Shown here: positions 1-64,000 of the stretch, one piece after another
How positions within the stretch are numbered: position 1 is the first letter of the stretch
Layout of the letters: each line of letters opens with the position of its first letter
Notes under the pieces: generated by a model
Seen by the model: the letters and a program-made list of their open reading frames with translations, nothing else
What the model was told of the DNA's origin: nothing
The model's database searches: none
Translations under genes and position numbers: made by a program
DNA from: Gracilibacillus lacisalsi DSM 19029
GTDB lineage: Bacteria; Bacillota; Bacilli; Bacillales; Amphibacillaceae
Length of the DNA stretch: 64,000 bases
NCBI RefSeq assembly: GCF_000377765.1
Contig: NZ_KB898663.1
Coordinates: 62,001 to 126,000 of the forward strand
Reading direction: 5' to 3'

Positions 1-113
1 TTTGGTGATTCAAACTGATGTTCAACTGGTACAACATTTTTAATAGATTGAACAGATCCATTGTATAATTCTTTGATGACCTCATTTGTATTCACTTCCG
101 TTGATGATGACAT
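1..113 (-). CDS. Partial hypothetical protein (N-terminus only)
   Basis: An open frame runs off the left edge of the window; only about 37 residues are visible, beginning MSSSTEVNTNEV. A good Shine-Dalgarno (AAGGAG on the minus strand, 122-127) sits 8 nt before the ATG at 111-113. A second ATG at 117-119 is too close to it. I do not recognise the family from this fragment, and no signal peptide is evident. Confidence 0.5.
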   Translation of the reverse strand, partial: MSSSTEVNTNEVIKELYNGSVQSIKNVVPVEHQFESP

Positions 114-510
114 ATTCATTTCTCCTTAATCTTATCTAGTAAAATTTAATCAGTTCTCACATTCCATAATACCTAATGATAAGACAATATACAACATCAT
201 CAATCAATTTGAAGTAAATATTATGATTTTTTAGTTATAATTATATCATAAAAAAGACCTATTTAAATAAGTATTTTTCCCTATTTTTAGAAATAACAAT
301 GGACCTATGTAATAATCATCATCACTATGAATATAAAATAATGAACTAAAAGTATCATCATTACATCATCTATTCAGCTGAAAACATAGCCCAGTTAGTT
401 ACATTCTAACTAACTGATGCTTTAAAGATACAAACTGCGAAGTAATGTGGTAATTAGATGTGCGTTCACCTAAGAGATTATTTTGAAATATATCGTGATG
501 ATAACTACCA

Positions 511-638
511 CTCCGGCTGCCCACTTCCCTTTCCGTGGGGTTTGCCCTTCAGCTAACTTTTTCGAGCAAAAACCGCTCGAAAAAGTGGATCTTCAGGTCA
601 AACAGGTCCCACAGGAGTTGAAGTGGGCGGCCTTCGTT
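511..638 (+). repeat. Palindromic dispersed repeat, copy A
   Basis: About 130 bp with imperfect outer arms (GCCCACTTCC near 518 pairing with a GAAGTGGGC near 620; CCGTGGGG with CCCACAGG) and an inner perfect 11-bp hairpin, 557-567 with 575-585. Related copies lie at 809-937, 60592-60725 and 60827-60958. The inner stem sequence differs between copies while pairing is kept. A fortuitous 62-codon frame runs across this copy. Confidence 0.8.
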
Positions 639-808
639 AAGATATGCTCCACAACACTTATCCGAAATTAGCCAGTCGATTTCTCCACCCTATGTAGTGT
701 AGGGGTACGACTATGCTAAAGGGGCATTCACAGCCGTTTAGTACTGTAATTAAACAGAAAATTTTAGTCCCGTGAGTTCATTTCTTTCTATAATCAGAGA
801 ACCAAAAT

Positions 809-937
809 AGCGTAGGCAGAATACGGAGACTCCTGTGGGAACTCACGCGAGCCGAAGATCCACTTGGTAAAGTGCTTTTCTTTACCAAGTTAGCTGAGGC
901 CGTGCCCACGGAAAGCGCAGTATTCTGCCGAAGCGGT
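809..937 (-). repeat. Palindromic dispersed repeat, copy B (inverted)
   Basis: The same repeat as at 511-638 on the opposite strand, about 170 bp away. The inner 11-bp stem (862-872 with 880-890, ACTTGGTAAAG) is perfectly paired although its sequence differs from copy A. The flanking words (CAGCTAACTT, AGTGGATCTTC, CCCACAGGAG) are conserved. Confidence 0.8.
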
Positions 938-1035
938 TTGTCTGCTCTCTCTAAGTCAAGAATGGAAGAGAGCAATTCCTTGTCCATGTTACTGCGCAGT
1001 TTGTGGATGATGTGCACCGTTTTTTTAAACAAATA

Positions 1036-1062
1036 CCCCGTTCCACTGGAGATGGAACGAGG
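1036..1062 (-). terminator. Rho-independent terminator of the yclNOPQ-like operon
   Basis: Ten-base-pair stem CCCCGTTCCA / TGGAACGAGG (one G-T pair) with a 7-nt loop. On the minus strand it is followed by a T-rich tail, about 30 nt after the stop of the binding-protein gene. Confidence 0.75.
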
Positions 1063-1090
1063 TGAATGATTGCTATCCAGCATCGTTTTA

Positions 1091-2086
1091 TTATTGAATT
1101 GCCTCTTTTACTTCGGTTGCCATTTCTTTAACGGAGACTAAACCTCCACCTGATACATACCAGAAGTTTGGATCTAAATAAATGATTTTATCATTTTGTG
1201 CTGCATTTGTTCCTTGCACTAGATCATTGTCTAATGTTTTTTCTGCAGATTCTTCTCCACCTACAATTGTATTACGATCCACAACGAATAAGTAGTCTGG
1301 ATTTGTTTCAGCGATATATTCAAAGCTTACATTTTGACCATGTGTAGCCACTTCAATATTGTCATCAGCTTGAGCAACACCTAATTCATCGTGGATCAAG
1401 CCAAAGCGTGAACCTGCTCCATATGCACTAACACTACCATCATTGGTTAAAACTATTAAACCTTTACCTTCTGAAGATTCATTAGTTGCTTTCACTTCAT
1501 CAACAACTGCTAATACTTCATCTAATTTCTCTGTTGCTTCTTCTTTAGCAAAAATCTCTGCTAAGGTTTCAACATTAGCCTGGAAAGATTCTAAATAATT
1601 GTCAGTATCTACCCCCATATAAATGGTTGGGGCTAACTCTGCTAAATCTTCATATACTTCAGATTGTCGACCAGAAATGATGATAAGGTCTGGATCAAGA
1701 ACAGCTAATGCTTCGAAATCTGGTTCTTTCAAAGAGCCAACGCTCGTATACTCTTCCCCTTCAAATTTTTCTAAGTGAGGAGGGAGATTTCCTTGAGGAA
1801 CACCTGCTACTTCAACACCTAGTTCATCTAATGTTTCTAGTGTACCATAATCAAACACCACGACTTTTTCCGGATTCACCGGTACCGTTGTTGTATCTAA
1901 TTCATGTTCTACTACAACTTCTGCCGGTTGTTCCTCATCTTCTGTTGCTCCTTCTGAGCTTTCTGCCTCTTCACCTGATTGACCCTCTGTTTCATTTGCC
2001 GCTGCATCACTATCACTATCAGCACCACATGCTGCTACAACAAAAAGTACTGCAATTAAAGATAAGAATAAAAGAACTTTCTTCAT
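1091..2086 (-). CDS. yclQ: Siderophore-binding lipoprotein, YclQ/FatB type
   Basis: Substrate-binding protein of an iron-siderophore ABC importer. Residues 1-20 are a lipoprotein signal with lipobox VAAC (Cys20), followed by an acidic, Ser/Glu-rich linker to about residue 55. The periplasmic-binding fold of the FepB/BtuF class follows, including VVVFDYGTLETLDELG and the DPDLIIISGRQSE region. Length (331 aa) and these stretches closely match Bacillus subtilis YclQ, the petrobactin-binding protein. It is the last gene of a four-gene set in the yclN-O-P-Q order; a gap of about 125 nt separates it from the ATPase gene. Iron control is inferred from the Fur box at 4890-4909. Petrobactin as ligand is by homology. 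Confidence 0.9.
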   Translation of the reverse strand: MKKVLLFLSLIAVLFVVAACGADSDSDAAANETEGQSGEEAESSEGATEDEEQPAEVVVEHELDTTTVPVNPEKVVVFDYGTLETLDELGVEVAGVPQGNLPPHLEKFEGEEYTSVGSLKEPDFEALAVLDPDLIIISGRQSEVYEDLAELAPTIYMGVDTDNYLESFQANVETLAEIFAKEEATEKLDEVLAVVDEVKATNESSEGKGLIVLTNDGSVSAYGAGSRFGLIHDELGVAQADDNIEVATHGQNVSFEYIAETNPDYLFVVDRNTIVGGEESAEKTLDNDLVQGTNAAQNDKIIYLDPNFWYVSGGGLVSVKEMATEVKEAIQ

Positions 2087-2212
2087 GATTGTACACCCCT
2101 TTGAAATTTTAAATATATATTCATATGAATCACTATTTTCTCGTTGTCACATGTTAATGGGCCCTATCAACATATTTAATCATGATGAAAAAGTGTTCAC
2201 ATAGATAATAAA

Positions 2213-2971
2213 TTAATGAAAATATAGACAAATCTTACATTGATCAATATCTTGAATCTGAATATCCATATCATAAACATCTCGAAGTACTTTTTTATCG
2301 ATCATGTCATTTTTGGGACCTTGATGAACAATTTTCCCGTGTTTTAATGCAACAATATAATCTGAATACACAGATGCAAAATTAACATCATGTATCACTA
2401 TGACAACTGTTTTCCCCAACTCATCGACCAATCTTCTTAATACCTTCATAATCTGTACGGAATGTTTCATATCGAGATTATTAAGAGGTTCATCTAACAG
2501 AATATAATCGGTATCTTGAGCTATTACCATCGCAATAAAAGCCCGCTGTTTTTGACCACCACTTAGTTGATCTAGATACTTATTCTGCATATCGTTGAGC
2601 TCCATATAATCAATTGCATCTTGGACATATTGACGGTCTTCTTTAGTCAATCTTCCTTGTGAATAAGGAAAGCGACCAAAGCTAACAAGTTCCTTAACGG
2701 TTAACCTCACATTTAACTGATTGGACTGCCTCAAAATCGCAATTTTTTTTGCTAGCGTATTACTTTTAACTGATGAAATTTCCTGATCATCTATTCGTAC
2801 TTCTCCAGCATCCTTTGTTATTAAACGGCTAACAATTGATAGTAAGGTACTTTTGCCTGCACCATTAGGACCGATAAAAGAGGTAATTTTCCCTTTTGGA
2901 ATCGAAACAGAAACTTGATCAACAACTGCGGTATTACCATACTTTTTTGTAATATCCTGTACTTCTACCAT
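2213..2971 (-). CDS. yclP: Iron-siderophore ABC transporter ATPase, YclP type
   Basis: Cytoplasmic ATPase of the siderophore importer, 252 aa, normal for the FecE/FepC class. Walker A GPNGAGKS lies near residues 35-42, the signature LSGGQKQR near 135, and Walker B DYILLDEP just after it, with the switch His in VIVIHDVNFAS. The start overlaps the end of the upstream permease by 7 nt, so the two are translationally coupled. It powers the two permeases encoded upstream. Assignment as YclP rests on family and gene order. Confidence 0.92.
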   Translation of the reverse strand: MVEVQDITKKYGNTAVVDQVSVSIPKGKITSFIGPNGAGKSTLLSIVSRLITKDAGEVRIDDQEISSVKSNTLAKKIAILRQSNQLNVRLTVKELVSFGRFPYSQGRLTKEDRQYVQDAIDYMELNDMQNKYLDQLSGGQKQRAFIAMVIAQDTDYILLDEPLNNLDMKHSVQIMKVLRRLVDELGKTVVIVIHDVNFASVYSDYIVALKHGKIVHQGPKNDMIDKKVLRDVYDMDIQIQDIDQCKICLYFH

Positions 2972-3912
2972 GCTTTATTCTCCTTTAAAATCAGATATAA
3001 GAAATAAGCTCCACCAATAAAATTGATGATTACACTTAATGTGGTTTCGAATGAAAAGATGCGATCTACTACTAACTGTCCACCTATCAAAGCAACAATA
3101 CTTACTAAAGCTGAAGCAATTAATAGATAACTGTGTCGATAAGTTTTCATAAACTCATAGGTGACATTTGCTACTAATAACCCTAAGAACATGATCGGAC
3201 CGACTAGTGCGGTTGCAACAGAAATCCAGATCGCGATTACAATTAATAACCTCTTGACCACTTCGTCATAATTTATACCTAAATTAATTGCATGTTCTTT
3301 TCCTAATGACATTACATCAAGAAACTTGATATACTTCCAAAAATAGATAATCGTAAATATAATTAGGAGGATTGCAACCAATAAAATATCGGTATTCACG
3401 TTATTAAAACTTGCAAACATTCGATTTTGTACAATCATAAATTCATTCGGATCAATCAATACCTGCATAAATGATGATAAACTTCCGAAGAAGGTACCAA
3501 ATACGATACCTACCAATAATAGAAAATAAACATTTTTCTGCTTTTTAAAGAGTAAGTGATACAGTAAAAAGGCAAATACCACCATTGCTCCAACAGATAG
3601 AGCAAAATTCAAATTCGGATTGGCCGCAAAGGCACTCGTTGAACCAAACACAAAGATAAAGAATGTTTGCAGTAACACGTAAAGCGAATCTAAACCAATT
3701 ACACTCGGTGTTAAAATCCGGTTATTGGTGATCGTCTGAAATACGACTGTGGCAATTGCAATTACAGAACCTGTTACAATAATGGCTAGCACTCTGCTAA
3801 ACCTTCGTGGCAATATGTATTCCCAATTACCCGGAATACCTGCAAATAAATAAATAACAACTAGGATGAGACTTAATATAAGTAATATCGATAATTTTGA
3901 CTTAAGACGCAT
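2965..3912 (-). CDS. yclO: Siderophore ABC transporter permease, YclO type
   Basis: FecCD-family membrane permease, 315 aa, with about nine hydrophobic segments. The stretch GLDSLYVLLQTFFIFVFG and the motif VGPIMFLGLLVANV are typical of the family; the latter is the ATPase-contact region. It overlaps the preceding permease gene by 11 nt and the ATPase gene by 7 nt. It probably forms a heterodimeric channel with the product of 3902-4855. Confidence 0.9.
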   Translation of the reverse strand: MRLKSKLSILLILSLILVVIYLFAGIPGNWEYILPRRFSRVLAIIVTGSVIAIATVVFQTITNNRILTPSVIGLDSLYVLLQTFFIFVFGSTSAFAANPNLNFALSVGAMVVFAFLLYHLLFKKQKNVYFLLLVGIVFGTFFGSLSSFMQVLIDPNEFMIVQNRMFASFNNVNTDILLVAILLIIFTIIYFWKYIKFLDVMSLGKEHAINLGINYDEVVKRLLIVIAIWISVATALVGPIMFLGLLVANVTYEFMKTYRHSYLLIASALVSIVALIGGQLVVDRIFSFETTLSVIINFIGGAYFLYLILKENKAW

Positions 3913-4855
3913 ATGCAGATCTCCTCATAATTAAGTACAGGAAGATCCCACTACCAATAACACCGACTGTAACACCAATGGCAATTTCATAAGGGAAAAT
4001 AATAACTCTTCCTAAGATATCACAAGCTAATACAAATACAGCCCCTAGTAATGCTGTATGTGGCAAGCTATTTTTCAAATGGTCTCCTCGATAGATAGAA
4101 ACGATATTCGGAATAATTAAACCTAAGAATGGGATCATACCAACTGTCAATATCACGACAGAAGTTATAATTGCTACAATGACCAAACCGACATTAACAA
4201 CACGCTTATGGTTCATCCCAAGATTTTTGGCAAAATCTTCGCCCATCCCTGCTATTGTAAATTTATTCGCATAGATATAAGCAAAAATCACTAAAGGCAC
4301 ACTTATGTAGAGCATTTCATACCTGCCTTGTAAGATCAGAGCAAAATTTCCTTGTAGCCAGGAAGACATATTTTGAATTAGATCATTCTTATAAGCAAAA
4401 AATGTAGTAATCGAACTAACAATATTCCCAAACATCAAACCAACCAACGGGATGAAAATAGGATCTTTAAATTTCACTTTTTCTAAAATTTTCATAAAAA
4501 TAAAGGTTCCTATTAAAGCAAACGTAAATGCTATCAACATTTTTTCAATTGGTCCTGCAGCTGGAAAAATCATTAAAGCTACTAAAATCCCAAATCGTGC
4601 CGAATCCATCGTACCTGCTGTTGTCGGTGAAACAAATTTATTCCGACTGAGTTGCTGCATAATTAAGCCACATATACTCATGCTCATTCCCGCAATGATA
4701 ATACTTATTAAACGCGGAAATCGACTGATAAGTAAAATCTCCTTTTGATCTTCTGTTAATTGGAGTAAATCGTTTGGATTTAATTCAATCACTCCAATAA
4801 ATAAAGAAACCAGAGATAATATTACGAGTAATCCTATTAAATATCGCTTCTTCAT
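3902..4855 (-). CDS. yclN: Siderophore ABC transporter permease, YclN type
   Basis: First gene of the importer operon; a 317-aa FecCD-type permease. Visible family features are SRFPRLISIIIAGMSMSICG near the N-terminus, the MGEDFAKNLG segment, and the GMIPFLGLIIPNIV coupling helix. It is preceded by a clear promoter (TTGACA with an extended -10) and a Fur box. Together with 2965-3912 it forms the transmembrane pore. Confidence 0.9.
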   Translation of the reverse strand: MKKRYLIGLLVILSLVSLFIGVIELNPNDLLQLTEDQKEILLISRFPRLISIIIAGMSMSICGLIMQQLSRNKFVSPTTAGTMDSARFGILVALMIFPAAGPIEKMLIAFTFALIGTFIFMKILEKVKFKDPIFIPLVGLMFGNIVSSITTFFAYKNDLIQNMSSWLQGNFALILQGRYEMLYISVPLVIFAYIYANKFTIAGMGEDFAKNLGMNHKRVVNVGLVIVAIITSVVILTVGMIPFLGLIIPNIVSIYRGDHLKNSLPHTALLGAVFVLACDILGRVIIFPYEIAIGVTVGVIGSGIFLYLIMRRSAYAS

Positions 4856-4889
4856 AAAAAAATTCCTTGGCCTTCCTGTTCACTTTTTT

Positions 4890-4909
4890 AATAATGAAAT
4901 TCATTATCA
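4890..4909 (-). promoter_or_regulatory. Fur box
   Basis: The palindrome ATAATGAAATTCATTATC is close to the GATAATGATAATCATTATC Fur consensus. It lies just downstream of the -10 box of the importer promoter, where bound Fur-Fe2+ would block transcription. Confidence 0.85.
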
Positions 4910-4920
4910 ATTAGACAATT

Positions 4921-4951
4921 ATTATAGTATCATATTCTTGAAAACTGTCAA
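4921..4951 (-). promoter_or_regulatory. Sigma-A promoter of the siderophore importer operon
   Basis: Minus-strand TTGACA at 4946-4951 and an extended -10 (TGA-TACTAT at 4924-4929, 16-nt spacer), with an overlapping TATAAT at 4921-4926. The Fur box lies immediately downstream. Confidence 0.75.
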
Positions 4952-5115
4952 TAGTTTTTTGAAAATTAAGGTAAATAGAATCAGGTAAATTGATGACACA
5001 TTCTAAAATAAATATTAGAGGTATCAATGGATATACGCTATAATTACGGATGGTATGTTTTATCTATATAACTGAAATGGTTGACTGCGCTATGAGGAAG
5101 AAAGGAAGAACAATA

Positions 5116-5694
5116 GTGGTAATTATTATTGATAATTATGATTCATTTACATATAATCTTGTTCAATATTTTCGGCAACTAACGAATGATGTACTCGTTT
5201 TTCGAAATGATCATGTTACAATTGAGAAAATCAAAAGATTAAATCCTAATTTAATTGTATTATCTCCAGGTCCTGGATCACCAGAAGATCAAAAACAATG
5301 TATATCGATATTAGATTATTTTCATACAACGACGCCTATTCTCGGTGTATGCTTAGGCATGCAAGTAATCGTACATTATTTTGGCGGACAAGTAGCTAAA
5401 GCATTAGTACCCATGCATGGGAAAGTTTCGAAAATAAAGCATGGTGGGCAAGGCGTATTTGACTCTTTACCTAATGATATTTCTATCACCAGATATCACT
5501 CTCTTATTACGAATAAACTGCCAGAACACGCATTATTTATAACGGCGACAACCTATCAAGAAGAAATTATGGGGATCCGGCATAAACACTATCAAGTAGA
5601 AGGAATTCAGTTTCATCCTGAAGCAATTCTGACAGAGTATGGCTTTCATATGATCCAAAACAGTTATAAGCAAGCAATTGATGGAGTGAATTAA
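5116..5694 (+). CDS. pabA: Aminodeoxychorismate/anthranilate synthase glutamine amidotransferase
   Basis: Class I glutamine amidotransferase that supplies ammonia to PabB for 4-amino-4-deoxychorismate (folate pathway). The open frame extends upstream to 5050, but family members begin at IIIDNYDSFTYNL. I therefore place the start at GTG 5116, preceded by an AAAGGAAG Shine-Dalgarno, giving 192 aa. The nucleophile Cys lies in GVCLGMQ and the catalytic His/Glu in FHPEAI. The stop abuts the ATG of the PabB gene. It may also serve TrpE, as in B. subtilis; no trp genes are nearby. Confidence 0.9.
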   Translation: MVIIIDNYDSFTYNLVQYFRQLTNDVLVFRNDHVTIEKIKRLNPNLIVLSPGPGSPEDQKQCISILDYFHTTTPILGVCLGMQVIVHYFGGQVAKALVPMHGKVSKIKHGGQGVFDSLPNDISITRYHSLITNKLPEHALFITATTYQEEIMGIRHKHYQVEGIQFHPEAILTEYGFHMIQNSYKQAIDGVN

Positions 5695-7410
5695 ATGAAT
5701 AAACCTTTTTTGCAATTTAATTTTCAACAGAAGGTCCGGCAATTTACCAACCCGATTAAAGTATGGAATACGACTAACATAAAAGAAATACCTACTATTT
5801 TTGAAGAATTAGAACAATTTCTTGATAAAGGCTATTATATTGCAGGCTTTGTTTCTTACGAAGCTGCTCCTGCATTTGATCCGACCTACCATGTTCATCA
5901 AGATAACGAATTACCATTAATCTGGTTTGCGGCCTATGAAAAACCCTTCGATAAGACAGATCGTTTAGAAGACATGAATTACCAACTGTCAGATTGGAAT
6001 CATACGACCAGTTATGAAGATTATCAAGTAAATATTAATCGTATAAAAAAAGCCATTGAAGAAGGTAACACTTATCAGGTCAACTATACAACAAGACTGA
6101 AGTCTCGTTTTACAGGTAATCCATATTCCTTCTATCAACAGCTAGTAGAGAATCAAGCAGCTTCCTATTGTGCCTATCTAGACATTGGTGAAAACCATAT
6201 TTTATCTGCATCTCCCGAACTATTTTTCCAAGTGAAAGATGGTAAAATCATTACAAAACCAATGAAAGGTACGATCAAACGTGGGCGAACTTACCGAGAA
6301 GATCTCCAATTTAAACAAACGTTAAGAGATTCCGTAAAAGATCAAGCAGAAAATGTTATGATTGTCGATTTACTACGAAACGATATCGGACGAATTGCTA
6401 AACCTGGTACCGTCAATGTAACCAGCTTATTTGATGTTGAAACATATCCAACTGTTCACCAAATGACTTCTACAATAGAAGCAAGTTTAGAAAGGATGAA
6501 GGTATATGATTGGTTTCAGGCTTTATTTCCTTGTGGATCGATAACAGGTGCACCAAAAGTAGAGACAATGAAATATATTGCAGCTTTAGAGGATACACCA
6601 AGAGAAGTTTATTGTGGTGCCATTGGCTGGATTTCTCCTGCACGTGAAGCCATTTTCAATGTGCCAATCCGTACAGTAATTATCAATGGAAATAATGCCA
6701 TATATGGAACCGGTGGAGGCATCACTTGGGATTCAACAAGTAAAAATGAATACGATGAATTAAACCAAAAATCAGCTATATTACATCAAAAAAGAAAAGT
6801 TGTTTCCTTATTGGAGTCGGTCAAATTAGAAAATGGGAAATACCCATTAATGCCATATCACTTACAACGACTTAAGCATTCAACACAATATTTCGATTTT
6901 CCCTTTCATGAAGAAAGAGTAAAAGAAAAATTGAGCGTGTTAGCAGAAAAACTTCAGATTGGCTGTTATAAAGTCCGGCTATTATATCATCCGTCAGGCA
7001 AGATCAAATTAGATCATCAAGCCATCAACAAATTAGAACAGCCTGTTTCAACTGTGATAGCATCGGAACCAGTCGATAAAGAAAATATTTATTTATACCA
7101 TAAAACAACTAACAGAGAAATATATGAGAAATTCGATCAAGCAAAGCCCTCTCATATTCTAACTACCCTTTTGTGGAATGAACAAGGACATATTACGGAA
7201 TTCACGATCGGAAATATTGTAGTTGAAAAAGACGGTCGTTTTTTTACTCCACCTGTTTCAGATGGATTACTTCCAGGAACTTACCGGGAACAACTAATTG
7301 AAGAGGGAATATTAGTTGAAAAAAGTATACCTCTGGCAAAGATTACGACATACGATCAAATTTGGTTTATTAACAGTGTCCGAGGATGGCTTAAAGTACA
7401 ATTAATTTAA
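5695..7410 (+). CDS. pabB: Fused aminodeoxychorismate synthase component I / aminodeoxychorismate lyase (PabB-PabC)
   Basis: A 571-aa two-domain enzyme. Residues about 1-370 are the chorismate-binding PabB domain, with KPMKGTIKRG, the GSITGAPKVETM motif and GTGGGITWDS. Residues about 375-571 are a class IV PLP aminotransferase-like (PabC) domain, including FTIGNIVVEKDGRFFTPPVS and GLLPGTYR. It would turn chorismate plus PabA-derived ammonia into aminodeoxychorismate and then 4-aminobenzoate. Such fusions are known in several bacteria, whereas B. subtilis has separate genes. The start follows the pabA stop directly. Confidence 0.9.
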   Translation: MNKPFLQFNFQQKVRQFTNPIKVWNTTNIKEIPTIFEELEQFLDKGYYIAGFVSYEAAPAFDPTYHVHQDNELPLIWFAAYEKPFDKTDRLEDMNYQLSDWNHTTSYEDYQVNINRIKKAIEEGNTYQVNYTTRLKSRFTGNPYSFYQQLVENQAASYCAYLDIGENHILSASPELFFQVKDGKIITKPMKGTIKRGRTYREDLQFKQTLRDSVKDQAENVMIVDLLRNDIGRIAKPGTVNVTSLFDVETYPTVHQMTSTIEASLERMKVYDWFQALFPCGSITGAPKVETMKYIAALEDTPREVYCGAIGWISPAREAIFNVPIRTVIINGNNAIYGTGGGITWDSTSKNEYDELNQKSAILHQKRKVVSLLESVKLENGKYPLMPYHLQRLKHSTQYFDFPFHEERVKEKLSVLAEKLQIGCYKVRLLYHPSGKIKLDHQAINKLEQPVSTVIASEPVDKENIYLYHKTTNREIYEKFDQAKPSHILTTLLWNEQGHITEFTIGNIVVEKDGRFFTPPVSDGLLPGTYREQLIEEGILVEKSIPLAKITTYDQIWFINSVRGWLKVQLI

Positions 7411-7489
7411 TAATGTTCAAACAAATATGTCGCTCATACTACTATATTTTTGTTAAAATCTGAATAGAGTATAATTAGGAGGTATAACG

Positions 7490-7918
7490 ATGAATGCATA
7501 TGAAGAATATATGAGAGAAATTACACAGTCCATGCGTGATGAATTAACCAATGCTGGATTTGAAGAATTAGTAACACCTGAAGCGGTAGATCAATTTATG
7601 TCTACAAACGAGGAGACAGCACTAGTTGTGGTAAACTCTGTTTGTGGTTGTGCAGCTGGATTGGCGCGACCTGCAGCTGTTCAATCACTAGACGGGGAGC
7701 AGAAACCTGCAAAGCTTGTTACCGTGTTTGCCGGTCAAGATCGGGAAGCAACTGCCAAAATGCGTGAATATTTTGAGGGCGTAGAACCGTCTTCTCCATC
7801 CATGGCCATTGTAAAAGGCGGAGAGTTGAAACACTTTATTCCCCGTGAGCAAATTGAGGGTCATGAAGTAGAAGACATTGTCACGCAACTAACCAATGCT
7901 TATTCCGAATTTTGCTAA
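7490..7918 (+). CDS. brxA: Bacilliredoxin BrxA (YphP family)
   Basis: 142-aa thiol protein that removes bacillithiol from oxidised protein cysteines. The CGC active site is in NSVCGCAAGLARPA, and the whole chain matches YphP more closely than YqiW, for example AYEEYMRE at the start and TVFAGQDREATAKMREYF. Cytosolic. It has a strong Shine-Dalgarno (AGGAGGT) and its own terminator, so it is probably monocistronic. A C-terminal Cys is also present. Confidence 0.92.
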   Translation: MNAYEEYMREITQSMRDELTNAGFEELVTPEAVDQFMSTNEETALVVVNSVCGCAAGLARPAAVQSLDGEQKPAKLVTVFAGQDREATAKMREYFEGVEPSSPSMAIVKGGELKHFIPREQIEGHEVEDIVTQLTNAYSEFC

Positions 7919-7944
7919 CTTTAATATTTGATACTAAACCTAAC

Positions 7945-7975
7945 GAAAGGATGAGCGCATAATGCTCATCCTTTC
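7945..7975 (+). terminator. Terminator after brxA
   Basis: Twelve-base-pair perfect stem GAAAGGATGAGC / GCTCATCCTTTC with a 7-nt loop, followed by a short T-rich tail. Confidence 0.75.
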
Positions 7976-8096
7976 ATTTAGTTTGGTCAATAAAAGTAAT
8001 TAGTCGGAGCGCTGCGAAAATACATCAAACAATTCAAAATTACTACTTTGCTTAATGCAGTCATTGCACTGCTTTTATACTTTCTGTACTTAATTT

Positions 8097-8131
8097 TAAA
8101 AACCCCGTTTCGTGTTGAAACGGGGTTTTTC
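8097..8131. terminator. Bidirectional terminator
   Basis: Strong stem AAAAACCCCGTTTC / GAAACGGGGTTTTT with T runs on both strands. It closes the cell-wall hydrolase gene (minus strand) a few bases after its stop. Confidence 0.85.
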
Positions 8132-8137
8132 TTTGTA

Positions 8138-9370
8138 TTATGATCCTACGCGGCGCACAAGACCGGAAAAGTTTGATTTCCAGTAGCCACTACCCATGTC
8201 AGCAATAGCTACGCCTGTTGAACTTTGAGAACCAATGAATTTATTGTTACCCACGTATATACCAACATGTCCGTTAGTTTTATACGTATTGAAGAATACA
8301 AGATCTCCCGGCTGCATGTCGCTAGCAGAAACTTTTGATCCTACTGAACTTAGTCCTGAAGTACTCGCCGGCAAGCTGATTCCTGCCTGTTTAAAAGCCC
8401 AGCTGACAAATCCAGAACAATCAAAACGGCCATTAGCAATATCGTAAGCAGATCTACCGCCACCAAAAACATATACAGAGTTGCCAATATACTTTTCACC
8501 CACTGATGTTACGATATCTACTGTACTACCACTAACTGATACAGTTTCAGAAGAATTGCTGGAATACTGTTCAATAGCACCATTTGATCCGTTACTTCTA
8601 GTTGCCTGTTCTTGAGCACGTTGTTGTTCTTCTACTTCTTTAAGTGCTTTCTCTTTTTCCGCTAGAATTTCATCTTCAATTTTCAAATCGTCCAGGTATT
8701 CACTATTTTCTTCTTCTTTTTCTTTCAATTCATCTTTTAACTCTTCATTTTGTTCTTTTTGTGCAACAATTTGTTGTTGCATTTCTTCATATTCTGCTTT
8801 CATATCTTCTAATTCTTCTAACTTATTGTCCAACTCAACTTTATTCTTCTCTACTTCTAACTTATCTTTTTCTTGACTCTCTAATAAATCTTGGTCTGCT
8901 TGTGTAATCTTATGTACTAATGCAACTCTATCAACAAAATCTACGAAATTAGTTGAACCTAGTAATACTTCTAGATAGCTAGACGAACCACCATTCTCTT
9001 GTAATGAAGAGATTCTCTCCTTAAGAATTTCATTTCTACGTTCGATATTTTGTTGGATTTCATCGATTTTCTCTTCCAGTTCACTTACTTCTTCTTCAAC
9101 GTCTGTTATTTCCGATTCCGTTTCGTCAATTTTTTGCTCATTATCTTCGATCGCTTCATCCAACCTCATAATTTGCTCATTTAACTCAATTAACTCTTCT
9201 TTAATTTCCTGAAGTTCCTGTTCTTTCTCGTCAATATTTGATTGTACTTCCGATCGTTGAGCTTGAATTTCTTCTTTTGTCTCAGCGCTAACAGTCTGAA
9301 CAAAAAACAAACTTGACATAATCGTTACGACAACAACTGAATCTTTTACTAAACCTCGTATTTCTCGCAC
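8138..9370 (-). CDS. Secreted peptidoglycan endopeptidase, coiled coil plus NlpC/P60 (CwlO-like)
   Basis: 410 aa starting at GTG with a good AGGGGA Shine-Dalgarno. Residues 1-29 form a signal peptide ending VSA. Residues about 30-260 are Glu/Lys-rich and predicted coiled coil, as in CwlO and PcsB, where this region is the partner of FtsEX. A Ser/Asn-rich linker follows, then an NlpC/P60 domain at about 285-410. The catalytic Cys is in DCSGFVSW (near 315) and the His in GHVGIYVG (near 368). It would cut D-Glu-diaminopimelate cross-peptides during wall growth. The upstream pattern at 9512-9528 resembles a degenerate WalR site. Confidence 0.9.
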   Translation of the reverse strand: MREIRGLVKDSVVVVTIMSSLFFVQTVSAETKEEIQAQRSEVQSNIDEKEQELQEIKEELIELNEQIMRLDEAIEDNEQKIDETESEITDVEEEVSELEEKIDEIQQNIERRNEILKERISSLQENGGSSSYLEVLLGSTNFVDFVDRVALVHKITQADQDLLESQEKDKLEVEKNKVELDNKLEELEDMKAEYEEMQQQIVAQKEQNEELKDELKEKEEENSEYLDDLKIEDEILAEKEKALKEVEEQQRAQEQATRSNGSNGAIEQYSSNSSETVSVSGSTVDIVTSVGEKYIGNSVYVFGGGRSAYDIANGRFDCSGFVSWAFKQAGISLPASTSGLSSVGSKVSASDMQPGDLVFFNTYKTNGHVGIYVGNNKFIGSQSSTGVAIADMGSGYWKSNFSGLVRRVGS

Positions 9371-9511
9371 TCGATTCCCCTACTTTCCAACAAAATTTTC
9401 GTTTTTACGCTCTCTCTATGTAAGCTCCCTTTAATTAAAAAGGTTTTCTTGTAGTCTTTTCATCCTATCATTTGAACCAGACTCATTGTAACATAGTTAG
9501 ATTTCACTAAT

Positions 9512-9528
9512 GTTATGTGAATGTTACA
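9512..9528 (-). promoter_or_regulatory. Possible WalR-type half-site pair
   Basis: On the minus strand this reads TGTAAC-N5-CATAAC. The WalR consensus is TGTWAH-N5-TGTWAH, so one half matches and the other is degenerate. The position, about 140 nt upstream of a CwlO-like gene, makes it plausible, but it could be chance. Confidence 0.3.
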
Positions 9529-9595
9529 AAAATATTTCAATACTATCATTCTTTATGTCATTTTATGTCGAAAGACAACTTTTAATAGATTACCA

Positions 9596-9622
9596 TAAAA
9601 AAAGAGCTCTTGGCAAGAGCTC
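9596..9622 (-). terminator. Terminator of the sugar-transport operon
   Basis: Stem GAGCTCTTG / CAAGAGCTC with a minimal loop, followed on the minus strand by a run of seven or more T, directly after the stop of the DUF624 gene. Confidence 0.85.
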
Positions 9623-9625
9623 CAG

Positions 9626-10258
9626 TTATTCTTCCATTAATTTCTGTTTACTAAGATAAGCTTTCTTTTCATGTATTTTGGAGAAAGCTTTATGTGCGGG
9701 CATCGTAAGTGCAAGCGCTAGTAGACTCATACTGAAGAACAAGGCTAACCCTTGGAAATGCCATAATCCATATGTAATACCAAACACTCCCAACACCATA
9801 ACTGCTGTCGGTATGGGATTCAATACCATAATAAAAAATGAACTTTTCAATACTTGTAACAGCTTCATATCATAATGAACATAGACTGGAAAAATATAAA
9901 AAGATGTTAATATAAAGAATATCGAAATGAATAAGAATGGAATAGTAAGTAACATGAAGTAATCATTTTCTACTAATGTTATAAATAAGAAATCCAAGTA
10001 TAATATATAACCCATTGCTGCAATTATATAGCCCAAAATATTCGCTTGTAGTAACGATTGACGATAAACTTTCCAAAAAGTTTTAAACAGAGGAATATCA
10101 GTATTTCCAGAAACCCATTTTCTTACTATCGAAAAGGTTGCAGCAGTCGATGGAAATAAACCTACAACGATTAGACCGCATAAAGTAAATCCAATCCATA
10201 ATAAGTTCAGATATGCTACTTTCGTAATCCATTCAAATGCTTTATTCAATGCGTTCAT
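9626..10258 (-). CDS. YesL-family (DUF624) membrane protein
   Basis: 210 aa with four to five hydrophobic segments and the N-terminal LLWIGFTLCGLIVVGLFPST block of the DUF624/YesL family. The biochemical role of this family is not established. Its genes accompany sugar ABC importers of the YesOPQ/LplABC kind, as here, where it is the last gene after two permeases. It may assist the transporter or its regulation. No enzyme motif is seen. Confidence 0.8.
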   Translation of the reverse strand: MNALNKAFEWITKVAYLNLLWIGFTLCGLIVVGLFPSTAATFSIVRKWVSGNTDIPLFKTFWKVYRQSLLQANILGYIIAAMGYILYLDFLFITLVENDYFMLLTIPFLFISIFFILTSFYIFPVYVHYDMKLLQVLKSSFFIMVLNPIPTAVMVLGVFGITYGLWHFQGLALFFSMSLLALALTMPAHKAFSKIHEKKAYLSKQKLMEE

Positions 10259-10305
10259 ACTAACATCCCCCTTAAAAACTTCTTCTAGCTGAATTATCTT
10301 CGCTT

Positions 10306-11145
10306 TTAACCCTTTAACCCACTAGTACTGATACCGTCTACCACATAACGTTGGAAAATGAAGAAAATGATAAACACTGGAATTAAGGATACTACTGACA
10401 TGGCAAACATTGCACCCCAGTTGGAAACTGTTTCATTACTTAGGAACATGTTTAAAGCCATTGAAACCGTATATTTAGAAGGACTATTCAAATATAATAC
10501 TGGTCCAAGTAAGTTATCCCATGTCCAATAGAATGTAAAAATCGATGTCGTTGCTAAAGCAGGAACAATTAATGGCAATATAATTCTTCTGTATATACCA
10601 AATGTATTACATCCATCAATAATTGCTGCTTCATCCAACTCTCTAGGTATCGTTCTAATGAATTGCACCAATAAAAAGATGAAGAACGGATGACCAAAAT
10701 ATGCAGGTACCACAAGTGGTTTTAATGAATTTAGCCAATCCAGCTGGGCAAATATAATATATTGTGGAATCATTACTACTTCATAAGGAAGCATCAATGT
10801 TAATATCATAATCGCAAACCAAAAGCTTCTTCCTGCAAATTTTAATCTCGCAAATCCGAATGCAATTAAAGAACAAGAAATTAAATGACCTATTAATACT
10901 AAAATAACAAAGATAAACGTATTTAAAATATACGTATCAAACCCATAGTCACCGAAGCCAGCCCACCCTTGTGCATAATTGCTTAATATAAATGGTTGTG
11001 GGATTAGAGATTCTGCTGTTGCAAATATTTTTTCACTTTGTTTAAATGAGCTCATAATTAACCAAATTACTGGATACAGTAAAAGGATAGCAAAACAACC
11101 AACGATTAAATGATAGATGATTTTTTTTATATATTTTGCTTGCAT
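10306..11145 (-). CDS. Carbohydrate ABC transporter permease (MalG/YesQ type)
   Basis: 279-aa inner-membrane permease with six hydrophobic segments and the EAA loop [21 protein letters not shown], which contacts the ATPase. It ends with the GISTSGLKG tail common to MalG-type sugar permeases. Only 2 nt separate its start from the stop of the partner permease. No ATPase gene is present, so a shared MsmX-type ATPase encoded elsewhere is inferred. Confidence 0.9.
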
Positions 11146-11147
11146 CG

Positions 11148-12044
11148 TTATCTGCCTCCCTCTGATTCATAGTGCACCCAATATTTAGACGAAAAGAAGA
11201 TTAGCGAAGTTAGTATCCCTATAATCACTAACATTACCCAAGCCATGGCTGATGCATAACCCATATGGAAGAATTCAAAACCTTGCTTGAATAAATAGAG
11301 TGAATATAATAAGGTCCCATCTAATGGTCCGCCTGTACCCTTTGAAATAATATAAGCTGGAACAAATGTCATAAATGCAGCAATTGTTTGCATAACTGCA
11401 TTAAATAGGATAACAGGGCTTAACATTGGTATTGTGATGTTAAAGAATTTTTGAAAGAAGCTTGCACCATCAACACTTGCAGCTTCATAGTAACTTTGTG
11501 GTATCGACTTTAGACCAGCTAAGAAGATCAGCATCGAAGAACCAAACTGCCAAACAGATAAAAATATTAACATCCATAATGCGGCCGTTGGATTTCCAAA
11601 CCATCTAACAGGATCGATTCCCATTGTCATAAGTGCTAAGTTGACGATCCCATCATCACCAAAGATTTGTCGCCACATAATTGCTACTGCAACGCTTCCA
11701 CCTATTAAAGATGGTAAATAATATAAGGTTCGGTATAAGCCAACCGCTCGAGATGCAGTATTAAGTAACATAGCTACTACTAATGCAAATAATAGTCGCA
11801 ATGGAACGCCAGCAAATACATAGATAAAGGTTATTTTTAAAGAGTGTAAATATCTCGGATCTGATGTAAACATTTTTTTAAAATTCTCAAAGCCAATCCA
11901 TCTAGGTGCATTAAATAAATCGTACGATGTGAAGGAGAAGTAGAAAGAAGCAATGATAGGAATAATGGTAAAGGCCAAAAATCCTATAATAAACGGACCA
12001 ATAAATAGATATCCCCATAAATTTTGCTTCATATGAGTTTGCAT
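11148..12044 (-). CDS. Carbohydrate ABC transporter permease (MalF/YesP type)
   Basis: 298-aa permease, partner of the product of 10306-11145. Six membrane segments; the EAA loop is [20 protein letters not shown]; the N-terminus ([15 protein letters not shown]) is typical of sugar permeases. It is separated from the binding-protein gene by about 85 nt carrying a hairpin (12088-12112) that probably shields the upstream message. Confidence 0.9.
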
Positions 12045-12087
12045 TTTGGAAAGCTCCCTTCTATGATTCTGAATAATGGAAAAACAA

Positions 12088-12112
12088 TAGCTGATCTCAT
12101 AAGGATCAGCTA
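12088..12112 (-). promoter_or_regulatory. Intra-operon stem-loop after the binding-protein gene
   Basis: Perfect 9-bp stem TAGCTGATC / GATCAGCTA with a 7-nt loop and no T run. Such structures stabilise the binding-protein message relative to the permease message in many ABC operons. Confidence 0.5.
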
Positions 12113-12130
12113 CTGTCCATCATAATCCTT

Positions 12131-13459
12131 TTAGTTACCTAAAATGCTTTCTGCCTGTGTTCTAAAGTATTCAGCTGCTTCTTCTGGTGTAATCTCGCCA
12201 TAAGAGATTTGTTCACTTAAATTGGTTAATTGCTCAATAATTTCACCTGCACCTGCCGGATCTGGAGCACCCATTGGTGTACTATTATCTTCTGCCCATG
12301 CAACATAATCAAATACCGCTTGCTGAGCTTCAGAAACATCATCTGCAATTTCTTCTTGAACTACAGAAGAAACTGGAACCCCACGGTCACCGAGAATAAG
12401 TTTGTTCGCTTCCACATCGTTCACCCAAAAATCAATAAAGGCTGCTGCTGCTTCCTTTTGCTCGGAATTTTCGGAGATCGAGAAATACATACTAGGCTTT
12501 AGAAATAAACCATCTTCTAGATTCTCTCCTGGAGGAGTAGCAAATGCGAATGTATGCTCTGACATATCCTCCAACCCAACAAATTGATTAGACCACTGGA
12601 AAATCCCTACTCCGTCACCTAATACAACTGGGTCATCTTCAGGGCCGGCTAATTGCGCCAGAAAATCAGGAGTTGGAGTTGCTTCTGCTTCCACCTGTTC
12701 TTGAATGATTGTAAAAAAGTCTACAAATAATTGATCGTCGTCATAACCAAGGCCACTTCCATCTTCTGCGTAAAGACGGGCACCATTTTGGCGTAAGTAA
12801 TAGTTAAAAAACACATCTGCTTGCATACCATTATCAAAGTAATATCCAGCATCAGCTGCCTGTTGAGCCATTTCTTGATATTCGTCCCATGAGTATGTTT
12901 CAGGGATCTCGTCAATTCCGATCTCCGCTAAAATCTCAGGGTTATAATGAAAACTTAGCGCATTGGAACCTAGATTAAAACCGTAAAGACCGTCGTTAAT
13001 TCGACCACCTTCGATCGTGTTTTCCGCAATATTTGAGTCGTCGATCTCACTGCCAAGAAACTGTTCTAAATCAGCTAATTGACCATTTTCTGCATATTGA
13101 GAAATATAAGATAAATCCATTTGAATAATGTCTGGCAATTCATTTGCTGCTGCTTGAGGTGATAGTTTTTGCCAGTAGTCATCCCAACTAGCATATTCTG
13201 GCTCAATCGTTACATTCGGGTTTTGCTCTTCATACAATTCAATAACTTCCATTGTGTAATCATGACGTGGCTGTGACCCCCACCAAGCAATTCGTAACGT
13301 TACTTGATCCCCACTTGCTTCAGAATCGGAGTCATTGTTTGTTTCTTCTGAAGTATCATCGGTATCGCCGCCTGTATCTTCTGAGCTATCATCGCCACTA
13401 CATGCAGCTAACCAAAGAACCATCATCATTCCTAATAGTACTAACAAAGATTTTTTCAT
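12131..13459 (-). CDS. Extracellular carbohydrate-binding lipoprotein of an ABC importer
   Basis: 442 aa, family 1 solute-binding protein (YesO class). Lipoprotein signal with lipobox LAAC at about residue 20, an acidic Asp/Glu/Ser linker to about residue 50, then the binding fold beginning VTLRIAWWGSQPRHD. Other family marks are PDIIQMDLSYISQYAENGQL and AAAFIDFWVNDVEANKLILG. It delivers an unidentified sugar to the two permeases. A perfect cre box 24-37 nt upstream of the start predicts CcpA control. Confidence 0.88.
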   Translation of the reverse strand: MKKSLLVLLGMMMVLWLAACSGDDSSEDTGGDTDDTSEETNNDSDSEASGDQVTLRIAWWGSQPRHDYTMEVIELYEEQNPNVTIEPEYASWDDYWQKLSPQAAANELPDIIQMDLSYISQYAENGQLADLEQFLGSEIDDSNIAENTIEGGRINDGLYGFNLGSNALSFHYNPEILAEIGIDEIPETYSWDEYQEMAQQAADAGYYFDNGMQADVFFNYYLRQNGARLYAEDGSGLGYDDDQLFVDFFTIIQEQVEAEATPTPDFLAQLAGPEDDPVVLGDGVGIFQWSNQFVGLEDMSEHTFAFATPPGENLEDGLFLKPSMYFSISENSEQKEAAAAFIDFWVNDVEANKLILGDRGVPVSSVVQEEIADDVSEAQQAVFDYVAWAEDNSTPMGAPDPAGAGEIIEQLTNLSEQISYGEITPEEAAEYFRTQAESILGN

Positions 13460-13482
13460 TTCTTTCCCTCCCCTTTTTAATC

Positions 13483-13496
13483 TGTAAGCGATTACA
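13483..13496 (-). promoter_or_regulatory. cre box (CcpA site) upstream of the sugar-binding protein
   Basis: TGTAAGCGATTACA matches the TGWAANCGNTNWCA consensus at every defined position. It lies just upstream of the binding-protein gene and so predicts catabolite control by CcpA and HPr-Ser46-P. HPr itself is encoded at 58477. Confidence 0.88.
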
Positions 13497-13585
13497 GTTA
13501 TATGATAGCAGATATTGGTACGTAGGTATGATAGAAAAATCAGTGGTAAATGTTTAAAAAGAAGAGTTTTTTGAAAACGCTAACT

Positions 13586-15127
13586 TCATCCTTCATTTGA
13601 CTTAATAATCTCGGATGGTGTAAATCCCTTCATTCTTTTAAATATTTGACTGAAATATTGTGGGTTATTACCAAAACCTAGTCTCTCCGCTAACTCAAAT
13701 ACTTTAATATCCTGTTCTACTTCGATAATTTCCACTGCTTTATTAATGCGGGCATTGGTAACATAAGACGAGAAGCGTTGTCCAATTTCTTTTTTAAAGG
13801 TTTTCCCTAAATAGTCAGCATTCATATATAGACAGTGGTTAGCCAGCCACTGAAGTGACAATGCAGGATTCTCAATCTCCTCTTCAATACAAGTCAACAT
13901 TTGTCGTACCACTTTTGAATATTTTTGCGGTGTTTGATCTTGGATAATCATTCTTTCAAAAAGTTTTTCAAAGAACGTAACAAAATCAGAAATATGCTGA
14001 TAATCCTCCATTTGTCCTATTGCTTGCACCCGATCCTCTGTTGAATGATGTGCTAATTTACTCATTAACAATAAATAAATTTGAATAAAATAGCCCCTTG
14101 TAATCTTTGGTGCAACTTTATGTTTTTTCAGCTTATCTACAAAATCTATAAGGTAGGACACTGCATCCTTCTTTTGTTGTTTTTTTAAATAATACACAAT
14201 CGTATCTAGATCTATTTCAATGTCTGGTTGCAACTTTTCATGAAAGTGAATCCAGTTTTGAGACGGAATATCACTATGCTTTGGTTGATAAAAAACTTGT
14301 TGTACCATTTCATCTAATGTTGGAATTTTTTCTATTTGATCTTTAGTAAAGTCTTTTGAGAAAACGGAAGTCGTACTGAGTGTGTATGGACCCAATTCAG
14401 CTTGGAGAATGTCTTTGATTGTTTTTTGATATGCTGGAGAATGGCGCATCATCACGACCACTTTATTTTCGATTAATGTAGTGACGACTTGTTCATTGAG
14501 AAATGATCGATTAATGGTTTCGATTAATTGGTTGATTTGATCATATGTAATTTTCCCTTCGATGAAAAGCATCCAAAAAAAGAAAGGTTCTGATGAATAG
14601 AGTCCCTCCACCATCTGCTTCATTTTTGACTGGCTTTTTTCCGTTATTTGTTCGTAAATAAAAAACTGCTTTAACACTTCCTCACATTCATTGACAGTAT
14701 TTTTCGTCACTTCTTCTTCCATTGCCTTCATGTATTTAACAGCTTCTTCTTCTTCTCGAATTTCTTGAACAACATCGTCAAGAGCTTCAGAAATATTCAC
14801 TTCATTACACGGCTTTAGCAAATAATGTTTGACACCAAACCGCATCGCTTGTCTTGCGTATTCAAATTCACTAAATCCAGATAAAAAAATCCATTTAATA
14901 GACGGATAGTCTTGTTTTGCCTTTTTCACTAGTTCGATCCCATCTAATCCGGGCATGGTTATATCGGTAATCACAATGTCGGGCTGTTGTTTCGTAATAA
15001 AATCATATGCTTCCAGGCCATTCATTGCTTTCCCTATTAATGATGTATCATGTTGATTCCAATCCACAATCACAGAAATACCATCCAAGATCATCCGTTC
15101 ATCATCTACTAACAACACTTTGTACAT
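13586..15127 (-). CDS. AraC-type response regulator (YesN-like)
   Basis: 513 aa from the ATG at 15125-15127. The open frame extends to 15175, but the receiver domain begins MYKVLLVDDERM and the start overlaps the kinase gene by 26 nt. Phospho-acceptor Asp near residue 54 (IVITDITMPGLDG) and switch Lys in LLKPCNE. A long central region of unknown fold follows, then a C-terminal AraC pair of helix-turn-helices (about 410-513, ending KRMKGFTPSEI). It probably activates the downstream importer in response to its sugar. Confidence 0.9.
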   Translation of the reverse strand: MYKVLLVDDERMILDGISVIVDWNQHDTSLIGKAMNGLEAYDFITKQQPDIVITDITMPGLDGIELVKKAKQDYPSIKWIFLSGFSEFEYARQAMRFGVKHYLLKPCNEVNISEALDDVVQEIREEEEAVKYMKAMEEEVTKNTVNECEEVLKQFFIYEQITEKSQSKMKQMVEGLYSSEPFFFWMLFIEGKITYDQINQLIETINRSFLNEQVVTTLIENKVVVMMRHSPAYQKTIKDILQAELGPYTLSTTSVFSKDFTKDQIEKIPTLDEMVQQVFYQPKHSDIPSQNWIHFHEKLQPDIEIDLDTIVYYLKKQQKKDAVSYLIDFVDKLKKHKVAPKITRGYFIQIYLLLMSKLAHHSTEDRVQAIGQMEDYQHISDFVTFFEKLFERMIIQDQTPQKYSKVVRQMLTCIEEEIENPALSLQWLANHCLYMNADYLGKTFKKEIGQRFSSYVTNARINKAVEIIEVEQDIKVFELAERLGFGNNPQYFSQIFKRMKGFTPSEIIKSNEG

Positions 15128-16898
15128 AGGCTTCCTTATCCTCCTTCGGCAAAATAATGGAAACTGTCGTACCATTCCCTATTTCGCTGTCAATGTTTAG
15201 TCCATATTCCTCTCCAAAAAGTATCTTGACACGTTCATTTATATTGCGTAGACCGATCCCTGTTCCTTTTGGCTGATAGTCACCTGATTCAATCTGATCT
15301 AAATAAGACTTGTTAATACCTGGACCATTATCCTCCACTTGAATAACGATCTTGTCTTCTTCCTCTTTAATCGAGAGATGAATTTTACAAACACCAATCA
15401 TTTCTTGCAGACCATAGCGAATGGCATTTTCCACTAATGGTTGAATAATAAATTTTGGTACTTGTATATCTAAGAATTGCTTAGGTATCTCCTTTGTAAA
15501 CTGTAACCTTTCATCAAAACGATAACTTTGAATCGTAATATAATGGTCTACTACTGTCTGTTCTTCTTCCAATGGAATTAATGCATCCTTCATGTTAATC
15601 GATGCTCGTAAGACGTAACCAAGAGATTCAGCCATCTGGGAAATTTTCTTTTCACCAACTATTTTGGCGGACCAATTGATAGATTCAAGCGTATTATAAA
15701 GAAAATGTGGATTTACTTGTGCCTGCAATGTTTTAAATTCGGATTCTTTAATTAATAATTGTTTTTTATAATTTTCTCCAATTAAATAATTAATTTGATT
15801 CATCATTTTCTTAAAATTCTCATGCATTTGCCCTGCTTCATCTTTGGTCAGCTCTGTTTCCATGCCAACATCATAATAATCCAAATCACCTGTCTGAACT
15901 TTTTTCATTTTTTTATTTAAACTTTCAATCGGGTTTACAATCGTGCCGGTAAACTTACTTCCTAGGAAAATCATCAGTAAAAATAGTGCAAAATAGGTTA
16001 AAAAGACAGCCGTTCGAGCCTGGCTAATCACCGTAAACAAATTACTATAAGGGGTTAGAATCATATACGTCCAATCCAAGTGATTGGCTTCTGTATACGT
16101 TAAAAAATATCGTTCACCGTTATGTTTTATAATTTGATATCCTTGCTGATTAACCAGAAAGTCAGAAGGTTTAATACCGTCTAATTTATTTTCATCGGAG
16201 AAGACTTGCCGCTCATTCTGGTCAAAAATAAGAAAATTAGTTTCTTGTTCTTCTAAATTATTCGTAAGCTCATGCATCATTTCATGAATATCAACTCGAA
16301 TTCCTACCGTCCCTAACCTTTCAAAAGAAAAATCCATATATTCTCGTATATCCCGGACTGCCATCACTGTCTCATCATTTTCAGATGGAGATAACCAATT
16401 GACCCCACCCTCTTCCTCTCGTGCAGTCTCTTTCATGGTTGCTAATCTTTCTTCAGATAAATTGATGATTAAATTTCCACTGGCATATTCTTTGTCATAT
16501 ATATCATACACTTGAATCGATTGTACATATTTGTTTAATGCACCAATATGTAATAGTCTTTTCCGGAGTTCATTTCCAATCATGTACTTATCGTAGTTTG
16601 AATCGGTGTTCATTAATTCTAATAAATAGGATTGTACATATGTATCAGTAGTGATTTGATAGGAAAGGCGTTCCATCTTCTTTAATTCCGCTTCAACGGA
16701 ATTCGTTGAAACTTGCAAAGCTTGAGCAGATTGGCGGTAGATTTCCTTATTATAGAGGTTAAAAGCGTATTGCAATATTGACAAACCACCGATACTAAAT
16801 GCAAGCAGTACTAAAGATGTGAGGATAACCATTTTATATTTCAGACGTAAGTTCAAAAATTTCAAGCGAACCTTATTAAGCATACCGATAACACTCAC
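15102..16898 (-). CDS. Sensor histidine kinase, YesM/LytS-like His_kinase family
   Basis: 598 aa. Transmembrane helix 1 is at about 22-44, an extracellular sensing region of about 250 residues follows, transmembrane helix 2 is near 295-318 and HAMP at about 320-370. The phospho-acceptor His is in QVNPHFLYNTLESINW (near 395), with an ATP-binding domain at the C-terminus (VEDNGPGI, GTGIGLRNINERV). Start GTG 16898, or ATG six codons in; the Shine-Dalgarno suits neither perfectly. It pairs with the adjacent AraC-type regulator. A cre box lies 7-20 nt upstream. Confidence 0.9.
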   Translation of the reverse strand: MSVIGMLNKVRLKFLNLRLKYKMVILTSLVLLAFSIGGLSILQYAFNLYNKEIYRQSAQALQVSTNSVEAELKKMERLSYQITTDTYVQSYLLELMNTDSNYDKYMIGNELRKRLLHIGALNKYVQSIQVYDIYDKEYASGNLIINLSEERLATMKETAREEEGGVNWLSPSENDETVMAVRDIREYMDFSFERLGTVGIRVDIHEMMHELTNNLEEQETNFLIFDQNERQVFSDENKLDGIKPSDFLVNQQGYQIIKHNGERYFLTYTEANHLDWTYMILTPYSNLFTVISQARTAVFLTYFALFLLMIFLGSKFTGTIVNPIESLNKKMKKVQTGDLDYYDVGMETELTKDEAGQMHENFKKMMNQINYLIGENYKKQLLIKESEFKTLQAQVNPHFLYNTLESINWSAKIVGEKKISQMAESLGYVLRASINMKDALIPLEEEQTVVDHYITIQSYRFDERLQFTKEIPKQFLDIQVPKFIIQPLVENAIRYGLQEMIGVCKIHLSIKEEEDKIVIQVEDNGPGINKSYLDQIESGDYQPKGTGIGLRNINERVKILFGEEYGLNIDSEIGNGTTVSIILPKEDKEAYVQSVVSR

Positions 16899-16904
16899 CC
16901 TCCT

Positions 16905-16918
16905 TGTTAACGCTTACA
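16905..16918 (-). promoter_or_regulatory. cre box (CcpA site) upstream of the sensor kinase
   Basis: Read on the minus strand as TGTAAGCGTTAACA this fully matches TGWAANCGNTNWCA. It overlaps the leader of the kinase gene and suggests the whole regulatory-transport unit is under catabolite control at two points. Confidence 0.82.
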
Positions 16919-17056
16919 GTTATTATATGTTGAATGAAAGCATTACGTCAATTTGATTCGCTTCAAATTAAGTAACATAAAAGCTAAAAATTCGTCTAAT
17001 CTATAAGCATAGCTTTATATAAATATTATGCTAAGGTTAATAGGAGTTTGGAAACT

Positions 17057-18286
17057 ATGATAAAGAAATTAAGTTTATGGATACTTATACTCATGTTTAT
17101 AAGTAGCTGCAACGATAAACCCATAAAAGAGCATGAATTGTCTACTCACCATCTGACAGCCTTATCAACCGGTGAATTAAACAGTGAGCGTTGGGACTTT
17201 AGCTCCAATATTGATGATATGACAATACCGGAAAAGATCGGTCAACTAATGATGATCGGATTAGAAAGCACCTCCATTGACCAACAAGTTACGCATTATC
17301 TATCCGATAAAAAGGTTGGAGGATTCATTTTATTACAAAAGAATATCCAAAATACGCAACAAACTGTAGAGTTGATTAATGACTTAAAACAGGCTAACGA
17401 CAATCAAATACCTCTCTTCTTAGGAATTGACGAAGAAGGCGGACGAATTACAAGACTTCCTAAAGAGATAATGGTAACACCAACAAGCCAAGCAATTGGC
17501 AAAAAGAATGATAGTGATCTATCTTATCAAATCGGAAAACTGTTAGCCAAAAAAGTGAAGGAGTTTGGTTTTAATATTAATTTTGCTCCAGTACTTGATG
17601 TAAATAATAACCCGCATAACCCTGTTATTGGAGACAGGTCATTTGGAGACAAACCTGATCTAGTGAGCAAGATGGCAATTGCACAAATGAAAGGATTGTC
17701 TGACGAAAATGTTATTCCCGTCGGAAAACATTTTCCGGGGCATGGAGATACAGATGTTGATTCACATATCAACCTTCCGCTTCTTGATCATTCGGTTGAA
17801 AGATTACATCAAGTAGAACTTAGGCCTTTTCAACAAGCAATTAACCATGATGCTGAAGCAATTATGATTGGTCATTTAATGATTCCATCGATTGATCCAG
17901 ACAATCCTGCAACATTATCAGCAGATATTATTCAAGGATTGTTAAGGAAGGAATTAGGCTTTGATGGTCTTGTAATTAGCGACGATTTAACAATGGGTGC
18001 AATTTTAGAGAATTATGAGATTGGCGATGCAGCTGTGCAAGCAATCCAGGCAGGAACAGATTTGTTATTGATCTGCCATGGATATGAGCAAATCGATACT
18101 GTATTTGCTGCTATCGAAGATGCGGTAGCAAGTGGGGAAATCTCAATGCAACGCTTAGATGAAAGTGTAAATCGGCTATTACAACTGAAACAGAAATACG
18201 GGATAACTGATGAAGAAATAGACTTTGTAGACGTAGAACAGCTAAATCGTGAAATAAAAGAAACATTGCCTTCAACATCAAACTAA
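17057..18286 (+). CDS. GH3-family beta-N-acetylhexosaminidase lipoprotein (NagZ-like)
   Basis: About 409 aa from ATG 17057 (AGGAG 10 nt upstream); an in-frame TTG at 17048 is a poorer start. Signal with lipobox ISSC near residue 18 predicts a membrane-anchored exported enzyme. The catalytic stretch KHFPGHGDTDVDSH (near 225-240) carries the Asp-His dyad of NagZ-type enzymes, and the nucleophile Asp lies in LVISDDLTMGA. Only the TIM-barrel domain is present; B. subtilis NagZ/YbbD has an extra C-terminal domain. Substrate probably GlcNAc-MurNAc fragments. Divergent from the YesMN-type operon, which may import its products (inference). Confidence 0.88.
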   Translation: MIKKLSLWILILMFISSCNDKPIKEHELSTHHLTALSTGELNSERWDFSSNIDDMTIPEKIGQLMMIGLESTSIDQQVTHYLSDKKVGGFILLQKNIQNTQQTVELINDLKQANDNQIPLFLGIDEEGGRITRLPKEIMVTPTSQAIGKKNDSDLSYQIGKLLAKKVKEFGFNINFAPVLDVNNNPHNPVIGDRSFGDKPDLVSKMAIAQMKGLSDENVIPVGKHFPGHGDTDVDSHINLPLLDHSVERLHQVELRPFQQAINHDAEAIMIGHLMIPSIDPDNPATLSADIIQGLLRKELGFDGLVISDDLTMGAILENYEIGDAAVQAIQAGTDLLLICHGYEQIDTVFAAIEDAVASGEISMQRLDESVNRLLQLKQKYGITDEEIDFVDVEQLNREIKETLPSTSN

Positions 18287-18297
18287 GCAAATAAAAT

Positions 18298-18342
18298 ATG
18301 ACGGGCATATCCAGCTGACTGTTTCAATTGGATGTCCGTCAT
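18298..18342. terminator. Terminator between convergent genes
   Basis: Stem ATGACGGGCATATCCA / TGGATGTCCGTCAT with a loop of about 15 nt, between the GH3 gene and the convergent DoxX-like gene. It can act in both directions. Confidence 0.7.
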
Positions 18343-18367
18343 AGGCATTTTTATTTAAGGTAAGGGA

Positions 18368-18736
18368 TTACTTGATCTCTAGTAGTCTTTTGAATTTATC
18401 TCTGAAATAATACAGTAAATAGCCTTGCAGGATAACCATTATTACAGCCAAGATAAGTAATGAAGGATCTACAAAGATGTGCAGTAAGAAAATATTGGCT
18501 GTAATCGGTGTTAATACTGTTAAAGCTAAGGGAACAAACCGATTAATCAATAATAATAATCCGCAAATCACTTCCAATGACTTTTCCACAACTAATAAAT
18601 AGTTAAATTGAAATAATACCATTGCTTCAGGACTTGTCGAAATCAAAGGCTCGATATTTAATACAACAAGAAACCCGTTTAAACCTGCGATCAGAAAGAT
18701 GATACCCAGAACTAATCTAGCAGCATGATAAGCTAT
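18368..18736 (-). CDS. DoxX-like small membrane protein, apparently with an ATA start
   Basis: About 122 aa with four hydrophobic helices; the N-terminal RLVLGIIFLIAGLNGFLVVL and following residues look like the DoxX family (membrane proteins linked to oxidative stress and terminal oxidases). The reading frame is intact up to a strong GGGAGGAGAAG Shine-Dalgarno. The only codons at the right distance are two ATA triplets (18734-18739). The first ATG in frame (18644-18646) would remove the first helix. Either AUA initiates, as is rare, or the start codon has been lost. Confidence 0.65.
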   Translation of the reverse strand: MAYHAARLVLGIIFLIAGLNGFLVVLNIEPLISTSPEAMVLFQFNYLLVVEKSLEVICGLLLLINRFVPLALTVLTPITANIFLLHIFVDPSLLILAVIMVILQGYLLYYFRDKFKRLLEIK

Positions 18737-18901
18737 TATCTTCTCCTCCCTTTTGTTTCTCTATTTTCATTTAGATTGTTATCACCTATTTTATTATATA
18801 TTATTTCCACTGATTTGTTGTTAAATAAATGAATATGGGTAAATTAAAACAGTAGAACTTTCTAAAAAAACACTAAATCAATTTCGCAAAGGGGTCTTCT
18901 T

Positions 18902-19606
18902 ATGGATTTTACTGAACTTACACTTAGAATTGTATCTTCATTTCTTGTCCTATTATTACTCACGAGGATAATGGGAAGGAAAGAACTACGTCAGTTAACG
19001 TTTTTTAATTTTGTATCTGGAATTGCTGTTGGATCGATTGCGGCTTCACTTGTTGTGAATCAAAATTTAGACATATGGGCGGGGATATATGCGTTATCTG
19101 GATGGGCGATTCTTACGATCATTATGGGTTTAATAGACATTAAATCTAAGACAGCTCGAACAGTTATCCAAGGACAACCGGTAATCCTTATAAAACAAGG
19201 GAAAATTATGGAGGATGAGATGCGAAAGGCCAGATTAGATATCGATGCTTTAAATGGACTGTTGCGCAAGAAAAATATTTTTTCAATTACTGATGTTCAA
19301 TATGCAATATTTGAAACGGACGGAACACTTTCAGTTATGAAAAAAGAAGAGAAACAAACGCTAACTAAAGGTGATAGCAATATACAGGTGGTAAATACAG
19401 AACCATTCCCAATAGCTACAGAGGTTATTACTGACGGAAAAATCAATAAGGAAAACTTATCCAAATTAAATCTAGATGAAAATTGGCTGGAAAAACAATT
19501 GAAACAAGCTAGTGTAAATGATATTTCTGATATATTTTTCGCTGAGATACAGAAAGATGGAACTTTATATATCGACATAAGAGATGATGGTATTTCTAAG
19601 CAATAG
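18902..19606 (+). CDS. YetF/YrbG-family (DUF421) membrane protein
   Basis: 234 aa. Three N-terminal transmembrane helices, with TRIMGRKELRQLTFFNFVSG and GSIAASLVV typical of the family, are followed by a cytoplasmic YetF domain (about 85-234) with GQPVILIKQGKI and DIDALNGLLRKKNIFSITDV. In B. subtilis such proteins are spore- or envelope-associated and their function is still unclear. Preceded by AAAGGGGT. No operon partner. Confidence 0.85.
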   Translation: MDFTELTLRIVSSFLVLLLLTRIMGRKELRQLTFFNFVSGIAVGSIAASLVVNQNLDIWAGIYALSGWAILTIIMGLIDIKSKTARTVIQGQPVILIKQGKIMEDEMRKARLDIDALNGLLRKKNIFSITDVQYAIFETDGTLSVMKKEEKQTLTKGDSNIQVVNTEPFPIATEVITDGKINKENLSKLNLDENWLEKQLKQASVNDISDIFFAEIQKDGTLYIDIRDDGISKQ

Positions 19607-19694
19607 ATAGTTAAGGCAGATAACCATCAAATATGAATGGTTGTACAATACTTAGGGAAATTTAGGGATGATTGATAAAAAAGGTGGTGAAAAC

Positions 19695-19811
19695 ATGGCA
19701 AAAAAAGGAATTCAAAATTCAAGTATTGAGCAAGTTAGAAAAGATCATGAATCCGAAACGGCCTTTACAGCAAACAACCCTAAAAAGCAAAAAAATAAAA
19801 AAGGCAGATAA
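19695..19811 (+). CDS. Small basic hydrophilic protein, 38 aa
   Basis: ATG at 19695 after AAAAAAGGTGG; 38 residues, beginning MAKKGIQNSSIEQVRKDHES and ending Lys/Arg/Asn-rich. A terminator follows at 19880-19910. Composition resembles minor small acid-soluble spore proteins, but I cannot place it in a named family. Confidence 0.5.
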   Translation: MAKKGIQNSSIEQVRKDHESETAFTANNPKKQKNKKGR

Positions 19812-20189
19812 TAACTCTTGTAGATAGGACGAATATATGCCTTTATGCAAGTAAGAAAAATACTTCTCCCACAAAAATAAAACACGAGCATCAAATGATG
19901 TTCGTGTTTTGCCATAAATCGAGGTCTTCTGTTCCTACTCATATTAGCTACCTCCATAATAGAACTAATTACAGAGGCAATTGAAAGCTAGTTCTAAAAG
20001 AATGTTGTTTGATTAAACTTATCTAATATGTATTGAATGATCTCCATTTTAGGAAAGTGAAAATTCATACAATTGCTTAATCAGAAAAGCAGCCAAGTTA
20101 TAAGAATAAAACAAAATACATTTAGATTTTTTCAATCATTAGAACTTACTTCAATCCTATTCATGTTTTACTCCATACTTGTTATGGAA
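19812..20189. other. Intergenic region with one terminator
   Basis: Contains the hairpin at 19880-19910. A minus-strand frame (19745-19957) starts after a good GGAGG but runs through this hairpin and antisense to the 38-aa gene, so I do not call it. Nothing else is recognised. Confidence 0.5.
19880..19910. terminator. Rho-independent terminator
   Basis: Twelve-base-pair stem AACACGAGCATC / GATGTTCGTGTT (one G-T pair) with loop AAAT and flanking A and T runs, about 70 nt downstream of the 38-aa gene. Confidence 0.75.
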
Positions 20190-20786
20190 TCATCTTAATT
20201 CTTCTTCATAAATAACTTCACCATCGTTGTTCAAACCTCGCAACACTATACTGATATAGTCATTTTCCACTTCATTCCAATGAAATAAAAACATACGATG
20301 TTCCGTTAACTGATATTCTAACGTAACAATATCTTCTGCAGGGACTTGTTCATCCCAATCATACCCTTCTGCAACATCTAGTTCCACCTAAGTTATTTCT
20401 GGGTTAGTAACGATACCATAATACCTCATCAACATGTAATTCCCATTAATGGAGCTACTCCCCCAAGAATGTGTAATATCTTGATCTTCTTTAATTTCTA
20501 TTCCACCAACACCACTACCTGCACCCCAAAAAATCCCAGCATATTTGTTAACTATTGTAGCTGAAAACCAGTTCTTATATTTTGATAAGAAAATTTGGAC
20601 ATCATCTACATCTACCTTTTCTAATACTTCTGATGGACCATAATAATAAGTTCGTTCAGATTTTTCAAATGCTGCTTCTGGTGAAAGTTCGTAATAATTA
20701 ATATAAGGGGAATCATTAATAACAATAAAGATTAACAGAATCGCAATAGTCCATTCTATTATCGTTTTTATTTTATCTCTTTTCAT
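20190..20786 (-). pseudogene. Hypothetical membrane-anchored protein interrupted by an in-frame TAG
   Basis: Residues 1-132 (20786-20388) have one N-terminal transmembrane helix (TIIEWTIAILLIFIVI) and an extracytoplasmic part ending NPEIT. An in-frame TAG (20388-20390) follows, and the same frame continues for 66 residues (VELDVAEGYDWDEQ...) to 20190. No Shine-Dalgarno precedes the second part, so one gene with a nonsense mutation is the simplest reading. Its ATG overlaps the stop of the upstream gene by 1 nt. Family unknown. Confidence 0.6.
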
Positions 20787-21253
20787 TACGCTCCCCCCTG
20801 ATCTAATGAAAACTCCGTTTGAAACATGCGATCATACCACTCGAAATCTACTACTATTGTATCTACATCTTCTTTCAAAGGTTCATAATTCTGAACAATG
20901 TACTGCCCCCAAGTACGACCAGAAGAAGTGCCACCTGTTCCACGATAAGTATTGCCTTGTTTATCTTTTAATTCAAATGCAGAGCCTGGAAATGACCATC
21001 CATTCTCTTTGGAGTGCACTTCAAATATTAATGAGGTCTCTTCTGCTGCTAATACAAGATATTTAAACAATATCTCGTCATTTTCCAGGTTTACCTTTTT
21101 GTCTAAATCAATAAGTACTGCATCCCCATTATTTACTTTACCTTGAATATGTTCTGGTAATTCATTAGTTAGCCCTGAAAAAAACGAAAAAATATTAGGT
21201 ATAAGTGCCATCACACAAGCTATTATGATAAGGCGTCTGATCCATACTCCCAT
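20786..21253 (-). CDS. Hypothetical membrane-anchored protein
   Basis: 155 aa with one N-terminal transmembrane segment (RLIIIACVMALIPNIFSFF) and an extracytoplasmic domain rich in beta-prone stretches (LVLAAEETSLIFEVHSK, DTIVVDFEWYDR). Translationally coupled to the interrupted gene 20190-20786, with which it probably formed a functional pair. I do not recognise the family. Confidence 0.65.
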   Translation of the reverse strand: MGVWIRRLIIIACVMALIPNIFSFFSGLTNELPEHIQGKVNNGDAVLIDLDKKVNLENDEILFKYLVLAAEETSLIFEVHSKENGWSFPGSAFELKDKQGNTYRGTGGTSSGRTWGQYIVQNYEPLKEDVDTIVVDFEWYDRMFQTEFSLDQGGA

Positions 21254-21469
21254 TACAACAACTCCTATTTCTAAAAATACTCTTATTACTTTCCAGCTAA
21301 TCTTATCTAGTAAGCCAATTTCCTATCGCACTATTTTATCATATTATTCCAATAGGTTTTTATTAAATTTAAGCCATAAGAAATAGATCATCTTAAATGA
21401 CGATCCTCTTGTGTTGCCACAATGATAATTCCTTGTTCCATTATTGTACCCGTTTGTTGAATAGGGAAA

Positions 21470-21922
21470 CTAATTTGTTAATTGATTTATGTAAGGGTTT
21501 ATATAACTTCGATATTCTTCTGTTAAGCCCTCAGGTAATTCATTAAGCTTAAAATACTGGACATCATAAGATTCTTTTTCATCGATTTCTATATTTCCTT
21601 TTACTTCCTTTGACACATAAACAGCTGTTACTGAATAAAATTCATCACCGTTTGCTACTTTAAAATAATAGTCTTGACCTGAAAAAACACCTAATAGCTT
21701 CAGTTCGCCAATTTCAAGACCTGTTTCTTCTTTCACTTCTCTCCGTGCAGTATCTTCTAAACTTTCACCTAATTCCATCAGACCGCCAGGCAATCCCCAA
21801 CCATCGTCCGTTCTATGTTGTAATAATAATTCATTTTTATCGTTTAATATTAAAACCACAGAACCTGTTAGTATTAAAGGTTTATGACCAACTAATTCCC
21901 TTAAATTTTTTACATAATCCAT
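21470..21922 (-). CDS. NUDIX hydrolase
   Basis: 150 aa. The Nudix box G-x5-E-x7-REVKEETG is complete (GGLMELGESLEDTARREVKEETG region, about residues 46-68) and coordinates Mg2+ for cleaving nucleoside diphosphate-X compounds. The core begins PLILTGSVVLILNDKNELLLQ. Substrate cannot be told from sequence. Stand-alone, with GGAG about 12 nt before the ATG. Confidence 0.92.
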   Translation of the reverse strand: MDYVKNLRELVGHKPLILTGSVVLILNDKNELLLQHRTDDGWGLPGGLMELGESLEDTARREVKEETGLEIGELKLLGVFSGQDYYFKVANGDEFYSVTAVYVSKEVKGNIEIDEKESYDVQYFKLNELPEGLTEEYRSYINPYINQLTN

Positions 21923-22022
21923 TTTCTAAGATCACTCCATTTTTCTTGCATTTTCTTCTTCCATAAGCCTGCCTTAATACAATTAGTATCTACTCTTCAT
22001 AAAATTATTGGGACAACGCGCT

Positions 22023-22481
22023 TTATTTTTTATAAATTAGCTTAAACCTTTCACAAACAACAGGGATTTTACAATTAAACGCTTGATTTATATTTTTAAA
22101 CTCTTTTTTAAAGAAGGTTTCGTGAACGTCACGCCAATACCTTAATGTACGGTCACCTTCACCTTCCAAATATGCGTGCTCTGTCGTAACCTGATCAAAA
22201 GGAACAATCTCTACTGATGTAGTTTCTGCTATTCCAACAGCTTTTCCATCCCCGTCAAGAATAATATTATGAAGACCAACAAACGGTAAAGTTACGTTTT
22301 CCAATTCATATAAAGTATAGTTTGATGCTGTTGCTGTTTTCGTTCCCTCTAATACTAAATTTGCAAGCTCATCAGCCATTTCTTTTGAATCACCAAATGC
22401 CCATGCCTCATATTCTTTTGGTGCATTCGGGTTAATTTTTCGATAGTCTTCCCACATTTGAATAATCGAATTATTACTCAT
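22023..22481 (-). CDS. ASCH-domain protein
   Basis: About 152 aa from the ATG at 22481; an in-frame ATG at 22490 is also possible. Family marks are AWAFGDSKEMADELANLVLEGTKTAT near residues 27-52, the central DGDGKAVGIAETTSVEIVPF and the GEGDRTLRYWRDVHETFF block. ASCH domains have a PUA-like fold and are thought to bind RNA or modified nucleosides; related proteins are amidohydrolases for N4-acetylcytidine. Exact activity here is unknown. Confidence 0.85.
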   Translation of the reverse strand: MSNNSIIQMWEDYRKINPNAPKEYEAWAFGDSKEMADELANLVLEGTKTATASNYTLYELENVTLPFVGLHNIILDGDGKAVGIAETTSVEIVPFDQVTTEHAYLEGEGDRTLRYWRDVHETFFKKEFKNINQAFNCKIPVVCERFKLIYKK

Positions 22482-22980
22482 ATATATCAACCCACTTTCT
22501 ACTTAACTAATGATGATACTTAAATGGTAACACTTTTGGGTAGCGGTTCTTCTTCAATTCTATTGCCATTTACTTAAAGAAGGAAAAACGAATACTTTGA
22601 AAGCAATGGCACCCGTTAGTTTTAGTGAAAAACTTCACAAAACCACAATTCTCCATACTAAAATAATACCAGATGATAACGAATTATTGTTCATATTTTT
22701 CATGGAAATCGTTGCTGCGTAGCAAGAGTCTACTATGCAGGAAACAAAGAGTTCTTTCATATTGACACACGTTTAAGTACTTTTTCTTTCATGAACTCAT
22801 TTATAATTTATATATATCCAATCTAGGGGGTATGACAATTAGTGCCTTTTACAACACTTCGGCAAAATAGAGGGTTTCGCTTTACTATGATAAAATTGTA
22901 TTTAACTGTAGCATTACAGTAGTTTACAAAAGGAATGAATGCTTTTTTGTTTTGTTTAAATTTTCGGGGAGGTAAAAACA
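22482..22980. other. Intergenic region before the homing-endonuclease remnant
   Basis: No gene seen. Holds a short imperfect palindrome at 22708-22740 that resembles, in inverted orientation, a segment at 30571-30604. GGGGAGG just before 22981 is the old ribosome-binding site of the endonuclease. Confidence 0.5.
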
Positions 22981-23390
22981 ATGGAAGTGCCGGAAGCTGC
23001 TTATTTAGCAGGTATAATTGAGGTGAAGGTACAATCACCCTGACCAGAATACACAAAAGAGAACATAGAAGACCTTGTATTACAATTGCTTCTACGGATC
23101 TTGAATTATTGGAATATTTGCAGACAATTGCAGGCGGCCATATCTTGAATAAAAAAATTATAAACCTGATAAATTTAAAGATTCCTATATTTTAAGTATA
23201 AAAAAGAAAGTAAATGTTTTTTTATACATTAACAGCTACTTTACCCTACCTTCGCATTAAACAAAAAAGAAAAAGAGCCGAGTGGATTCTAAAATATTAT
23301 GATATTGTTACGGTGAGAAACGGAAAATACTCAAAAGAGAAACTAATAAAGAAAATGGAATTTGAGAATAACTTTTTTAAAATTATTTAA
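22981..23390 (+). pseudogene. Degenerate LAGLIDADG homing endonuclease
   Basis: After a GGGGAGG Shine-Dalgarno the frame reads EAAYLAGII, then a shift restores EGTITLTRIHKREHRRP, IASTDLELLEYLQTI and AGG. Another shift gives KFKDSYILSIKKK, and a third gives PYLRIKQKRKRAEWILKYYD with a C-terminus ending FENNFFKII. The AYLAGI(I/L)-D-GEGT start and the RIKQKR block are typical of short single-motif LAGLIDADG proteins found in Firmicutes. At least three frameshifts make it inactive. It is not inside a visible intron. Confidence 0.8.
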
Positions 23391-23634
23391 TAACAATTAT
23401 TATTGTTCTCGATAAAAACTGAGACTTCAACCAAAAGAATATATAAAATCAACCATAAGTTTTCAAAACCTATATATATCACAGTTTCTTTGCTATTTTA
23501 ATCACTTTTCAGATATCATTATTCTTTAAAAAAGAGGTATTCATCTTCATTCCCGCTACATACTGAACCTTTTTGGTTTACGAAAATACTTTGTGAATGT
23601 ATATGGTTTATCACTTCTCATTTAATTTATAAAC

Positions 23635-24789
23635 TTAGTTATTATTAGATCTTTCCAGTTCATTTTGCTCCATAAAATGATCAAAGTATTCAATTAACAG
23701 ATTATCAACATCTCCTGTTAGTTTGAGTATTTCTTCAGGTGTCGGAAGCGGACGGATATTCTGTATTATATAGTTAAAATCTTTAATTAACTTTTGTTTA
23801 CGTTGGTATTTCTGTTTGTTACACTTTAACTCATTAATAATGGATGATGATGAAGGACTAAATGAAGTAAAATCGTGTACTACCTGAATGGATGCTTCTA
23901 CAATATATATTAATTTAAGAAGGATACATAATGGATCACCTTTATGAGGGAAAAGTAGATCAAATCGCAAACTACTCGCAATTTCAGACCTAGAATTACA
24001 CTTGTTTGCTAAATGAACCAATAAACTATCAATCGGAATTTTGATGTCGAAAAAAAAGTCCTCAAAATGCTTAATTAATCTCCATATAAACTTATCTGTA
24101 GGAGAACTAACCATCCTCGGAGTATTTTTGATTAACTCAGCTATGGAATTTGATGTCCAAACATCAAATTCATTTTTGTCGACTTTATCATTTTTACTAA
24201 AAGTTGCTCCTAACCATGCATCACAGCTATTGCAAGAACCCAAATTTCCTTTACTATTTAATGGTAATTGTTGCTTGTTACAAACTGGACATGTAGTATG
24301 TAAGAAACTATTATGTAAGGGGCATATCTTTACATATTGTATATTCCATAATAATGGTTGATATATATTACCATTCTCTTTCTTCATTTTATTTAAACAT
24401 TGAGGACACCACTTTTTATAACTATTAACTACCTTATAGTTCGAAATTCCTCTAAACGATATTAAAGTAAGATAACGTAAGTCTTTTCGAGTGGTTAATT
24501 TTTCTAAAGCATTAATAAATTCCATTGTTAATAAACTTCTTCCATCTATTATTCTACCATTTCTATAAAATTTAGTGCTATTACCCGTCGATGGATATGT
24601 GAGAGATTCAAATAAAGGGGATATCTCATATTTTATAATGGATTTAACTTTTACATTATGTGCATTTGATAATCTTGTCAAATAACTCGTTAGGCTTTCT
24701 ACCATTGAAGTACCTACCCCAATAGGTTCTAGATTATACAACTTGCTTCTCTTAGGAAAAATAGTTTCTCCACTAATAAACATTGTCAT
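23635..24789 (-). CDS. tniQ: TniQ/TnsD-family targeting protein (second copy, 384 aa)
   Basis: Target-site selector of a Tn7/Tn5053-like transposon. N-terminal TniQ domain with YNLEPIGVGTSMVESLTSYL and RLSNAH, then zinc-ribbon pairs WCPQCLNKMK (near 125), ICPLHNS, CPVCNKQ and CNSCDAW (to about 195). The C-terminal half is unlike the other TniQ in the module and has no obvious helix-turn-helix. Start ATG 24789 after GAGGT. It is last in the operon, about 100 nt after the ATPase gene. In Tn7-like systems such proteins bind DNA or a guide complex and recruit the AAA ATPase. Confidence 0.88.
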   Translation of the reverse strand: MTMFISGETIFPKRSKLYNLEPIGVGTSMVESLTSYLTRLSNAHNVKVKSIIKYEISPLFESLTYPSTGNSTKFYRNGRIIDGRSLLTMEFINALEKLTTRKDLRYLTLISFRGISNYKVVNSYKKWCPQCLNKMKKENGNIYQPLLWNIQYVKICPLHNSFLHTTCPVCNKQQLPLNSKGNLGSCNSCDAWLGATFSKNDKVDKNEFDVWTSNSIAELIKNTPRMVSSPTDKFIWRLIKHFEDFFFDIKIPIDSLLVHLANKCNSRSEIASSLRFDLLFPHKGDPLCILLKLIYIVEASIQVVHDFTSFSPSSSSIINELKCNKQKYQRKQKLIKDFNYIIQNIRPLPTPEEILKLTGDVDNLLIEYFDHFMEQNELERSNNN

Positions 24790-24892
24790 CTTAATCTACC
24801 TCAACTCATATTTAAATTTTATTCCAAGTGAGTTATTTGCTTTTCGCATTCAGCACTTAATCTTATATACACAGTATTTATTATAGAGAATT

Positions 24893-26041
24893 TTACGTAT
24901 CACCTACTGCATCCCTTTTTGGTTTTCTAACACCGACACCAACTTGACTTGTTTTCTTATCAACTCTCTTACCTTTATTCTCTTTAGATTCCGCATCCGC
25001 AATTTTATCTTCAATTCCAGGCATGCCCAATAACATAGCTACATCATCATTTTTTCTATTATTAATTTCAACATTATTTTCGCCTTCTATTGCTTCTTTT
25101 GCTAATTTGTATGTTTGATTAGTTGTTAATGCATATTCTTTAAAATGGTCTAAAGTTAAGGTGGTTAAGTTTGGATTTTCCTGTAAATTATATTCCAGTG
25201 TTGTCGCAATTAAATCCTTAAGTATTCCTATACACCCTACACTTACTTGGTAAAAATATTTCCAATGTTCCACAAGGTTAGGTTCGGAAGATAAAGGAAT
25301 ATGTTTTTGCAAATTCCACAATGTCTTGATAAACATTTCTTGTTCATCTTTTTTACGAATATCATATCTTCTAAAGTGTATATCTAAACCACGTCTAGAT
25401 AACTGCCCTAAGGAATCTCTAAAATCTAATATTTCGTAAGTGCCAAACATAACATGGGGGGTATCTGATTTTGAAACTAATGATTTAATCAAATTCATTT
25501 GATCAATTGCAGTTTTGGAAGAACCATTAAATGTTATATGTTGTGCTTCATCAATTAACACCGCTTTAGTCTTTCTAAATTTCAGGGCATTCTCTAATGA
25601 CCTTCTGAGTTCTCTATTTGGTTGTCGTTCTTTGTTACTTAATTGTTTATTGATTGTTTTATAAATATCTATTTTATGCTCTATTAAAGGTTCATTAAGA
25701 GCCATAAGAGAACGAATGTAATGTTCTTTCCAATCATACTTTCCATTATCAGGGGCAATTGCTTCAAAACCCGCGATAGGAATTATGCAATGGTCAGTCT
25801 CCATTTGATCTTTATACTCCTTCAAGAATTTTTCATACACTTTTTTAAACAATTCCGATTTCCCAACACCACTTGGTCCATAAACAAGAAATATCTGTTT
25901 GGTAGATGGATTAGTAATTCTTATGAATATTTCTTTAAATGCTGCTACAAAAAATGGATGAGCTACTGAAAAATCTTTAAAATACTCTATTCTTTTGGCG
26001 GGAGCTTCTTCTAATAAATGTGTTGGAAAGTTTTGATTCAT
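24893..26041 (-). CDS. TniB/TnsC-family AAA+ transposition regulator
   Basis: 382 aa from the ATG at 26039-26041 (GAGGAG upstream; an in-frame TTG precedes it). Walker A VYGPSGVGKSELF near residue 55, Walker B KAVLIDEAQHI near 160, and sensor/arginine regions in FGTYEILDFRDSLGQLSRRG. It would bridge TniQ at the target and the transposase. The C-terminal 60 residues are charged and low-complexity. It begins immediately after the stop of the transposase gene. Confidence 0.9.
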   Translation of the reverse strand: MNQNFPTHLLEEAPAKRIEYFKDFSVAHPFFVAAFKEIFIRITNPSTKQIFLVYGPSGVGKSELFKKVYEKFLKEYKDQMETDHCIIPIAGFEAIAPDNGKYDWKEHYIRSLMALNEPLIEHKIDIYKTINKQLSNKERQPNRELRRSLENALKFRKTKAVLIDEAQHITFNGSSKTAIDQMNLIKSLVSKSDTPHVMFGTYEILDFRDSLGQLSRRGLDIHFRRYDIRKKDEQEMFIKTLWNLQKHIPLSSEPNLVEHWKYFYQVSVGCIGILKDLIATTLEYNLQENPNLTTLTLDHFKEYALTTNQTYKLAKEAIEGENNVEINNRKNDDVAMLLGMPGIEDKIADAESKENKGKRVDKKTSQVGVGVRKPKRDAVGDT

Positions 26042-26044
26042 CAA

Positions 26045-28753
26045 TTACAACTCCTCGTAAGGCTCGAATACTATATCATCTAGGTTGATTTCTTTTGAAT
26101 TCTCAGTATTGTCTACAGCTAACTTGATGTTCTCATTAATAGTCGGTTCATATTCACTTTGAACCTCTCTTCCAAATACTTCTTTGATACCACCCTCTAC
26201 AACATATAAATTTCTAGTTGCTCTATCTTTTAGTCGTTGTCTAAGTAATACTTCTTCGGCCTCTATAGATACTAAGAAGTCAGTTATCATCTTTGTTGTT
26301 ACATCAGTCTTCTGGTCACTAAGTTTTGCCCTTGTTTTTAACTCCTGAAATGCTATATTTAGTTCTTTTTCTGTTTTATTTTTTAATATGTTAAATTTTT
26401 CAGATTTAAGCTGAATCCATCTCTTATTAATAAAAGCATATGCCACTCCCATATTAAATGGATCATATCTAACAAAGACAGAAGTATTCTCAATTAGTCC
26501 ATTTCGAAAAGATGGATCCCAATAATAAAACCTATTTATTTTTACCCCATAACCAGGAATAACTTTTGCTGTTCCTTTTTTGGTACTGGGTAATGTTAAT
26601 ATACGAAGTACTTCATCATATACTATCCTCGTTGAATTTCTCTCCCCACCTTTTAGGATACTATTTTCATACATTTTTTGAGGTGAAGTACCTATTCCAC
26701 TATGTTCCGTTCTATCGTAAACTTCATAAGCCCACCTACTTAAGTATTCATAAAGTTTTTCTAATGTCCAAATTGCTATATTTTTCGGATTGACATTTTT
26801 GGAAACTTGTCTAACATTCCTCATTAATTGCGTATTCCCAGTAAGATTATAAATGAACATTTGATTTGTCGTTCCAAACAACCTTTCAATTACGCTACCA
26901 TACCTAGGTTTAGAAGCTGGTCTAATTTTTTTAGTACAATAATTTCTACTTAACAATGTATCAAAATAAATACTATTAAAGTCCTTCCCCCCATCAACGA
27001 CCATTGTACTTGGGAATTTCGAATATTTTTTCACACACTCTCTTATTACCATCATATTGCTTCTATAACTAGGTGAATCAAACGAGATATAAAATGCTAA
27101 AATCCTCCTTGAAAAAGCATCAATTAAAAATGTTAACCATGGTCTACCTAAATTTTCATTTGTTATTGAACAAACCAATTCAATATCTAGTTGAGTATGA
27201 TCAATATGACAGATTTCAAATACTCGATCACCATGTCTTGGGGTATCAAAATTTAGGTAAAAACTAAATTCACCATTTTTATATGCAGCTTTATTTCCTT
27301 TTCTTTTTTTATCTTTTTCATGGTTAGGTGTTTTGTGGATATTTTTTGTGAATGTATAATAACTGGGAGGGGCAAAATTATTCTTATGGCATACCTGTTC
27401 AAATTTACGATATACGGACTTCATCGTACTTTGTTTAACATTCTCATAGTTCTCTTGTATAAATTTCTCCATAAGTGTTTGTAACGAAGTATTGAGTCTT
27501 GGGGATTTGTTTCCTTTTTTATATTGCTTCGAAAGTAAACCTACATATCCATTACCATACCTTTTCTCAGCTTCTCTATAACTTTTCATCCAATTATAAA
27601 TGGTTCTATCACTAAAATCATGATTTTTATTATATACTAAATTCTCTGTCTGATTTATATAAGGCAGTATAGTGTTATACCTTATATTTGCAACTTCTAA
27701 CTCTTGTGGACTTGCGGTATTTAATAGTTTTATTTCTTCATTTTGAATAGTTTCTATCTTTGGTACGCCTTTAATTTTACCTTTATTTATGAGATACTCT
27801 AGTGTTGTAATTGGCATATCAGTAGTATGCTCCGCTGACTGAAGATATGCATTACTTGAAGATACATTAATAATTTCCCATTCTACTCCATCCCAAAGAA
27901 TTTTTTCTCCAAACTGTATTTTAAAAGAAATTTTATTTTCTAGATTGTGACTAACACATGAAGACATCATGTTTTTGTATGCTTCTCTATATTTTTCATT
28001 ATTGTAAATCCGTGCTGTATAATTAGGTATTACTTCTTCATTAATATCCGTATACAGTTCTCCTAATATCAACAAACTATAAAGATCATCAGCTCTAAAT
28101 TTTCCCTTTATTTTCAATATATCATTAATTGTAATACCTGGGTTACTAGAAACTACATTCAATACTTCCTTTTTGATATCTTCGTCTACACTTAACTCAT
28201 TTTTGGCTAATTTAAAATCCTCTAAAAACTTCACATTTCTAACAAACCTTTTATTTAGATCTTTTTCTGTCTTAATTCGAAAAGATAATCCATATTGCTC
28301 TGCATACCATTCAGCAGGAGGACACCTCCATTGACCAAACTTGTCAACATAGTACCTGTTTGGCCATTTCATAGAAAGCTTTATTAACTCATCTACAAAT
28401 TTCCATTCTTCCCAGCCAATCCAGTTTTCTTCTATCACAAAGAAATCAGATGTGTACAAATGTCCTTTGTTTTTTCCATTGATTAAATATTCAATTTTAA
28501 AAGAAGGTGGTTGATCATAAAACTCTAACACGCTAGAACTCATTTCTTTTTCGATAATCGCTGGCAGTTCAAGTGTATGACTCTCAAATTGTATTGTAAG
28601 GCCCATTTTCTTACTCGGATATGTGCCTGGAACACTTTTTCCATTACTTCTAACTTTTCTTGCAGGATCTGCATTGCGAATTGTCAATATTTGATTCATT
28701 GCTTCCTTACTAACTTTTTCTGAGTTTAAAAATTGATCTATTCTGTCAGTCAA
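26045..28753 (-). CDS. TniA/TnsB-family DDE transposase, unusually long
   Basis: About 902 aa from a TTG at 28753 (GGGGTGA at the right spacing); an in-frame GTG at 28762 is the alternative. The central rve/Mu-type core carries Asp near 520 (HIDHTQLD), Asp near 588 (VVDGGKDF) and Glu near 624 (SVIERLFG), a DD(35)E set. N-terminal DNA-binding regions and a C-terminal Mu-like beta-barrel region (YGVKINRFYYWDPSFRNGLI) surround it. TniA of Tn5053 is about 560 aa and TnsB of Tn7 about 700, so this one has a long N-terminus. No TnsA endonuclease gene is adjacent, which predicts replicative, cointegrate-forming transposition. Confidence 0.92.
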   Translation of the reverse strand: MTDRIDQFLNSEKVSKEAMNQILTIRNADPARKVRSNGKSVPGTYPSKKMGLTIQFESHTLELPAIIEKEMSSSVLEFYDQPPSFKIEYLINGKNKGHLYTSDFFVIEENWIGWEEWKFVDELIKLSMKWPNRYYVDKFGQWRCPPAEWYAEQYGLSFRIKTEKDLNKRFVRNVKFLEDFKLAKNELSVDEDIKKEVLNVVSSNPGITINDILKIKGKFRADDLYSLLILGELYTDINEEVIPNYTARIYNNEKYREAYKNMMSSCVSHNLENKISFKIQFGEKILWDGVEWEIINVSSSNAYLQSAEHTTDMPITTLEYLINKGKIKGVPKIETIQNEEIKLLNTASPQELEVANIRYNTILPYINQTENLVYNKNHDFSDRTIYNWMKSYREAEKRYGNGYVGLLSKQYKKGNKSPRLNTSLQTLMEKFIQENYENVKQSTMKSVYRKFEQVCHKNNFAPPSYYTFTKNIHKTPNHEKDKKRKGNKAAYKNGEFSFYLNFDTPRHGDRVFEICHIDHTQLDIELVCSITNENLGRPWLTFLIDAFSRRILAFYISFDSPSYRSNMMVIRECVKKYSKFPSTMVVDGGKDFNSIYFDTLLSRNYCTKKIRPASKPRYGSVIERLFGTTNQMFIYNLTGNTQLMRNVRQVSKNVNPKNIAIWTLEKLYEYLSRWAYEVYDRTEHSGIGTSPQKMYENSILKGGERNSTRIVYDEVLRILTLPSTKKGTAKVIPGYGVKINRFYYWDPSFRNGLIENTSVFVRYDPFNMGVAYAFINKRWIQLKSEKFNILKNKTEKELNIAFQELKTRAKLSDQKTDVTTKMITDFLVSIEAEEVLLRQRLKDRATRNLYVVEGGIKEVFGREVQSEYEPTINENIKLAVDNTENSKEINLDDIVFEPYEEL

Positions 28754-28845
28754 TATTATCACCCCGAATAATAATCTGATTATTTACAAAATTCTATATT
28801 ATTTATAATAATCCTTTTTTATAATCAAAATAGTACGAAAAAAAT

Positions 28846-30141
28846 CTATTTAATGAGCTTTTTCCATTTTAATGCTATGTTTTTTTCTTTAATCAAATAC
28901 GGACCATTGAACATTGCTTCTACGTTTCTTCTACTGGGGTATATACCTTTACATTTTAGGTCTTGAATAACATTAAGTAATTCATTTTCTGCTTTTTCTT
29001 GTCGAACTGCCTTGTTCACCTTTAGATACTCACAATAAATTTCTACAATTCTTTTGCTTTCTTTTGGATATTTGATATATAATAAACGCCTATCACATCC
29101 AATAATCTCAGCAATATTCTTAAGTGATTTAGGCGAATTAATATAATCCTCAAGTATGTATCTGTTTAAGAATTTTTCAATGAAAAAATGGTCATGTTTC
29201 TTTATTATTTTTTTATCATTTGCTTGAACTTCTCTACTCCTTACCAATTTTCGTAACGGTTTTTTTTCCAGAAAATCTGGTATTGTTATATCTAACTTTA
29301 AACAAATTGATACTAGAGATTTTAAGGTAGGAATATTTTTTCCTTTTAACCAGGATCTAAATGTCGACTTAGATACCCCAAAATACATAGCGGCTTTACT
29401 AACGTTATTCTCCAAATAATTGGATACATAATACCTTAATACATCTGAAACTCGCTCTCTTTCATAAGTAGTAGAAACGTTCAATAGACTTATTACTTGA
29501 TCAACTATTCTTAAATCCTTTTTAGTTGGCTCAACTGTGTTATTATAAGTAATTCCAAGCCGTTTTTCACATTTAGAACAATATCCAGGTTTACTTTTTC
29601 TAGAAATAACCTGCATATTTTTGCCACAAAAAGGACATTCGCTAACCAATTCCATTTCATGTATCGGACAATATTTTACTAATTGTATTGTCCATATTAA
29701 TTGATCATAAACAACTGAACCATTGTTGAATGCTTCTAAATAACATTTAGGACACCAAGCTTTCTCAGACCTTATTAATCCTTTAGAAGGTGCGATGTTC
29801 ATCCAAGAAACTAATGTCAACTCATTTAAATCATTTCTACTTGTTAACTTAGAAATAACTTCAATAAAATCCCTTGCTAAAGGACCGGTACCATTTATTC
29901 CACTAGAAGAATCATAAAAGCCATCTCCCCCTTTATGTGTGATACTATTTATATATTTTTTATTCAATACTGGCGCAATAAGTTTAGAAAATAAAATTCC
30001 TTGTGTAACATTATGACTTATTGCTAATCTGGATATATATCCTGATAGTGATTCCCTAAATTCAGTTTCTACACTCATTGGCTTTATATTATAAAGGACA
30101 CTTCTATTGGTTTCATATTCTATGTTTACCAGACTTAACAC
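28846..30141 (-). CDS. tniQ: TniQ/TnsD-family targeting protein with helix-turn-helix (first copy, 431 aa)
   Basis: First gene of the transposition module. TniQ domain with YNIKPMSVETEFRESLSGYI and RLAISHNV, zinc-ribbon cysteines in WCPKCY, YCPIHE, CPFCGK and CSKCEK (about 127-195), then a helix-turn-helix at about 240-275 (AAMYFGVSKSTFRSWLKGK) and a C-terminal region with further DNA-binding-like helices. Start is uncertain: GTG 30141 overlaps the best GAGG. It is separated from the transposase by about 90 nt. Two different TniQ proteins in one module suggest two targeting modes, as TnsD and TniQ divide labour in some Tn7 relatives (inference). Confidence 0.88.
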   Translation of the reverse strand: MLSLVNIEYETNRSVLYNIKPMSVETEFRESLSGYISRLAISHNVTQGILFSKLIAPVLNKKYINSITHKGGDGFYDSSSGINGTGPLARDFIEVISKLTSRNDLNELTLVSWMNIAPSKGLIRSEKAWCPKCYLEAFNNGSVVYDQLIWTIQLVKYCPIHEMELVSECPFCGKNMQVISRKSKPGYCSKCEKRLGITYNNTVEPTKKDLRIVDQVISLLNVSTTYERERVSDVLRYYVSNYLENNVSKAAMYFGVSKSTFRSWLKGKNIPTLKSLVSICLKLDITIPDFLEKKPLRKLVRSREVQANDKKIIKKHDHFFIEKFLNRYILEDYINSPKSLKNIAEIIGCDRRLLYIKYPKESKRIVEIYCEYLKVNKAVRQEKAENELLNVIQDLKCKGIYPSRRNVEAMFNGPYLIKEKNIALKWKKLIK

Positions 30142-30799
30142 CTCATCAAACTTTTAAGCCTAGTTTCTCTATTACATATTTTTTTATTCTTATTTATAAC
30201 ATTATCCAACTTAATTTTATTTACTATAATCCCTAATAATATTAAAGAGTCTATGATATAATAAATCAGAACGTTCGTTCTTGAAAGCAAGAAAAATAGG
30301 GGGCTTAGACTGTACTTTACTAATGAGGACTTTAACAGTTAAAACAGCTTTCCCTACCATAGTTTAACAAAAGAAATCATCTAAAGTCCTTGTGTCTGTT
30401 TTGAATTAAGTTATTCTCTATACCATCAAAGAACAAAGTATTTATAAACCCTAGGCTAATCTGAATTGAATAATAGTAGTGTAACAAATGTATTTAGAAA
30501 AATTGAGAAAAACAACAAGGCTTTGGCTTGTTGTCTTCAGCAATGCATTAGATTGAAGAATAACTTTTTCTACTGAATAGTATATTTGCACTACGCTGCA
30601 AACCAATTTGTTTTTGTTAGTTGTCCTGCTTTAAAATAACCCCCTTTAATGCAATAAGAAAACTAAAGTTAATTGAACTTAATTTTAATAAATTTAATGA
30701 TTAAGCATAAACCCCTAATTGCTAAAATAATGTATCCAATATAAAATAAAATTCTAAGTTCAAAAATTCGTACCCTTACTTATCTTTAGGAGGTACACG
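30142..30799. other. Long non-coding region beside the transposition module
   Basis: No gene seen. Holds a LexA-like GAAC-N4-GTTC site (30269-30280), hairpin TTCTTG-AAAG-CAAGAA right after it, a long-range inverted repeat AGGACTTTA / TAAAGTCCT (near 30327 and 30383), a terminator-like stem ACAACAAG / CTTGTTGT (30513-30535), and the 30571-30604 segment. One end of the transposon should lie here, but I could not match terminal repeats by eye. Confidence 0.5.
30269..30280. promoter_or_regulatory. Possible LexA (DinR) box
   Basis: GAACGTTCGTTC fits the Bacillus LexA core GAAC-N4-GTTC. A TATAAT lies a few bases upstream on the plus strand (30257-30262). It is about 130 nt upstream of the TniQ start on the other strand. 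Whether it controls either direction is unknown. Confidence 0.4.
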
Positions 30800-31740
30800 A
30801 TGAGATTTTTAGGTGTAGGTTTGGTTATGCTAGCCGCTATTTTCTGGGGCTTTAGTGGGGAATTGCCACTATTTTAATGAACAAGGGCTGGGATCCTATT
30901 GTGATTTCACTTTACCGAGGGGCTGTGGATTTATATGTTTTTTTGCGTGGTTTCTCTTTCGCTTTAGACAAAATTGGATCTTATCTAATCGTTAATACAT
31001 ATGGTCCCTCTTGGCGGGTTTTGGTGTTGCTAGAAATTTCACTTTTTATTTTGTAAGTATCCAAGCCTCAAGCATTGCTGTTGCCGCTACTTTAATGTAC
31101 ACCGCACCTTTGTTCGTCCTACTAATCTCCTTTTTATTACGAATAGAACGTTCGACTTGGTTTAAATGGGGATGCATTTCTGGTGTACTTATTGGGATTA
31201 TCCTGCTTACAGGTGCCTACAATACTGAATCGATTTCAGTGAGTTTTCTAGGAACGCTAGCGGGGCTTGCTTCTGGACTTTTCTATGCTTTATTTATATT
31301 CGGGTTTAAAAATGCCTCTTCTATCGGAAAGCCGCAGAACACCTTAACTATAGCCTTTTTTTCATTTTTTCTCATCCTTTTTCTTTTTACGGACAAAGAT
31401 GAAGCAGCTAGTGTGTTGTTGTCAAGCGACATAGGATGGTTTCTTCTATTAGGCATCGTGGGTGGGTGCTGGAATTTCATTTATTTTTTATTTGATTGGC
31501 ATTCGATGGACTGCCCCGACAACTGCTTCGATGGTCGCAATGGTAGAGCCGGTGACAGCTTCATTATTTGGCGTTCTGCTTATCGGAGATCATTTGACTA
31601 TCATTCAACTTCTTAGAATGGTGATCATCCTAGTTACGATTACCGTACTTAGTGTGAAGCAGTCCAAGAACAATGCCTTCCCTCCTTCATTGGGTCTTCT
31701 TGTACTAGTCTTATTCAAAAATACCGCTTCGTTTGCTTAA
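30800..31740 (+). pseudogene. EamA/DMT-family transporter, multiple frameshifts
   Basis: Starts at ATG 30800 after TTTAGGAGGT with MRFLGVGLVMLAAIFWGFSG, then shifts near 30864 and again before 31000. The longest intact piece (about 31011-31470) reads NFTFYFVSIQASSIAVAATL and YTAPLFVLLISFLLRIER. A further shift near 31470 leads to ISFIFYLIGIRWTAPTTASM and VAMVEPVTASLFGVLLIGD, the second EamA repeat. The ten-helix exporter is recognisable but broken in three or more places. Confidence 0.85.
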
Positions 31741-32173
31741 GGACATTCTTTCACAAAGCCATTTAAAAATTAAGACTCTTGCTATGCAGTAATAGCCTAT
31801 TATAGAGCAATTGTTTACAAAAAAGAAGCGGATCTCACCATACCCGCTTCTTCCTATACCGTTAATTATGTCAAGATTATAAAAACATTTCTTTCGCTTT
31901 ACCAATTAATAGATGAATAATGCAATGTTTGCTTACTAAGCGCTTGCGTTTTACTATAACTCTACATACTCTTGCTTTGCTGAAGAGGTTTGGATTTCAC
32001 CTGTACGTTCCCACACATCAACAGTTCATATAGTTATTAAAAAAAGTACCCTTTGCCAATAAAACTCCCATTAGAATATATTTAGTATTTAGTATCCTGT
32101 TAACGTCCTATAAGACTTCGTTGATTACATATTCGGTGTGCAGTGTCCGTTCACCGGTGTCTTAACAAAAACG
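31741..32173. other. Intergenic region with one hairpin
   Basis: Contains the stem AAGAAGCGG / CCGCTTCTT at 31823-31852, which has a T run on the minus strand and could end minus-strand transcripts. A 23-codon minus-strand tail near 31955-32025 looks protein-like but has no start. Nothing else recognised. Confidence 0.4.
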
Positions 32174-32770
32174 TCATGTATTTCTATTGCCATACCCCTC
32201 TTCTGCACCCATAGCATCTTCTTTAGTAACATGAACCGTACCAAAAGGATGGTTAGGTGGAGCATAGATTGAATAAAGTTTTAGTGGAATAGTACCGGTG
32301 TTTAACAGGTTATGCCATCTGCCAGCAGGAACGATGATTGCAGAATCATCATAGACATTCCTCTCAATATCTAATCTATCTCTACTCTTACCCATTCGAA
32401 CAATCCCCTGCCCTTTTTCAATGCGTATAAATTGATCGACATTAGGATGCATCTCTAAACCAATATCTTCCCCAACATCGATACTCATTAAAGTAACTTG
32501 TAAATGCTCTCCTGTCCACAAGGCATTACGAAACGTATTGTTTTGCTTTGTAGCTTCATTTATATTTACCACAAACGGATTTGGTCCATAGTCTGTTAAA
32601 GAGATATGACTATCACTATTAGATTGTTGGTAACCATCAAACCTGTTTACATGCTCTACCCCATAAGGAAAAGCACAGTCAACAGGCTGTTTTCCATGAT
32701 GATACAATGGTGCATTCGGATAATAAGGATATTGATATTGCCCAGGATACATATAAGGAACATAGTACAT
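32174..32770 (-). CDS. Cupin-domain protein
   Basis: About 198 aa if started at the ATG at 32770 (MYYVPYMYPGQYQYPYYPN, AAGGGA upstream). The open frame continues upstream to 32887, but the extra residues lack a ribosome-binding site. A Tyr/Pro-rich N-terminus is followed by a single cupin barrel with metal-ligand pattern in MHPNVDQFIRIEKGQG and PAGRWHNLLN. Similar Bacillaceae proteins are annotated as cupins or mannose-6-phosphate isomerase-like. The Tyr-rich head suggests spore-coat or surface association (inference). Confidence 0.75.
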   Translation of the reverse strand: MYYVPYMYPGQYQYPYYPNAPLYHHGKQPVDCAFPYGVEHVNRFDGYQQSNSDSHISLTDYGPNPFVVNINEATKQNNTFRNALWTGEHLQVTLMSIDVGEDIGLEMHPNVDQFIRIEKGQGIVRMGKSRDRLDIERNVYDDSAIIVPAGRWHNLLNTGTIPLKLYSIYAPPNHPFGTVHVTKEDAMGAEEGYGNRNT

Positions 32771-33187
32771 TTTTCTCAATCCCTTCACAAATTCTATAAA
32801 ATTATTGTATGAATCTGCATAAATAACGTACATAGATTTAGTGTTAAAAAGTTCAAAGCATTCATCAGTGTTATGAGCTTTTAGCAAGGGTAGCTTTTAC
32901 AAATGATGTAAAGGAAAGAAGAATTCTTGAGGAAAATCAACAAGATAAAAACAACATTTTCAAGAGTTCAGTAGCATTTTTGAGAACTTAACAGGACAAC
33001 AACCTATTTATCTAATTATTGAGCAGTATTATTGCCCGGAGTAATGTTCAAAAATTTAATCATAAAGCCAAAAACATGTTTGATGCTAGTAGTCAGAGTG
33101 AGTTAGAAAATACATCTATGTTTAAGCATTTCGAATACATATTGTTTGCCAATAACTAAATAATAAATAAATAAGAGGTGATAATTC

Positions 33188-34440
<1,253 letters not shown>

Positions 34441-34451
34441 AAATCTGAGAC

Positions 34452-34482
34452 AAAAATCCCCGACAGAGTATCGGGGATTTTA
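34452..34482 (+). terminator. Terminator after the trxB remnant
   Basis: Stem AAAATCCCCGA / TCGGGGATTTT with a 7-nt loop and T-rich tail, 12 nt after the stop. Confidence 0.85.
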
Positions 34483-34632
34483 TACTTTCTATGATTTTAT
34501 TCTTCTTTTTTCTAAAACACCAACCAATTCTTATGCATATTTATATTTTCATCAGATTTTCACATTAGAGTATTATTATACATATATAATCTTGAAGTCT
34601 TACCTTCTTTTTGTAAATAAGGGATGATTTAA

Positions 34633-35013
34633 ATGAAGTTCAGTATGAACGAATATGGTTTTCAAACTAATCTAGAATTTGGTGAATTAAAGGTATCTAG
34701 TCAAGAGGAATACGGATTTCGACCATATCAACTATTGGTCTCATCCGTTGCAGTATGTAGTGGCAGCTGGCTAAGGAGAATATTAACCAAAATGCGCATT
34801 CCATTTGATGATATAACTATTTCGACAATAGTAGATAGAAATCCTGAAATAGCTAACCAGAGTGAGTCCATTGATTTACTATTCACCATATCAGGAAAAG
34901 ATATTTCACCTAGTAAAGTTGAAAAGGCGTTAGCAATAACTCGAAAAAATTGTGCCATGATTCAATCTATCGAGGATAGTATTAAAATTACGGAATCTTT
35001 CGAACTAAAATAA
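34633..35013 (+). CDS. OsmC-family protein
   Basis: 126 aa. The OsmC/Ohr fold is indicated by the first Cys in SVAVCSGSWLRRIL (helix start) and the second in KNCAMIQSI, the pair that reduces organic peroxides or, in related proteins, handles persulfides. Preceded by AAGGGATG. It stands alone between the trxB remnant and a convergent two-component system. Substrate not known. Confidence 0.85.
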   Translation: MKFSMNEYGFQTNLEFGELKVSSQEEYGFRPYQLLVSSVAVCSGSWLRRILTKMRIPFDDITISTIVDRNPEIANQSESIDLLFTISGKDISPSKVEKALAITRKNCAMIQSIEDSIKITESFELK

Positions 35014-35030
35014 AGCAAAAACAAGCAAAG

Positions 35031-35070
35031 AATAGCTATCAACTTATCTCTCTCTGTTGATAGCTATTTT
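35031..35070. terminator. Bidirectional terminator
   Basis: Stem AATAGCTATCAAC / GTTGATAGCTATT with a 12-nt loop and T run, between the OsmC gene and the convergent kinase gene. Confidence 0.85.
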
Positions 35071-36117
35071 TTAATAGGAATCGTGAACCAAAATGTATGA
35101 TTGTCGCCATCGGAAATCAAATCTACCTTTCCGTTATGTCTTTCAATAATTTCCTTTGAAATGGCTAATCCAAGACCACTTCCTCCTTGCTTACGACTTC
35201 TAGAGTTATCTATACGATAAAATCTATCAAATATTTTCTCCTGTTCTGACTGCGGTATATGTTTGCCCTCACCAGTAATAGATACTTTATATACGTGATT
35301 AAGACACTCTCCCTTAATAGTAACTGGATTCTTTCCTTTGTAGTATCGAATTGCGTTATCCATTAGGTTACTAATCACTTGATAAATCCCAAAGGTGTTG
35401 ATTTCAACATATCTGCTATCTGCTTGAATGACACAACGAATATCTTGTTTATTTAATAACCAACGAAACATCTCTAATGATTGTTCCACTACAATTGCTA
35501 TATTTGTGTACTCTTTTTCAGTTAAAGTTTTTCCTGATTCAACATCCCATTAAATTTGTCAATCGTTTCGATTCATTCAAAAGGGATTCATACAGTTTTG
35601 ACTCACCTTCTATTACACCGTTTTTCATAGCATTCAAATAACCATTTAAGTTGGATAGTGGCGTGCGAAATTCATGGGAGAGATCAGATACAATCCTCCG
35701 GCGTTGTTGATCGTTCATTTTTATCTGTTCAACTAATTGATTAAAGTGGTCAATTAATTGCCCCATTTCATCTGATGCATGAACTTGAATTGGTTCAGGA
35801 TAGAAACCTTCTTTCATTCTCTGAGTAGATTTAATTAACTCTTTTAATGGTCTGATTAGTTTATTAGTTAAGTAAAAATGAAGCGTACTCCCCACTACAA
35901 CTGCAAAAAGACTAAAAGACAATAAATACTCAAATAATGCCGATTTAAATTGATCCTGTCTTCCTACATCCATTACCATACCTTCAACTAAAAAACAGGC
36001 AGTGTTATAGATTGCCCAACTAGTCACTAATATGAACGTGGTAACAACTATTGCATTTAATAACGTCAACCTAAATATAAACTTTTTAGGCAACCACCCT
36101 CTTATTTTACTGAACAA
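35064..36117 (-). pseudogene. Sensor histidine kinase, frameshifted
   Basis: The N-terminal part (36117-35539, start TTG after ATGGGG) has two transmembrane helices, HAMP (LIRPLKELIKSTQRMKEGFY) and the His box SDLSHEFRTPLSNLNG. It stops after LTNLMGC. In another frame the chain resumes (ESGKTLTEKEY, EQSLEMFRWL) and includes the N box NLMDNAIRYY and GGSGLGLAISKEII. About 340 aa in all if repaired. The break, near 35538, separates the phospho-acceptor from the ATP domain, so the kinase should be dead unless frameshifting occurs. Overlaps the regulator gene by 11 nt. Confidence 0.85.
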
Positions 36118-36787
36118 ATTTATACCCCATTCCTCTTACAGTTTGAATCCGTTCAGGTGATGCTGGGTTATCTTCTATCTTTTCTCTTAGCTTTTTAATA
36201 TGAGCATCTATTGTCCGATCTAAGATAGCCCGATCAGCGTTCGGATATAGTTGATTAATTAATTGCTCTCTAGATAAAACGATATTGGGATTTTCCATCA
36301 GATAATATAGGAGATTAAATTCATGCTTCGTTAAATTGACTCGTTTATCATAAAGCATAACTTCTCCTTTTCTTGGTTTTATACACAATCCATTAGAAGT
36401 AACCTTTTGACAGAAGAGCCCCGTTCGCCTCAGAACAGCTTCCACATGAGCAAGCAATTCCTCTGGTTCAAATGGCTTCGTTAAATAACCGTCAGCCCCT
36501 AATTTCAATCCATTTATTTTATCTGCTGTTCGAGCCTTTGCTGACAGCATAATAACTGAAACCTCGTTTCGTCCTTGTTCCCTTACCCACTCACAAAATT
36601 CCTCTCCACTCAATTTTGGGAGCATTAAGTCGAGGATGATTAAACATGGATGATACGTTAAAAATGCCTCTTTAGCCATTTCACCATCCCCGGCTTCTTT
36701 TACATCATAACCTTCCTTATTTAAGTAAATGGTAATCAGTTCACGTATCATTTTGTCATCTTCAACTACTAGAATGGTTTGTTTCAT
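36107..36787 (-). CDS. OmpR-family response regulator
   Basis: 226 aa. Receiver domain (ILVVEDDKMIRELI) with acceptor Asp in LIILDLMLPKLSG (near residue 53) and Lys in YLTKPFEPEE, then a winged-helix DNA-binding domain from about 130, ending RTVRGMGYKFVQ. Paired with the broken kinase at 35064-36117. It lies downstream of the ccdA and resA-like genes in the same direction, so it probably governs thiol-disulfide functions (inference). Confidence 0.92.
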   Translation of the reverse strand: MKQTILVVEDDKMIRELITIYLNKEGYDVKEAGDGEMAKEAFLTYHPCLIILDLMLPKLSGEEFCEWVREQGRNEVSVIMLSAKARTADKINGLKLGADGYLTKPFEPEELLAHVEAVLRRTGLFCQKVTSNGLCIKPRKGEVMLYDKRVNLTKHEFNLLYYLMENPNIVLSREQLINQLYPNADRAILDRTIDAHIKKLREKIEDNPASPERIQTVRGMGYKFVQ

Positions 36788-36802
36788 TAAATCACCTGTT
36801 TT

Positions 36803-37393
36803 TTATTTCATATTTTCAAATTCTGATACCATCATTTCATAATTTAGTGCACCAAAGGCTTGATATCGAATAATGCCATTTGAATCAATCATATAAGAAG
36901 TTGGAATTGGTTGTATTTGATAGGTTGTTGCAACTTCAATTTTTTTATCTAATAAAACAGGAAATGTTAATCCAAACTCTTCTAAAAAATCATGTACATC
37001 CTGCATAGAGGCCTCTGTTTCAGTTAAATTAACCGCTAAAATTGTAACGTCCTTCTCTTGATAAAACTTTTCCATGTCAGGCATTTCTGCACGACACGGC
37101 GGACACCAAGTAGCCCAGAAATTAAGCATGACCCGCCTGCCTCTAAAGTCCGATAGTTTTACAGTTTCACCCTTTAAAGTCTGCAATTTAAAATCTGGTG
37201 CGAGATTACCTACCTCTAACCCTACTGTAGCATCTGTAGATTCAACTTCGCTCGTTGAAGTGCTTTGATTACCGTCTGTGTTTAACTCCTCTGTATTTGA
37301 AGTTGTAGTATCGTTATCTTCACTCTTGACCAAATCATAAACAGCGTAGCCGAACATCGCTAATAGTACAACAGAAATGATTATTTTCTTCAA
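36803..37393 (-). CDS. Membrane-anchored thiol-disulfide oxidoreductase, ResA/TlpA family
   Basis: 196 aa. N-terminal transmembrane anchor ([19 protein letters not shown]), a Thr/Ser-rich linker to about 60, then a thioredoxin-like domain with active site WCPPC ([14 protein letters not shown], near 95). The cis-Pro is in [12 protein letters not shown]. It acts outside the membrane and would be kept reduced by the CcdA protein encoded just upstream (15-nt gap). Substrate may be cytochrome c apoproteins or other secreted thiols. Confidence 0.9.
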
Positions 37394-37408
37394 TGAATAT
37401 GCCCCCTA

Positions 37409-38152
37409 TTACCCTAAGTTAGCTAACCAGCTATCTTGCACCAGCTTTAATAAGAAATTAGAGATTCTTGCCATCTGACCTGTAAAAAGAAGTACTCCCA
37501 TGACAATCATGATAGCTCCACCGAATTTCATAATTTTTTGGCTATAACGAACTAGCCATCTTGTAGATCCGATGAAGAAGGTCAATAAAAGAAATGGTAT
37601 AGCAAAACCGATAACATACATGATGGTATAAATAGCCCCTTGTGTAGGATTATTCCCAGCCACAACAAGAATTGATGCAAAGATAGGTCCAATACAAGGA
37701 GTCCATCCAGCTGCAAAGCCCATCCCAACAAATATAGTTCCGAAATACCCTACAGGCTTTTTGTTAAAATGAAACCGTTTCTCTTTCATTAACCCTTTCC
37801 ACTGGATCCAACCTGCGACAAACAAACCCATTATGATAACAAAAATACCAGCGATTCGTTGCAAAAAGATACCAGATTGTCCTGATAATAAGTCTTGAAC
37901 CCACTGACCTAAAATAGATACCCCTATTCCTAAACCGATAAATATCATGGAAACACCGGTTAGAAACAGGATTGCGTGTAGCAACAATTTACTACGAACC
38001 TTTATTTCTTGTGAATCCTGGATTTCCTTTACAGTCATTCCTGTAATATAGGATAAATACGCCGGAAATATAGGAAGTGTACAAGGTGATAAAAAAGAAA
38101 GAGTCCCTGCACCTAATGCCAGCCATATCGTAATTTCAGCAACCGCGCTCAT
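37409..38152 (-). CDS. ccdA: Thiol-disulfide electron shuttle CcdA
   Basis: 247 aa, six hydrophobic helices, with the two redox cysteines in FLSPCTLPIFPAYLSYI (near 23) and GWTPCIGPIFASIL (near 137). Family length is about 235. It carries reductant across the membrane to ResA-like proteins. Its ATG overlaps the end of a decayed membrane-protein gene (ATGA) and it precedes the ResA-like gene, forming a redox operon with the two-component system. Confidence 0.92.
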   Translation of the reverse strand: MSAVAEITIWLALGAGTLSFLSPCTLPIFPAYLSYITGMTVKEIQDSQEIKVRSKLLLHAILFLTGVSMIFIGLGIGVSILGQWVQDLLSGQSGIFLQRIAGIFVIIMGLFVAGWIQWKGLMKEKRFHFNKKPVGYFGTIFVGMGFAAGWTPCIGPIFASILVVAGNNPTQGAIYTIMYVIGFAIPFLLLTFFIGSTRWLVRYSQKIMKFGGAIMIVMGVLLFTGQMARISNFLLKLVQDSWLANLG

Positions 38153-38809
38153 TGTTTCACCTTCTTTGTATGGATAGTTAAGTGCACACTAACAATAAGA
38201 ACAACCGCGTAAAACCAATGACTTAGGTTGAACTGAAACACAGTTGTACGAGAAAAAATAGCCAACAGCTATTGACCAATACTCTAAGATAATAGGCCAG
38301 TGAATACGAGATTTTCTTTTGATAACTTGTCTTGTTGCCAAATAAATACGATAAGTAACAGAAGAATTAAGCCCAAATACTGCCAACTAAATACTGCTGC
38401 TCCAAAAAATCATTTGCACAAATCCATACACAAAGGAAGCTATGAAAAATACAAAGAACCAAACATACAAAACATCTATCCCTTGGTGATAATCCTTTGC
38501 CAAATTAAATTTTACATACACAATGGATAAAGTTACAGCAACATAAAAAGCTTTCGAGTCACTTGGATATGCAAGTATCGGTAAGGGATCATTAATAAAG
38601 GTAGAGAGGTTTGTTATAATTTTTCCAAGCCATAAAAATACTACAAACATCATGAACAGATTCATTATTCTATCTATCCGTTTTTTTGTTTCAAGTTTTG
38701 AATAAGGGCTTATAAAGCGAAAAAAAACGATCCCTAGCAAAAAGCTTCCAATGAGTAAGACTAATTCACTTTTAATAACTAGAGGTCCAATTAACCAAGC
38801 TGATGGCAT
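38149..38809 (-). pseudogene. Polytopic membrane protein gene, frameshifted and with stops
   Basis: Residues 1-140 (38809-38387) encode four or so transmembrane helices (LVLLIGSFLLGIVFFRFIS, YVWFFVFFIASFVYGFV) and end at TAG. Reading +1 from near 38392 gives further helices (WQYLGLILLLLIVFIWQQD; VFQFNLSHWFYAVVLIVSVH) and ends KKVKQ with a TGA overlapping the ccdA ATG. Two more stops lie in that part. The ATGA coupling shows it was the first gene of the ccdA operon. Family not recognised; perhaps a partner of CcdA. Confidence 0.7.
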
Positions 38810-38870
38810 GATCCTTACCTCCTTCTTCTAACAGAATAAAAGAGAAATGTTAAAGTTTTATGAAAGAAAA

Positions 38871-38904
38871 TAAAAAAAGGTAAAGGCAATGCATTACCTT
38901 TACC
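38871..38904 (-). terminator. Terminator after the DUF302 gene
   Basis: Stem GGTAAAGG / CCTTTACC with a 10-nt loop, followed on the minus strand by seven T. Confidence 0.85.
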
Positions 38905-38928
38905 GTTAAAATCCTGTATTTACGTCTA

Positions 38929-39312
38929 TTAGATACTTTGATCAATACATACAATCAATCTATTTTCAATATCTGCAGCAAATTCCTTAATTGTTTCATC
39001 GTTAACCATCTCAATTAGAGCGGTTGGTCTTGGTAATCCAATTTTGACTTTGCCACCATCTTCATAAACAACAATTTTACAAGGTAAAAAGTAACCGACC
39101 ATTTGGTTTTGAGTTAATACTCTTTGTGCTTCTTTTGGGTTACATACTTCCAGCACTAGATATGGTTGGTCAAAATCTAACCCCTTTTCTTGTAATTTAG
39201 ACTTAATATCAAACTGCCAAAGTACACCAAATTGTTCTTTCTTTAGACTTTCCTCAAGTGATTGAACAGCATTCTCCATTGTTTTATCTGTTTCAACAGT
39301 ATAATCGAACAT
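38929..39312 (-). CDS. DUF302-family protein
   Basis: 127 aa beginning FDYTVETDKTMENAVQSLEE with the central LEVCNPKEAQRVLTQNQMVG and FLPCKIVVYEDGGKVKIGL blocks of DUF302. Cytosolic. The family has no settled biochemical function but often sits next to sulfur-transfer and thiol genes, as here. Good AGGAGG Shine-Dalgarno and its own terminator. Confidence 0.85.
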   Translation of the reverse strand: MFDYTVETDKTMENAVQSLEESLKKEQFGVLWQFDIKSKLQEKGLDFDQPYLVLEVCNPKEAQRVLTQNQMVGYFLPCKIVVYEDGGKVKIGLPRPTALIEMVNDETIKEFAADIENRLIVCIDQSI

Positions 39313-39345
39313 AATAGATGATTCCTCCTAGATAAATTATTTACT

Positions 39346-39444
39346 TTACATAAATTTTGATAGGATTGAATAGATGACAAATCCTGCTCCTGCCAGGAAC
39401 ATTAGTTTTTGAGATGGTCATAACATTCCCCATAATTTCTTCAC
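39346..39444 (-). pseudogene. Tiny membrane protein gene with an in-frame TGA
   Basis: GTG at 39444 after GAGGGGAAG, then VKKLWGML, a TGA at 39418-39420, and PSQKLMFLAGAGFVIYSILSKFM to a TAA. The second half is one transmembrane helix. The ribosome-binding site plus the continuous sense on both sides of TGA suggest a 32-residue protein with a nonsense mutation. Too short to assign. Confidence 0.4.
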
Positions 39445-39472
39445 TAACTCTTCCCCTCTCAATCCGTAACTT

Positions 39473-40051
39473 TTATTTCAGCCTTGCTTTTACCGCATAA
39501 TGTTGTGAATTTAAATCAATTAGTTCAGCATCAATGTTTGCATTCTGAATAGTCTCTAGCATATCTGTAGCCGCAATCCTTTCGTGAAGTGGGGGACCTG
39601 ATTCCATCTCAATAGCCTTCCACTCGATCAGTAACAGTTGTCCACCTGGTTTTAAAATACGCTTAATCTCATTAAGCGTATGATCAATACTAGATACTTC
39701 ATGAATAACCATTGAGATAATCGCTTTATTTACTGACTCATCCTCTAGTTTAATTTCTACCAAATCACTTACAACATAATTAATATTCTCTATATTATCC
39801 TTTACTGCATTCTCTTTTAACATATCTAGCATCTTAGGCTCAATATCAACTGCATAAACAGTGTTATTAGTGCTTTTAGCAATTGGAATAGTAAAGTATC
39901 CATTGCCTGCACCGAGATCTGCAACAACATCATTAGCTTCTACTTCTAAGTATTCGATTATTTTATCAGGTGGTAATATTGCTTTTCTCTCTTTACTCAC
40001 TAATTTATGTGCTTTATCTGGATTAAACTTCTTACCAGTCAGTGTTCTCAC
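39473..40051 (-). CDS. Class I SAM-dependent methyltransferase
   Basis: 192 aa. SAM-binding motif I VVADLGAGNGYFTIPIA near residue 40-56, motif II acidic residue in VYAVDIEPKML, and a post-motif helix (IKRILKPGGQLLLIEWK). The opening GKKFNPDKAHKLVSKERK block occurs in methyltransferases encoded next to sulfur and rhodanese genes in Firmicutes. The methyl acceptor is unknown. It follows the terminator of the TusA operon, so it may depend on read-through or its own promoter. Confidence 0.85.
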   Translation of the reverse strand: MRTLTGKKFNPDKAHKLVSKERKAILPPDKIIEYLEVEANDVVADLGAGNGYFTIPIAKSTNNTVYAVDIEPKMLDMLKENAVKDNIENINYVVSDLVEIKLEDESVNKAIISMVIHEVSSIDHTLNEIKRILKPGGQLLLIEWKAIEMESGPPLHERIAATDMLETIQNANIDAELIDLNSQHYAVKARLK

Positions 40052-40062
40052 TCCTTTTTTAT

Positions 40063-40090
40063 GAAAAAGGGACCCTCTAAGGGGTCACCT
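40063..40090 (-). terminator. Terminator after the first sulfur operon
   Basis: Minus-strand stem GACCC / GGGTC with extension, followed by CCTTTTT, just after the tusA stop. Confidence 0.6.
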
Positions 40091-40091
40091 T

Positions 40092-40319
40092 CTATCCTTT
40101 TTTAATCCAAAACTTTAATACATCGCCTTCTTCAGTGTCTTGTAGTAGTTCATGCCCACCAGACTTTGCCCATGCTGCTAAATCACTTTTAGCACCTTTA
40201 TCTGTAGCATGTACTTCAAGAACATCACCTGATTCTAGCTCATTTATTGCTTTCTTCGTTCTAACAATCGGCATTGGACATGCCAATCCTTTTGCATCTA
40301 ATACTTTTGTTGATTCCAT
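40092..40319 (-). CDS. TusA-family sulfur carrier (copy 1)
   Basis: 75 aa. Sulfur-carrying Cys in LDAKGLACPMPIVRTKKAI (near residue 14), followed by the beta-hairpin EVHATDKGAKSDLAAWA. It carries a persulfide between rhodanese/DsrE proteins. Nearly identical to the product of 45419-45646, which marks a recent duplication of the operon. Last gene of the first sulfur operon. Confidence 0.93.
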   Translation of the reverse strand: MESTKVLDAKGLACPMPIVRTKKAINELESGDVLEVHATDKGAKSDLAAWAKSGGHELLQDTEEGDVLKFWIKKG

Positions 40320-40334
40320 TATTTTTCCTCCTCA

Positions 40335-41468
40335 TTAACCGTGAACCGCACAGCGGTTTGGTCCAATTTCCATTTCTCTTTGTTTTTCATCTTCAGGTGT
40401 GATTTTTCCCGTGTTTGTTTCACGGATTTCTTGATATGCATTTGGTTGTGGTGGCAGATTTTCTGTCACCATTTTTCTAAATACATCTTCATCGTCTACT
40501 TGCAACCCTTCATTACGTTGATAAAGATCGCCCAAACGTGCAAAAACACTTCCACCTTTACCAAGTTCTTCTGCAAACGAATAGTGCGCAGGTAAGACGA
40601 TTAAATCTTCGGATAATTCTTTATATCGTTTATAAAGACTATTACGAAGGTCTCCAACCCAATCTTCCGCTTTACCAGCTAAGTCTGGTCGGCCGATGGA
40701 TTTCACAAATAGAATGTCACCTGTTAAAAGATACTCATCATCAATAATTAATGATGTGCTTCCGATTGTGTGTCCTGGTGAATGAATTGGTTGTACTTTC
40801 ACCTTTGTGTTTCCCACAACGATATCGTTTCCTTCTTCTAATGCCTTGTAATCATAAGTCAATTCTGTAGCGTCTTTTGGTGGTAAGTAATACGTTCCAT
40901 CTACTTTATCAGCTAAAGCACGGCCACCCGAAATGTGATCAGCGTGGAGGTGAGTATCAATTAAAGTTCTAATTTTCACTCCTTTTTCTTTGGTGAATGC
41001 TTCGTAAATATCAATCATCCGGTTTGTATCAATAATGGCTGCTTCACCATCAGATTCCACCATATACGATAAGCATCCTTTACCTAAACGTACAAATTGA
41101 TATAAACTTCCGCCATCCTTTAGATCACCAATTTTCACTGGCTCTAGGTGTTCACTCCATGCTTTCATGCCACCTTCTAAATTATAAGTGTTAGTGAATC
41201 CACCTTCTTCTTCCAGTAACTCAGCTACCATTTGGGAAGAACCGCCTTTAGCACAAACAACAATAACTGCTTGATCTTTATCTAATTTTTCAGCAACAGG
41301 GTCAATTCCATCTAATAAATTAAAGTAGGGTTCATTAATTACTTCTACATTCCCGCCTTCAATTTTCCAACTATCAAATTCATCTGTATTTCTAACATCT
41401 AAGATCACTGTTTTTTCATGATTAACAACTTTTTTCGCTAATTCACTAGTTGTTATTGGAGTAGTCAA
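40335..41468 (-). CDS. Rhodanese plus metallo-beta-lactamase persulfide dioxygenase-like protein (copy 1)
   Basis: 377 aa. Residues 1-110 are a rhodanese domain with Cys in [10 protein letters not shown]. Residues about 120-340 are an ETHE1/CstB-like metallo-beta-lactamase with THLHADH (Fe ligands), the SPGHTIGS His and TGDILF Asp. A C-terminal tail ends [11 protein letters not shown]. It should oxidise glutathione-like or bacillithiol persulfide to sulfite. S. aureus CstB has the two domains in the other order; this order matches B. subtilis YrkH-type proteins. Paralogue at 45695. Confidence 0.88.
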
Positions 41469-41485
41469 TTTATTTCCTCCTTTAT

Positions 41486-41884
41486 TTAAAATGTTAATGA
41501 CGTGTTTGCATCTTTCGCATATTCAATAAAGGTAGCAGCGCCGCCTACTTCAATTCCTTCAACAAACGCCTCTTTATCTAAACTCATAACATCCATTGTC
41601 ATTTGGCATGCAATTAATTTAATCCCCATTTCTTGTGCCATTGACACCATTTCTTCAATTGCCGGTACATTCTCACGTTCAAATCCCTCTTGGAAGTGTT
41701 CTTTTCCTTCTGGAAGTGGGAGGTTTTTATGTGCCTCCTTATGAATTAGATTTAATCCCTCAAAAGTAAAGAATATACCTACTTCTGCATCAGACGCTGC
41801 AGCTGCAAGTGCTACGTTAAAGACTTTATAAGCATCAAAACGTCCTCCATTTGCTGCTATAATTGCAACTTTTGTATTAGCCAT
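41486..41884 (-). CDS. DsrE/DsrF-like sulfur relay protein (132 aa)
   Basis: DsrE-fold protein with the conserved Cys in [16 protein letters not shown] (near residue 92) that accepts a persulfide. The N-terminus [20 protein letters not shown] and the [10 protein letters not shown] stretch match this family. It has a shorter insertion than its paralogue at 48345-48824. Cytosolic; third gene of the first sulfur operon, between TusA-rhodanese and rhodanese-lactamase genes. Confidence 0.88.
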
Positions 41885-41915
41885 TTATTATTCCTCCTAA
41901 ATTGTTGTGTTCTTA

Positions 41916-42488
41916 TTAATTGCCTTCAGTTGGGCCTTCCCAATTTTTCATACCTGGTACTACATTTTTCACACTCTTAAAACCTTTTTCCGTTAGTTTT
42001 TGTGCAGCTAAATCACTTCTAGTACCCGTTCGGCAAATAACGTGTATATCTTGATCTTTGCTAAGTTCTTCAAAGCGTTCTTCAAGTTCACCTAGAGGTA
42101 TATTCACAGCATCAGGGATATGACCAAAGGCATATTCAGCTGGTTCGCGAACATCAAGAATAGAAATAGATTCTTCACCTTCTACCTTGTTACGAAGTTC
42201 ATCTAGATCGACCACATCCTCATGTTTGGTTTCACCTTTTGTCTCCGCTTCACTTGCTTTTCGTAAATAGTGTTTCAATACATCGCCATCTTCTACAGTT
42301 CCAAGATATTGATGCCCTGTACTTTCTGCCCACGCTTTGATGTCGGCAGTTGATCCTTTATCTGTTGCTTGCACTTCCATGACCTGACCTGCTTCTAAAT
42401 TTGTAATTGCTTTTTTTGTCTTAACAATAGGCATTGGACAGGCTAAACCTTTTGCATCTAACACTTCATTTGCTGTAATGCTCACCAA
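41916..42488 (-). CDS. TusA-rhodanese fusion protein (copy 1)
   Basis: 190 aa. TusA domain at 1-75 (carrier Cys in ACPMPIVKTKKAI), a charged linker, then rhodanese at about 95-190 with active Cys in VICRTGTRSDLA. The fusion passes sulfane sulfur between the two sites within one chain, as in B. subtilis YrkF and S. aureus CstA. Paralogue at 46926-47495. Separated by 9 nt from the preceding rhodanese gene. Confidence 0.92.
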   Translation of the reverse strand: MVSITANEVLDAKGLACPMPIVKTKKAITNLEAGQVMEVQATDKGSTADIKAWAESTGHQYLGTVEDGDVLKHYLRKASEAETKGETKHEDVVDLDELRNKVEGEESISILDVREPAEYAFGHIPDAVNIPLGELEERFEELSKDQDIHVICRTGTRSDLAAQKLTEKGFKSVKNVVPGMKNWEGPTEGN

Positions 42489-42497
42489 TATTCCTCC

Positions 42498-42797
42498 TTA
42501 TATCTCAACTTCATCTTCCCAGCTCAACATGCCGCCTTCCATATTCGTAACATCATAACCTTCATCCTTTAAGAAAGCACATGCTTTTCCACTTCTACCT
42601 CCTGAGCGACACACCATATAATGATGTTCTTTTTTATCAATTTCATTTAATCGCTCTGGAATTTCACCTAAAGGTATATGCTTAGCACCTGGGATTTTAC
42701 CTTGTGCAACTTCTTCATCTTCACGAACATCAATAATACTTAACTTTTCTCCTGCTTTTACTTTTTCCGCTAATTCTTTTGCTGTTATTTCTTTCAT
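42498..42797 (-). CDS. Single-domain rhodanese (copy 1)
   Basis: 99 aa, one rhodanese domain with active Cys in YMVCRSGGRSGKA (near residue 66) and the DVREDEEV motif. First gene of the first sulfur operon; two CstR-type operators lie 68-117 nt upstream. Sulfurtransferase; paralogue at 47544-47840. Confidence 0.92.
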   Translation of the reverse strand: MKEITAKELAEKVKAGEKLSIIDVREDEEVAQGKIPGAKHIPLGEIPERLNEIDKKEHHYMVCRSGGRSGKACAFLKDEGYDVTNMEGGMLSWEDEVEI

Positions 42798-42864
42798 ACT
42801 TTCCCTCCCTTGTATAACTCAATGATATTTTCCCCTAATGTTTTTTAATTAACTAAATATACAT

Positions 42865-42880
42865 ATACCGCTATAGGTAT
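42865..42880. promoter_or_regulatory. CstR-type operator upstream of the first sulfur operon (site 1)
   Basis: ATACCGCTATAGGTAT, a palindrome with ATACC-N6-GGTAT. It sits 34 bp from an identical-pattern site at 42899. Confidence 0.78.
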
Positions 42881-42898
42881 TATGGAAATCAAAAAAAT

Positions 42899-42914
42899 AT
42901 ACCAATACGGGTAT
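42899..42914. promoter_or_regulatory. CstR-type operator upstream of the first sulfur operon (site 2)
   Basis: ATACCAATACGGGTAT, the same ATACC-N6-GGTAT pattern. The paired spacing suggests cooperative binding of two repressor tetramers. Confidence 0.78.
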
Positions 42915-42995
42915 TTTTTCGATTACAAAAAAAGGTCAACTACTTAAATTTTGTTAACCTCTTTCATGGTACAAAATAAACTATAGAGAGTCAAA

Positions 42996-43256
42996 TCATC
43001 TACTTTTCACAAGTAAGCTTACTGCTTCTTTGATTAAATCTTCTGAGCTTTCACCAGCTTCTTTATCATCGCGAATACACTGTTCAAGGTTCGTACTAAC
43101 TATTAAAGCTGCTGTACGGTCAAGAGCACTTCTTACAGCCGACATTTGTGTAACTACATCCCTACATTCTTTTTGCTCTTCCATCATTCGTATTAATCCT
43201 CTAACTTGTCCTTCAATTCTTTTCATTCTATTTTTCATTTGAGCATTGTACTCCAT
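42996..43256 (-). CDS. cstR: CsoR-family persulfide-sensing repressor (CstR)
   Basis: 86 aa, all-helical DUF156 protein. Cys31 (QKECRDVV) and Cys60 (NLEQCIRD) match the reactive pair of S. aureus CstR. The copper-ligand His of CsoR is replaced by Asn56, so it should sense persulfides rather than Cu(I). It overlaps the upstream rhodanese-like gene by 29 nt and shares its promoter, in which an operator fills the spacer. Predicted to repress both flanking sulfur operons. B. subtilis YrkD is the positional equivalent. Confidence 0.92.
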   Translation of the reverse strand: MEYNAQMKNRMKRIEGQVRGLIRMMEEQKECRDVVTQMSAVRSALDRTAALIVSTNLEQCIRDDKEAGESSEDLIKEAVSLLVKSR

Positions 43257-43617
43257 AGTGATGATCCCCCTTTTTTATTTTATTAGGTAAGTAATAGCCA
43301 ACTACACGAAAGTTTTTTTTTGTTAAAAACCTTATACTCAAATTACTTTCAATTTGATCTGAGGCAATTACAATTATATCTTTATCTATTGGTAAATCAG
43401 CATAATGTCTTTTCAGATAAGAAAGTGGTAAACAATGAGCATCTCCCATTTTATCTTTACAAGAGGTTTGATAGTCTCTTGTATCTAAAAATACCACATC
43501 TTTTCTACTAAATAAACCAGTCGTTCGTTCTCTTAGTTCTTTAATTCCCCATATAGGTATATATCTTTGATAGAGAACCAGGAGACTGATTGAAATTATA
43601 ATCATTAAGAAACTCAT
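43228..43617 (-). CDS. Membrane-anchored rhodanese-like protein without the catalytic Cys
   Basis: 129 aa. N-terminal transmembrane helix (FLMIIISISLLVLYQRYI), then a rhodanese fold (VVFLDTRDYQTSC, CLPLSYLKRHYADLP). At the active loop the usual Cys is replaced (VIVIASDQIESN). Other cysteines (CKDKMGDAHC) lie elsewhere. It may be a degenerate sulfurtransferase or a sensor partner of CstR, with which it overlaps by 29 nt. First gene behind the operator-containing promoter. Confidence 0.78.
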   Translation of the reverse strand: MSFLMIIISISLLVLYQRYIPIWGIKELRERTTGLFSRKDVVFLDTRDYQTSCKDKMGDAHCLPLSYLKRHYADLPIDKDIIVIASDQIESNLSIRFLTKKNFRVVGYYLPNKIKKGDHHYGVQCSNEK

Positions 43618-43641
43618 TGATCCTCCCCCTATCTACATTTT

Positions 43642-43670
43642 ATAATATACCCTTAAGGGTATATTGTCAA
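43642..43670 (-). promoter_or_regulatory. Promoter of the cstR operon with operator in the spacer
   Basis: Minus-strand TTGACA (43665-43670), a 17-nt spacer and TATTAT. The CstR-type palindrome ATACCCTTAAGGGTAT (43647-43662) fills the spacer, so repressor binding excludes RNA polymerase. Predicts autoregulation. Confidence 0.85.
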
Positions 43671-43718
43671 ATAAAATAAAAAATAATTATTTCAAACCAG
43701 CAACTACTCTTCACCTCT

Positions 43719-44105
43719 TTAAGGTATTAAAAGAATGGAAAAGTAAATCCCAAATACCACTGCAATTATTATGACAAATAAACCAAGTAAGATAATCGTA
43801 AATTTCGGTGCATAGAAGGATTGGTTATTGATTGCATTAATTTTTCTCATATAAGAAACCATTGCCATAATAATTGTAGCTATTCCTAATATTACTGAAG
43901 CCATTCCTATGGTATTTGCTAAAAAGTCACCGAAACGAGTCAGGCTAGACTTCATTGTAAAGTGCAAATTGGTAACAAGAAATCCAACACCAATAATAGC
44001 AATGGCTGTTCTAATCCAAGCTAACAGTGTTCGTTCATTCGCCATATGTTGTTGAATATATTGTGAATCTTTTGTTGGTTCATTTTGATACTTTTCTTTG
44101 CTCAT
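43719..44105 (-). CDS. YidH-family (DUF202) membrane protein
   Basis: 128 aa. The signature QHMANERTLLAWIRTAIAI is followed by three transmembrane helices, the normal DUF202 layout. Function unknown. Lies between the cstR promoter and the second sulfur operon. Confidence 0.88.
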   Translation of the reverse strand: MSKEKYQNEPTKDSQYIQQHMANERTLLAWIRTAIAIIGVGFLVTNLHFTMKSSLTRFGDFLANTIGMASVILGIATIIMAMVSYMRKINAINNQSFYAPKFTIILLGLFVIIIAVVFGIYFSILLIP

Positions 44106-44252
44106 AAAGTAGTCATCTCTTCTTTATCATTTATTCACTAATTAGTATGGTAATAAATATTTTTCTTAATCATATCCTTTTGTTTTAAACAATTATATAA
44201 AGCTGTTTAATCAGTAGAAATACGATAAGTTGTATCTTGCCGTTTCTACTGG

Positions 44253-44545
44253 TTATACATGAAGTACTTGAAATTGTCCGTCACCTAATAATGTACGAAT
44301 ATAGTCAATTTTAACATTATTGAAATAAACAGAGTCTTTTTCACTTATTAAAAACTGAATGCCGTCTTCATTCATTATCAAATCATTATCTGATGCTGAC
44401 TCCTCCAGAGCCAAGCGAAGCTTTGGACTGGACCAATTCAGTCAATGCCCATCGTCAAACGAACAAAAGGATTCTTCCCTTCTGCTACAAGTGGCTTTAT
44501 TTCATCTTTAACTTTCGAAAGTGCAGATGGTGTAATCTTAACCAT
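44253..44545 (-). pseudogene. HesB/IscA-like iron-sulfur protein, frameshifted
   Basis: ATG 44545 after GAAGGAGG, MVKITPSALSKVKDEIKPLV...FVRLTMGI, then a stop where the Cys-Gly-Gly loop should be. In the next frame comes PKLRLALEESASDNDLI and FLISEKDSVYFNNVKIDYIR, ending QFQVLHV. The FeS_biosyn fold is recognisable, with a disruption at the conserved Cys loop near 44440. It would be about 95 aa if intact. Confidence 0.8.
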
Positions 44546-44589
44546 TTGGATTCCTCCTTCCTATTTAAATCCATTTTATCTATCCCATA

Positions 44590-45366
44590 TTAAAATATAT
44601 CCATCCATATTTTAATAGCGGTTCCTGCTATTAGTAATGCTAATATGACTTGCAACACCTTCGTATTTACCTTCTTGCCAGCATTTGCACCTAGTGGAGA
44701 AGCAATTAAACTGGCAATGATCATGATTGCTGCTGGAAAATACTCAACTTGACCCGTTGTAACTTTCCCTATAGTTGCACCGATCGATGAAATAAATGTA
44801 ATAGCTAATGATGAAGCAATAGTCATACGTGTAGGTATCTTAAGAACTACAAGCATAATTGGAACTAACAAGAAGGCACCAGCAGCACCAACAATTCCTG
44901 CTCCAACACCTACAATTAATGCTAGGGCAGCTGCCAACCATTTATTAAATTTCACTTGATCTAAAGGAATATCATCAATTCCTTTTTTCGGAATAAACAT
45001 CATAATCGCAGCAATTAAAGCTAATATCCCGTAGGTTAAATTTATTCCACCCTCAGATAATAATTTTGAGCCGTAACCACCAATAAAACTCCCTATTAGG
45101 ATACTAATACCCATATAAGCAATAAGCTTTTTATTTAAATAGCCACCTTTTCGGTATGCCCATACCCCTCCAATAGTTGCAAACAGTACTTGGACAGCAC
45201 TAATTCCAGATACTTCATGTGCTGTAAATGCCGCCGCACCAAATAAAGGCGGAATATATAAAAGCATTGGATACTTAATAATAGAACCGCCGATGCCTAA
45301 CATTCCTGAAATATAAGATCCGACAAAGCCAATTAAAAATATAGTAATTATAAAAGCAAAGTCCAT
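44590..45366 (-). CDS. TauE/SafE-family sulfite exporter (YrkJ-like)
   Basis: 258 aa, about eight transmembrane helices, with the paired family repeats [20 protein letters not shown] and [19 protein letters not shown]. Positioned after tusA, as yrkJ follows yrkI in B. subtilis, and probably expels the sulfite or thiosulfate made by the persulfide dioxygenase. Last gene of the second operon. Confidence 0.9.
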
Positions 45367-45387
45367 TTTTTCTCCCCCTTAAAGTAA

Positions 45388-45413
45388 AGGGAACCATGTA
45401 AATCATGGTCCCC
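45388..45413 (-). terminator. Hairpin between tusA and the exporter gene
   Basis: Stem GGGAACCATG / CATGGTCCCC with a 5-nt loop, weak T tail. Probably partial termination or RNA processing within the second sulfur operon. Confidence 0.55.
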
Positions 45414-45418
45414 TTCTA

Positions 45419-45646
45419 TTAACCTTTCTTAATCCAAAACTTTAATACGTCATTTTCTTCTGTATCCTTTAAAAGCTCATGCCCCCCAGATTTCGCCCAT
45501 GCTGCTAGATCACTTTTTGCACCCTTATCTGTTGCGTGAACTTCCAATATTTGGCCAGATTCTAATTCGTTCATTGCCTTCTTTGTTCTTACGATTGGCA
45601 TCGGGCACGCCAATCCTTTTGCATCTAATACTTTTGTTACGTCCAT
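45419..45646 (-). CDS. TusA-family sulfur carrier (copy 2)
   Basis: 75 aa, Cys in ACPMPIVRTKKAM; differs from the copy at 40092-40319 at only a few positions and has the same C-terminus (FWIKKG). Sulfane-sulfur carrier of the second operon; equivalent in position to B. subtilis YrkI. Confidence 0.93.
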   Translation of the reverse strand: MDVTKVLDAKGLACPMPIVRTKKAMNELESGQILEVHATDKGAKSDLAAWAKSGGHELLKDTEENDVLKFWIKKG

Positions 45647-45694
45647 TTATATTCCTCCTATAATGAGTATTCAGTCATATTATTTTATTAAATA

Positions 45695-46822
45695 TTAACG
45701 TACCGCACAGCGGTTTGGTCCAATTTCCATTTCTCTTTGCTTCTCTTCTTCCGGTGTTACTTTACCCATATTTGTTTCACGAATTTCTTGATAAGCGTTC
45801 GGTTGAGGTGGCAAGTTTTCCGTCACTAATCTTCTAAATTCAGATTCATCTTCAATGTTTAGTCCGTGGTTCTTTGCAAATAGTGTTCCTAGTTTTTCAG
45901 CCACACTACCATCCACGTTTAATTCATCAATAATCATAAAGTGTGCTGGTAAAACAACTAATTCCTCTGATAATTCTCTATAGCGAGAATATAAGCTCTC
46001 TCTTAAGTCACCAACCCAGTCTTCAGCCTTCCCAGCTAAGTCAGGTCTGCCGATTGAATCGATGAACAAGATATCACCAGATAATAAGAATTTCTCATCT
46101 ACGACAAAAGATGTAGAACCAATTGTGTGTCCAGGTGAATATAGTGCATGAATATCAATAGCAGTGTTACCGATTGTTACTACACTTCCACCTTCTAATG
46201 CTGCATATTCGAAGTTTACTTCTTGAGCATCTTTCGGAGGCAACCAATATGTTGCACCTATTTGTTCAGCAATTTTTCTTCCTCCTGAGATGTGATCTGC
46301 GTGAAGGTGGGTATCAAACACGTTTGTAATTTTTACCTCTTTACTTGTCGCGAAATCAATGAAAATATCTGTCATACGTGTTGCATCAATGATTGCAGCT
46401 TCCCCATTTGAAATAACCATGTAAGAAAGACAACCTTTCCCAATACGGACAAACTGATAAACTTCTCCACCATCTTTTAAATCCCCGACTTTAACGGGTT
46501 CTAAGTGCTCACTCCAAGCTTTCATACCACCTTGTAAATAAGACACTGTTAATCCTGCTTCAGATAGCATTTCTGCTACCATTACAGAAGAGCCTTCTTT
46601 GGCACAAACAACTAAGATTTCTTTATTAGAAGGAATCTTTTCTAGAATTTCTTCTACTCCATCTAAAAGTTCAAAATAAGGAATGTTGAAGTATTCAAAG
46701 TTTTCTCCTTCAATCTTCCAGTCTTCAAATGCATCTTCATTTCGAACATCTAAAATAAATAACTCTTCTTTATTAAAAACCTTCTGTGTCACTTCATGTG
46801 CTGTCATCATTTTTACAGTCAT
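45695..46822 (-). CDS. Rhodanese plus metallo-beta-lactamase persulfide dioxygenase-like protein (copy 2)
   Basis: About 375 aa from ATG 46822 ([11 protein letters not shown]), preceded by TTAGGGGG; the open frame extends ten codons further. Rhodanese domain with [11 protein letters not shown], lactamase domain with [15 protein letters not shown] and SGDILF, and the same [10 protein letters not shown] tail as copy 1. Placement matches B. subtilis YrkH. The two copies differ in charge and linker residues but share all metal ligands. Confidence 0.88.
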
Positions 46823-46826
46823 TCTT

Positions 46827-46842
46827 TTACCCCCTAAGGTAT
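46827..46842. promoter_or_regulatory. Weak CstR-type operator overlapping the ribosome-binding site
   Basis: TTACCCCCTAAGGTAT has one mismatch to ATACC-N6-GGTAT. It overlaps the Shine-Dalgarno of the rhodanese-lactamase gene, so it could be chance. Confidence 0.35.
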
Positions 46843-46925
46843 TATTTTTCACAAAAAAATTTTTTAGTTTTTTAAAGCATTCATAATACTACTTGGATCA
46901 AAACCTAAAACCCACTTACCATTCA

Positions 46926-47495
46926 CTAGTTTTCTATTTTTGTTGTTTCTCCCGTCCACTGACTCATACCTGGTAATACATTAATTACATTTTCAAAACC
47001 ACTATCCACCAATTTTTGTGCGGCTAAATCGCTTCTACTTCCAGTACGGCATACAACATAGATTTCATCTTCTTTTTTTAACTCGTTCATACGGTCTTCC
47101 AATTCCCCTAACGGGATTGAAACTGCACTTGGAATGTGATTAAAGGCATATTCTGCTGACTCCCTCACATCAAGAACCACAATATCTTCAGATAACTTTG
47201 ATGCTAGTTCTTCATTTGTAGCAGTATTAGAATGTTGCTTTTCAACCGTTTCTTCATCGGATGATTTTCTTAAATAATGTTTTAGAGTGTCACCTTCCTC
47301 TAGTGTACCTAAATATTGGTGACCGGCACTGTTGGCCCACGCCTCGATATCAGCTTTTGATCCTTTATCAGTTGCTTGCACCTCAATCACTTGCCCTGCT
47401 TCTACATCTTTCATTGCTTTTTTTGTTTTCACAATCGGCATCGGGCAAGCTAGACCCTTCGCATCCAACACCACATTTACTTTGAATAAATCCAT
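46926..47495 (-). CDS. TusA-rhodanese fusion protein (copy 2)
   Basis: 189 aa; TusA domain with ACPMPIVKTKKAM, linker, rhodanese with VVCRTGSRSDLA. Start ATG 47495 after TTAGGGGG. A perfect ATACC-N6-GGTAT operator lies just upstream, so this gene probably has its own regulated promoter. Equivalent to B. subtilis YrkF. Confidence 0.92.
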   Translation of the reverse strand: MDLFKVNVVLDAKGLACPMPIVKTKKAMKDVEAGQVIEVQATDKGSKADIEAWANSAGHQYLGTLEEGDTLKHYLRKSSDEETVEKQHSNTATNEELASKLSEDIVVLDVRESAEYAFNHIPSAVSIPLGELEDRMNELKKEDEIYVVCRTGSRSDLAAQKLVDSGFENVINVLPGMSQWTGETTKIEN

Positions 47496-47509
47496 ATCAT
47501 AACCCCCTA

Positions 47510-47525
47510 ATACCTATATAGGTAT
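47510..47525. promoter_or_regulatory. CstR-type operator upstream of TusA-rhodanese copy 2
   Basis: ATACCTATATAGGTAT, a perfect palindrome, 14 nt before the start codon and between the rhodanese and TusA-rhodanese genes. Confidence 0.78.
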
Positions 47526-47543
47526 ATTTGCATTCAAAAAAAA

Positions 47544-47840
47544 TTATTCTGTTTCGCCTTCCCACGCTAGCATTCCGCCAGTCATGTTAATTACGTTAAA
47601 TCCTTGGCCTTCTAAAAACTGTGCGGCACGACCACTTCTACCACCAGAACGACAAACCATAATATATTCCTTTGATTTTTCTAACTCATGCATTCGAAAT
47701 TCTAATAAACCTAGCGGGATATTTAGTGCTCCTGTTATTTTCCCTTGTGCTACTTCGTCAACTTCACGCACATCAATAATATTTAAGTCTTTATTTTCTT
47801 CTACTAAATTTTGTAATTCTTTTGTTGAAATTTCTTTCAT
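47544..47840 (-). CDS. Single-domain rhodanese (copy 2)
   Basis: 98 aa; active Cys in IMVCRSGGRSGRAAQ, DVREVDEVAQGKI motif. Paralogue of 42498-42797, with similar length and ending LAWEGETE. Sulfurtransferase of the second operon. Confidence 0.92.
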   Translation of the reverse strand: MKEISTKELQNLVEENKDLNIIDVREVDEVAQGKITGALNIPLGLLEFRMHELEKSKEYIMVCRSGGRSGRAAQFLEGQGFNVINMTGGMLAWEGETE

Positions 47841-47941
47841 AATAACATTCTCCTTTCTTATATTTGAATTCTTATTATATAGAGAATAGGTATCAGTGTG
47901 TTAAGTACGCTCTCCCTCACACTGAATACTATTCACTCAGA

Positions 47942-48304
47942 CTATCTCCAGGTATTCATGCCACCTTTAACATTTGTTACATTGGTGAATCCTAATTTCT
48001 TTAGAACTTTTGATGCTTTTTGACTTCTCATCCCACTTTGACAAATTACAACTACCTCTTTATCAGTTGAAAGTTCATATGTTGCTTTTTTCCCTAGTGT
48101 ATGAAGTGGAATATTTTTAAAACCTCTAATATTATTCCCTTTAAATTCTGCTGGTGTTCGCACATCAACAAATTGCTTATTTTTATCTTTTAGTTCTGTT
48201 TTGAGTTCCGTTGTTGAAATATTTTTAATTCCTCTAACGGGAATAAATCGTTTTACAATAAAGAAGAATAATAACACATAAATAACATAATTTAAATATT
48301 CCAT
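47942..48304 (-). CDS. Membrane-anchored rhodanese
   Basis: About 120 aa from ATG 48304 (GGAGGA upstream; an in-frame TTG at 48319 is less likely). Transmembrane helix at the N-terminus (VIYVLLFFFIVKRFI), then a rhodanese with catalytic Cys in VVVICQSGMRSQKA. It resembles YqhL/PspE-type anchored rhodaneses and is the active counterpart of the Cys-less protein at 43228. Confidence 0.88.
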   Translation of the reverse strand: MEYLNYVIYVLLFFFIVKRFIPVRGIKNISTTELKTELKDKNKQFVDVRTPAEFKGNNIRGFKNIPLHTLGKKATYELSTDKEVVVICQSGMRSQKASKVLKKLGFTNVTNVKGGMNTWR

Positions 48305-48344
48305 TTTATCGTCCTCCAACTAATGAAGAAAAAATCCATCATTT

Positions 48345-48824
48345 TTATATAAACAAGTTTACATTTCCATCTTCTGCGTCACCAAGATAAGCTGCAACCC
48401 CTGCATAATCAATACCCTCTAATAGTTCTTCTTTTTGAAGTCCTAATAAATCCATTGTCATTGTGCATGCTACTAGTTTTACATCCTGTTCCTTTGCCAT
48501 TTCAACTAGATCTGGCAATGGCATTGCATTATGCTTTTTCATTACATCTTTAATCATCTTTGGACCGAAACCAGCAAAGTTCATTTTGGATAGTCCCATT
48601 TTATCTGCGCCTCTTGGCATCATTTTTCCAAACATTTTTTCCATAAAGCCTTTTTTCACTTCAATATTTTCATCTTTTCTTAGAGCATTTAATCCCCAAA
48701 ACGTATGAAAAATAGTAACTTCATGATCATAGGCAGCTGCACCATTCGCAATAATATATGCTGCCATTGCTTTGTCGTAATCACCACTGAATAGAACAAT
48801 AGTTGTTTTTTTCTTTTCTGACAT
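48345..48824 (-). CDS. DsrE-family sulfur relay protein, long form (YrkE-like)
   Basis: 159 aa. Persulfide-accepting Cys in LVACTMTMDLLGLQKE; N-terminus TIVLFSGDYDKAMAAYIIAN; a Met/Lys-rich insertion (MFGKMMPRGADKMGLSKMNF) typical of YrkE-type proteins. First gene of the second operon; two promoters with CstR-type operators lie upstream. Confidence 0.9.
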   Translation of the reverse strand: MSEKKKTTIVLFSGDYDKAMAAYIIANGAAAYDHEVTIFHTFWGLNALRKDENIEVKKGFMEKMFGKMMPRGADKMGLSKMNFAGFGPKMIKDVMKKHNAMPLPDLVEMAKEQDVKLVACTMTMDLLGLQKEELLEGIDYAGVAAYLGDAEDGNVNLFI

Positions 48825-48862
48825 GTTAATCCCCCTATTTTTTGTGTGTATTTATAATACAG

Positions 48863-48878
48863 TTACCCCTATGGGTAT
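48863..48878. promoter_or_regulatory. CstR-type operator upstream of the DsrE gene (proximal)
   Basis: TTACCCCTATGGGTAT, one mismatch to ATACC-N6-GGTAT, 39 nt before the start codon. A TTGACA with an AT-rich -10 region (48903-48908 and about 48884) lies just upstream on the minus strand. Confidence 0.65.
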
Positions 48879-48959
48879 TTATAATAATAAAATAAAAATG
48901 GGTGTCAACCCTTTTATCAAATCGTACAAATGAACTGCGGCTTCCGTCTTGCAAAACCT

Positions 48960-48988
48960 ATAATATACCCTTGTAGGTATTTTGTCAA
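48960..48988 (-). promoter_or_regulatory. Promoter with CstR-type operator in the spacer (distal, second operon)
   Basis: Minus-strand TTGACA (48983-48988), 17-nt spacer, TATTAT; ATACCCTTGTAGGTAT (48965-48980) fills the spacer. Same architecture as the cstR promoter at 43642-43670. Confidence 0.82.
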
Positions 48989-49078
48989 CAATGAATTTCT
49001 AAATAATTTATTATTAGTGTTTACCCTACAAGGATTCATTACAATTCGTATCTGTTTTTTTCTTCCTAGAAATGGTGT

Positions 49079-49168
49079 TTATCCCTCCTTCAATATAATT
49101 AATAAAAGAAACCATTTCTGTACGAAAAAAAGTCTCTCCAAAATTGTCTTTACCTCTTTATTACACAT
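49079..49168 (-). CDS. Possible 29-aa peptide behind a CstR-type operator
   Basis: MCNKEVKTILERLFFVQKWF and nine more hydrophobic residues, with GAGAGAG before the ATG. An operator-like palindrome (49194-49209) lies 26 nt upstream. It could be a small membrane peptide, a leader or chance. Confidence 0.25.
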   Translation of the reverse strand: MCNKEVKTILERLFFVQKWFLLLIILKEG

Positions 49169-49193
49169 AATTTCTCTCTCTGGATCGAACCTA

Positions 49194-49209
49194 ATACCCC
49201 GCAAGGTAT
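49194..49209. promoter_or_regulatory. CstR-type operator, distal
   Basis: ATACCCCGCAAGGTAT fits ATACC-N6-GGTAT. No annotated gene follows directly; the nearest downstream frame on the minus strand is the 29-codon ORF. Confidence 0.6.
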
Positions 49210-49780
49210 GTAAAGGCAATTATAAAACGGAAATTTTAAATTTGCAATGTAAACAAATCAACACAAATAAAGAAGGTCCCAGATGATAACATCCGAAACC
49301 TTCTTTCGTTTATCTTTTTGTTGGCTATATTGGTATTTATTTGCCTTCCTTCTTAGAATTACTTGAGTTCTATATGTAAACTAATCTTCAGCATTCTAAG
49401 GAAAAACGTTTCTTCCTAATATAAAGGTCCTTTTCTTTTATGTGACAAGTATTTTAACAACGTGGCAAAAATACTTGCGAAACTTTCTGGTTTTTCAAGT
49501 CTATTAGATAATTTTATCCCCGGTCTATTCGAATACAAGCAAAGAAACAGCTAAAAGTTGGCACGCAGAAATATAAAAGCAGTAACTTCGTTCACCAGAT
49601 TATAAGTTTATCAATTCCTATCTTTTACTTTGGGCTTAAAATTTTCGTATAATTCCTTGACACTTATACAGTATTTTCTATAGATTTTACTGGGCAATCT
49701 GAATGAAATTAGTATTCCTTGGTTTATTTTTCCTTTTTATTGCACTCTCTGGTTTATTATTGTTTATTTATTGTTCGACT
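49210..49780. other. Intergenic region with one strong hairpin
   Basis: A stem AAAGAAGGT / ACCTTCTTT with an inner GATG-ATAA-CATC stem lies at 49269-49306 and looks like a terminator or attenuator. Nothing else is recognised; 49310-49780 is AT-rich. Confidence 0.5.
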
Positions 49781-49972
49781 TTATTCACCCTTTTGGTCCT
49801 CCCCCGTTTCTACATCAGCCTTTTTTGTTTGAGGCTTTGGTCTTTTATTATCCAAGACATACGGCATATTATATTTAAATCCCTTCCAAAAGCCATCTTT
49901 ATTTGCGAAATAATACCCCTCAAAAGTTGGTGCCTCCCTGGGTTTATCATATATAAATGCCGTTTTAATCAA
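49781..49972 (-). CDS. Short hypothetical protein
   Basis: 63 codons from a TTG with only a weak GGA upstream. The sequence has a plausible protein composition (IYDKPREAPTFEGYYF, then a charged Lys/Glu tail) but no domain I recognise. It may be a fragment. Confidence 0.3.
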   Translation of the reverse strand: MIKTAFIYDKPREAPTFEGYYFANKDGFWKGFKYNMPYVLDNKRPKPQTKKADVETGEDQKGE

Positions 49973-50020
49973 TAGATGTTTTTTCCATAATTCCCATCCT
50001 TAAATGTACGTGTAATTCAT

Positions 50021-50428
50021 TTACCAATCCATATTTGCATTTCGCTCAAAAATTGCACTTTCATCTTCAATGTACTTTTCAACAGTCTTGTTTGATTGAA
50101 GAATTTCATTGTATACATGAACTGAGCTATCATCATAATACACATCTATTCCAGCATCCACAATCATTATACAGCGTTTCAAGTGAACATCTTTATCGAT
50201 ATCTTGTTTAAAGTCATCAATAATTTTACAAATATCCTCAAAGCTTTGCTTTTCTATTGGTACAAACGAATAATGAACACTTTTATTGTATTTTGACAAC
50301 AACACCGGTACAGCACCTACTCCTTCTAATTGAATATTTGCTGACTCTCCATTTTTTTCAAAGCCTCCATGACTAATGACATTCCTGTATCTATCTTTGA
50401 TATTTTTTAGCTCTTGGAGATGCTTCAT
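50021..50428 (-). CDS. Hypothetical protein with RNxxxH motif, coupled to 50425-51225
   Basis: 135 aa. Begins MKHLQELKNIKDRYRNVISH; RNVISH fits the HEPN nuclease pattern R-x4-H. The remainder (YSFVPIEKQSFEDICKIIDD; IDVYYDDSSVHVYNEILQ) is not recognised. Its ATG overlaps the TGA of the upstream gene (ATGA), in the +1 frame. The helix before the motif appears to be encoded at the end of the upstream gene, so the two may be halves of one protein. Confidence 0.55.
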   Translation of the reverse strand: MKHLQELKNIKDRYRNVISHGGFEKNGESANIQLEGVGAVPVLLSKYNKSVHYSFVPIEKQSFEDICKIIDDFKQDIDKDVHLKRCIMIVDAGIDVYYDDSSVHVYNEILQSNKTVEKYIEDESAIFERNANMDW

Positions 50429-51225
50429 AAATCATCTATATTGAATATTTGCTTATATTTTCCAATCCAATTGGCAGTCATAAAATTACTAATAGCAATC
50501 ACATTTCGATCGTATCCGTTCATTGGTAATAAGAGGACACATAAATGTTCTAAAAAGCTAAAATAAGCATCAAGCATAGCTTGTCCATAATAAAAGCCTT
50601 CTTTTGTTCTTTGGCTTCTGTTGTTTAGAAATGATGCCAAACCAATTTCGCCATTTATTACTGGAACGTTATCATTCTGAAAAACTTCATTGGCTTTTTT
50701 TCTAAAAAACAGATATCTTTCGTTAAATTTATGAAATTGATTTTCGATAGTAATGTTTCCCTTTTCCACTTGCTCTGTTGCAATTGGTTCTAATAGCTCA
50801 TCTGCTATCTTAATCATTTTAATTACTTGTATCAGCATATCCCTTTCAATCTCATGATTGGATTTATCATCATAAGAAAGAATTTTCAATCCAAATTTTT
50901 CATGAGAAAATGCAAATGAACAACCTTTGTATTTGAAAGGAAGGAACCATGCTACTTTTTCAAACGGTTCCACAAGATAATCAAATTTTAAAATCGAACC
51001 AAAAGTTATGAAAACCATATATGGAAACGGCTTTTCTATACCGTTAATATTAACTTGTCTCTTTGCATTAAACCATCCATCAAGATTAAGTAAGTCTTCG
51101 TTTTCTTCAAAATATTTTGCTAGTTGTTCGAGAGCTCCCCACTTTTTATTGCCTTTTAATTTTCCAATATCAACCAACGAAAACCATCCTTTATATCTAA
51201 CATCTCTGTCAGTAGTATTATTCAA
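50425..51225 (-). CDS. Hypothetical protein, possible N-terminal half of a HEPN-domain protein
   Basis: 266 aa from a TTG with no clear ribosome-binding site. A mixed alpha/beta N-terminal domain is followed by long helices (EGFYYGQAMLDAYFSFLEHL) and ends NWIGKYKQIFNIDDL at an ATGA overlap with the next gene. Base composition is AT-rich like the surrounding 49-52 kb. No known family; location next to ssrA, a common integration site, suggests acquired DNA (inference). Confidence 0.55.
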   Translation of the reverse strand: MNNTTDRDVRYKGWFSLVDIGKLKGNKKWGALEQLAKYFEENEDLLNLDGWFNAKRQVNINGIEKPFPYMVFITFGSILKFDYLVEPFEKVAWFLPFKYKGCSFAFSHEKFGLKILSYDDKSNHEIERDMLIQVIKMIKIADELLEPIATEQVEKGNITIENQFHKFNERYLFFRKKANEVFQNDNVPVINGEIGLASFLNNRSQRTKEGFYYGQAMLDAYFSFLEHLCVLLLPMNGYDRNVIAISNFMTANWIGKYKQIFNIDDL

Positions 51226-52165
51226 TATATAAATTCTAACAGAATTTCCCTGCCACTGATATAACCTTGTCAGCTAAGATTTCCTATTGTTTAACTTTCT
51301 CTTCTTCATCAAGTAAACTCCCTTTTAGATTAAGTACTTCTTTCTACTGCACAGTAATTGTCTACTACGTAATACAAGAGTTAAGCTGAGCCATGTGTAA
51401 AAACTGATTATAAAATAAAATATTAAATCTTTTATCACCAGAGAAACCGCAGTGGTAAACAGTCTGTAGTTCTTTGGTACACTTCGGGTCATTTTGTGGT
51501 AAAAGCTATGCCAGAGGTGGTACATTTCAGTGGTCGTATTAAACCGACTTACTCCTTGTTGTTCTCTTTTAGTGTTCAACAATATCCTAAAGTCAACACT
51601 GCGATTATGATTTATTAAAAAGTTAACAAAATAAGAATTTAAATCCAGTTCCCTATAGATGTAAGAATATTTGGAGATTTATGTGATATAAATTTATTGA
51701 TAGTTCAACAATATAATTAGTAATAAAAGTATCGAAAACGCTTTATTTACCCCGACATATATTCTGGGACCAATAAACAAAGGCTGAGAGAAAAAAGAAA
51801 CTCTTTAATCTCCCAGCCTATCCAAACGCTCTTAATTTTAATGTATCAAGTTTTTCTTTTTCCATCTTTATTCGCTAATTTCCAATTAGATTGTGTCGAT
51901 TCTAAATCATCTTTCTCTCTTTCAAAGAAAAAGATTGATTTTGTGCGATACATAAGATGGAATACTTTTAAAAAAACCCGAATTTATTTAAATAAACAAT
52001 ATTGAACCACCAAAAGTTTGTGGATTTTCGTTGTAGCAATAGTTTATGCTTATTTGAATATATTATGGTAGTTCACAATAAATTATCAAGAATAAGATTG
52101 CATAAAGTATATTCAAGCATAAGCTTTCATTTTATGAAAATTTATGCTTGAAGTAACAAAAACCA
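51226..52165. other. Gene-free AT-rich region downstream of ssrA
   Basis: About 940 nt without a credible gene. A hairpin GGCTGAGAGA / TCTCCCAGCC lies at 51781-51822. A cluster of palindromes built on TTATGCTTGAA lies at 52043-52151 (one arm pair at about 52044-52067 and 52101-52122; a hairpin at 52114-52150). Confidence 0.5.
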
Positions 52166-52195
52166 ATAAAAAAACCACCAATTATGTATTGGTGG
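52166..52195 (-). terminator. Terminator of ssrA
   Basis: Stem ATTGGTGG / CCACCAAT with a 5-nt loop and a run of T on the minus strand. The 5' arm includes the CCA end of the tmRNA. Confidence 0.85.
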
Positions 52196-52206
52196 AGACG
52201 GTGGGA

Positions 52207-52492
52207 CGTGCTATTCCATGCTTTCGTCATGGCACTGACTATATCTTGAACCTGCATAGTCTGATCAGGTTCCTCGGCGTATTATGCAAAATTTAGATTT
52301 ACTTTCTTAGCAATGAAAGTAGCATTTTGCATCCTAGTACTACCTAAAAAGGTAGCCTATAAGTCGATACACGGCTGTTGGATTACTCCACATACCGCTC
52401 GGTATTGCCTTATTACCATAATGGCAACGTAGGTTTCACCGATAAAGCCGAATTTTCACTTATGTGTTACCACATAAGGCGACTATTTTCTA
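52207..52492 (-). ncRNA. Group I self-splicing intron in the T-loop of tmRNA
   Basis: 286 nt. Exon 1 ends in U and the intron ends in G, as required. P1 pairs exon CGAU with intron GUCG, giving the U-G pair at the 5' splice site. Further helices seen by eye: P2 (CUUAUGUG / CACAUAAG), P3 (UCGGC 52451-52447 with GCCGA 52278-52274), P4 (UCGGU / ACCGA), P5 (UUGCC / GGCAA), P6 (GCGG / CCGU), P7 (GACU 52365-52362 with AGUC 52240-52237), P7.1 and P7.2 hairpins, and P8 (GAACCUG / CAGGUUC, 52272-52248). J8/7 and P7 read AAGAUAUAGUC, the group I hallmark. The P7.1/P7.2 extension suggests subgroup IA. No internal ORF. A tmRNA T-loop intron has been reported before, in Clostridium botulinum. Confidence 0.93.
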
Positions 52493-52714
52493 ATCGAACC
52501 CACGTCCAAGGATATCGCCACTCAGGCGTCTACACGCATAGTTGGTATATTACGCATTCGCTAGCTCTTCTGCCTACCAACAGGCGTCCGAGTAGCTAGT
52601 CTGATTAATCTCTTCTGCCGATCCACAGACGGAGGATGGCAGCGTAGCCCACTAATAAGTGAGACCCTTCAATCTACCACATGGGCGATGATAGGAAGGA
52701 TCCTTTAACAGTGC

Positions 52715-52750
52715 TTACGCAGCTGCTAAAGAGTAATTGTTTTCTTTGCC
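52715..52750 (-). other. tmRNA proteolysis-tag reading frame
   Basis: Eleven codons GKENNYSLAAA and a stop. With the Ala loaded on the tRNA-like end the tag is 12 residues, shorter than the B. subtilis tag, and keeps the LAAA end read by ClpXP. Confidence 0.85.
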
Positions 52751-52919
52751 AGTTATTATTGGCGATAACGTTTTACGAGACGTAACCTCGACGCGCAACC
52801 TGAGCTCGATCTACCCCTGTCGAATCCGTAACGTCCCCATATTAAGAATATAAGGGTCCACGGACAAGAGCAATCTTACTCGCTCTTATTCAATTATAGA
52901 TGTCCTGCCGATAATTAAT

Positions 52920-52947
52920 ATTATACCATAAATTATATGGAATTCAA
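52920..52947 (-). promoter_or_regulatory. Promoter of ssrA
   Basis: Minus-strand TTGAAT (52942-52947), 16-nt spacer, TATAAT (52920-52925). About 75 nt of leader precede the mature 5' end and would be removed by RNase P. Confidence 0.75.
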
Positions 52948-52967
52948 GATAACTCTCTTGGTAAATT

Positions 52968-53432
52968 TTAGTTCAATCGATCTTTGATTGCCCGATCCAT
53001 ATCACGCTTGGCCTGTTTCTGTTTTAAATCTTCTCGTTTATCATATTTCTTTTTCCCTTTTCCTAAACCAATAAGGACCTTGGCAAAACCATTTTTAATA
53101 TAGATTTTCAATGGAATAATCGAATACCCTGCTTGCTGACTTTCTCCAATTAACTTATCGATTTGCTTCCGATGTAATAACAATTTTCGAGCACGAGTAG
53201 GCTCATGATTATAACGATTTCCCTGCTCATATGGTGAAATGTGCATATTGTTAATATATGCTTCCCCTTGTTTAATCGTTGCAAAACTGTCTTTTAGGTT
53301 AACTCGTCCTGCTCGGATTGATTTTATCTCCGTTCCTTGGAGGACAAGGCCAGCTTCATATGTTTCTTCTATAAAGTAATCATGATTTGCTTTTTTATTT
53401 TGCGCGATTACTCTTCCATCATTTTTTCCCAT
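52968..53432 (-). CDS. smpB: SsrA-binding protein SmpB
   Basis: 154 aa, full length. Family blocks [36 protein letters not shown] and [11 protein letters not shown] are present, ending with the basic tail [13 protein letters not shown] that enters the ribosomal mRNA channel. It binds the tmRNA tRNA-like domain and is needed for trans-translation. Lies between ssrA and rnr as in other Bacillaceae. Confidence 0.96.
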
Positions 53433-53584
53433 AATCCGTTCCTCCTATTGCTACGTAAAGCCTATTTTAACAAAAAATCGAGAAACGTGCGAATGGTTAG
53501 TTAAAATTTTCTAAGAAAGATTGATTCTTTCCCAACCTTCAACAGCTGGAATTAGCAAGATCCCAGCTGCATCGGTAAAATTAA

Positions 53585-55864
53585 TCATTTATTCTTCTTC
53601 TTTTTACTACCTTTTTTCTTTTTCTTGCCATTTGCTACTGATTTTTGAGATTTTTTTGCTGTCTTCTTTAATCCACCATTACCACGCTTGGCATTGATGA
53701 CTTTTTCTTCTTTAGAAGGTTTCTTTTTTCTTGGTGACATTCCAACAATCTCAAAGTCAACAGCGCGTTCATCTAGATTGACTTGTGCAACTTTTATCGT
53801 GATGGCATCACCTACTTGAAATACATTACCGGTTCTTTCCCCGATCATTGCATAAGCCCGCTCGTCAAAATGATAATAGTCATCCGTTAAATAGCTAACA
53901 TGCACAAGACCTTCCACCGTATTTGGCAGTTCTACAAACAGACCAAAGTTTGTAACAGAGCTAATCACACCTTCGTACTCTTCCCCTATTTTATCTTGCA
54001 TGTATTCTGCTTTTTTCAAGTCATCTACTTCACGTTCAGCATCCACTGCAGCTCTTTCTTTTAAGGAAGCTTGTTTGGCAATGACTGGCATCTTGTCTTT
54101 CCAGTGCTGCCTTGTCTGTTCATCTAATTTGTTTTCGATGAGATAGGTCCTGATTAACCGATGAACAATTAAGTCCGGATATCTTCGGATCGGTGAAGTA
54201 AAATGCGTATAAAACTCAGTTGCTAACCCAAAATGTCCGATCCCCTGCGGATCATATTTCGCTTGTTTCATCGAGCGTAACATTAGTTTAGAAATAATCA
54301 TATCTTCATCTGTTCCCGCTACTTCATCTAAAACATTTTGTAATGCTTGCGGGTGGATTTCATTCGATGTTCCTTTCACGACATAACCGAATCTTGCAAT
54401 AAATTCAAAGAATGTTTGCAGTTTAGACGGGTCTGGATCTTCGTGGATACGATGAATAAAAGGAACGTCCATCCAGTGAAAATGCTCTGCTATTGTTTCA
54501 TTGGCACATAACATAAACTCTTCAATTAATCGTTCTCCTACTGAACGCTCTCGAATCACAACGTCTTGTGCTTTTCCTTCGTCATTTACTAATACTTGTG
54601 CTTCTTTAAAATCAAAGTCAATCGCACCTCGTCCAAATCGTTTTCCTCTTAATATCTCGGCTAAATCTTCCATATCTTTAAACATAGGCACTAATGCTTG
54701 ATAACGATCGATCGTTTCCTGATCATTATCAACTAATATTTGATTGACCGCTTTATACGTCATTCTTTCGGTTGTTTTAATGACTGCCTGGAAAATTTCG
54801 TGATTGACTACTTCACCTTTCGGACTAATTTCCATATCACAGCCTAATACGAGACGATCAACTTGTGGATTTAATGAACAAATACCATTAGATAAACGGT
54901 GTGGGATCATTGGAATAACTCGGTCAACCAAGTAAACACTTGTGCCGCGCTCAAAAGCTTCCTTATCAATAGGAGAATCTTCTTTTACATAATGAGTCAC
55001 ATCAGCAATGTAAACTCCTAATTTGTAATTACCATTGTCCAATCTTTTAACTGTTACCGCATCATCTAAATCCTTCGCATCTGCTCCATCAATTGTAACA
55101 ATTGTTTCATCTCTTAAGTCACGACGCCCTTGTACATCTTTTTCGCTTATTTCCTCGGAAATATTTTCCGCTTGTTCTAGTACTTCTGGTGGGAAATCGA
55201 TCGCAATACCATTTTTATAAATGATCGATAAAATATCCATTCCAGGATCATATTTATGCCCTAGGATCTCCACCACACTTCCTTCAGCACTCATTCGACC
55301 TTCTGGATATTTGGTGATTTCAACAATAACTTTATGACCGTCTACAGCGCCTTTTGCTTCTCCTTTCGGTACAAAGATATCATTTGGTATTCGTTTGTCA
55401 TCTGCGATAACAAAACCGAATGCACCGTTATCTTCATACGTACCGATAATTTCTTTCGTATAACGTTCAATAATCCTAACGACGACGCCTTCCGCTCTTT
55501 TTCCATCATCATCACGTCGATCGACACGGACAAAAACCTTATCTCCATTCATAGCAGACGCTAAATCGGCATGATTAATATACACATCCTCCATTCCCTC
55601 ATCATCCGGGATTAAGAAGGCAAATCCTTTCGCATGCATTTGAATCGTTCCACGGATTAAATTCATTTTTTCTGGTAAGCCATAGCGATTTTTTCGTGTT
55701 CGAATTAATTCACCTGATTCCTCCAGATCGTTTAAAGCCTTCATTAATTCTGTAAATTGATCCGCGCCTTCCAATTCTAGAACCTCTTCAATTTCCTGTA
55801 CCGACAAAGGCTTTGTAGCATTTTCATTAAAATAGTCTCGTATTTGTTGTTGTAATGATTCCAT
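53585..55864 (-). CDS. rnr: Ribonuclease R
   Basis: 759 aa. Order of domains: N-terminal winged helix (about 1-65), two cold-shock OB folds (about 70-220), RNB catalytic domain with the Asp cluster in [14 protein letters not shown] (near 260-275), S1 domain (about 625-705, [19 protein letters not shown]), and a Lys-rich tail. A 3'-5' exonuclease that degrades structured RNA and, with SmpB-tmRNA, nonstop mRNAs. Strong conservation; part of the secG-rnr-smpB-ssrA unit. Confidence 0.96.
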
Positions 55865-55951
55865 ATCGTCACCTCTTTCTCTATTTTCTGCTTTAAAAGT
55901 AAGTATATACAGAGATGTCTAGTTCCAGTTGTTTTTCTTATAGTATGGCTA

Positions 55952-56692
55952 TTACCAGTCCAGTGATTCTAAAAATGCAGCCACATCTTCATGTAATTGT
56001 TCTTTATCCTTGCTAAATGTAATTGCATGTCCTGCATTTTCATACCATTTAATCTGTTTATTATCAGATTCTACATTTTCATAAATATAATTCGCACTTT
56101 CCGGATTAATCATTTCATCGTTTGTTGCTTGTACTACGAAAGTCGGCGTGTAAATCATATCTACATTTTCCTTAACACGTGTAATTGACGTTTCAATTTC
56201 TCGAAAAAGTTCTTTTGAATCTTCTAATAATTGCTCTACCTCTTCTTCGATTTTGTCATCTTCTTTTCCTTCTAATTGTTTATACTCTTTAGCAAATTTT
56301 CGGAAACCTATTGTTAATTGCTGCTCATTGTCAAAGTACATCGGCGAACACATCGTTACTACTCCTTGTAGTGGTGTATTCCCTGCTAACCGTAAAGCTA
56401 ATACTCCTCCAAGCGATAAACCTACAACTGCAATTTTTTGATAACCATTATCTTTAAGATGTTGATAAGCTTGTTGAACATCTTCCCACCATTGTTCAGC
56501 AGTAACACCTATTAATTTTTCCGGAGACTTGCCATGCCCTCGGTAGATCGGTGCATAACATGTATACCCTTCACCATTTAAATATCTTCCAAGCATTCTC
56601 ATATCTGCTGAATGACCAGTAAAACCATGTAATAATAATACCGCACGTTCGTCTCCTTCAAACATAAATGGTTCTGGTTGTTTCATCTTCAT
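55952..56692 (-). CDS. Carboxylesterase (Est30 type)
   Basis: About 246 aa from ATG 56692 (AAAGGAG upstream; the frame is open to 56740), matching the 247-aa Geobacillus Est30. Oxyanion region LLLHGFTGHSADM, nucleophile Ser in VGLSLGGVLA, acid Asp in VVQATNDEMINPES and His in YENAGHAITF. Hydrolyses short-chain esters. Encoded between secG and rnr, as in many bacilli. Confidence 0.9.
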   Translation of the reverse strand: MKMKQPEPFMFEGDERAVLLLHGFTGHSADMRMLGRYLNGEGYTCYAPIYRGHGKSPEKLIGVTAEQWWEDVQQAYQHLKDNGYQKIAVVGLSLGGVLALRLAGNTPLQGVVTMCSPMYFDNEQQLTIGFRKFAKEYKQLEGKEDDKIEEEVEQLLEDSKELFREIETSITRVKENVDMIYTPTFVVQATNDEMINPESANYIYENVESDNKQIKWYENAGHAITFSKDKEQLHEDVAAFLESLDW

Positions 56693-56795
56693 TTCTATGT
56701 AGACTCCTTTCATCAAGCAAGACAGTTGGACTGCCCACATCCTATTAATGTATATTTCCCTTTAATCTTTTTCACATTCCTTTAATGTTGAAACA

Positions 56796-56829
56796 AAAAC
56801 ATCCTCTGCATTTTTGCAAAGGATGTTTT
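56796..56829. terminator. Terminator after secG
   Basis: Stem AAAACATCCT / AGGATGTTTT around a GCATTTTTGC inner stem, with T runs on both strands, between secG and the esterase gene. Confidence 0.75.
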
Positions 56830-56860
56830 ATTGATGCTATATTAATTTGTCCTTTATTGA

Positions 56861-57091
56861 TTATAATAGATAAGCAATAGCAAAAGTAAGAACAAATAGT
56901 AATACACCCGTGATGACTGTTCCACGGTGTAATACTGCATCGACACCTCTTGCTTTTTGCTTCCCGAATAATTGCTCGGCGCCACCTGAAATAGCTCCAG
57001 ATAGTCCTGCACTCTTTCCGGACTGTAATAATACAAATACGATTAATACGATGGCATCAATAATTAACAAAGTCATTGCAACGGTTAACAT
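56861..57091 (-). CDS. secG: Preprotein translocase subunit SecG
   Basis: 76 aa from the ATG at 57091 (AAGGGGGG upstream; the frame is open to 57151). Two transmembrane helices ([18 protein letters not shown] and [17 protein letters not shown]) flank the conserved [17 protein letters not shown] loop. Auxiliary subunit of the SecYEG channel. Gene order secG-est-rnr-smpB is conserved. Confidence 0.93.
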
Positions 57092-57248
57092 GTTGCAAAC
57101 CCCCCTTAGACGTACAAATACATATTTACAATGTAGCAAAAAGTATACCAAATAGCAAGAAGTTTCTACTAATCATCCCCCTAGTGATATAATAAGAAGA
57201 AATATGAAATAGTGAAAGGACCATAACGAGACTGGATAATGTTTGTAG

Positions 57249-57400
57249 AGCGGACATTTAATCCTTTATTCGAGTCATTTCAGCTTACATTTGCGTTATT
57301 TTCAATGAATAGCGGAATAGATGTCCGCATGAACCATTACAGTAATTTTGTCACCGATAACGGAACAAATGTCCGCATTCCACTCAGATTTATCGGACCA
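57249..57400. repeat. Repeat rich in GCGGACATxTxTTCCGC palindromes
   Basis: AGCGGACATTTAATCC at 57249, AGCGGAATAGATGTCCGCAT at 57311-57330 and CGGAACAAATGTCCGCAT at 57361-57378, followed by TATCGGACCAG. The words alternate in orientation and form imperfect palindromes. It occupies the space between secG and the hydrolase gene and is not coding in a convincing way. Confidence 0.6.
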
Positions 57401-57425
57401 GCTATAGAAAAGGAGGGTAAACAAG

Positions 57426-58373
57426 GTGAAGAGTGATTCTTTTTGGTTTCGTACCAATGATGACCATGAACTTTTCGTTAAGCGCTGGCAAGGCAGCTCG
57501 TCACCAAAGGCAATTATTCAAATTGCTCATGGCATGGTCGAACATATCGAACGGTACCAGAGCTTTGCGACATACTTAACAGCACACGGATTTACAGTCT
57601 ATGGTCATGATCATCGTGGACATGGTCACACTGGTGATCATGCAAACGCACTTGGCTATTTTGCTGATGCAAACGGGTTTGATCGTGTCGTACAAGATTG
57701 CATCGAACTGACAGAGATGATTGAAGCTAAACATCCACAAATCCCGATTTTTCTTATTGGACATAGTATGGGATCCTTTATTAGTAGAAGATATATCACG
57801 TTAGCACCTGAACGTTTAACAGGAGTTATTCTCGTTAGTACAGGTTTCCAACCAAACGGTTTATTGAAAATTGCCAAACAACTTGCTAAAACAGTCGGTC
57901 ATATCAAAGGAAAAAATAGAGAAGCAAAATTAATGAATAAACTTACTTTTTTCGGCTATAACAAAAATACAGATAATCAAACGACTTTTGATTGGATATG
58001 TTCCGATCAAAATGAAGTTGAAAAATATCAACAAGATAAATGGTGTGGCTTTACCCCGAGCAATCAGTTTTTTTACGATTTGTATACTGGATTACAATTA
58101 ATTCAATCGAAAGATACAACCGATACCATTCCAAAAGATCTTCCATTGTATTTTATAAGTGGAAAAGAAGACCCAGTTGGACAATATGGACAAGGTGTAC
58201 AAAAAGCGGTTGCATTTTACCGTTCTATAGGTTTGGAACATGTTGACTATCATTTATATGAAAACGGCAGGCACGAAATTTTAAATGAAACCAATAAAAA
58301 AGAGATATTTCACGATATTGTCACATGGATTGAAAAGCAAATGGCTTGTCACAACTTTACACAATCTTTATAA
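57426..58373 (+). CDS. Alpha/beta hydrolase, monoacylglycerol lipase / lysophospholipase type
   Basis: 315 aa. Hydrolase_4 domain with HGMVEHIERYQSFA, the DHRGHGHTGD loop, nucleophile Ser in LIGHSMGSFISRR (near residue 117), Asp in ISGKEDPVGQYG and His in YENGRHEILNE. No signal peptide, so cytosolic. The start GTG 57426 follows GGAGGGTAAACAAG. Substrate probably monoacyl- or lysolipids by family. Confidence 0.9.
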   Translation: MKSDSFWFRTNDDHELFVKRWQGSSSPKAIIQIAHGMVEHIERYQSFATYLTAHGFTVYGHDHRGHGHTGDHANALGYFADANGFDRVVQDCIELTEMIEAKHPQIPIFLIGHSMGSFISRRYITLAPERLTGVILVSTGFQPNGLLKIAKQLAKTVGHIKGKNREAKLMNKLTFFGYNKNTDNQTTFDWICSDQNEVEKYQQDKWCGFTPSNQFFYDLYTGLQLIQSKDTTDTIPKDLPLYFISGKEDPVGQYGQGVQKAVAFYRSIGLEHVDYHLYENGRHEILNETNKKEIFHDIVTWIEKQMACHNFTQSL

Positions 58374-58398
58374 TAAGCATGTTACTTTATAATTTTCC

Positions 58399-58428
58399 TT
58401 GAAATATAACCTATAGAAAGAGTAAAAT
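58399..58428 (+). promoter_or_regulatory. Probable promoter of ptsHI
   Basis: TTGAAA (58399-58404), 18-nt spacer, TAAAAT (58423-58428), about 50 nt upstream of a strong TTAGGAGG and the ptsH start. Confidence 0.5.
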
Positions 58429-58476
58429 TAGGTTGTAGTACTATCTAAATATAATTTTATTAGGAGGTTTTTCTTT

Positions 58477-58746
58477 ATGGCAGTAGAAAAAACAGTAACA
58501 ATTACAGATGAAACAGGAGTTCACGCACGTCCAGCAACAGTACTAGTGAATAAAGCAGGTAGCTTTGCATCTGATATGAACTTAGAATATAACGGGAAAT
58601 CCATTAACTTAAAATCTATTATGGGTGTTATGTCTCTAGGTATTCCTCAAGGTGCTGAAATCAAAATCGTTGCAGACGGTTCTGATGAACAAGAAGCACT
58701 AGACGCAGTGGTTGAAGTTATCAAATCAGAAGGTCTAGGAGAGTAA
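58477..58746 (+). CDS. ptsH: Phosphocarrier protein HPr
   Basis: 89 aa. His15 in [12 protein letters not shown] receives phosphate from enzyme I; Ser46 in [12 protein letters not shown] is the HPrK site that makes HPr-Ser-P, the CcpA co-repressor. The two cre boxes at 13483 and 16905 would respond to it. Followed after 7 nt by ptsI. Confidence 0.96.
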
Positions 58747-58753
58747 TTCATAC

Positions 58754-60469
58754 ATGAGTCAATTAACAGGTATAGCAGCATCTAATGGAATTGCGATTGC
58801 TAAAGCTTACAAACTCGCTATTCCAGACCTTTCTTTTGACAAAAAGAAAGTAGATGATACAACAAATGAAATTGAGCGCTTAACGAAAGCGTTAGAAGTT
58901 TCTAAATCAGAATTAGAAAAAATTAAAGAGCATGCTCGTACCTCCTTAGGAGACGAGCATGCGGAAATTTTTTCTGCTCATTTACTAGTACTAGGTGATC
59001 CTGAGCTCATTAATCCAATCAAGGATAAGATTGAGTCAGAACAAGTCAATGCGGAATTTGCATTAGATGAAACAGCACAAATGTTTATTGACATGTTCGA
59101 AAATATGGACAATGAATATATGAGAGAACGTGCTGCTGATATTAAGGATGTTACGAAACGAGTAATGGCACATTTATTAGAGGTTTCCTTCCCGAATCCT
59201 GCCTTAATAGATGAAGAAGTAATTGTCATTGCGGAAGACTTAACTCCATCTGATACGGCACAATTAAATAAACAATTTGTGCAAGGTTTTACAACGAATA
59301 TTGGTGGTCGTACTTCTCACTCCGCCATCATGGCTCGCTCTTTAGAAATTCCAGCAGTAGTTGGAACCAAAACGATTACAGAGCAAGCAAAAGAAGGAGA
59401 CATCTTAATCGTCGATGGTATTGATGGTGCTGTCATTATCAATCCAACAGAAGATGAAGTGCAAGAATATCGAAAGAAACAAGAAAATTTTGAAAAGCAA
59501 AAACAAGAATGGGCTAAACTGAAAGATGAGCCTACTGTTTCTAAAGACGGTACACATGTTGAATTAGTAGCTAACATTGGAACACCAAACGATGTAGAAG
59601 GTGTTATCAACAATGGTGGTGAAGGTGTTGGTTTATATCGTACCGAATTCTTATACATGGGTAAAAATGAACTTCCAACAGAAGATGAGCAATTTGAAGC
59701 TTATAAATCGGTATTGGAACAAATGGGAGACAAGCCTGTAGTCGTTCGCACACTGGATATCGGTGGAGATAAAGAGCTTCCATATTTAGAATTACCGGAT
59801 GAAATGAACCCATTCCTTGGCTATCGTGCCATCCGTCTTTGTCTAGAACGTGATGATATTTTCCGTACGCAACTACGCGCACTACTTCGTGCAAGTACAT
59901 ACGGAAATTTAAAAATTATGTTCCCAATGATTGCAACACTGGATGAATTCCGTCAAGCAAAAGCTATTCTCTTGGAAGAAAAAGAAAACTTGACGAATGA
60001 AGGAACAGAAGTATCAGAGAATATCGAAGTTGGTATTATGGTTGAGATTCCTTCTACTGCAGTTATTGCACGTCAATTTGCCAAAGAAGTTGACTTTTTC
60101 AGTATTGGAACAAATGACTTAATTCAGTATACATTAGCAGCTGACCGTATGAATGAACGAGTAAGCTACTTGTACCAACCATATCACCCAGCAATCCTTA
60201 ACCTTGTCAATAATGTGATTGAAGCAGCACATGCCGAAGGTAAATGGGCTGGAATGTGTGGGGAAATGGCTGGTGATTCCATCGCCATTCCGATTCTACT
60301 TGGATTAGGTCTTGATGAATTTAGTATGAGTGCAACATCCATCTTGCCTGCTCGTACACAAATTAAAGACCTATCAAAAGAAGAAATGGCTTCATACAAG
60401 GATCAGCTTCTAAGCATGGATACAGCAGATGAAGTAGAAACATTTGTCCGTGAAAAAACGAATCAATAA
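58754..60469 (+). CDS. ptsI: Phosphoenolpyruvate-protein phosphotransferase (enzyme I)
   Basis: 571 aa, standard length. Phospho-His in [21 protein letters not shown] (near 190), PEP-binding motif [14 protein letters not shown], and the C-terminal [17 protein letters not shown] and GMCGEMAGD blocks. Starts the PTS phosphate relay, passing phosphate to HPr. Operon ptsH-ptsI with a terminator right after. Confidence 0.96.
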
Positions 60470-60477
60470 TCCGAAAG

Positions 60478-60509
60478 CGACTCAGAATTTATTCTGGGTC
60501 GTTTTTTTT
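60478..60509 (+). terminator. Terminator of ptsHI
   Basis: Stem CGACTCAGAA / TTCTGGGTCG (one G-T) with loop TTTA and eight T. Confidence 0.9.
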
Positions 60510-60591
60510 ATAATATAGGAAAGTATATAATCCGCGGTATCAACGCATTTGTAAGCATAGTAGCCATTTTGAAATAGCTTTATAGGAAACC

Positions 60592-60725
60592 ATCGCTGCG
60601 GCTGTCCACTTCCCTTTCCACGGTTTTTTCGCCTAAGCTAACTTTGATAAGCAAAGAGCGCTTACTAAAGTGGATCTTAGTCGAAAATCATCCCGTAGGA
60701 GTGGAAATGGACGGCCTCCGCTATG
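60592..60725 (+). repeat. Palindromic dispersed repeat, copy C
   Basis: Same orientation as copy A (511-638): GCGGCTGTCCACTTCC at the left, AAGTGGATCTTAG in the middle, GGAGTGGAAATGGACGGCC at the right. Inner stem 60641-60652 with 60660-60671, 10 of 12 pairs. Confidence 0.78.
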
Positions 60726-60826
60726 AAACTGTTCTACAACGTTTGTGACTGCTAACTTCTCGAGCTTTCTTAACCTGAGTAATAAAATTGGAATGTCAGC
60801 GAGTACATTCATTGTAGAGCATTAAT

Positions 60827-60958
60827 GAGCGTAGGCGTCCACTCCGACTCCTGTGGGATCAGCGTGATCTGAAGATCCACTTTTGTAAAGCGATCTTCTT
60901 TACAAAAGTTAGCTGAAGACACGCCCCACGGAAAGCGGAGTGGGCAAGCCGTAGCGGT
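60827..60958 (-). repeat. Palindromic dispersed repeat, copy D (inverted)
   Basis: Opposite orientation to copy C, about 100 bp away. Inner 12-bp stem ACTTTTGTAAAG (60879-60890 with 60898-60909) is perfect and differs in sequence from copies A and B. Confidence 0.8.
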
Positions 60959-61264
60959 TGTTACGCCCAATATCCATCTCAAAATAACTACTTTATACCA
61001 TCGATACATTATTTTGGTCAATGAAAAGGACCGGGTGGGCTTTCCCGTTTTATCTTATGTATGTGCTACTTTCATTAAAATAAAGCGCATACATGAATGC
61101 CCTACCAAGTATTCTAATACGAAACAGTTATGATTGCAATCGTTTTCTATTTAATACAGAGCAAGCCCTCCCCACTTCAAGCTTCAAGTAAATCAAAGAA
61201 GCTCAAAGTGGCGGATGAACAAACGCTAACACCCTAGTGATCAATGGGTTAAATCCCGCACTGA

Positions 61265-63307
61265 TCATAGTCTCACTTTATTTGAGCGATTCATTAACCA
61301 TAGGAAATAAGGTGCTCCGATGATCGCTACTATGATTCCTGAAGGGATTTCTTTAGGCACTAATAGCGTTCTACTTAATACGTCAGCAACCATGAGAATG
61401 ACACCACCTAACAATGCTGTAGTGAAAAACAAATGCTTGTGTGCCGGACCTAACAACAAACGAGCAACATGTGGTGCAATTAATCCAACAAATCCTATTG
61501 TACCGACCGTTGCAACACTTGCAGCCGCTACAACAGATGCTAATAATGCTAAATAAAACCGCGTCTTCAATACCGATAACCCTAACCCTTTTGCTGTATC
61601 ATCTCCCAGTCCTAATGTATGAATCCGGTCACTGACTAAATAGACAATGGGGACAAGAATAATCAGTGGTCCAACTAAATAATATACCAATTCCGACCAA
61701 CTTTTTGCATAGGTCGTGCCAGATAACCAAGTTAATGCAGATGCTACTGCCATATCTGAGCGAACTACCATAATTTGAATCACAGCTGAACCAAACGCAG
61801 ATATACCGATACCAAGTAATGCTAACAAAGCCGGCTGGAATTCGGCACGATAAGCAAGGACCATAACAACTATAAAGGCTGCAATTGCACCAATAAACGC
61901 ACCTAACGGAACCCATACGGCCGAAATAGAACCAATATAGAGGAAAATTAACGCTCCAACACCAGCACCTGATGTAATACCAATTACAGATGGATCTGCT
62001 AGTGGATTACGTAATACTCCCTGAAAAATATAACCACTAATCGCTAACAACACACCACTTACTGCAGCAACTAATAACCTTGGTAATCGTAAATCAAGCA
62101 CCATATTTTTAATAAAATCATCATTGTTTAAAAAGAGCGCCTGAAAGGTCTGAATTAATTGGATACCATTATTTCCAGTAGAAATACCGACAAATAAAAT
62201 CATTACTGCAATCAAACTAAGGATGAGAATTCCCCATTTTTGGATCACTGGCGAATTAATTTGCCCTGCTAGTATACCTGTATCCTTGCTACTATATTTC
62301 TTGTTTTGCTTATTCATAATTAGCCAGATTAACCACGGAGCACCAATAAATGCTGTAATAGCTCCTACAGGCAACTCGGAAAAAGACGGATCTAATATTC
62401 TAGCAAGGACATCAGCACCTATTAAGACAACTGCTCCCCATAAAAAAGAAGCTAAAATGACTACATAATGCTTTTGAAAACCTAATAATTTAATTAGATG
62501 AGGTGCAATCAACCCGACAAACCCGATCGGTCCAACCACACTGACGGTTACTGAGGTGAGAAAAACAGCAATTATTACCGTGACGATTCTGATTCGCTGT
62601 ACTTTTTGTCCTAAGCCAGTCGCTACTTCTTCTCCCAATTGAAACAAGTCTAAAGATTTCGCAATCCATAAAGAGCCTATAAGTCCAAATATGATAAAAG
62701 GTAAGGCAAATTGTACACCTTGCCAGTTATTTTGCACGAGTGTTCCTGATCCCCATAAAAATAGACCAGCTGTCTCATTTTCAAAAAAGATCTGTAATAG
62801 CGAAGTAAAAGCGGAGAACATCATCGTAATAACCATGCCCGCTAATACCATTTTGACAGGATTCGCATTAGCCACACCCGCCAACGTATATACAAGAACT
62901 GCTGTTAAAATACCGCCTAGAAAAGCAACTAATAAGCCACTCCAACCACTTGTTGCTGAAATAAATACACTAGCAAATACGACCGCAAAATAAGAGCCAG
63001 AATGAATCCCCAAGGTACTGGCAGATGCTAACGGATTTTTCGTTATCGTTTGCAAAAGCACTCCAGATACAGCTAATGCGCCACCTGCCAATATACCAAT
63101 AACTGCTCGTGGCATGCGTAGAAAACGAACGGTATGGTGTTCCAACTGATCTTCCGGCCAGAAAATCGCATTAAAAATAGTAGAGGGTGCAATCGAGACA
63201 CTACCTTGATTCATATGTATAAATAGTAAGAAAAGCAAAAGGACGGTTCCACCCCCGAAGGTCAGAACCGCTCTTGCTATATAACTCTGTTTTGACATCC
63301 TTATCAC
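61265..63307 (-). CDS. Fused double FecCD-type siderophore permease
   Basis: 680 aa made of two complete FecCD permeases (about 1-335 and 345-680), like E. coli FhuB. Each half has the RLPR(A/L) entry (LRMPRAVIGILAGGALAVSG; LRLPRLLVAAVSGVLLAISG) and the coupling motif (GPIGFVGLIAPHLIKLLG; GTIGFVGLIAPHVARLLLG). Start GTG 63307 overlaps the stop of the binding-protein gene (GTGA); ATG 63298 is an alternative. Uptake of a ferric siderophore is predicted. No ATPase gene follows in this window. Confidence 0.93.
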   Translation of the reverse strand: MIRMSKQSYIARAVLTFGGGTVLLLFLLFIHMNQGSVSIAPSTIFNAIFWPEDQLEHHTVRFLRMPRAVIGILAGGALAVSGVLLQTITKNPLASASTLGIHSGSYFAVVFASVFISATSGWSGLLVAFLGGILTAVLVYTLAGVANANPVKMVLAGMVITMMFSAFTSLLQIFFENETAGLFLWGSGTLVQNNWQGVQFALPFIIFGLIGSLWIAKSLDLFQLGEEVATGLGQKVQRIRIVTVIIAVFLTSVTVSVVGPIGFVGLIAPHLIKLLGFQKHYVVILASFLWGAVVLIGADVLARILDPSFSELPVGAITAFIGAPWLIWLIMNKQNKKYSSKDTGILAGQINSPVIQKWGILILSLIAVMILFVGISTGNNGIQLIQTFQALFLNNDDFIKNMVLDLRLPRLLVAAVSGVLLAISGYIFQGVLRNPLADPSVIGITSGAGVGALIFLYIGSISAVWVPLGAFIGAIAAFIVVMVLAYRAEFQPALLALLGIGISAFGSAVIQIMVVRSDMAVASALTWLSGTTYAKSWSELVYYLVGPLIILVPIVYLVSDRIHTLGLGDDTAKGLGLSVLKTRFYLALLASVVAAASVATVGTIGFVGLIAPHVARLLLGPAHKHLFFTTALLGGVILMVADVLSRTLLVPKEIPSGIIVAIIGAPYFLWLMNRSNKVRL

Positions 63308-64000
63308 TTCTCTTGTTTTAATGCTTCCTTAATTTGATTCGCAAAAACTTCGGCAGATAATGGACCACCAAATGTCCATGTATCACCTGGCAATTGATAT
63401 GTTCGATCTTCTTTCACAAATGCAAGCTCTTCCCACGCAGGATTACCTGCCAATTGATTAGTGAAGACATTATCATCTTCCTGCACAATATAGAAGAAAT
63501 GAGCATCTTGAGCAGTCTGTAATGATTCTACACTAGTTTCATCAAAACCGTAAAGCTGGAACCCTTCTGACTGATAGGCATTTTCCAAGCCGATTTTAGT
63601 CATAATCTCCGTTGCCATCGCATTATCCTTAAATAATCGAATAACAGGAGAGTTATCAGAGCTATATGCCTGTGATAATACAAAATCAGTATTCTCTATA
63701 CCTGCTTCCGCAATTTCTGCTTCAATATCCTGATAGCTTTGATCCAATTCAGTTAAAATTTCGTCTGCTTGCTCTTCTTTTTGAACAAGTTTAGCCATTT
63801 CCTTGAAGGTAGCTTCCATTTCTTCATATTGTGTACCTTCTACTTCGTCAGGATATGGATTATAAGCTAATGTTGGTGCAATATCTTCTAAACTGTCCAT
63901 AATCGCTTCATGACGATAATTAGCAGTAATAATAACATCTGGATCTAAGGCATGTATAGCTTCCAAATTTGGTTCCTGACGAGTCCCTACATCTTCTACT
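63304..64000 (-). CDS. Iron-siderophore substrate-binding protein (partial, C-terminal part)
   Basis: At least 231 aa; the frame runs off the right edge with VEDVGTRQEPNLEAIHALDPD. FepB/FhuD-type fold, with LDPDVIITANYRHEAIMDSL and the C-terminal NPAWEELAFVKEDRTYQL and FANQIKEALK. The signal peptide lies outside the window. Overlaps the fused permease gene by 4 nt, so both belong to one operon. Confidence 0.88.
   Translation of the reverse strand, partial: VEDVGTRQEPNLEAIHALDPDVIITANYRHEAIMDSLEDIAPTLAYNPYPDEVEGTQYEEMEATFKEMAKLVQKEEQADEILTELDQSYQDIEAEIAEAGIENTDFVLSQAYSSDNSPVIRLFKDNAMATEIMTKIGLENAYQSEGFQLYGFDETSVESLQTAQDAHFFYIVQEDDNVFTNQLAGNPAWEELAFVKEDRTYQLPGDTWTFGGPLSAEVFANQIKEALKQEK

Follow-up and report, generated by a model that had tools for sequence, protein, structure and literature searches.

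A group I intron in the T-loop of the single detected ssrA gene of Gracilibacillus lacisalsi, and its patchy occurrence among relatives

Can a tmRNA gene whose T-loop is broken by 286 nt of other sequence still supply a working tmRNA, and what is the insert? This question is raised by a locus of Gracilibacillus lacisalsi DSM 19029, contained in a 64,000-nt stretch of DNA (hereafter designated the window), in which rnr, smpB, and ssrA follow one another in this order on the minus strand (Table 1). Read on that strand, the T-arm runs GUGGG UUCGAU, is interrupted for 286 nt, and resumes with U CCCAC, followed by the acceptor strand CGUCUCC and ACCA; the break, the coordinates, the strand, and the insert size are exactly those that the initial annotation had given. 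Because the intron interrupts ssrA, ARAGORN reports no tmRNA here, either in the 64-kb window or in the raw ssrA stretch with its exons unjoined, and the program likewise returned none from the four intron-bearing loci submitted to it (L125, L126, L041, and L270). After the two exons had been joined in silico, one tmRNA of 363 nt was recovered with the tag GKENNYSLAAA, which ARAGORN also found, identical, in two intron-free congeneric species (L019 and L013). The Rfam tmRNA model RF00023, one of the two covariance models that the initial annotation had proposed as a check, gave 154.4 bits on 52491-52830 in a 3-kb search, the match ending at the T-arm break. The acceptor stem (5' GGGGACG, 3' CGUCUCC) contains the G3-U70 pair, the signal for alanyl-tRNA synthetase. 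The gene thus combines tRNA-like ends with a tag reading frame, as seen with ARAGORN on the joined flanks and with RF00023, and is a tmRNA gene. The nearest named SmpB relatives of the host are mostly of the Bacillaceae type. Downstream of ssrA, at 50021-51225 of the window, lie two adjacent ORFs (135 and 266 aa) with no Pfam match at E 0.001.

Table 1 Features of the ssrA locus, in window coordinates
Feature	Position	Strand	Basis or remark
ssrA (tmRNA)	52838-52190	minus	T-loop interrupted between UUCGAU and U by a 286-nt insert
ssrA 5' exon: 5' strands of acceptor stem and T-stem, tag reading frame, and loop bases UUCGAU	52493-52838	minus	RF00023, 154.4 bits; exact end from flank joining
Tag reading frame GKENNYSLAAA and stop	52715-52750	minus	ARAGORN on joined flanks, gene positions 89-124
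ssrA 3' exon UCCCACCGUCUCCACCA: final T-loop base, 3' strands of T-stem and acceptor stem, and encoded CCA	52190-52206	minus	
Terminator-like hairpin with T run	52175-52195	minus	Pattern match only: 1 vs shuffle mean of 0.6
smpB, tmRNA partner protein	52968-53432	minus	Directly upstream of ssrA; Pfam SmpB, E 5.8e-65
rnr (RNase R-type protein)	53585-55864	minus	Pfam RNB, E 4.5e-115
286-nt group I intron lacking any ORF of at least 80 aa	52207-52492	minus	Joining, RF00028, covariation, ORF list
P1: exon CGAU and intron UA (52496-52491) with UAGUCG (52485-52480)	52480-52496	minus	Splice-site U-G pair
P2 hairpin	52459-52478	minus	Two-sided changes in 6/8 pairs
P3 5' strand	52447-52452	minus	3' strand 52278-52273; 100% paired; two-sided changes in 4/6 pairs
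P4 (52442-52438 with 52403-52399) enclosing P5	52399-52442	minus	P4 100% paired, one-sided changes only
P6 and P6a	52372-52397	minus	Two-sided changes in 2/3 and 1/4 pairs
P7 5' strand GACUUAU	52359-52365	minus	3' strand 52242-52237 AUAGUC; 100% paired, invariant
P7.1 and P7.2 hairpins	52284-52355	minus	Two-sided changes in 2/5 and 7/9 pairs
P8	52248-52272	minus	97.1% paired; two-sided changes in 3/7 pairs
P9	52208-52235	minus	Two-sided changes in 1/8 pairs

The insert has the full architecture of a group I intron, P1 to P9 with P7.1 and P7.2, built on a P3-P7 core with P4-P6 and P3-P8 domains. All of the helices assigned to it from the start (P1, P3-P8, P7.1, and P7.2) are present, P2 and P9 were found in addition, and the core AAGATATAGTC is present as claimed, its position being 52247-52237. 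The insert follows a U and ends in G (52207); the U-G pair at the 5' splice site in P1 occurs in 44/44 distinct aligned rows and the terminal G in 37/37 introns of the family, so that this part of the initial description also stood. P7.1 and P7.2 are situated between P7 and P3, which we take to indicate the subgroup IA2. The insertion falls between T-loop bases 6 and 7 (UUCGAU, U), the empty sites of the genus reading TTCGA[CT]T.

The secondary structure was evaluated on an alignment of 46 T-arm-to-acceptor stretches (44 distinct), taken from 32 of the 37 intron-bearing family genomes and from 14 intron-bearing named loci, five long introns (G066, G079, G110, G152, and G153) being left out. 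Over 80 pairs (3520 cells), 99.2% of the cells held standard pairs, against 94.9% in shuffles and 34–41% when the partners were slid by 1–3 columns, the structure having been drawn on the window's own copy, which favours the true pairing over the slid controls. Two-sided changes were seen in 31/80 pairs (13.6 in shuffles), with a covariation score of 0.206 as compared with 0.118 for shuffles and 0.024–0.057 for slid partners; they occur in P2, P3, P5 (4/6 pairs of its inner part), P6, P6a, P7.1, P7.2, P8, and one pair of P9. P1, paired in all 44 distinct rows, and P7 are invariant and hence yield no covariation, so that the argument for these two helices is one of conservation. Moreover, the fold energy of -102.7 kcal/mol (z = -5.05) was equalled by 0/100 shuffles; the minimum-energy fold omits P7, a pseudoknot beyond that folding program. 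A chance origin of the structure is excluded.

The Rfam group I model RF00028 (Intron_gpI), the other model proposed, aligned over its whole length, core AAGAUAUAGUC included, and scored 37.0 bits (52216-52502; E 4e-8) when 321 bases were searched, which is below the gathering cut-off of 50; with a 3-kb query, the match was absent from the hit list. P7.1 and P7.2 are insertions relative to this model. This cut-off is that of the database and no defining feature of a ribozyme. When the organism's own genome was searched with RF00028, the ssrA intron ranked first of two matches (E 1.3e-7). The second, group I-like match (C4:16970-17272; L010 1235-1836) scored 34.2 bits, also below the cut-off, and differs from the ssrA intron in its location outside ssrA and its longer interval; it separates two parts of a ribonucleotide reductase gene, of which the one before it matches positions 2-78 of Pfam Ribonuc_red_lgC and the one after it positions 79-509.

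The arrangement is already catalogued in hundreds of bacteria and is not new in kind. The initial annotation had referred to one known case, in Clostridium botulinum, a count that is outdated: a 2025 census (PMC11915505) gives 883 unique intron-form tmRNAs from 21 phyla, Bacillota contributing the majority and most of the introns occupying the T-loop position seen here, with an average intron length of 293 bp for 843 founding sequences. The census cites Williams 2002 as an earlier report and states that a special model was built because earlier models did not span intron-form genes. The present gene, with its intron of 286 nt, shares with the forms described there a group I intron at T-loop position 7, U at position -1, a terminal G, the lack of a homing endonuclease gene, and a Bacillota-type host, and no difference of kind from them was found.

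The same insertion, which the initial annotation had suggested seeking in related genomes, is indeed present there, with a patchy distribution. Within the genus, 6/17 genomes carry the intron form and 11/17 the uninterrupted form, four of the latter having U and seven having C immediately before the site. At the family level, tmRNA was found in 158/159 genomes, all of which were read: 37 are intron-form and 121 uninterrupted, the base before the site being U in 37/37 of the former and in 56/121 of the latter, with C in 60 of the rest. The intron of one genome (G002) measures 275 nt, and the ssrA genes of three others (G112, G034, and G054) read as intact, that of G054 being cut by a contig end just before CCA. 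Three genomes (G110, G079, and G066; L180, L181, and L182) have ssrA introns of 412–426 nt with about 140 extra bases, which in G066 and G079 fall in the P5 region as judged from BLAST break points.

For the order, an even draw of 397 genomes gave 90 that match the intron DNA at E <= 1e-3, and in 89 of these 90 the best tmRNA E values (1e-71 to 1e-56) correspond, compared by eye, to the interrupted range; the resulting count of about 89/397 intron-form genomes is one by score, and six of them are already among the family genomes. The exception among the 90 (G309) and a further genome (G024) showed only short weak intron matches together with tmRNA scores of the uninterrupted kind and were counted as non-intron. 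Two others (G316 and G172) have no intron match yet an interrupted-range tmRNA score; G316 reads intact, and the tmRNA match of G172 continues to where its stretch stops, probably at a contig boundary. Seven of the 397 lacked a tmRNA match at the threshold used. Among 80 named loci, 14 were intron-form, 60 uninterrupted, and six without tmRNA by the T-arm pattern; named carriers include Siminovitchia fortis, Robertmurraya massiliosenegalensis, Heyndrickxia sporothermodurans, Neobacillus niacini, and Virgibacillus halodenitrificans. Two neighbouring ssrA copies were observed in Peribacillus huizhouensis (L069 3628 and 4738) and in one genome of the order (G402:C45:493113 and 493820).

The history of the intron was analyzed on a DNA tree of SmpB, a quick tree of one short gene, covering 138 family genomes, 35 of them with the intron; in the stretches fetched for the remaining 20, no SmpB match was obtained. 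Intron presence requires 24 changes on this tree, compared with a mean of 31.2 and a minimum of 24 in 200 shuffles, and is therefore weakly clustered, the value being reached by shuffles as well. Intron distances nevertheless track SmpB distances (Mantel r 0.62; 0/2000 permutations as high; 35 genomes), while the closest intron and the closest SmpB belong to the same genome in only 17/35 cases. Presumably, the intron is an old resident that has been largely inherited, often lost, and sometimes transferred. A recent horizontal arrival in this species would account for the tree sister (G014; SH-aLRT 94), which has no intron and C in place of U at the site, and for a number of changes also found among shuffles; it is less readily reconciled with the distance correlation, or with the intron's having no ORF of at least 80 aa, for which reason a homing endonuclease gene is not expected, and we regard it as rather unlikely. 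A phage or plasmid origin was discarded after blastn of the intron had returned no match in 50,697 phage records or 72,556 plasmid records, a result that also speaks against recent arrival.

Possible traces of intron loss were sought in the 159 family genomes by scanning for the last bases of the intron followed by the 3' exon, with up to three mismatches allowed. Matches were obtained in 36/159 genomes, the diverged introns of G043, G108, and G144 being missed, and two of the 36 (G097 and G094), both of one genus (g26) related to that of the host, have an uninterrupted ssrA. In G097, the intact gene (L179:1572-1932) is followed about 200 bases on by an intron stump with 3' exon and terminator, the whole arrangement spanning L179 1572-2200. 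In G094, the intact gene (L178:1448-1809, minus strand) and a stump consisting of about 200 nt of intron, 3' exon, and terminator (L177:1382-1620) are on different contigs; the stump adjoins a gene for an ISL3-type transposase, assigned by Pfam, an identical copy of which ends the ssrA contig, and the insertion sequence may have moved or split the stump. A third genome, G230 (L270 2560-2680), has an intron-bearing ssrA in front, and behind it the decayed 3' part of a second intron with a 3' exon.

These two or three cases suggest, as a lead, that replacement of the ssrA 3' end is one route by which introns are occasionally lost. More broadly, G094, G097, and G230 could reflect competition between the T-loop intron and mobile elements for this end, with cycling between filled and cured states and with stumps left behind by 3'-end replacement; this reading is tentative and less likely than not, and its odds are slightly lowered because an ISL3-type transposase gene adjoins the G094 stump. 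The same layout, in which the gene is made whole again and its former 3' fragment lies displaced, characterizes integrative elements at tRNA and tmRNA genes (Islander, PMC4383910). Our literature search found no report of such stumps, which is no proof of absence; the observation may be new.

How, then, would the interrupted gene of G. lacisalsi work? A genome-wide RF00023 search, the check for a second, uninterrupted copy that the initial annotation had called for, revealed a single ssrA above the cut-off of 47 in an assembly listed as 99.99% complete; 12 other matches, examined as candidates for a second gene, were tRNA-sized or smaller, scored at most 28 bits, and were rejected. Because only this ssrA exceeds the cut-off, we infer that functional tmRNA must come from splicing, in agreement with the earlier proposal that ribosome rescue here passes through it. 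Thus, in all probability, the organism has one ssrA with an ordinary T-loop group I ribozyme, and the spliced 363-nt RNA works as tmRNA. That the RNA is spliced in the cell and that its product functions would be expected from what is known of group I introns. The gene would be transcribed with the ribozyme inside the T-loop, and the intron would fold around P3-P7, so placing the U-G pair of P1, whose U is the last exon base, in the active site. External guanosine would be used to cut after UUCGAU, which would then be joined to UCCCAC, the exon sequence behind the intron's terminal G, so that a 7-nt T-loop, UUCGAUU, is regained; the predicted joined product across 52493/52206 is GGGTTCGATTCCCACC. 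Pairing of the T-stem GUGGG/CCCAC is possible already in the precursor and may keep both splice sites close to each other; on inspection by eye, little of the 3' exon would suit a P10 helix. After end processing and charging with alanine, the spliced RNA would perform tmRNA work with SmpB.

Splicing might further serve as a regulated step, with rescue tuned through GTP or Mg2+, as the initial annotation had suggested, or through a protein acting on the intron, given that the tmRNA supply must pass through it and that such sensitivity is a general property of group I ribozymes. We consider this improbable, as nothing seen in the sequence suggests regulation: no added domain was seen in the 286 nt by inspection or Rfam search, and the presence of the intron varies even among closely related genomes, as would be expected of a dispensable element, the intron being missing from the SmpB-tree sister and from 121/158 family genomes. 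That the gene is dead, its intron decayed and tmRNA supplied otherwise or not at all, with alternative rescue factors in its place, would fit the sub-threshold RF00028 score but is scarcely credible when every helix forms in this copy and is kept over 44 distinct relatives, the exons yield a complete tmRNA, and the adjoining smpB matches its family over full length.

Collectively, an ordinary spliced tmRNA gene remains the preferred reading, in which a widely conserved RNA has as its only gene found one that depends on a ribozyme. With filled and empty alleles in 6 and 11 of its 17 genomes, respectively, the genus provides a natural test bed for the cost, loss, and spread of such an intron.
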